DNA of 18,837 bases from Dermatophilus congolensis (GTDB taxonomy: Bacteria > Actinomycetota > Actinomycetes > Actinomycetales > Dermatophilaceae). The stretch lies in assembly GCA_030538115.1 (NCBI GenBank), contig JAUNUP010000030.1, positions 16,698-35,534 of the forward strand, given 5' to 3'. A program made the translations under genes and the position numbers. Below the pieces are notes generated by a model, which saw nothing but the letters and a program-made list of their open reading frames with translations, did no database searches and had not been told where the DNA came from. Positions 1 through 18,837 of the stretch are shown piece by piece (positions within the stretch are counted from its first letter, which is position 1; the number at the start of each line of letters is the position of its first letter).

Positions 1-1063
1 GGGGCTTGGCCGCGTACGGGGCGGCGAGGCGGAGTTCGTCGGCCTTCTCGAACCAGTGGGCCGATTCTTCGCGGTGGCCGAGCGTCAGGTTGAGCACGCC
101 CAGCGACTGGGCCGCGAGAAAGCTGCCGCGCCCGGTGAGCGCACCCGGCAGGTCAGGGCGGTCACCGATTGCGATGCTCCGGCGCCAGCACGACTCCACC
201 AGCGGAGCGAGCTGCGGCGCGGTCGCGCGGTCGGCGAGGATCATCTCGAAGAACAGGTCGCCCACCACGTACGAGAAGTCGGCCGACTCGGCCCAGTTGG
301 CCTTCTCGGAGTCGATGAGCGCGATCGCATCACGAAACCGGCGGGCGGCGCGTAGCGCGTCGAGGGTCTCGATGACGTAGGCGTGGCGCTCGATGATCTC
401 GGGCCCGACCACATCGGCGGCGCGGGCGAACGATCCGGCAGCACCGCTGTGGTCACCCTCCGAGCGCTGCCAGCGCCCTAGTTCGGCCAGCAGGCGGGGG
501 TCGTCGGGCTGCACGGCGAGCGCCTGTGACACGGCCGCGCCGAGCAGCGACCTGTCCTGGCTCCACGTGCTCGCCTGCGCGTCGTCGCTCGCGACGATGA
601 TCGGAGACCGCCACGTGCGCGCTCCCGGATAGACCGGCTCGGGCCTGAAGCGCCCCGCAAACCGCACGTGCTCGGGCAGCAGGCGCGCCTGCAGGCTCGG
701 GGCGTCGAGTCCGCGCGCCGCAGCACCCGGCACGACCTCCACGAGACCGACGACATCGGGTGCCATGCGGCCGAGTTCGTCCAGCACCGGGGCTCCGGCG
801 TCGATCCACTCGTGTGGCTCAAGCACCACGTGCCAGTCGCCACCCGCCAGCGCGAGGGCGTGGTTCCACATGAGCGACGGGTCGTCGTCCCAGGCGGCAG
901 CCACGACGCGCGCCCCGCAGTTCTCGGCCAGCTCCACCGTGTCGTCGTGCGATCCGAGATCGAGCACGAACACTTCGTCGACGTGGGCCCTCGCACTCCT
1001 GATCGCACGCTCCACGTGACGAGAGTCGTCACGCGTGATCATGACAAGCACGACACGATTCAC
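1..1063 (-). CDS. Glycosyltransferase family 2-like protein with C-terminal TPR-like helices (3' end cut by window edge)
   Basis: The reading frame is open from a GTG at 1063 to the window edge, about 354 codons without a stop, so the C-terminus is missing. The GTG has a good ribosome site (GAAAGGA) 6 bases upstream. Residues 1-90 follow the GT-A fold of family 2: VLVMITRDD, then GSHDDTVELA, then a WNHAL motif, then GDWHVVLEPHEWI. In relatives with this layout the last motif normally reads DADEW and holds the metal/nucleotide-sugar site; here it is EPHEW. From about residue 190 the protein is alternating Ala/Leu-rich helices (ending GSFLAAQSLGVLNLTLGHREESAHW in part), as in GT2-TPR fusions. 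Beside flagellar sigma factors, a role in glycosylating flagellin or another surface polymer is plausible but inferred. A terminator-like hairpin separates it from the upstream sigma gene. Confidence 0.8.
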   Translation of the reverse strand, partial: MNRVVLVMITRDDSRHVERAIRSARAHVDEVFVLDLGSHDDTVELAENCGARVVAAAWDDDPSLMWNHALALAGGDWHVVLEPHEWIDAGAPVLDELGRMAPDVVGLVEVVPGAAARGLDAPSLQARLLPEHVRFAGRFRPEPVYPGARTWRSPIIVASDDAQASTWSQDRSLLGAAVSQALAVQPDDPRLLAELGRWQRSEGDHSGAAGSFARAADVVGPEIIERHAYVIETLDALRAARRFRDAIALIDSEKANWAESADFSYVVGDLFFEMILADRATAPQLAPLVESCWRRSIAIGDRPDLPGALTGRGSFLAAQSLGVLNLTLGHREESAHWFEKADELRLAAPYAAKP

Positions 1064-1142
1064 GACTGTCCTTTCGCGCGGGGAACCCAGATGCCGACCC
1101 AGTCGGCCGCGTGCGAAGCGACCTGAGAGCCCCTATACGCAT

Positions 1143-1182
1143 CGCGGCCCCCACCACTCCGTGACGAGTGGCGGGGGCCGCG
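1143..1182 (-). terminator. Strong hairpin between the first sigma factor gene and the glycosyltransferase
   Basis: Arms of 17 bases (1143-1159 and 1166-1182) pair with a single mismatch around a 6-base loop. No long T-run follows on either strand. It sits about 190 bases past the stop of the sigma gene at 1373 and 80 bases before the GTG of the glycosyltransferase, so it most likely ends or attenuates the sigma transcript. The remainder of the 1064-1372 gap shows no convincing gene. Confidence 0.65.
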
Positions 1183-1372
1183 ACTGATTCGTTTCTCGCA
1201 TCCCTGCGTGCGTGTGACCGCTCCTGCTCTACTGTGACCGCCCCATGGATCTGAAGACCTGTTGTATCTCACGGGACACCGGCCTAGTCGGCACGCAGCA
1301 CAGCGCCTTCAAGTATTTCGGGAAATTCTTTACGAATACCTGTAACACGCGCTTATCTGGCCCCGATTCGCC

Positions 1373-2377
1373 TCAGGCCGTGACCTTCTCACCGAACAGA
1401 GTGGACTGGCCGGTAACCGGGCGCAGGCCTGTCAGGCGGTCACGATATGAGGAGCGCGACGCCACCTGCGCGTAGTACGACGCCTTCCGGCGAGCCACCG
1501 CGCCACCGGCATTCGTCGGAATATCCACGAGCTCGGGAGAGAGTTGCGAGTTCATTCCGTCGCGCAGCATCTTCAACGCCTCCGCGCGCATCTGCGAGAT
1601 GCGCGACTCGGTGACACCCAGCTCGGCGGCGAGATCGCGCATCGGCCGATCCTCGAAAAAGCAGCCGCGCACCACGGCGCGCAGTCGTTCGGGAAGAACG
1701 GCGATCGCGTCACGCAAATACGCCCGGCGCTCACGGGCGAGCAAAGTCGCCTCGGGAGTCGCAGAGGTCGACGGAAGAATCGCGTCGAGACCTCGACCTT
1801 CGCCGGAATTGTCCATGATCACGTCGAGACGCAGAACCACCGACGAATGCAGGTCGGCATCCAACCGATCGACGTCACTCACCGACACTCCGAGGGCATC
1901 GGCAACCTCGCCCGTCGACGGTCGACGCCCCAGGTCGGCGGCCAATTCGTCGTGCACGGCATCGCGGCGACGCACCTTGCTCCGCAACGAACGCGTCGCC
2001 CAATCTGCCGAGCGCAATTCGTCGAGCAGCGCACCTCGAATACGACGCACCGCATAGCGACCGAAAGGCACGCCGAGCGACGGATCGAAAGATCGAGCCG
2101 CGGCGGCGAGTGCTGCCATTCCGGCAGAAACGAGGTCATCCATGTACACGTGGCCGGGCAGGCGAGAGCCGATCGACCTCACTTCGAAATGCACCAACGG
2201 CACGTGAGCCCGACACAACTCGTCGACATCCACGACGTCCCCGACATTCCCGAACTCCACGGCATGGACGGCATCTGCGGCATCCGCAACGTCGGAGACT
2301 GATTCGTCCACGGGTTGCAGACGGAGCCTGGGCACGGTCTCGGCGGCCAGGTGGTCGGAATGAGTAAAGGCGGTCAC
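1373..2377 (-). CDS. Sigma-70 family factor, sigma-28 (FliA/WhiG) class, copy 1 with long N-terminal extension
   Basis: Start chosen at GTG 2377 (334 aa) because the paralogue at 4525-5406 begins with the same GTG-ACC-GC. A TTG three codons upstream is possible. The first ~47 residues are an Ala/Val/Asp-rich extension. Region 2 follows (DDLVSAGMAALAAAARSFDP, then VPFGRYAVRRIRGALLDELR, then DWATRSLRSK), matching the WhiG/FliA pattern GALLDELRSxDW-RS. Region 3 has RRPSTGEVADALGVS. Region 4 has LPERLRAVVRGCFFEDRPM and the HTH LAAELGVTESRISQMRAEAL. About 60 further residues follow region 4, a tail shared with the paralogue. In actinobacteria this class directs flagellar or sporulation genes; with flgN-fliW-csrA nearby, flagellar control is favoured. 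No FlgM-like anti-sigma factor is visible. The ribosome site is weak. Whether it is truly FliA rather than a WhiG-like developmental factor cannot be settled here. Confidence 0.9.
   Translation of the reverse strand: MTAFTHSDHLAAETVPRLRLQPVDESVSDVADAADAVHAVEFGNVGDVVDVDELCRAHVPLVHFEVRSIGSRLPGHVYMDDLVSAGMAALAAAARSFDPSLGVPFGRYAVRRIRGALLDELRSADWATRSLRSKVRRRDAVHDELAADLGRRPSTGEVADALGVSVSDVDRLDADLHSSVVLRLDVIMDNSGEGRGLDAILPSTSATPEATLLARERRAYLRDAIAVLPERLRAVVRGCFFEDRPMRDLAAELGVTESRISQMRAEALKMLRDGMNSQLSPELVDIPTNAGGAVARRKASYYAQVASRSSYRDRLTGLRPVTGQSTLFGEKVTA
1556..1620. repeat. 65-bp exact direct repeat, copy 1 (inside sigma copy 1, region 4)
   Basis: These 65 bases are identical to 4699-4763 in the second sigma gene, with a mismatch immediately on each side. 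The surrounding sigma-gene DNA differs at many synonymous sites, so this block stands out. Confidence 0.9.
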
Positions 2378-2386
2378 AAAACGCAA

Positions 2387-2416
2387 CCTAGAAATTGTCT
2401 AAAGTGCTTTTCTAGG
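2387..2416. promoter_or_regulatory. Perfect 8-bp inverted repeat next to the sigma copy 1 start
   Basis: CCTAGAAA (2387-2394) and TTTCTAGG (2409-2416) are separated by 14 bases. The element begins 10 bases upstream of the sigma GTG at 2377, so it could be an operator or a hairpin in the mRNA leader covering the weak ribosome site. Its function is unknown. Confidence 0.5.
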
Positions 2417-2514
2417 CCAGTCCACATGGAGAGACGCGCAGGTCAGGGGCGCAACAATGGTCATTCTGCGGATTATTACCCGCCAGTTGCGTACATGCCG
2501 GAAGCGCAACACTC

Positions 2515-2528
2515 CCTTTGCGCAAAGG
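2515..2528. promoter_or_regulatory. 14-bp perfect palindrome CCTTTGCGCAAAGG
   Basis: It is a perfect dyad in the divergent region and shares the TTGCG/CGCAA core with nearby half-sites: CGCAAC at 2382-2387, 2450-2455 and 2505-2510, and GTTGCG at 2486-2491. This looks like a repeated operator for a dimeric regulator. One palindrome of this length is expected by chance in a window this size, so the clustering carries the weight. Confidence 0.4.
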
Positions 2529-2620
2529 AAAATATTAATGTAACCGAAATCCTGGACGCCCGCTCATAATAGTTCGAGTCGAGCGTTCATGACATCCGCA
2601 CCCCGGCCTTTAGTGCGTCA

Positions 2621-2628
2621 ACCGATAA
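2621..2628 (+). promoter_or_regulatory. Candidate sigma-28-type -10 element (ACCGATAA)
   Basis: It matches 7 of 8 bases of the FliA/WhiG -10 consensus GCCGATAA. No TAAA -35 element sits at the usual 15-base spacing, which weakens the call. It would drive the downstream glycosyltransferase/methyltransferase gene with a leader of about 180 bases, linking it to the two sigma factors that flank it. Confidence 0.35.
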
Positions 2629-2811
2629 GACACCCAACATATAGCGCCTTCGAGGCAAGTGGCCGAAATTACATTCGTGTTGTCACATCACTACACCCGA
2701 ACGAGCGCCTCAGACATCCGTTCATGTGACTCAATCCCCTCAAGCACGAACGGAATCCGCCGATTGGTGTCTCGATCCCTCCCCCTCTTCGGGATCGAGA
2801 ACGGAGGACTC

Positions 2812-4242
2812 GTGTTCGTCTTCGGTGTGCACATCGCCTCGCAGGAGATGTTCGATCGGCACTGCCTGCCGTCGATCGCCGCGTTCGGCGGCCGCGACGC
2901 GACGCTCATCACGACTAGCGACCTCCCGGCCGTGAAGGCGTACAACGACATCATCGAGGCCGCCGCCGCCATGGACGGCGTCGATGCGATCGTGCTGCTG
3001 CGTGAACACACCGAGATCACCGATCCGCTGTTCATGATCAAGGTGACGAAGGCGCTCTCCGAGAATCCGGGTCTCGACATCCTCGGCCCTGCCAGCAGCG
3101 ACGACCCTGATGCGCCCGATGTGACATGCCTCGTAATGCGCCCGTCGGTGCCGAGCAAGGTGCGGTTCGACGACGAACGTTTCACGGAGGCAGCACAGGC
3201 GAGCGGTTTCGACGCCGACCTGCTGCGCCGCGCCTCCGAACTTGGCCTGCGTGTGGGCACGGTGCCGATCACGATCCGCCTCCACGATGCAGCCGAGTTG
3301 GCCAGCCAGAGCGCTCGTCGCACGAGCGGCATCGCGGCCGGCGGAACGGCCGGACTGACCACGTTCGAGAGCGCCGCCGTGGCGTGGCAGGGTCGGGCCG
3401 CGCACCGCATCACGAAGTCGCTACTGGAACGGTGGCGCGACCAGACCGGCGGCAACGCCGCCACGCAGCGCCCGCACGACGACCTCGCACCCAACGCCCC
3501 CACCCCGGGGCCCACGAGCAACAACATCCCGATCGCCGAGGCGTACGCCCTCGAACGCGCTGAGCTGATCAATCACGTGCCGACCACGGCCGAGCGGGTG
3601 CTCGACGTGTCGTGCGGCTCCGGGGCACGGGGCGAGGCGATCAAGCAGGCGACGGGCGCCTACGTCGTCGGCATCGAGGCGGCCGAGTCGCTCGCCGACG
3701 CGGCGCGCACCCGCATCGACGAGGTCTGGCAGATCGACCTCAACGAGACCACCGACCTGCCCCAGAGCGAGCCGTTCGACGCGATCGTCGTCTCCGGCAC
3801 CCTCGAGCGCCTGGTGGATCCCGAAGCCGTGCTGACGGAGCTGACCACACGCTTGGCGCCCGACGGCATCCTCATCGCGACGGTGCCGAACATCAAGCAC
3901 TGGTCGATCATGCTGCCGCTGCTGGTGCAAGACCGGTTCGAATACTCCGAGAACGGCTCGATCCGCCCCTCCAGCCTGCGCTTCTTCACGATGATCGAGG
4001 CTGCGGCCCTGCTGCGAAAGGCGGGCCTGGGCTGGTGCGAGGCCGCGGCGGCCACCTCGATCCCGCTGGCAGAACCGGAGAAGCTGCTCCCCCTGTTCGA
4101 CGCGCTGGAGACCTTCGGCGTCGACCCGAGCGAGGCCCGCACGTTGTTCGACGCCTACGAATTCGTACTGACGGCACGCCTGACCCGCCCGGAGGAGAAC
4201 ACGACTCCCGAATACGGAGGCGACCCTGGCGGCGAGGCCTGA
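2812..4242 (+). CDS. Glycosyltransferase-like / SAM-dependent methyltransferase fusion protein
   Basis: Start chosen at GTG 2812, with GGAGGA three bases upstream; the product is 476 aa. The N-terminal ~190 residues resemble a degenerate GT-A domain: VFGVHIASQEMFDR, SDLPAVKAYNDIIEAA, VDAIVLLREHTEITDP, and an end FDADLLRRASELGLRVGTV like the family 2 acceptor-side segment. The usual LHDD/DxD metal motif reads LREHTE, so transferase activity is uncertain. The C-terminal half is a class I methyltransferase: motif I VLDVSCGSGARGEAI, acidic residue in VVGIEA, DAIVVSGTLERLVDP, then the ATVPNIKHWSIMLPLL and LRFFTMIEAAALLRKAGL signatures typical of methyltransferases in glycan clusters. It converges with the second sigma gene and is flanked by both sigma genes. 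Modification of flagellin or a surface glycan is the likely role, by inference. Confidence 0.82.
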   Translation: MFVFGVHIASQEMFDRHCLPSIAAFGGRDATLITTSDLPAVKAYNDIIEAAAAMDGVDAIVLLREHTEITDPLFMIKVTKALSENPGLDILGPASSDDPDAPDVTCLVMRPSVPSKVRFDDERFTEAAQASGFDADLLRRASELGLRVGTVPITIRLHDAAELASQSARRTSGIAAGGTAGLTTFESAAVAWQGRAAHRITKSLLERWRDQTGGNAATQRPHDDLAPNAPTPGPTSNNIPIAEAYALERAELINHVPTTAERVLDVSCGSGARGEAIKQATGAYVVGIEAAESLADAARTRIDEVWQIDLNETTDLPQSEPFDAIVVSGTLERLVDPEAVLTELTTRLAPDGILIATVPNIKHWSIMLPLLVQDRFEYSENGSIRPSSLRFFTMIEAAALLRKAGLGWCEAAAATSIPLAEPEKLLPLFDALETFGVDPSEARTLFDAYEFVLTARLTRPEENTTPEYGGDPGGEA

Positions 4243-4279
4243 ACAGCACGCAGCCCCTGAAAAGAACATAGACAAAGGA

Positions 4280-4387
4280 CAAGAGCCCTCGGCGCGGTGT
4301 TGGGGGCACCGGAGCCGAGGGCTCTTGCAGGGCCGGCAGGGGGAAAGCCGGCATGCGAGGTGAGGTTGGGGGGCCTCAATCTCGCAT
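4280..4387 (-). ncRNA. Three tandem C-loop hairpins, 6C-RNA-like, downstream of sigma copy 2
   Basis: Read on the minus strand there are three abutting stem-loops. Hairpin A (4387-4353) has outer stem ATGCGAG/CTCGCAT and inner stem TGAGG/CCTCA around loop CCCCCCAA. Hairpin B (4352-4332) has a 6-bp GCCGGC stem around loop TTTCCCCCT. Hairpin C (4327-4280) has a perfect 14-bp outer stem and inner stem CGGTG/CACCG around loop CCCCCAA, followed by a T-rich tract (TCCTTTGTCTATGTTCTTTT). The known actinobacterial 6C RNA has two hairpins with C-rich loops, so this may be a relative or variant. It could equally be the processed 3' UTR and terminator of the sigma gene ending at 4525. Hairpin C also terminates the convergent fusion gene on the plus strand, though with a poor T-run. 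No clear dedicated promoter was found. Confidence 0.5.
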
Positions 4388-4418
4388 CGCAATAAAGTTG
4401 TGGGTCCCTCATCCTTTG

Positions 4419-4458
4419 GATCGGCACGGCAACCGCGATGCTGAGAGGTTTGCCGATC
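4419..4458. repeat. Stem-loop in the convergent gap after sigma copy 2
   Basis: GATCGGCA (4419-4426) and TGCCGATC (4451-4458) are perfect inverted arms. An alternative inner pairing GGCAACC/GGTTTGCC is also possible. It lies between the sigma stop (4525) and the C-loop hairpins and may be part of the same 3' structured RNA. Confidence 0.45.
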
Positions 4459-4524
4459 AGGGCCGGATGCAGCCCAGGTCAGGTCGGCCGACGGGATTTT
4501 TCGGCGTGGCAGGCCCAGACGCGC

Positions 4525-5406
4525 TCAGACTGCGTGGCCCTGCTTGTCGATGTCTTCGTCGCCGGGGGCCAGCGTGAGCCGGTCGCGGTACGAAGAGCGG
4601 GCAGCCACCTGGGCGTAGTACGAGGCCTTGCGACGCGCAACGGCGCCACCTGCGTTGGCCGGCACCTCGACGAGCTCGGGCGAGAGCTGCGAGTTCAGTC
4701 CGTCGCGCAGCATCTTCAACGCCTCCGCGCGCATCTGCGAGATGCGCGACTCGGTGACACCCAACTCCGCGGCGAGCTCGCGCATCGGCCGGTCTTCGAA
4801 GAAGCAGCCGCGCACAACGACGCGGAGGCGCTCGGGAAGAACCTCGATGGCGTCACGGAGGTAGGCGCGACGCTCGCGAGCGATCAGCGTGGCCTCCGGA
4901 GTCGCGGACGACGAGGGAAGAACGGAGTCGGCGCCGACCGAGTCGGTGATGACGTCGAGACGCAGCACCACGGACGAGTGGAGGTCGGCGTCGAGGCGCT
5001 CGACCTCGGCGACGGTGACGCCCAGCGCCTCCGCAACCTCACCCGTCGAAGGACGGCGACCGAGGTCCGCGGCCAACTCGTCGTGTACGGCGTCCCGGCG
5101 GCGCACCTTGCTACGCAGCGAGCGCGTTGCCCAGTCGGCAGAACGCAGCTCGTCGAGCAGCGCGCCACGAATGCGACGCACGGCGTACCGACCGAACGGC
5201 ACTCCGAGAGAAGGGTCGAAAGACCGAGCAGCGGCAGCGAGTGCCGCCATGCCGGCGGATACCAGATCATCCGTATACACGTGTCCTGGCAAACGAGAAC
5301 CTATCGACCTCACCTCAAAGTGCACCAAAGGCACGTGAGCCCGACACAACTCATCAACGTCAACCACGCTCTCAGGGGCGGCGTGGACATCATTAGAAGC
5401 GGTCAC
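4525..5406 (-). CDS. Sigma-70 family factor, sigma-28 (FliA/WhiG) class, copy 2
   Basis: 293 aa from GTG 5406. The ribosome site is weak (GAAGA). From VVDVDEL (residue 14) to the end of region 3 (GEVA) it differs from the copy at 1373-2377 at a single residue in 112 (Thr for Met before DDLVSAG). Differences concentrate in the region 3-4 linker (four residues shorter here), the last ~20 residues, and the N-terminus, which lacks the ~34-residue extension of copy 1. Regions 2 (VPFGRYAVRRIRGALLDELR, DWATRSLRSK) and 4 (LAAELGVTESRISQMRAEAL) are intact, so both proteins should recognise the same promoters. It diverges from flgN across a 554-base gap and converges with the fusion gene. Its position next to flgN-fliW-csrA makes it the better candidate for the flagellar sigma factor. 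Confidence 0.9.
   Translation of the reverse strand: MTASNDVHAAPESVVDVDELCRAHVPLVHFEVRSIGSRLPGHVYTDDLVSAGMAALAAAARSFDPSLGVPFGRYAVRRIRGALLDELRSADWATRSLRSKVRRRDAVHDELAADLGRRPSTGEVAEALGVTVAEVERLDADLHSSVVLRLDVITDSVGADSVLPSSSATPEATLIARERRAYLRDAIEVLPERLRVVVRGCFFEDRPMRELAAELGVTESRISQMRAEALKMLRDGLNSQLSPELVEVPANAGGAVARRKASYYAQVAARSSYRDRLTLAPGDEDIDKQGHAV
4699..4763. repeat. 65-bp exact direct repeat, copy 2 (inside sigma copy 2, region 4)
   Basis: Identical to 1556-1620, in the same orientation, 3,143 bases apart. It spans the region 4 HTH codons and is bounded by mismatches. Recombination between the copies would delete the fusion gene and leave one hybrid sigma gene. Confidence 0.9.
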
Positions 5407-5960
5407 GTATGACAGTCTTCAAATTAGGACATTGAGCCCTCAACTTTCGTCCGAAACGCGAGACTCTGCAGGTCACGCCATCAATTCGGACTTAGTACAC
5501 CCAAGGTTACCCGAGAGTTGGATGCAAGATTCAACACCCCTGGGGGCGTTGTCGACATATCTTGAACGACTGCCCAATTCAATGTCGACAACAGCCGTGT
5601 TGCATACCAACAAAGTTGACCAAGCTCACCGTAAGCACCCTAGGCACACAATAAAATTCACAAATGGTTGCGCTGCCACAGACAAATCTTTCAAGAAAAT
5701 GAACCCACTTCCCATGAAACGAAACGGTTTTCGCGCCAGACACGGACGAAGCCCGTTGGCAGCGAGGGAGAGGGGAGCCGACGCGACCACCAAGAGGAGC
5801 ACGCTCGCGGCACCGCGGAAGGCGCCGCGTACAACAGATGCGGGCGGCAGCACGGGGTGGCGGCGGGCAGAACAAGGAAATCGAAAGCAGCGAGGGACAG
5901 TTCCGCTCAGAACCCACGGAGGCAGACCGATGGGAGGCTCGTGAACACCAGGAGGCGCGC
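5407..5960. promoter_or_regulatory. Long divergent region between sigma copy 2 and flgN
   Basis: This 554-base gap has no convincing gene. The left ~300 bases are markedly AT-rich for this window; the right ~250 bases are GC-rich and purine-rich. It must hold the sigma copy 2 promoter and the flgN promoter. No clear TAAA-N15-GCCGATAA site was seen. On the minus strand TTGAAT-N17-TATGTC (within 5548-5592) is a weak housekeeping-type candidate overlapping the inverted repeat described separately. Confidence 0.5.
5548..5592. promoter_or_regulatory. 11-bp perfect inverted repeat GTTGTCGACAT-N23-ATGTCGACAAC
   Basis: The arms are 5548-5558 and 5582-5592, and a second pairing TTGAA/TTCAA lies inside. 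Located 142 bases upstream of the sigma copy 2 start and about 370 upstream of flgN, it is a good candidate operator for a regulator of the flagellar divergon. Chance occurrence of an 11-bp interrupted dyad is possible but low. Confidence 0.5.
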
Positions 5961-6479
5961 GTGAGCAATATGTCCGTCGACGACACCACACTCATGGCGC
6001 TGTCCAACCTCTCATCGGGGTTGTGGCGCATTCAAGAACTGCTCGAGCTGTTGACGTACAGGCTGGAATGCCAGCATGTGCTCATCGAGACGGGCCGTTC
6101 ACGATGGATGGGTCGTTCCACCCGAGAGATCGAGCTCGTCCTCGCCGAGATGCGAGAGGCGGAGTTGTTGCGCGCTGTCGATGCGCAGCCTGTGTGCGAG
6201 GCACTCGGGTTGCCGCTCGATACCCCCCTCAGCGAGATCGCAACAGCTTCCCCTGCGCCCTGGGACCAGGTTCTCGGCGAGCACCGCTCGGCGTTGACCG
6301 CGGCGACCCAGGAATTGGCCACGTTGAGCAGGTCGAACAGCGACATGCTCGAGGCCAGTTACAAGGCGGTGCAGGAGACGCTCGACAGGTTCAATCACGC
6401 TCCCGGCGGTGAGACGTACACCGCCAAGGGTGCGCGGGAGAGCCGGCGTTCACATCACCTGTTCGATCAGAAGTCCTGA
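5961..6479 (+). CDS. flgN: Flagellar hook-associated protein chaperone FlgN
   Basis: 172 aa from GTG 5961, preceded by a near-perfect AGGAGG 6 bases upstream; ATG at 5970 is the alternative. The product is almost wholly helical. It has the FlgN-family core LELLTYRLECQHVLIETGRSRW followed by RSTREIELVLAEMREAELLRAV, a Pro-containing middle (TASPAPWDQVLGEHRSAL), and a final helix TAATQELATLSRSNSDMLEASYKAV. FlgN is the cytosolic chaperone that holds the filament-junction proteins FlgK and FlgL before export. In many Gram-positives flgN is followed by flgK and flgL; here fliW follows directly after a 33-base gap, so its clients must be encoded elsewhere or be lost. Sequence conservation in this family is low, so the call rests on pattern and context together. 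Confidence 0.8.
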   Translation: MSNMSVDDTTLMALSNLSSGLWRIQELLELLTYRLECQHVLIETGRSRWMGRSTREIELVLAEMREAELLRAVDAQPVCEALGLPLDTPLSEIATASPAPWDQVLGEHRSALTAATQELATLSRSNSDMLEASYKAVQETLDRFNHAPGGETYTAKGARESRRSHHLFDQKS

Positions 6480-6512
6480 TCGCGCGTAAGTCCTAGGGTG
6501 GGAGACCTTTAT

Positions 6513-6914
6513 ATGAGCACGACGACCGTCAATGCCACGCAGGTGGACATCACTCTCGACTCCGGTCTCGTCGGCTTTCCCCTTGCCCAGCATTTCCGTC
6601 TCACGGAGGCGGAGGGTGGCCTGTACGAAATGACGTGCCTCGACATCCCGGACATGGCGTTCGTGGTCGTGGCTCCGAGCCCGTTCTTTCCTGACTACTC
6701 CCCCGTGATCGACCCGGCGACGGCGAACCGTATCGGCTTGGAGAAGCCGGAGGACGCGGTGGTTCTTCTGCTGGTCAACCTGGGTTCGGAGGAAGAGCCG
6801 CCCGGTGCGAACCTCCTGGCTCCGGTGGTCGTGAACATCGCGACGAAGCAGGCAATGCAGGTCGTGCTGGAAGGACAGGAACTGCCGCTGCGCGCCAGCT
6901 TCCCGACTCCGTGA
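6513..6914 (+). CDS. fliW: Flagellar assembly factor FliW
   Basis: 133 aa from ATG 6513 with GGGAG 8 bases upstream; an in-frame GTG at 6498 overlaps that ribosome site and is unlikely. Family signatures are in order: LDSGLVGFPLAQHFRL (residues 16-30), the PSPFFPDY motif (55-62), VLLLVNLGS, and the C-terminal NLLAPVVVNIATKQAMQVVLEG. FliW binds flagellin and, as an allosteric antagonist, binds CsrA, so that flagellin synthesis is tied to export. The adjacent downstream csrA fits this partner-switch exactly. Length is typical. No flagellin gene lies in the window. Confidence 0.95.
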   Translation: MSTTTVNATQVDITLDSGLVGFPLAQHFRLTEAEGGLYEMTCLDIPDMAFVVVAPSPFFPDYSPVIDPATANRIGLEKPEDAVVLLLVNLGSEEEPPGANLLAPVVVNIATKQAMQVVLEGQELPLRASFPTP

Positions 6915-6985
6915 GGTAGTCACCTGTAACCTAACCAGCAGCATCTTTTCTCCGCCCCTCTTCCCCTTCGAGAAAAGGAACGTTC

Positions 6986-7330
6986 GTGCTGGTCCTGAGT
7001 CGACGCCCGCAACAGAGCCTCCTCATCGGACACGACGTTGTCGTGACGGTCTTGGAGGTGAATGGCGACACGGTACGCATCGGCATCAAGGCTCCGGCGG
7101 ATGTCGATATCCATCGCGAAGAGATCTACCGCGATCTCCAGCAGGCGAACAAGGCGGCCGGTGAGGCCAAGCCTGGTTCGGCTGCGGAGTTGGCGCGGCG
7201 GATCCACGCGGGCGCGAAGGGCGGTTCGTCTGAAGCGTCGGCTCCGGCTGCGGCTCCTGCTGCCACACCGAAGCCCGGGCCCGGTAAGCCGGGGCCGCCG
7301 CCTGCCCGCCCAGACGCGGGCGCCAAGTAA
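6986..7330 (+). CDS. csrA: Carbon storage/translational regulator CsrA with long Ala/Pro-rich C-terminal tail
   Basis: 114 aa from GTG 6986; the ribosome site AAAAGGA is also a GGA CsrA-type motif, so autoregulation is possible. Residues 1-55 are a canonical CsrA: MLVLSRRPQQSLLIGHDVVV, VRIGIKAPADVDIHREEIY, with Leu4 and Arg44 (needed for RNA binding in characterised CsrA proteins) both present. The family is usually 60-75 residues; here ~40-55 further residues are a low-complexity Ala/Pro/Gly/Ser tail ending in PGPGKPGPPPARPD, preceded by a charged helix (AAELARRIHAG). In Bacillus the region past the core contacts FliW, so the extension may matter for antagonism; the proline tail itself looks disordered. 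It lies 71 bases after fliW, probably in one transcript with it. Confidence 0.93.
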   Translation: MLVLSRRPQQSLLIGHDVVVTVLEVNGDTVRIGIKAPADVDIHREEIYRDLQQANKAAGEAKPGSAAELARRIHAGAKGGSSEASAPAAAPAATPKPGPGKPGPPPARPDAGAK

Positions 7331-7359
7331 CTCAATCGTATTCACGGCGTTTGCCGTTT

Positions 7360-7392
7360 GCGCGCCCCGGGCCGGTGAGGTCCGGGGCGCGC
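7360..7392 (+). terminator. GC-rich hairpin after csrA
   Basis: Perfect 11-bp arms (7360-7370 and 7382-7392, GCGCGCCCCGG) enclose an 11-base loop, 29 bases past the csrA stop. No T-run follows, as is common for actinobacterial terminators. The rest of 7393-7580 probably holds the DUF3073 promoter; nothing certain was seen. Confidence 0.7.
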
Positions 7393-7580
7393 TGTACGCC
7401 ACGGCGGTTACTGCCAGCCGGTGTCGTCCTGTACGGTAGAGGCACGAAACATACACATTCTCCGGAACCGCTCCACCTCCCCTGAGACCACGCCGCTGAC
7501 ATGAAGAGTTGGCCACGTGGTTTATCTGTGGTCACAGGCAGGTCGAACCGTTCCGACGGACGCGTGAGGGGGTCGACGCC

Positions 7581-7787
7581 ATGGGGCGCGGCCGGGCCAA
7601 GGCAAAGCAGACCAAGGTCGCCCGGGAGCTGAAGTACTGGACTCCCGACACCGACCTGCGGGCACTCGAGCGCGAGCTTCACGGATCGCAAGCGAGTCGA
7701 TCCGATCGCGATGAGTACGCTGACCAGTCCGACAACAGGTGGGACGACGAGGGCGACTACGACTCGTGGAGCTCTCGCCGTCGTTGA
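7581..7787 (+). CDS. DUF3073 family small protein
   Basis: 68 aa from ATG 7581, with GAGGGGG about 8 bases upstream. The first 35 residues (MGRGRAKAKQTKVARELKY, then WTPDTDLRALERELHG) match the DUF3073 family, small actinobacterial proteins of unknown function with a very basic N-terminus. The C-terminal half is hydrophilic and acidic (DEYADQSDNRWDDEGDYD) ending in SSRRR. It is convergent with purM, a placement seen in many actinobacteria. No function is assigned. Confidence 0.88.
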   Translation: MGRGRAKAKQTKVARELKYWTPDTDLRALERELHGSQASRSDRDEYADQSDNRWDDEGDYDSWSSRRR

Positions 7788-7804
7788 CGGCTTTCACACT
7801 GCAT

Positions 7805-7841
7805 CGGTTATCGCGGCGGCCATAGGTCGCCGCGATAACCG
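7805..7841. terminator. Bidirectional terminator between DUF3073 and purM
   Basis: Perfect 14-bp arms (7805-7818 and 7828-7841, CGGTTATCGCGGCG and its complement), extendable by three more pairs, leave a tiny loop. It sits 17 bases past the DUF3073 stop and 50 past the purM stop, so it serves both convergent genes. Confidence 0.9.
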
Positions 7842-7891
7842 TGCCCGAACGGTCTAGTGCTTTCGGGTTCCGTGTAGTGGTTTCGCGGTGA

Positions 7892-8998
7892 TCAGGCGGG
7901 ATGTGTGCCGGTCATGGCGACTGCGCCGCCGTCGACTCCCTTGGCTCCTTGTACGAGGGGCACGTCGGGCGCGTTGTCGGTGGTGGTGACGTCGCCGAGG
8001 GTCCATGCATCGATGCCGCTGTCACGAATGGTGCGGAGTGCTGCGTCGGCCGATTCTGCGGCGACGACGGCGACGAATCCGACACCCATGTTGAGGGTGC
8101 GTTCGATGTCTTCGCTGGGTACCGAACCGACGCGTTGGACGACCTGGAAGACGGCCGGCGGGGTCCAGGTGGAGCGGTCGACGGTCGCGGTGACACCGGC
8201 CGGGAGCACACGTGCGAGGTTTGCGGCGAGCCCGCCTCCGGTGATGTGCGAGAGAGCGTGCACGTCGACTCCGGGGGTGCGGATGAGGTCGAGCAGCATC
8301 CGCGTGTAAACGCGCGTCGGTTCGAGCAGTTCTTCGCCGAGGGTGCGGCCGAGCTCGTCGATGTGGCGTTCGTAGTCCCAGCCTGCAGCGGAGGCGACGG
8401 CGCGCACGAGCGAGTAGCCGTTGGAGTGCAGGCCGGAGGAGGCGAGCGCGATCACGGCGTCGCCGGGCTGCACCCGGGCAGGGGTGAGGATGTCGTCGTA
8501 CTCCACGACCCCGGTGGCGGCGCCGGCGCAGTCGAACTCGTCGGGCGCCATGAGGCCGGGGTGCTCGGCGGTCTCGCCTCCGACGAGAGCGACACCCGCC
8601 TGGCGGCACCCCTCGGCGATCCCGGAGACGATCGCGGCGATGCGGGTGGGCTCGACTTTGCCGCAGGCGATGTAGTCGGTCATGAACAGCGGCTCGGCGC
8701 CGCAGACGACGATGTCGTCGACGACCATGCCGACGAGGTCGATACCAACCGTGTCGTACACACCCATGGCCTGGGCGATGGCGACCTTGGTGCCGACCCC
8801 GTCGGTGCTGGTCGTGAGCACGGGGCGACGCATGCCGGTGAGGGCGGAGGCGTCGAACATCCCCGCGAAACCGCCGAGGCCGCCGAGAACCTCAGGACGG
8901 GTGGCGCGGGCGGCCGAGGCCTTCAACAGCTCGACCGCGCGGTCGCCTGCATCGACGTCGACACCGGCCGACGCGTAGGTGATCGGGGTATCGCTCAT
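7892..8998 (-). CDS. purM: Phosphoribosylformylglycinamidine cyclo-ligase (AIR synthetase)
   Basis: 368 aa from ATG 8998. The ATG overlaps the purF stop as ATGA, so translation is probably coupled. The enzyme closes the imidazole ring of FGAM to AIR with ATP, step 5 of de novo purine synthesis. Signatures: YASAGVDVDAGDRAVELLK at the N-terminus, the glycine-rich STDGVGTK (64-71), GIDLVGMVVDDIVVCGAEPL, GGETAEHPGL, ASSGLHSNGYSLVR, and HITGGGLAANLARVLP. Length is normal for the family. It is the last gene of the SCP-like / membrane protein / purF / purM group and ends at a bidirectional terminator. Confidence 0.97.
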   Translation of the reverse strand: MSDTPITYASAGVDVDAGDRAVELLKASAARATRPEVLGGLGGFAGMFDASALTGMRRPVLTTSTDGVGTKVAIAQAMGVYDTVGIDLVGMVVDDIVVCGAEPLFMTDYIACGKVEPTRIAAIVSGIAEGCRQAGVALVGGETAEHPGLMAPDEFDCAGAATGVVEYDDILTPARVQPGDAVIALASSGLHSNGYSLVRAVASAAGWDYERHIDELGRTLGEELLEPTRVYTRMLLDLIRTPGVDVHALSHITGGGLAANLARVLPAGVTATVDRSTWTPPAVFQVVQRVGSVPSEDIERTLNMGVGFVAVVAAESADAALRTIRDSGIDAWTLGDVTTTDNAPDVPLVQGAKGVDGGAVAMTGTHPA

Positions 8999-10500
8999 CG
9001 CTTCTCCTCGCCGGAGCCGTCTGCGGGGACCGCCAGCCCCTTCTGTTCGAGCACGGTCTTGCCCAGGTCGTCGGGGTCGGGCAGCGGAATCGGGTACTCG
9101 CCCGTGAAGCAGGCGGTGCACAGGTCATCGCGTACCTGCTCGGTGGCCGCGATCATGCCCTCTTCGCTGATGTGACCGAGCGAATCGGCTCCGATGCTGG
9201 CGCACACCGCGTCGACGTTGAGGCCGGTGGCGATGAGTTCGGCGCGGGTGGCGAAGTCGATGCCGTAGAAGCACGGCCACTTGACCGGCGGCGAGCTGAT
9301 GCGCACGTGGACTTCGGCCGCACCCGCCTCCCGAAGCATGCGAACGAGGGCGCGCTGAGTGTTGCCGCGCACGATCGAGTCGTCGACCACCACGAGACGC
9401 TTACCTGCGATGACCTCGCGCAGCGGGTTCAGCTTGAGCCGAATGCCGAGCTGCCTGATCGTCTGGCTCGGCGAGATGAACGTGCGGCCCACGTACGCGT
9501 TCTTCACCAGACCCGCGCCGTACGTGATGCCCGACTCCTGCGCGTACCCGATGGCCGACGGGATACCGGAGTCGGGGGTCGGCATGACCATGTCGGCGTC
9601 GATCGGGTGCTCGCGAGCCAGAGCGCGGCCCATCTCGACACGAGCGGAGTAGATACCCCGACCGTTGATGCGCGTGTCGGGGCGGGCGAGGTAGACGTAC
9701 TCGAACACGCACGTCTTGCGGTCGGTCTCGGCGAAGCGGGTGGAGCGCAGGCCGTCACGGTCGATGGCGATCAGCTCGCCCGGCTCGATCTCGCGCACCG
9801 TGCTCGCACCGACGATGTCCAGAGCTGCGGTCTCGCTGGCGATCACCCAGCCGCGATCAAGGCGGCCCAGCACGAGCGGGCGGATGCCCTGCGGGTCGCG
9901 GGCACCGTAGAGCGTGTGTTCGTCCATGAACACGAAGCTGAAGGCACCGCGCAGCTTCGGCAGCACCTCCATGGCCCGGTGCTCGAGCGTCGGGTGGCTC
10001 GACCCGGTCAGCATGGCCGTGACCAGCGCCGTGTCGGTGGTGTTACCGCGCTTGAGCTCACCCACCGAGTCGGCGACGTCGGAGTTCATCACGATCTCGC
10101 GCAGCTCGGCGGAGTTGATGAGGTTGCCGTTGTGCGCCAGCGCGATCGTGTGCTCGTCGGAGCCGCCGAGAGTCGGCTGCGCGTTCTCCCAGGTGCTGCT
10201 GCCGGTGGTGGAGTAGCGGCAGTGGCCGATGGCGATGTGCCCCTGCAGCATGTTCAGGCTGTTCTCGTCGAAGACCTGGCTGACCAGCCCCATGTCCTTG
10301 TACACGAGCACCCGGCTGCCGTCGCTCACCGCGATACCCGCGGACTCCTGGCCCCGGTGCTGCAACGCGTACAGACCGAAGTAGGAGAGCTTGGCGACCT
10401 CTTCACCGGGGGCCCAGACACCGAAGACGCCGCACGCGTCTTGGGGGCCGTGGTCGTCGTTCAGCAGGTCATGGTTCAGACGTCCGTCACCGCGAGGCAC
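8995..10500 (-). CDS. purF: Amidophosphoribosyltransferase
   Basis: 501 aa from GTG 10500. This start gives the actinobacterial N-terminus VPRGDGRLNHDLL; no clear ribosome site is visible. The enzyme transfers the glutamine amide to PRPP, the committed step of purine synthesis. Cys23 (CGVFGVW) follows a 22-residue propeptide and should become the N-terminal nucleophile of the Ntn glutaminase domain after cleavage. The PRPP loop is VVVDDSIVRGNTQ. Cysteines in CVFEYVYLARPD, WPCFYGID and DLCTACF match the four ligands of the iron-sulfur cluster of Bacillus-type PurF, so this is the oxygen-sensitive, Fe-S form. It overlaps purM by four bases and lies 29 bases after a small membrane protein gene. 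Confidence 0.97.
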   Translation of the reverse strand: MPRGDGRLNHDLLNDDHGPQDACGVFGVWAPGEEVAKLSYFGLYALQHRGQESAGIAVSDGSRVLVYKDMGLVSQVFDENSLNMLQGHIAIGHCRYSTTGSSTWENAQPTLGGSDEHTIALAHNGNLINSAELREIVMNSDVADSVGELKRGNTTDTALVTAMLTGSSHPTLEHRAMEVLPKLRGAFSFVFMDEHTLYGARDPQGIRPLVLGRLDRGWVIASETAALDIVGASTVREIEPGELIAIDRDGLRSTRFAETDRKTCVFEYVYLARPDTRINGRGIYSARVEMGRALAREHPIDADMVMPTPDSGIPSAIGYAQESGITYGAGLVKNAYVGRTFISPSQTIRQLGIRLKLNPLREVIAGKRLVVVDDSIVRGNTQRALVRMLREAGAAEVHVRISSPPVKWPCFYGIDFATRAELIATGLNVDAVCASIGADSLGHISEEGMIAATEQVRDDLCTACFTGEYPIPLPDPDDLGKTVLEQKGLAVPADGSGEEKR

Positions 10501-10529
10501 GGGCCAAGTCTGGCACACGTCGCGGCTGG

Positions 10530-10880
10530 TCAACTGCGACGGTCGAGGATCACCGCGACGATGGCCGCCACCAGCGCGCCGAAAAGCCCGCACACGGCCG
10601 CGAGAAAGGCGAGGCCGCTGCCCGCGCTGTAGTCGACCCCGCCCTGCTGCATCGCGCTCGTTCCCGCGCCCCACAGAGACGGGCCGACCAGGTCGATCAC
10701 GCCACCGAGCAACACGCCCAGCACGAATCCCACGATGATGAACCGCGCGAAATTCGGGGCCCGGCGCACCCGGAGCCGCAGATCGACCATCGGGTCGTCC
10801 TCGGATTGGCTCACTGAGGTGTGGGCCGAGGTTTGAGTGGGGGTCTGGGCGGAGTGCTGGGTGTCGTCGCGGCCGGTCAC
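10530..10880 (-). CDS. Small membrane protein with two transmembrane segments, upstream of purF
   Basis: 116 aa from GTG 10880, which has AGGGTGGG at suitable distance. ATG further in (MVDLRLRVRR) and an upstream ATG at 10958 are alternatives. A hydrophilic Thr/Ser/Gln-rich N-terminus precedes MVDLRLRVRRAPNFARF. Transmembrane segment 1 (FIIVGFVLGVLLGGVIDLVG) and segment 2 (GLAFLAAVCGLFGALVAAIVAVIL) follow, ending in a positive DRRS tail. Function is unknown. It lies 84 bases after the SCP-like gene and 29 before purF, so it is very likely co-transcribed with them. Confidence 0.75.
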   Translation of the reverse strand: MTGRDDTQHSAQTPTQTSAHTSVSQSEDDPMVDLRLRVRRAPNFARFIIVGFVLGVLLGGVIDLVGPSLWGAGTSAMQQGGVDYSAGSGLAFLAAVCGLFGALVAAIVAVILDRRS

Positions 10881-10964
10881 GCAGCCCACCCTACGGTGAC
10901 CGCCGACGATCATGCAGTCCGCGGAGTCACCCGGAGTCCCCGGAGTCATCCGCGTCACCCGGCG

Positions 10965-11336
10965 TCAGCCGAAGAGGGGTAGGCGCTCCCGGAGGTCGGC
11001 TCGCTCGCCGCTGGCGACCACCGCGCCGGAGGCGACCGCCGCCTCCCACGTCGTGCCCCCGGTCGCCAGCGCGAGCCACGTGGCCGGGTCGGTCTCGATG
11101 ACGTTCGGTGGCACTCCGCGCGTGTGCCGCGGCCCCTCGATGCACTGCACCACCCCGAACGGCGGCACCCGCACCTCCACGCTGCGACCCGGGTTGCGGG
11201 CCGCCAACTCCTCCAGCGTGTAGCGCACGGCGGTGGCCGTGACCGGCCGCGGAGCGGGCCCCGCGCCGACGGCCTCTGCCTCGCGCCAGGCTGCGAGCGC
11301 CCCCTCGCCCTGCGACACAGCGATGCGACGTGCCAT
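10965..11336 (-). CDS. SCP-2-like (sterol carrier family) protein
   Basis: 123 aa from ATG 11336, with GGAAGGGAG upstream. An N-terminal helix ([21 protein letters not shown]) leads to an alpha/beta domain: [34 protein letters not shown], then [38 protein letters not shown]. The last stretch is the SCP-2/SCP-ortholog signature, a fold that binds lipid-like ligands. The true ligand here is unknown. It is divergent from the methyltransferase-like gene, with only 43 bases between starts, and heads the group that includes purF and purM. Confidence 0.8.
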
Positions 11337-11379
11337 GAACTGCTCCCTTCCGGCCTCAACACCGTCGTACCATCGGTCG

Positions 11380-12225
11380 ATGGGCAAACGGTCTGCGCGG
11401 CGACGGGCAATCGTCTCCGACGCGACCGGTATCGAGTTCGTGCCCGACGAGACCGGCGGCGTCACGATCGTCATCGACGGCTTTCCGCAGTCGTACGTAC
11501 ACGCCGCCGACCCGGGGCTGCTGCCGTTCGAGTATGTGCAGCATCTCGCCGCCATCGTTGACGTGCTGCCGATCGGCAAGATCACCGTCACCCACATCGG
11601 CGGCGCCGGCCTCTCGCTGGCGAGGTACGTCGAGTTCACGCGCCCCGGTTCGCCGCAGATCGTCTTCGAGCCGAGGGCCGACCTCACCGAGCGGGTCCGC
11701 GCCGAACTACCGTTGCCGCGCGGCCACCGGATCAGGGTCAGGCCGACCACCGGCGAGGCCGGCATCACCGACCTGGCCGACGCCTCCGCCGACCTCATCG
11801 TGATCGACGCTTTCGCCGACGGGCGCGTACCCGCTGCGCTGGCCCGGATCTCGTTCTGGCAGCACGTCGCTCGCGTTGCCGGCGAGCAGGGCATCGTCGC
11901 GATCAACGTTCCGGACAACCCCGGCCTCGGCTACGCCGCCCGCATCGTCGCGACGGCCCGAGCCGCAGGCCTGGGCCACGCGGTGCTCGTCGCCACCCAC
12001 GAGGTCATGCGCGGCAGACGGTTCGGCAACGTGGTCGCGGCCCTCTCCGCGACACGGCTGCCCGAAGACGAACTCGCGCGCCGGGTCGCACGCGCCGCGT
12101 TTCCGACCGGCATCCGGCGCGAATCCGACACCGCGCGCCTCACGGCCACAGCGGCGCCGATCAGAGACGACGAAGACGCGCCCTCCCCCACGCCACCGGA
12201 GCCCGGGGTCTGGCGCGCCGTCTGA
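11380..12225 (+). CDS. Spermidine synthase-like / class I SAM-dependent methyltransferase-fold protein
   Basis: 281 aa from ATG 11380. TACCAT ends seven bases before the ATG, so a leaderless transcript is possible; no ribosome site is visible. The protein follows the spermidine-synthase-like pattern: N-terminal strands ([17 protein letters not shown]), [17 protein letters not shown], the nucleotide-binding loop [21 protein letters not shown], an acidic strand end [23 protein letters not shown], and a C-terminal [16 protein letters not shown]. Such actinobacterial proteins are annotated as spermidine synthases, but the aminopropyltransferase residues cannot be confirmed here, so the substrate is open. 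It converges with purS with 24 bases between stops. Confidence 0.75.
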
Positions 12226-12249
12226 TCTGATTCGCGGCGTCGCTACAGC

Positions 12250-12675
12250 TCAGTCGTCGCTGTCGTCGTAGGCCGCGATAGACCCCGACTCGACCGAGCC
12301 CAGGTCGGCCTCCTCGATCGGACGACGCACGGCCGCCACGCGGGGCTCGGGAACGTCGGGGCCCGCCGTGGCGTCGTCTCCGCCCCAGGTTGCCTCGAAG
12401 TCGTCCCAGGGAGCGCTCGCGTCTTCGTCGTCCTTCGACTTGACCGAGACGATCTCTTCGGAGTCGTCCTTGAGCAGCACCTTCTCGGCAGCATCGCGAG
12501 CCTGCGCCAGGAGCGGCTTGGTGACCGGCCCGTCGACAGTAAGAACAATGCGCCTGCCCACCCGAACCTCACCGAACTGACCGAACCCTGCAGCAGCGAG
12601 TTCGGAGGCCGCGACTTGCCCCTGCATGTCTTCGATGTGCTGCTTCGACACGGTCGAGATGACGACGGTTCCCAT
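12250..12675 (-). CDS. purS: Phosphoribosylformylglycinamidine synthase subunit PurS with acidic C-terminal extension
   Basis: 141 aa from ATG 12675, with GAGGAG 8 bases upstream. Residues 1-78 fit PurS: VVISTVSKQHIEDMQGQ, FGEVRVGRRIVLTVDGP, LLAQARDAAEKVLL, IVSVKSK. PurS bridges PurQ and PurL in the three-part FGAM synthase (step 4 of purine synthesis) and is normally about 80 residues. Residues 80-141 here are an extra acidic, Trp-containing and probably disordered tail (APWDDFEATWGGDD, ending YDDSDD). Position after purC supports the name. purQ and purL, which usually follow, are absent; the next gene is convergent. The gap to purC is 97 bases with no feature seen. Confidence 0.82.
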   Translation of the reverse strand: MGTVVISTVSKQHIEDMQGQVAASELAAAGFGQFGEVRVGRRIVLTVDGPVTKPLLAQARDAAEKVLLKDDSEEIVSVKSKDDEDASAPWDDFEATWGGDDATAGPDVPEPRVAAVRRPIEEADLGSVESGSIAAYDDSDD

Positions 12676-12772
12676 GTGGTGCTCCTCGGCTGGTCGCTGG
12701 ATGAGAGCTGCTGCCCGGTAGTTTCGGGTGCCCCAACCCTACTGGCCGACATGCCAGGCCAGCGAGATCACC

Positions 12773-13693
12773 TCACGCGAAGGTAGCGCCCGTCAGCGCC
12801 TCGTACGCCTCGACGTACGTGGCCCTCGTCGCCTCCACCACCTCGTCCGGAAGCGCGGGAGGCGGTTCGTCGCCGTTCTTGTTCCAGCCACTCGCAGGCG
12901 AGGTGAGCCAGTCGCGCACGAACTGCTTGTCGTACGACTTCTGGGCCACACCCGGCTGCCACGCATCGGCGGGCCAGAAGCGCGATGAATCGGGGGTGAG
13001 CACCTCGTCGGCCAGCCACCCATCCGGGTCGGCCTCGGACGAGCCGGGAGCCAAGCCGAATTCGACCTTCGTGTCGGCCACGAGGATGCCCCGCTGCGAG
13101 GCGATCTCGTTGCCCCGCTGCAGAATCGCCGTGGTCAACTCGGCCACGCGTTTCGCCAACGGCTCGCCCAGGTCGGCGATGACCTGCTCGTACGTGATCG
13201 GCTGGTCGTGTTCGCCCAGCGGCGCCTTCGTGGTGGGCGTGAAGATCGGCTGCTCCAGTTTCGAGGCCTCGACGAGCCCCTCCGGCAATTGCACACCGCA
13301 CACGCTGCCGACCTGCTGGTACTCGGCCAACCCGCTGCCCGTGAGGTAGGCCCGGCCGATGCACTCGACCGGCAGCATCGCGAGGCGGCGCACCAGCACC
13401 GCACGACCCGCTACCTGCTCGGGCACATCGGTCGACACCACGTGGTTCGGCACGAGGTCGGCGAACTGCTCGAACCACCACAACGACATCTGCGTGAGGA
13501 TCCGGCCCTTGTCGGGAATCACCGAGTCGAGCACGTAGTCGTACGCCGAGATGCGGTCGGAGGCGACCAGCAGCAACAGGTCTTCGCTCGCCTTGCCGGT
13601 CTCGGCGTCGATCGGTGCGTAGAGGTCACGCACCTTGCCCGAGTAGACGTGCTCGTAACCCGGCAGGTCAGCGCCCTGGACGTAACCGCTCAT
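12773..13693 (-). CDS. purC: Phosphoribosylaminoimidazole-succinocarboxamide synthase (SAICAR synthetase)
   Basis: 306 aa from ATG 13693, overlapping the purD stop as ATGA. The enzyme joins CAIR and aspartate with ATP. Signatures: SGKVRDLY (18-25), ASDRISAYD (44-52), the [21 protein letters not shown] segment, [14 protein letters not shown] motif ([12 protein letters not shown]), and [24 protein letters not shown] near the end. It belongs to the longer (~300 aa) form of the family rather than the ~240 aa Bacillus/E. coli form. It lies between purD and purS and is probably translated with purD. Confidence 0.97.
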
Positions 13694-15024
13694 TTCGTTC
13701 CTTCGCCCTCGGCACGAGACGCCAGATACGGCACCGTGATGCGGCCCTCGGCGGCGGCGAGGGCGATGTCGCGCCGGTGGTGCGAGCCGCGCAGGCCGAT
13801 CGCGTCGACACCCTCGTACACGCTCGCGCGAGCACCCTCGAGGCCGTCACCGAGGCCCACCACGGAGAGCACCCGGCCTCCGGCGGAGACGACTCCCTCT
13901 CCTCCGGCAGCCGGAGCCGTACCCGCGTGCAGCACGTACGGGGTGTCACCGGCGAGCACCGGCGAATCGAGCCCCTCGATGACGTCCCCGTTGACCGGCG
14001 TACCGGGGTAGTTCTCTGCAGCCACGACCACGGTGACCGCGTATTCGTCGCGCCACTCCAGCGGAGGCAACTCACCCAGCGTGCCCGTCGCCGCAGCCAG
14101 CAACACCCGGGAGAGGGGCGTGGCCAGGCGCGCGAGCACGACCTGGGTCTCGGGGTCACCGAAGCGGGCGTTGAACTCGACCACCCTCGGGCCGTTTGTC
14201 GTCAACGCAAGGCCGATGTAGAGCAGGCCCGCGAACGGGATTCCGCGACGGGCCATCTCATCGACGGTCGGGTGGGCCACAGCCGCCACGACCTCGTCGA
14301 CCAAGTCGACAGGAGCCCACGGCAGCGGCGAGTAGGCGCCCATGCCACCGGTGTTCAGGCCCGAATCACCCTCGCCGACCCGCTTGAAGTCTTGAGCCGG
14401 CTCCAGCGGCACGACCGCCGAACCATCGGTGACGCAGAACAGCGACACCTCGGGACCATCGAGAAACTCCTCGACCACCACGCGCGCCTCTTCGGGCGAA
14501 CGTGCCCCGAGCGCGGCGGCGGCGTGGGCCAGGGCCTCGTCGCGGTCGCTCGTGACGACCACGCCCTTACCCGCGGCCAGACCGTCGTCTTTGACCACGT
14601 GCGGCGCACCGAATTCGTCGAGCGCAGCAGCGACCTCATCGACCGTGGTGCAGACCCGCACGGCGGCGGTGGGCACCCCGGCGGCCGCCATCACTTCTTT
14701 CGCGAAGGCCTTGCTCCCCTCGAGGCGTGCGGCCTGAGCCGACGGCCCGAAGCAGGCGATACCGGCCTCACGCACCGCGTCGGCGACACCCGCCACCAGC
14801 GGCACCTCGGGGCCGACCACGACGAGTTCGACGCCCAGTTGCGTGGCCAGTGCGGCCACCCCGGCTCCGTCGGTGATCCCGCCCGGCAGAGGGTGGCACG
14901 CAGCCACACCCTCGATACCCGGATTGCCGGGAGCCGCGTGCAGTTCGGAGACGTCGGGATCAGTGCTCAGCGCCCTGGCGAGCGCGGCCTCGCGCGCCCC
15001 CGAGCCGAGGATGAGGATCTTCAC
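13690..15024 (-). CDS. purD: Phosphoribosylamine-glycine ligase (GAR synthetase)
   Basis: 444 aa from GTG 15024, preceded by AGGGTTGGGGGC as ribosome site. The enzyme joins phosphoribosylamine and glycine with ATP, step 2 of the pathway. Signatures of the ATP-grasp family: N-terminal [99 protein letters not shown], and [14 protein letters not shown]. The N-terminal motif usually reads GREHAL; the His is Ala here (AREAAL), a small oddity. It heads the purD-purC-purS group and is divergent from a LuxR-type regulator 55 bases away, so their promoters are packed together. Confidence 0.97.
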
Positions 15025-15079
15025 GCCCCCAACCCTAGTTGCCGCCACCGACACGCCTGACAGCTATGCGTGAGGCGGC

Positions 15080-16147
15080 ATGATTGATGCCATGGATGCG
15101 CCGCGCCCATCGCCGAAGTCCCCTGAATCTCCCACCCCGAGCCCTCCTGAGGCGTGGTCGGTACTCGGGCCGGCTCTCGAGGCGCCCGGCACAACCTCCG
15201 GGGCGGGAGTGACCGCTGTCAACGTCTACCTGTCGCTGGTGCGCCGCTCCGGAGCGACGAAGGAAGAACTGCTCGAACTGGGTTACGACGAGGTCGGGCT
15301 CGACCTGGCCCTGCGAGCCCTCTCCGACACCGGTATCGCGCATGAGGTGGCCGGGCGGTGGGAGCCCTCGCCACCCGACGTCGCCCTCCCCCGCCGCGCC
15401 ACGCAGCTCGAACGCGAGGCCCACTACCTACGCACTGTGACCAGCGAAGTCAGCGACCTGTACTGGCGCAGCCGCTCAACCAGCGGCGAGAGCGACACGC
15501 CTGAAACCATCGTGCTCAACACCCAGCAGGAGGTCGAGGCGGCCGCCGCCACGATCCTCGCGTCCGCGCGCACGCGCGTCGTCGGGTTCAGAGATAACTC
15601 GCCGCTGACCACGCAGTTCTTCGCCACTCCGATCGAGCGGCACCGCGAAAAGCTGCTCAGCGCCGAGCATCGGCCACTGCTCGTGCAGATGACGTACGAG
15701 TCGTCGGTGCTCACCTACCCGAACGCGGGTGAGGTACTTCTCGCCCGCGCCGAAGCCGGTGAGACGACGCGGATCATCGACCGCCTGCCGTTCACGCTCA
15801 TGGTCGCCGACACCACGGCGGCGCTCCTGGACCTCACCACGTACGACAGCTCCGGCTCCGGCTCACTGCTCATCCGCGAAAGACGGCAGGTCGTCGCACT
15901 GGCGGCCCTCGCCGACACGTTCTGGGGGCTGGCGCTGCCGACCTCGCTCGGGTCGACCGGGCTCGACTCTCAGGCCGGGTACGTGCTCTCGCTACTCGCC
16001 GCCGGAGCCACCGACTCCGCCATCGCCGCACAGACCGGACTGTCGCTGCGCACCATCGAACGTCGCGTCAAAGCCCTGCTCGAACAACTCGGCGCCACCA
16101 CCCGCTTCCAGGCCGGCGTACAGGCCGCGCGCCGAGGCTGGATCTGA
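15080..16147 (+). CDS. Winged-helix/LuxR-type transcriptional regulator
   Basis: 355 aa from ATG 15080, with GAGGCGG just upstream; a second ATG lies four codons in. A Pro/Ser-rich N-terminus is followed by a winged-helix-like domain (NVYLSLVRRSGATKEELLELGYDEVGLDLALRALSDTG, in part), a helix (RRATQLEREAHYL), and a middle sensing domain of mixed alpha/beta. The C-terminal ~60 residues are a LuxR/GerE HTH: AGYVLSLLAAGATDSAIAAQTGLSLRTIERRVKALLEQLGATTR (in part). This layout resembles TrmB-like/LuxR regulators common in actinobacteria. No ligand site can be named. It is divergent from purD and 92 bases upstream of helD, so it may control either; that is inference. Confidence 0.82.
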   Translation: MIDAMDAPRPSPKSPESPTPSPPEAWSVLGPALEAPGTTSGAGVTAVNVYLSLVRRSGATKEELLELGYDEVGLDLALRALSDTGIAHEVAGRWEPSPPDVALPRRATQLEREAHYLRTVTSEVSDLYWRSRSTSGESDTPETIVLNTQQEVEAAAATILASARTRVVGFRDNSPLTTQFFATPIERHREKLLSAEHRPLLVQMTYESSVLTYPNAGEVLLARAEAGETTRIIDRLPFTLMVADTTAALLDLTTYDSSGSGSLLIRERRQVVALAALADTFWGLALPTSLGSTGLDSQAGYVLSLLAAGATDSAIAAQTGLSLRTIERRVKALLEQLGATTRFQAGVQAARRGWI

Positions 16148-16239
16148 GCGCCTAGAATTGGTGGTTCGTCTGCGGCCAAACGTCGTGGACAGGCAGCGGC
16201 CGACACGGGGATTCGCCGCTTTTCAGCACAGGTGGTCAT

Positions 16240-18570
16240 GTGAGCACACCCGCGACGGGCAACGACGAGATCCTGCGGCGAGAACTCGCCGTCGAACAGG
16301 CACACGTCGACCTGGTCTACCGCGAGCTGGCCAAGGCCCGCGACCGCGCCGAACTCGTGGCAGCCGAGGGCCTCGTGCGGGGCAAGACTGACCGCACCGG
16401 TGACATCCGCGACGAGGAGATCACCGGTCTCTTCGAGCGCGACGCCCTCATGTTCCACGCCGGGCGGCGGCAGGCGAGTCTCGAGCGACAGCACGAGGGG
16501 CTCGTGTTCGGGCGCCTCGACCTGCAGCACGACGCTCCGCCGCGCGGCTCCACCGACCCCGACGACACGTGGGAGGTGCGCTACGTCGGCCGCCTCGGCG
16601 TGCGTGACGACGAGTACGAGGCGCTGGTCATCGACTGGCGTGCGCCCGCGGCCTCCGCGTTCTACCGCGCCACCCCCACAGAGCCCATGGGAGTCGTACG
16701 TCGCCGCGTCCTGCGCAGCAGCGGCCGCGAGGTCATCGGCATCGAAGACGACCTCATGGTCGCCGAGCCTCCCGAAGACATGGTCGTGCTCGGCGACGGC
16801 GCCCTGCTCGCCGCCCTCGGCCGCAGCCGCACAGGCGGCATGCGCGACATCGTCGCCACCATCCAGACGCACCAGGACGAGGCGATCCGCGCCCCCGCCC
16901 GCGGCGTCACCCTCATCACCGGCGGACCGGGCACCGGCAAGACCGTGGTCGCGTTGCACCGGGCCGCGTACCTGCTCTACTCCGACCGACGCCGCTACGA
17001 GGGAGGCGGTGTGCTCGTGGTCGGCCCCAGCGCCGCCTACACCGCCTATATCGAGCGCGTACTGCCTTCTCTCGGTGAGGATTCGGTGTCGCTGCGGTCG
17101 CTCGGCGACGTCGTGGAGGCCGTGAGCGCCTCACGGCTCGACCCGCCCGCCGTGGCCGCGACCAAGGGCTCGACCCGCATGGTCAAGTTTCTCGCCCGCG
17201 CCGCCCGCGACTCCATCCCCGGCTCCCCCGACGAGCTACGCGCGTTCATCGCCGGCCGGCCCGTGCGGCTGCACAAGGGCGACCTCGACCGTCTCCGCGG
17301 CCAGGTGCTGCGCCGCCACCAGCGCAACAACTCCGAGAAGGCCATGCGCGCGGCCCTCGCGCAGCTCGCTTGGCAGCAGGTGCGCGACACCGCCAGTGAC
17401 GGCGACCAAGAGGAGTTCTTCGAGAAGTTCGCCGACAGCCTCGACGTCGACGCCTTCGTCGCCGCGTGGTGGCGGCCCGTCGACCCGCGCGAGGTGCTGC
17501 TGTGGTGCCGCGACCCCGAGCGCGCCCGGCGGTACGGTCGCGACCTGCTCGACCCCGCCGAGATCGAAGGACTCGCCGCATCGATGCAGGTCGCAGTGGA
17601 CACGGCCACCTGGTCTGTCGCCGACGCGGCCCTCATCGACACCCTCGCCTCCCGCGTCGGGCCTGTGCCGGAGGAGAACATCGAAGAGCGCGGGTTCTAC
17701 GAGGTCGAGCTGCTCGACGACGCCGAAGCCGAGGCCGTCGCCCAGGGCGCCTTGCGCGGCAGCAACAGCCCCCTGCGCGGAGGCGTGTCGTCGTACCGCG
17801 AACGCACCGCCCGCGACGCGTCGACCCGCACCGAGGAAGACCGCATCGACATCCTGCTGCAGGGTCGCATCGACCGGTACGACGAGTTCGCACACATCCT
17901 CATCGACGAAGCGCAAGACATCTCGCCGATGCAATGGCGCATGATCGGCCGCCGCGGACGCTGGGCCTCGTGGACCGTCGTCGGCGACGCCGCCCAGGCC
18001 TCATGGCCCGACCAGGCCGAAGCCACCGAATCACAGAACGAGGCCTTCGGAACCGGACCCCGCCGCCACTTCCAGATGACCACCAACTACCGCAACGCCA
18101 AAGAGATCTTCGACGTCGCCGCCGAGCTCATCCGCGAGGTCATGCCTGACGCCGACATCCCCGACGCCGTGCGCGTCACCGGCGTCGAGCCGGTGCAGCG
18201 GCGGCTGGCCGTGGAGGAGTTCGCCCGCGACGACCAGCCCGGAATGGTGGTTCAGGCCGTTGCGGAGTCGCTGTCGACCCTGGCCGCGGAGGTCGAGGGC
18301 GCGATCGCGGTCATCACGCCGGAGACGTGGGCGGGGGCGCTGTCGGCGGCCCTGGAGTCAGGGACGCTCACTGCGACCTGCGCCGATGCCGGTGGTATGG
18401 CCCGTCGGGTACAGGTGCTGGACGCGATGACGACGAAGGGCCTGGAGTACGACGCCACGGTAGTGGTCGACCCTGACGGCATCACGGCCGAGTCCCCCGG
18501 CGGCGCCCGGGTGCTCTACGTGGCCCTGACCCGCGCGGCGCACCGGATGCACGTCCTCCGCATGGCGTGA
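16240..18570 (+). CDS. helD: HelD-like superfamily 1 helicase, RNA polymerase-associated
   Basis: 776 aa from GTG 16240, with AGGTGG upstream. The N-terminal ~80 residues are charged helices (ILRRELAVEQAHVDLVYREL, ELVAAEGL), consistent with the HelD arm that enters the RNA polymerase secondary channel. Then comes the conserved YVGRLGVRDDEYEALVIDWR-like block. Walker A is GGPGTGKT (228-235), Walker B is DEAQD (556-560), and there is a C-terminal TTKGLEYDATVVVDP and YVALTRAAHRMHVL. UvrD/Rep-like motifs with a large insertion between the two halves are typical of HelD, which uses ATP to strip RNA polymerase from stalled complexes. Some actinobacterial relatives affect rifamycin susceptibility. 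TAGAAT at 16152-16157 could be a -10 box. A large palindrome follows the gene. Confidence 0.9.
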   Translation: MSTPATGNDEILRRELAVEQAHVDLVYRELAKARDRAELVAAEGLVRGKTDRTGDIRDEEITGLFERDALMFHAGRRQASLERQHEGLVFGRLDLQHDAPPRGSTDPDDTWEVRYVGRLGVRDDEYEALVIDWRAPAASAFYRATPTEPMGVVRRRVLRSSGREVIGIEDDLMVAEPPEDMVVLGDGALLAALGRSRTGGMRDIVATIQTHQDEAIRAPARGVTLITGGPGTGKTVVALHRAAYLLYSDRRRYEGGGVLVVGPSAAYTAYIERVLPSLGEDSVSLRSLGDVVEAVSASRLDPPAVAATKGSTRMVKFLARAARDSIPGSPDELRAFIAGRPVRLHKGDLDRLRGQVLRRHQRNNSEKAMRAALAQLAWQQVRDTASDGDQEEFFEKFADSLDVDAFVAAWWRPVDPREVLLWCRDPERARRYGRDLLDPAEIEGLAASMQVAVDTATWSVADAALIDTLASRVGPVPEENIEERGFYEVELLDDAEAEAVAQGALRGSNSPLRGGVSSYRERTARDASTRTEEDRIDILLQGRIDRYDEFAHILIDEAQDISPMQWRMIGRRGRWASWTVVGDAAQASWPDQAEATESQNEAFGTGPRRHFQMTTNYRNAKEIFDVAAELIREVMPDADIPDAVRVTGVEPVQRRLAVEEFARDDQPGMVVQAVAESLSTLAAEVEGAIAVITPETWAGALSAALESGTLTATCADAGGMARRVQVLDAMTTKGLEYDATVVVDPDGITAESPGGARVLYVALTRAAHRMHVLRMA

Positions 18571-18651
18571 ACGCAGGTGCCCGACTTGGGGGCTCCCGAC
18601 CGGGAAGCTCCGGTGTCGCGAGTCCCCGCACGCCCGCACCCGCGCACGCGC

Positions 18652-18830
18652 GTGCCGGGGCACTGCTGCTGCCGCGCTCCCGTGCCGTGGCACTGCTGCT
18701 GGAAGGCGAGGTGCACGAGAACATGTGCCACGGCACCACCACCGATGGGGTGCCGTGGCACATGTTCCAGCACACGGCACCTCCCTGCAGCAGTGCCACG
18801 GCACGGGAGCGCTGGTCGACGCCACGGCAC
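18652..18830. repeat. Cluster of GTGCC-NN-GGCAC palindromes downstream of helD
   Basis: Five exact copies of GTGCC-NN-GGCAC occur at 18652-18663, 18682-18693, 18725-18736, 18750-18761 and 18793-18804, with a degenerate sixth at 18819-18830. Copies 1 and 2, and the reverse of copy 5, carry the same TGCTGC extension. Copies 3 (reversed) and 4 carry ATGTTC. Start-to-start spacings are 30, 43, 25, 43 and 26 bases. No convincing gene covers the block; short frames across it translate to a repetitive His/Cys/Gln-rich product that looks spurious. The window ends inside the block, so its right boundary is unknown. It could be a REP-like family, an operator array, or a cruciform/termination element. 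Confidence 0.85.
18674..18812. repeat. Two concentric perfect inverted repeats (26-bp and 19-bp arms) on one axis
   Basis: The outer arms are 18674-18699 and 18787-18812 (26 bp, no mismatch). The inner arms are 18719-18737 and 18749-18767 (19 bp, no mismatch) with an 11-base loop. Both have the same midpoint at 18743, so DNA or RNA could fold into one 139-base structure. The inner hairpin alone could serve as a helD terminator. Confidence 0.9.
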
Positions 18831-18837
18831 AGGAGCG

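Follow-up and report, generated by a model that had tools for sequence, protein, structure and literature searches.

An array of hairpins with runs of C in their loops lies downstream of a fliA-type sigma factor gene in Dermatophilus congolensis. Its structure, its conservation and covariation in relatives, and its place after fliA were evident from the analysis of an 18,837-nt stretch of DNA (hereafter, the window) and of related genomes. On balance, we read the array as the gene of a ~145-nt FliA-dependent small RNA that would have its own sigma-28 promoter and C-loops pairing with G-rich leaders. The sequences strongly suggest that the transcribed strand is the fliA strand and that the putative promoter is of the sigma-28 type. 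Such an RNA, apparently undescribed before, would probably be switched on jointly with the flagellar filament genes and, by analogy, would probably act like 6C, by C-loop pairing with G-rich leaders. The features of the locus are listed in Table 1.

Table 1. Positions of the array, its putative promoter, and the neighboring genes in the window.
Feature	Position	Strand	Remarks
-35-like element CTCA of putative sigma-28 promoter	4445-4442	-	16-nt spacer to -10
-10-like element GCCGATCC of putative sigma-28 promoter	4425-4418	-	predicted start near 4411
Hairpin 1 (H1)	4387-4353	-	outer stem ATGCGAG/CTCGCAT, inner stem TGAGG/CCTCA, loop CCCCCCAA
Hairpin 2 (H2)	4352-4332	-	stem GCCGGC, loop TTTCCCCCT (RNA UCCCCCU)
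Hairpin 3 (H3)	4327-4280	-	14-bp outer stem, 5-bp inner stem, loop CCCCCAA; terminator-like
U-rich tail UCCUUUGUCUAUGUUCUUUUC	4279-4259	-	long U run absent; presumed 3′ end
fliA-type sigma factor gene	4525-5406	-	Pfam sigma-70 regions 2, 3, and 4
Second fliA-type gene	1373-2386	-	
Methyltransferase-domain gene	2659-4242	+	convergent with fliA-type gene 4525-5406

The original prediction placed three minus-strand hairpins at 4280-4387, and all three were present there with the loops given in Table 1. It described them as abutting, which holds for H1 and H2 (4353, 4352) but not for H2 and H3, which are 4 nt apart; the tail after the last hairpin, predicted to be T-rich, is U-rich as expected but interrupted. 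The loops of H1, H2, and H3 contain 6, 5, and 5 C, i.e., six C in one loop only. The minus strand from 4420 to 4250 folded at -79.8 kcal/mol, versus -54.8 ± 4.0 for 200 shuffles (z -6.24). The plus strand was likewise stable (z -4.80), which counts against the minus-strand reading. Apart from the array, neither strand of the window had a group of three C-loop hairpins within 200 nt. A terminator scan of 4150-4600 flagged two sites, both on the minus strand, with short stems at 4291-4273. Directly before H1 is a ACTTTRTTGCRATG-like leader stretch (4411-4388) that is common to the window, L001, and L063; it was not seen in the remaining arrays. A short ORF over the array was not favored, since relatives show a 2-nt difference in the H2 loop.

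The upstream gene had been predicted to be of the sigma-28 class. This assignment was borne out by its sigma-70 regions and by FliA proteins among the named homologues in the 120 matches listed, near the top of which were proteins with the source names Dermatophilus, Kineosphaera, Austwickia, and Mobilicoccus. The array begins some way beyond this gene, H1 being 137 nt from its stop codon. On the other side of the sigma gene are flgN, fliW (6498-6914), and csrA (6986-7330). The two fliA-type genes of the window are 85% identical and belong to the same locus. Two fliA matches were present in 8 of the 11 close genomes described below, and both scored alike in G042. The second copy of the window is followed by an ordinary terminator-like hairpin with loop GTCACG. 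In the close group, many fliA genes apparently start with GTGACCGC or a similar sequence and seem to have no ribosome site there, so that the fliA mRNA may be leaderless. A leaderless start seems to apply to the majority of fliA genes in this group.

The distribution of the array was determined in a species-genome scan (25 loci) and a family search of 186 genomes, 26 of which yielded fliA. Eleven of these 26 form a close group with best-hit identity of at least 81% (G001-G007, G018, G027, G028, and G042); its named loci come from a Dermatophilus MAG, Piscicoccus, Austwickia, an Actinomycetota MAG, Agilicoccus, and two Mobilicoccus. Ten of the 11 genomes, all except G027, have a C-loop hairpin array of three to about seven hairpins following one fliA copy. 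A strict detector (stem of at least 5, three hairpins within 200 nt) was positive at 8 of 11 places including the window; L001, L006, and L063 required a looser view or the covariance model. The same detector revealed two further clusters in the 180,878 bases of 12 loci. Outside the close group, no array cluster was observed at 40 fliA loci, two of which were too short downstream (0 of 38 readable loci). These 40 comprised the other 15 loci of the family and 25 of the order, the latter drawn from the 127 matching genomes among 396. Among the genomes examined, the array is restricted to the Dermatophilaceae-type group.

The exceptional genome G027 (L065) is ~96.7% identical to G028 (L063) around the locus. 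In G027, the segment from one fliA copy to the other has been lost, and the C-loop RNA with it; the RNA is therefore dispensable in this one close genome. Alignment blocks of the two genomes overlap within fliA, the pattern that recombination of one copy with the other would leave.

Compensatory changes in relatives, which the original prediction had proposed to look for, were found. The alignment (A3) consisted of the five nearest sequences, from which covariance model R1 was also built, and the covariation evidence rests on these five. Two-sided changes occurred in 12 of 37 pairs, and 89.2% of cells were paired. None of 500 shuffles reached any of the five covariation measures. Slid structures gave 35-51% paired cells, a control that is flattered by the structure having been taken from the window sequence, itself one of the five. 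The two-sided changes affected 5 of 12 pairs in helices 1-3 (H1) and 7 of 19 pairs in H3. The H2 stem was nearly invariant in the five sequences and therefore carried no covariation information; the signal comes from H1 and H3. Mean loop identity was 0.85 (H1), 0.82 (H2), and 1.00 (H3), versus mean stem identity of 0.58 (H1), 0.97 (H2), 0.83 (H3 outer), and 0.52 (H3 inner). Conservation is thus higher in the loops of H1 and H3 than in either the H1 stems or the inner H3 stem.

R1 matched the unseen arrays of L006 (E 3e-5), L007 (E 6e-5), and L064 (E 3e-4). In L004 (E 0.0037) and L003 (E 0.0048), its match covered the 3′ end of the array region. At L066, the array (E 0.1) scored worse than a site that follows the second copy of fliA (E 0.046), which counts against the proposed RNA family. 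The model matched 6 of 186 genomes family-wide and 2 of 396 in the order-wide sample, both already known; these counts are lower bounds, as stricter filters missed the array-bearing genomes G003, G004, G007, G018, and G042, which are distant from R1. There was one place in each genome matched, and a repeat or mobile element was rejected on this ground. The sixth family match (G144, L105, E 0.001) is preceded not by fliA but by an ORF interpreted as encoding the substrate-binding protein of an ABC transporter, and was taken as chance. E values of ~1e-3 arise by chance over 186 genomes, and it is therefore the syntenic place that makes weak R1 matches meaningful. The wobbles in the C-loop stems were counted with both kinds allowed alike. 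There were 14 G-U versus 4 A-C, two of the latter four being in a mis-registered window hairpin; the fliA (minus) strand is therefore favored.

The link to a sigma factor proved to be more specific than originally proposed: besides the fliA neighbor, a sigma-28-type motif (CTCA-N16-GCCGAT), resembling flagellin promoters, is found between fliA and H1. At 14 loci of greater distance, the gene after fliA was judged by its start to be flagellin, and YTCA-N16-GCCGAT lies between the two; the flagellin identity was confirmed by Pfam for G008 and G138. The motif was derived from these flagellin promoters of relatives, and its assignment follows the sigma-28 consensus. A matrix was built from the 14 distant flagellin sites and 7 of the 10 flagellin leaders of the close group, and applied to a segment that starts 60 nt ahead of the fliA stop codon and runs up to the first hairpin. 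With this matrix, some of whose seven close-group training leaders come from genomes that were also tested, the summed motif score of the 11 loci was 109.5, compared with 19.9 ± 11.3 for 400 shuffles (maximum 49.0) and 31.6 for the reverse strand. Eight of 11 loci had p<0.05 (window p 0.0275), with a spacer of 16 in every one; the motif was not found at L006, L007, and L064. The 14-site matrix, which avoids the overlap and in which L067 was mis-registered, gave 88.3 versus 25.5 ± 10.5 and 7 of 11 loci (window p 0.037). The window's own motif match is modest (p 0.03-0.04).

As a control, we scored the regions that follow the second copy of fliA at nine loci and the only copy in G027. Two of these 10 had p<0.05: the window (0.04), and L007 (0.00), where a flagellin-like match sits close downstream. 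The distance from the -10 element to the first hairpin was 46, 49, and 48 nt in the window, L001, and L002, respectively, and variable elsewhere. Variant -10 elements recurred in the flagellin leader of the same genome in G018 (GACGAT) and in G003 and G028 (GTCGAT); such recurrence was not found for G004 and G005. Several flagellin leaders of L076-L088 have a CCACGGANGG-type hairpin together with an AAGGAG ribosome site, an arrangement that resembles two CsrA sites. In the window, fliW and csrA stand together at 6498-7330.

The array could instead be the 3′ UTR of fliA, folded into a terminator and stabilizing hairpins and perhaps processed into an RNA, with no promoter of its own. It does follow fliA on the same strand and end in a terminator-like hairpin, a strong end is expected because the next gene is convergent, and the sigma-28 motif is missing before the array in three of 11 loci. 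We nevertheless regard this explanation as rather unlikely. A terminator alone is not expected to keep C-runs in at least three loops while the stems change; the terminator-like hairpin of the second fliA copy has no C-run in its loop; and a flagellin-type motif precedes the array in the other eight loci. An ordinary bidirectional terminator, with C-loops arising by chance or drift in a GC-rich genome, would fit the converging flanking genes and the further two loose clusters of C-loops detected over 180,878 bases. It is disfavored as improbable, because position and loop sequence are conserved, stems covary, and an array is absent from all 38 readable fliA loci beyond the group. The original prediction, which set such a terminator region against its own reading, was upheld in that the element is structured, covarying, and sigma-linked, with C-run loops. 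Activity of the plus strand, whose G-run loops would serve as a CsrA sponge or whose transcript would be an antisense RNA against the fliA region, we consider extremely improbable. The nearby csrA and fliW and the stable plus-strand fold are in keeping with it, as is the GGA that appears on the plus strand in the H2 loop and in many loops of distant arrays (UCCCC; L004, L006, L007, L063, and L066). Against it are the excess of G-U over A-C wobbles, the lack of GGA on the plus strand in loops 1 and 3 of the window, L001, L002, and L005, and the reverse-strand promoter sum, which is near the shuffle level.

The prediction of a 6C-type RNA failed. The Rfam 6C model (RF01066) gave no gathering-score match in the whole window and none at E<=10 over 4100-4700. 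Elsewhere, 6C-like matches at E<=0.001 were present in seven of eight genomes, i.e., in six of the seven array-bearing genomes G001-G007 and in G008. They exceeded the Rfam cut-off in G003, G004, and G008 and were below it in four genomes; G001 had none. R1 gave no match at E<=1 to the seven 6C loci. The array RNA is distinct from 6C and, judging from the separate 6C-like matches of relatives, is not the 6C gene of its genome. A diverged 6C copy that moved beside fliA would account for the C-run loops and the terminator-like last hairpin, and the loop TCCCCCCAA of the G004 6C match (L028) resembles that of H1. The mutual blindness of the two models and the co-occurrence of array and 6C-like match in six of the seven array-bearing genomes searched make this very improbable, and no intermediates between the two RNAs were seen.

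If the array encodes a FliA-dependent small RNA, transcription would proceed on the fliA strand from the sigma-28 (FliA) promoter near 4445-4418 and end at H3. Given such a promoter, FliA would make the RNA together with flagellin, late in flagellar assembly. We infer that the RNA accumulates, that the C-loops are its active part, and that its targets are G-rich leaders. The stems would present the C-run loops (CCCCCCAA, UCCCCCU, and CCCCCAA) for pairing with G-rich stretches at the ribosome-binding sites of target mRNAs. The pairing would block translation, a step modeled on the C-loops of B11 in Mycobacterium abscessus (PMC10470900).

Targets were sought by scoring loop duplexes against chosen start regions in 118 of 173 ortholog groups from 13 regions/loci. 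No convincing target emerged from these 118 groups. In two of them, half or more of the members (3 of 4 and 2 of 3) had at least five consecutive G ahead of the start; these starts are uncertain, and the window's member of the first group is without such a run. The groups with the best duplex energies had the look of spurious ORFs, and the G-runs close to certain fliA starts were not conserved.

A broader interpretation, which we offer tentatively as possible though doubtful, is that the arrays constitute a new FliA-controlled family confined to the Dermatophilaceae-type group, whose three to about seven C-loops would make the RNA a multivalent anti-Shine-Dalgarno regulator. The RNA would have taken the place after fliA that is occupied, elsewhere in the order, by a flagellin gene under sigma-28 control. 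Translation of mRNAs with G-rich leaders would be slowed as cells turn motile. The loops would overlap those of the cell's own 6C RNA in sequence, and might in this way couple flagellar assembly to a 6C-type network. The host family is known for motile zoospores. No flagellar-regulon small RNA of Actinobacteria was among the literature matches listed, which covered open-access PMC; the array RNA, if real, would be one, with a testable mechanism. If one cell contains two unrelated C-loop RNAs, of which the flagellar sigma factor drives one, it becomes possible to ask whether targets are set by loop sequence alone.

Several known RNAs share features with the array. Sponge RNAs of the CsrB/RsmZ type consist of several short hairpins with one repeated loop motif. 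The array likewise repeats a loop motif over several hairpins and lies near csrA, but the minus-strand loops of the window are C-runs without the GGA repeated in such sponges. Scr3202 (RF02833), a Streptomyces RNA presumably linked to hrdD, was the best sub-threshold match, at H2 and H3 (27.2 bits versus a gathering score of 52, E 0.087). It has C-rich loops and a terminator-like last hairpin as well, with two hairpins in all. Scr3202 exceeded its cut-off in none of 13 genomes, which had four weak matches, none at the fliA locus. G138 has three weak Scr3202-like places (L096, L098, and L099; E 0.004 to 0.05). Membership in 6C and in Scr3202 was rejected, as 6C gave no covariance match at E<=10, Scr3202 stayed below its gathering score, and R1 was blind to the 6C loci.

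6C and B11 resemble the array as actinobacterial hairpins with C-run loops. 6C is defined by two stem-loops with at least six C each (PMC8388888), whereas the array has three or more stem-loops and, in the window, one six-C loop. B11 represses a six-G leader if one of its two C-loops is intact, and mutation of both abolishes the repression (PMC10470900). Small RNAs under a flagellar sigma factor are reported for E. coli (UhpU, MotR, FliX, and FlgO; PMC10578931) and Campylobacter (PMC11187230, PMC4626219); these papers cover E. coli and Campylobacter, not Actinobacteria. The four E. coli RNAs differ from the array RNA in being UTR-derived and Hfq-binding, and resemble it in their control by the flagellar sigma factor, which is putative for the array RNA.
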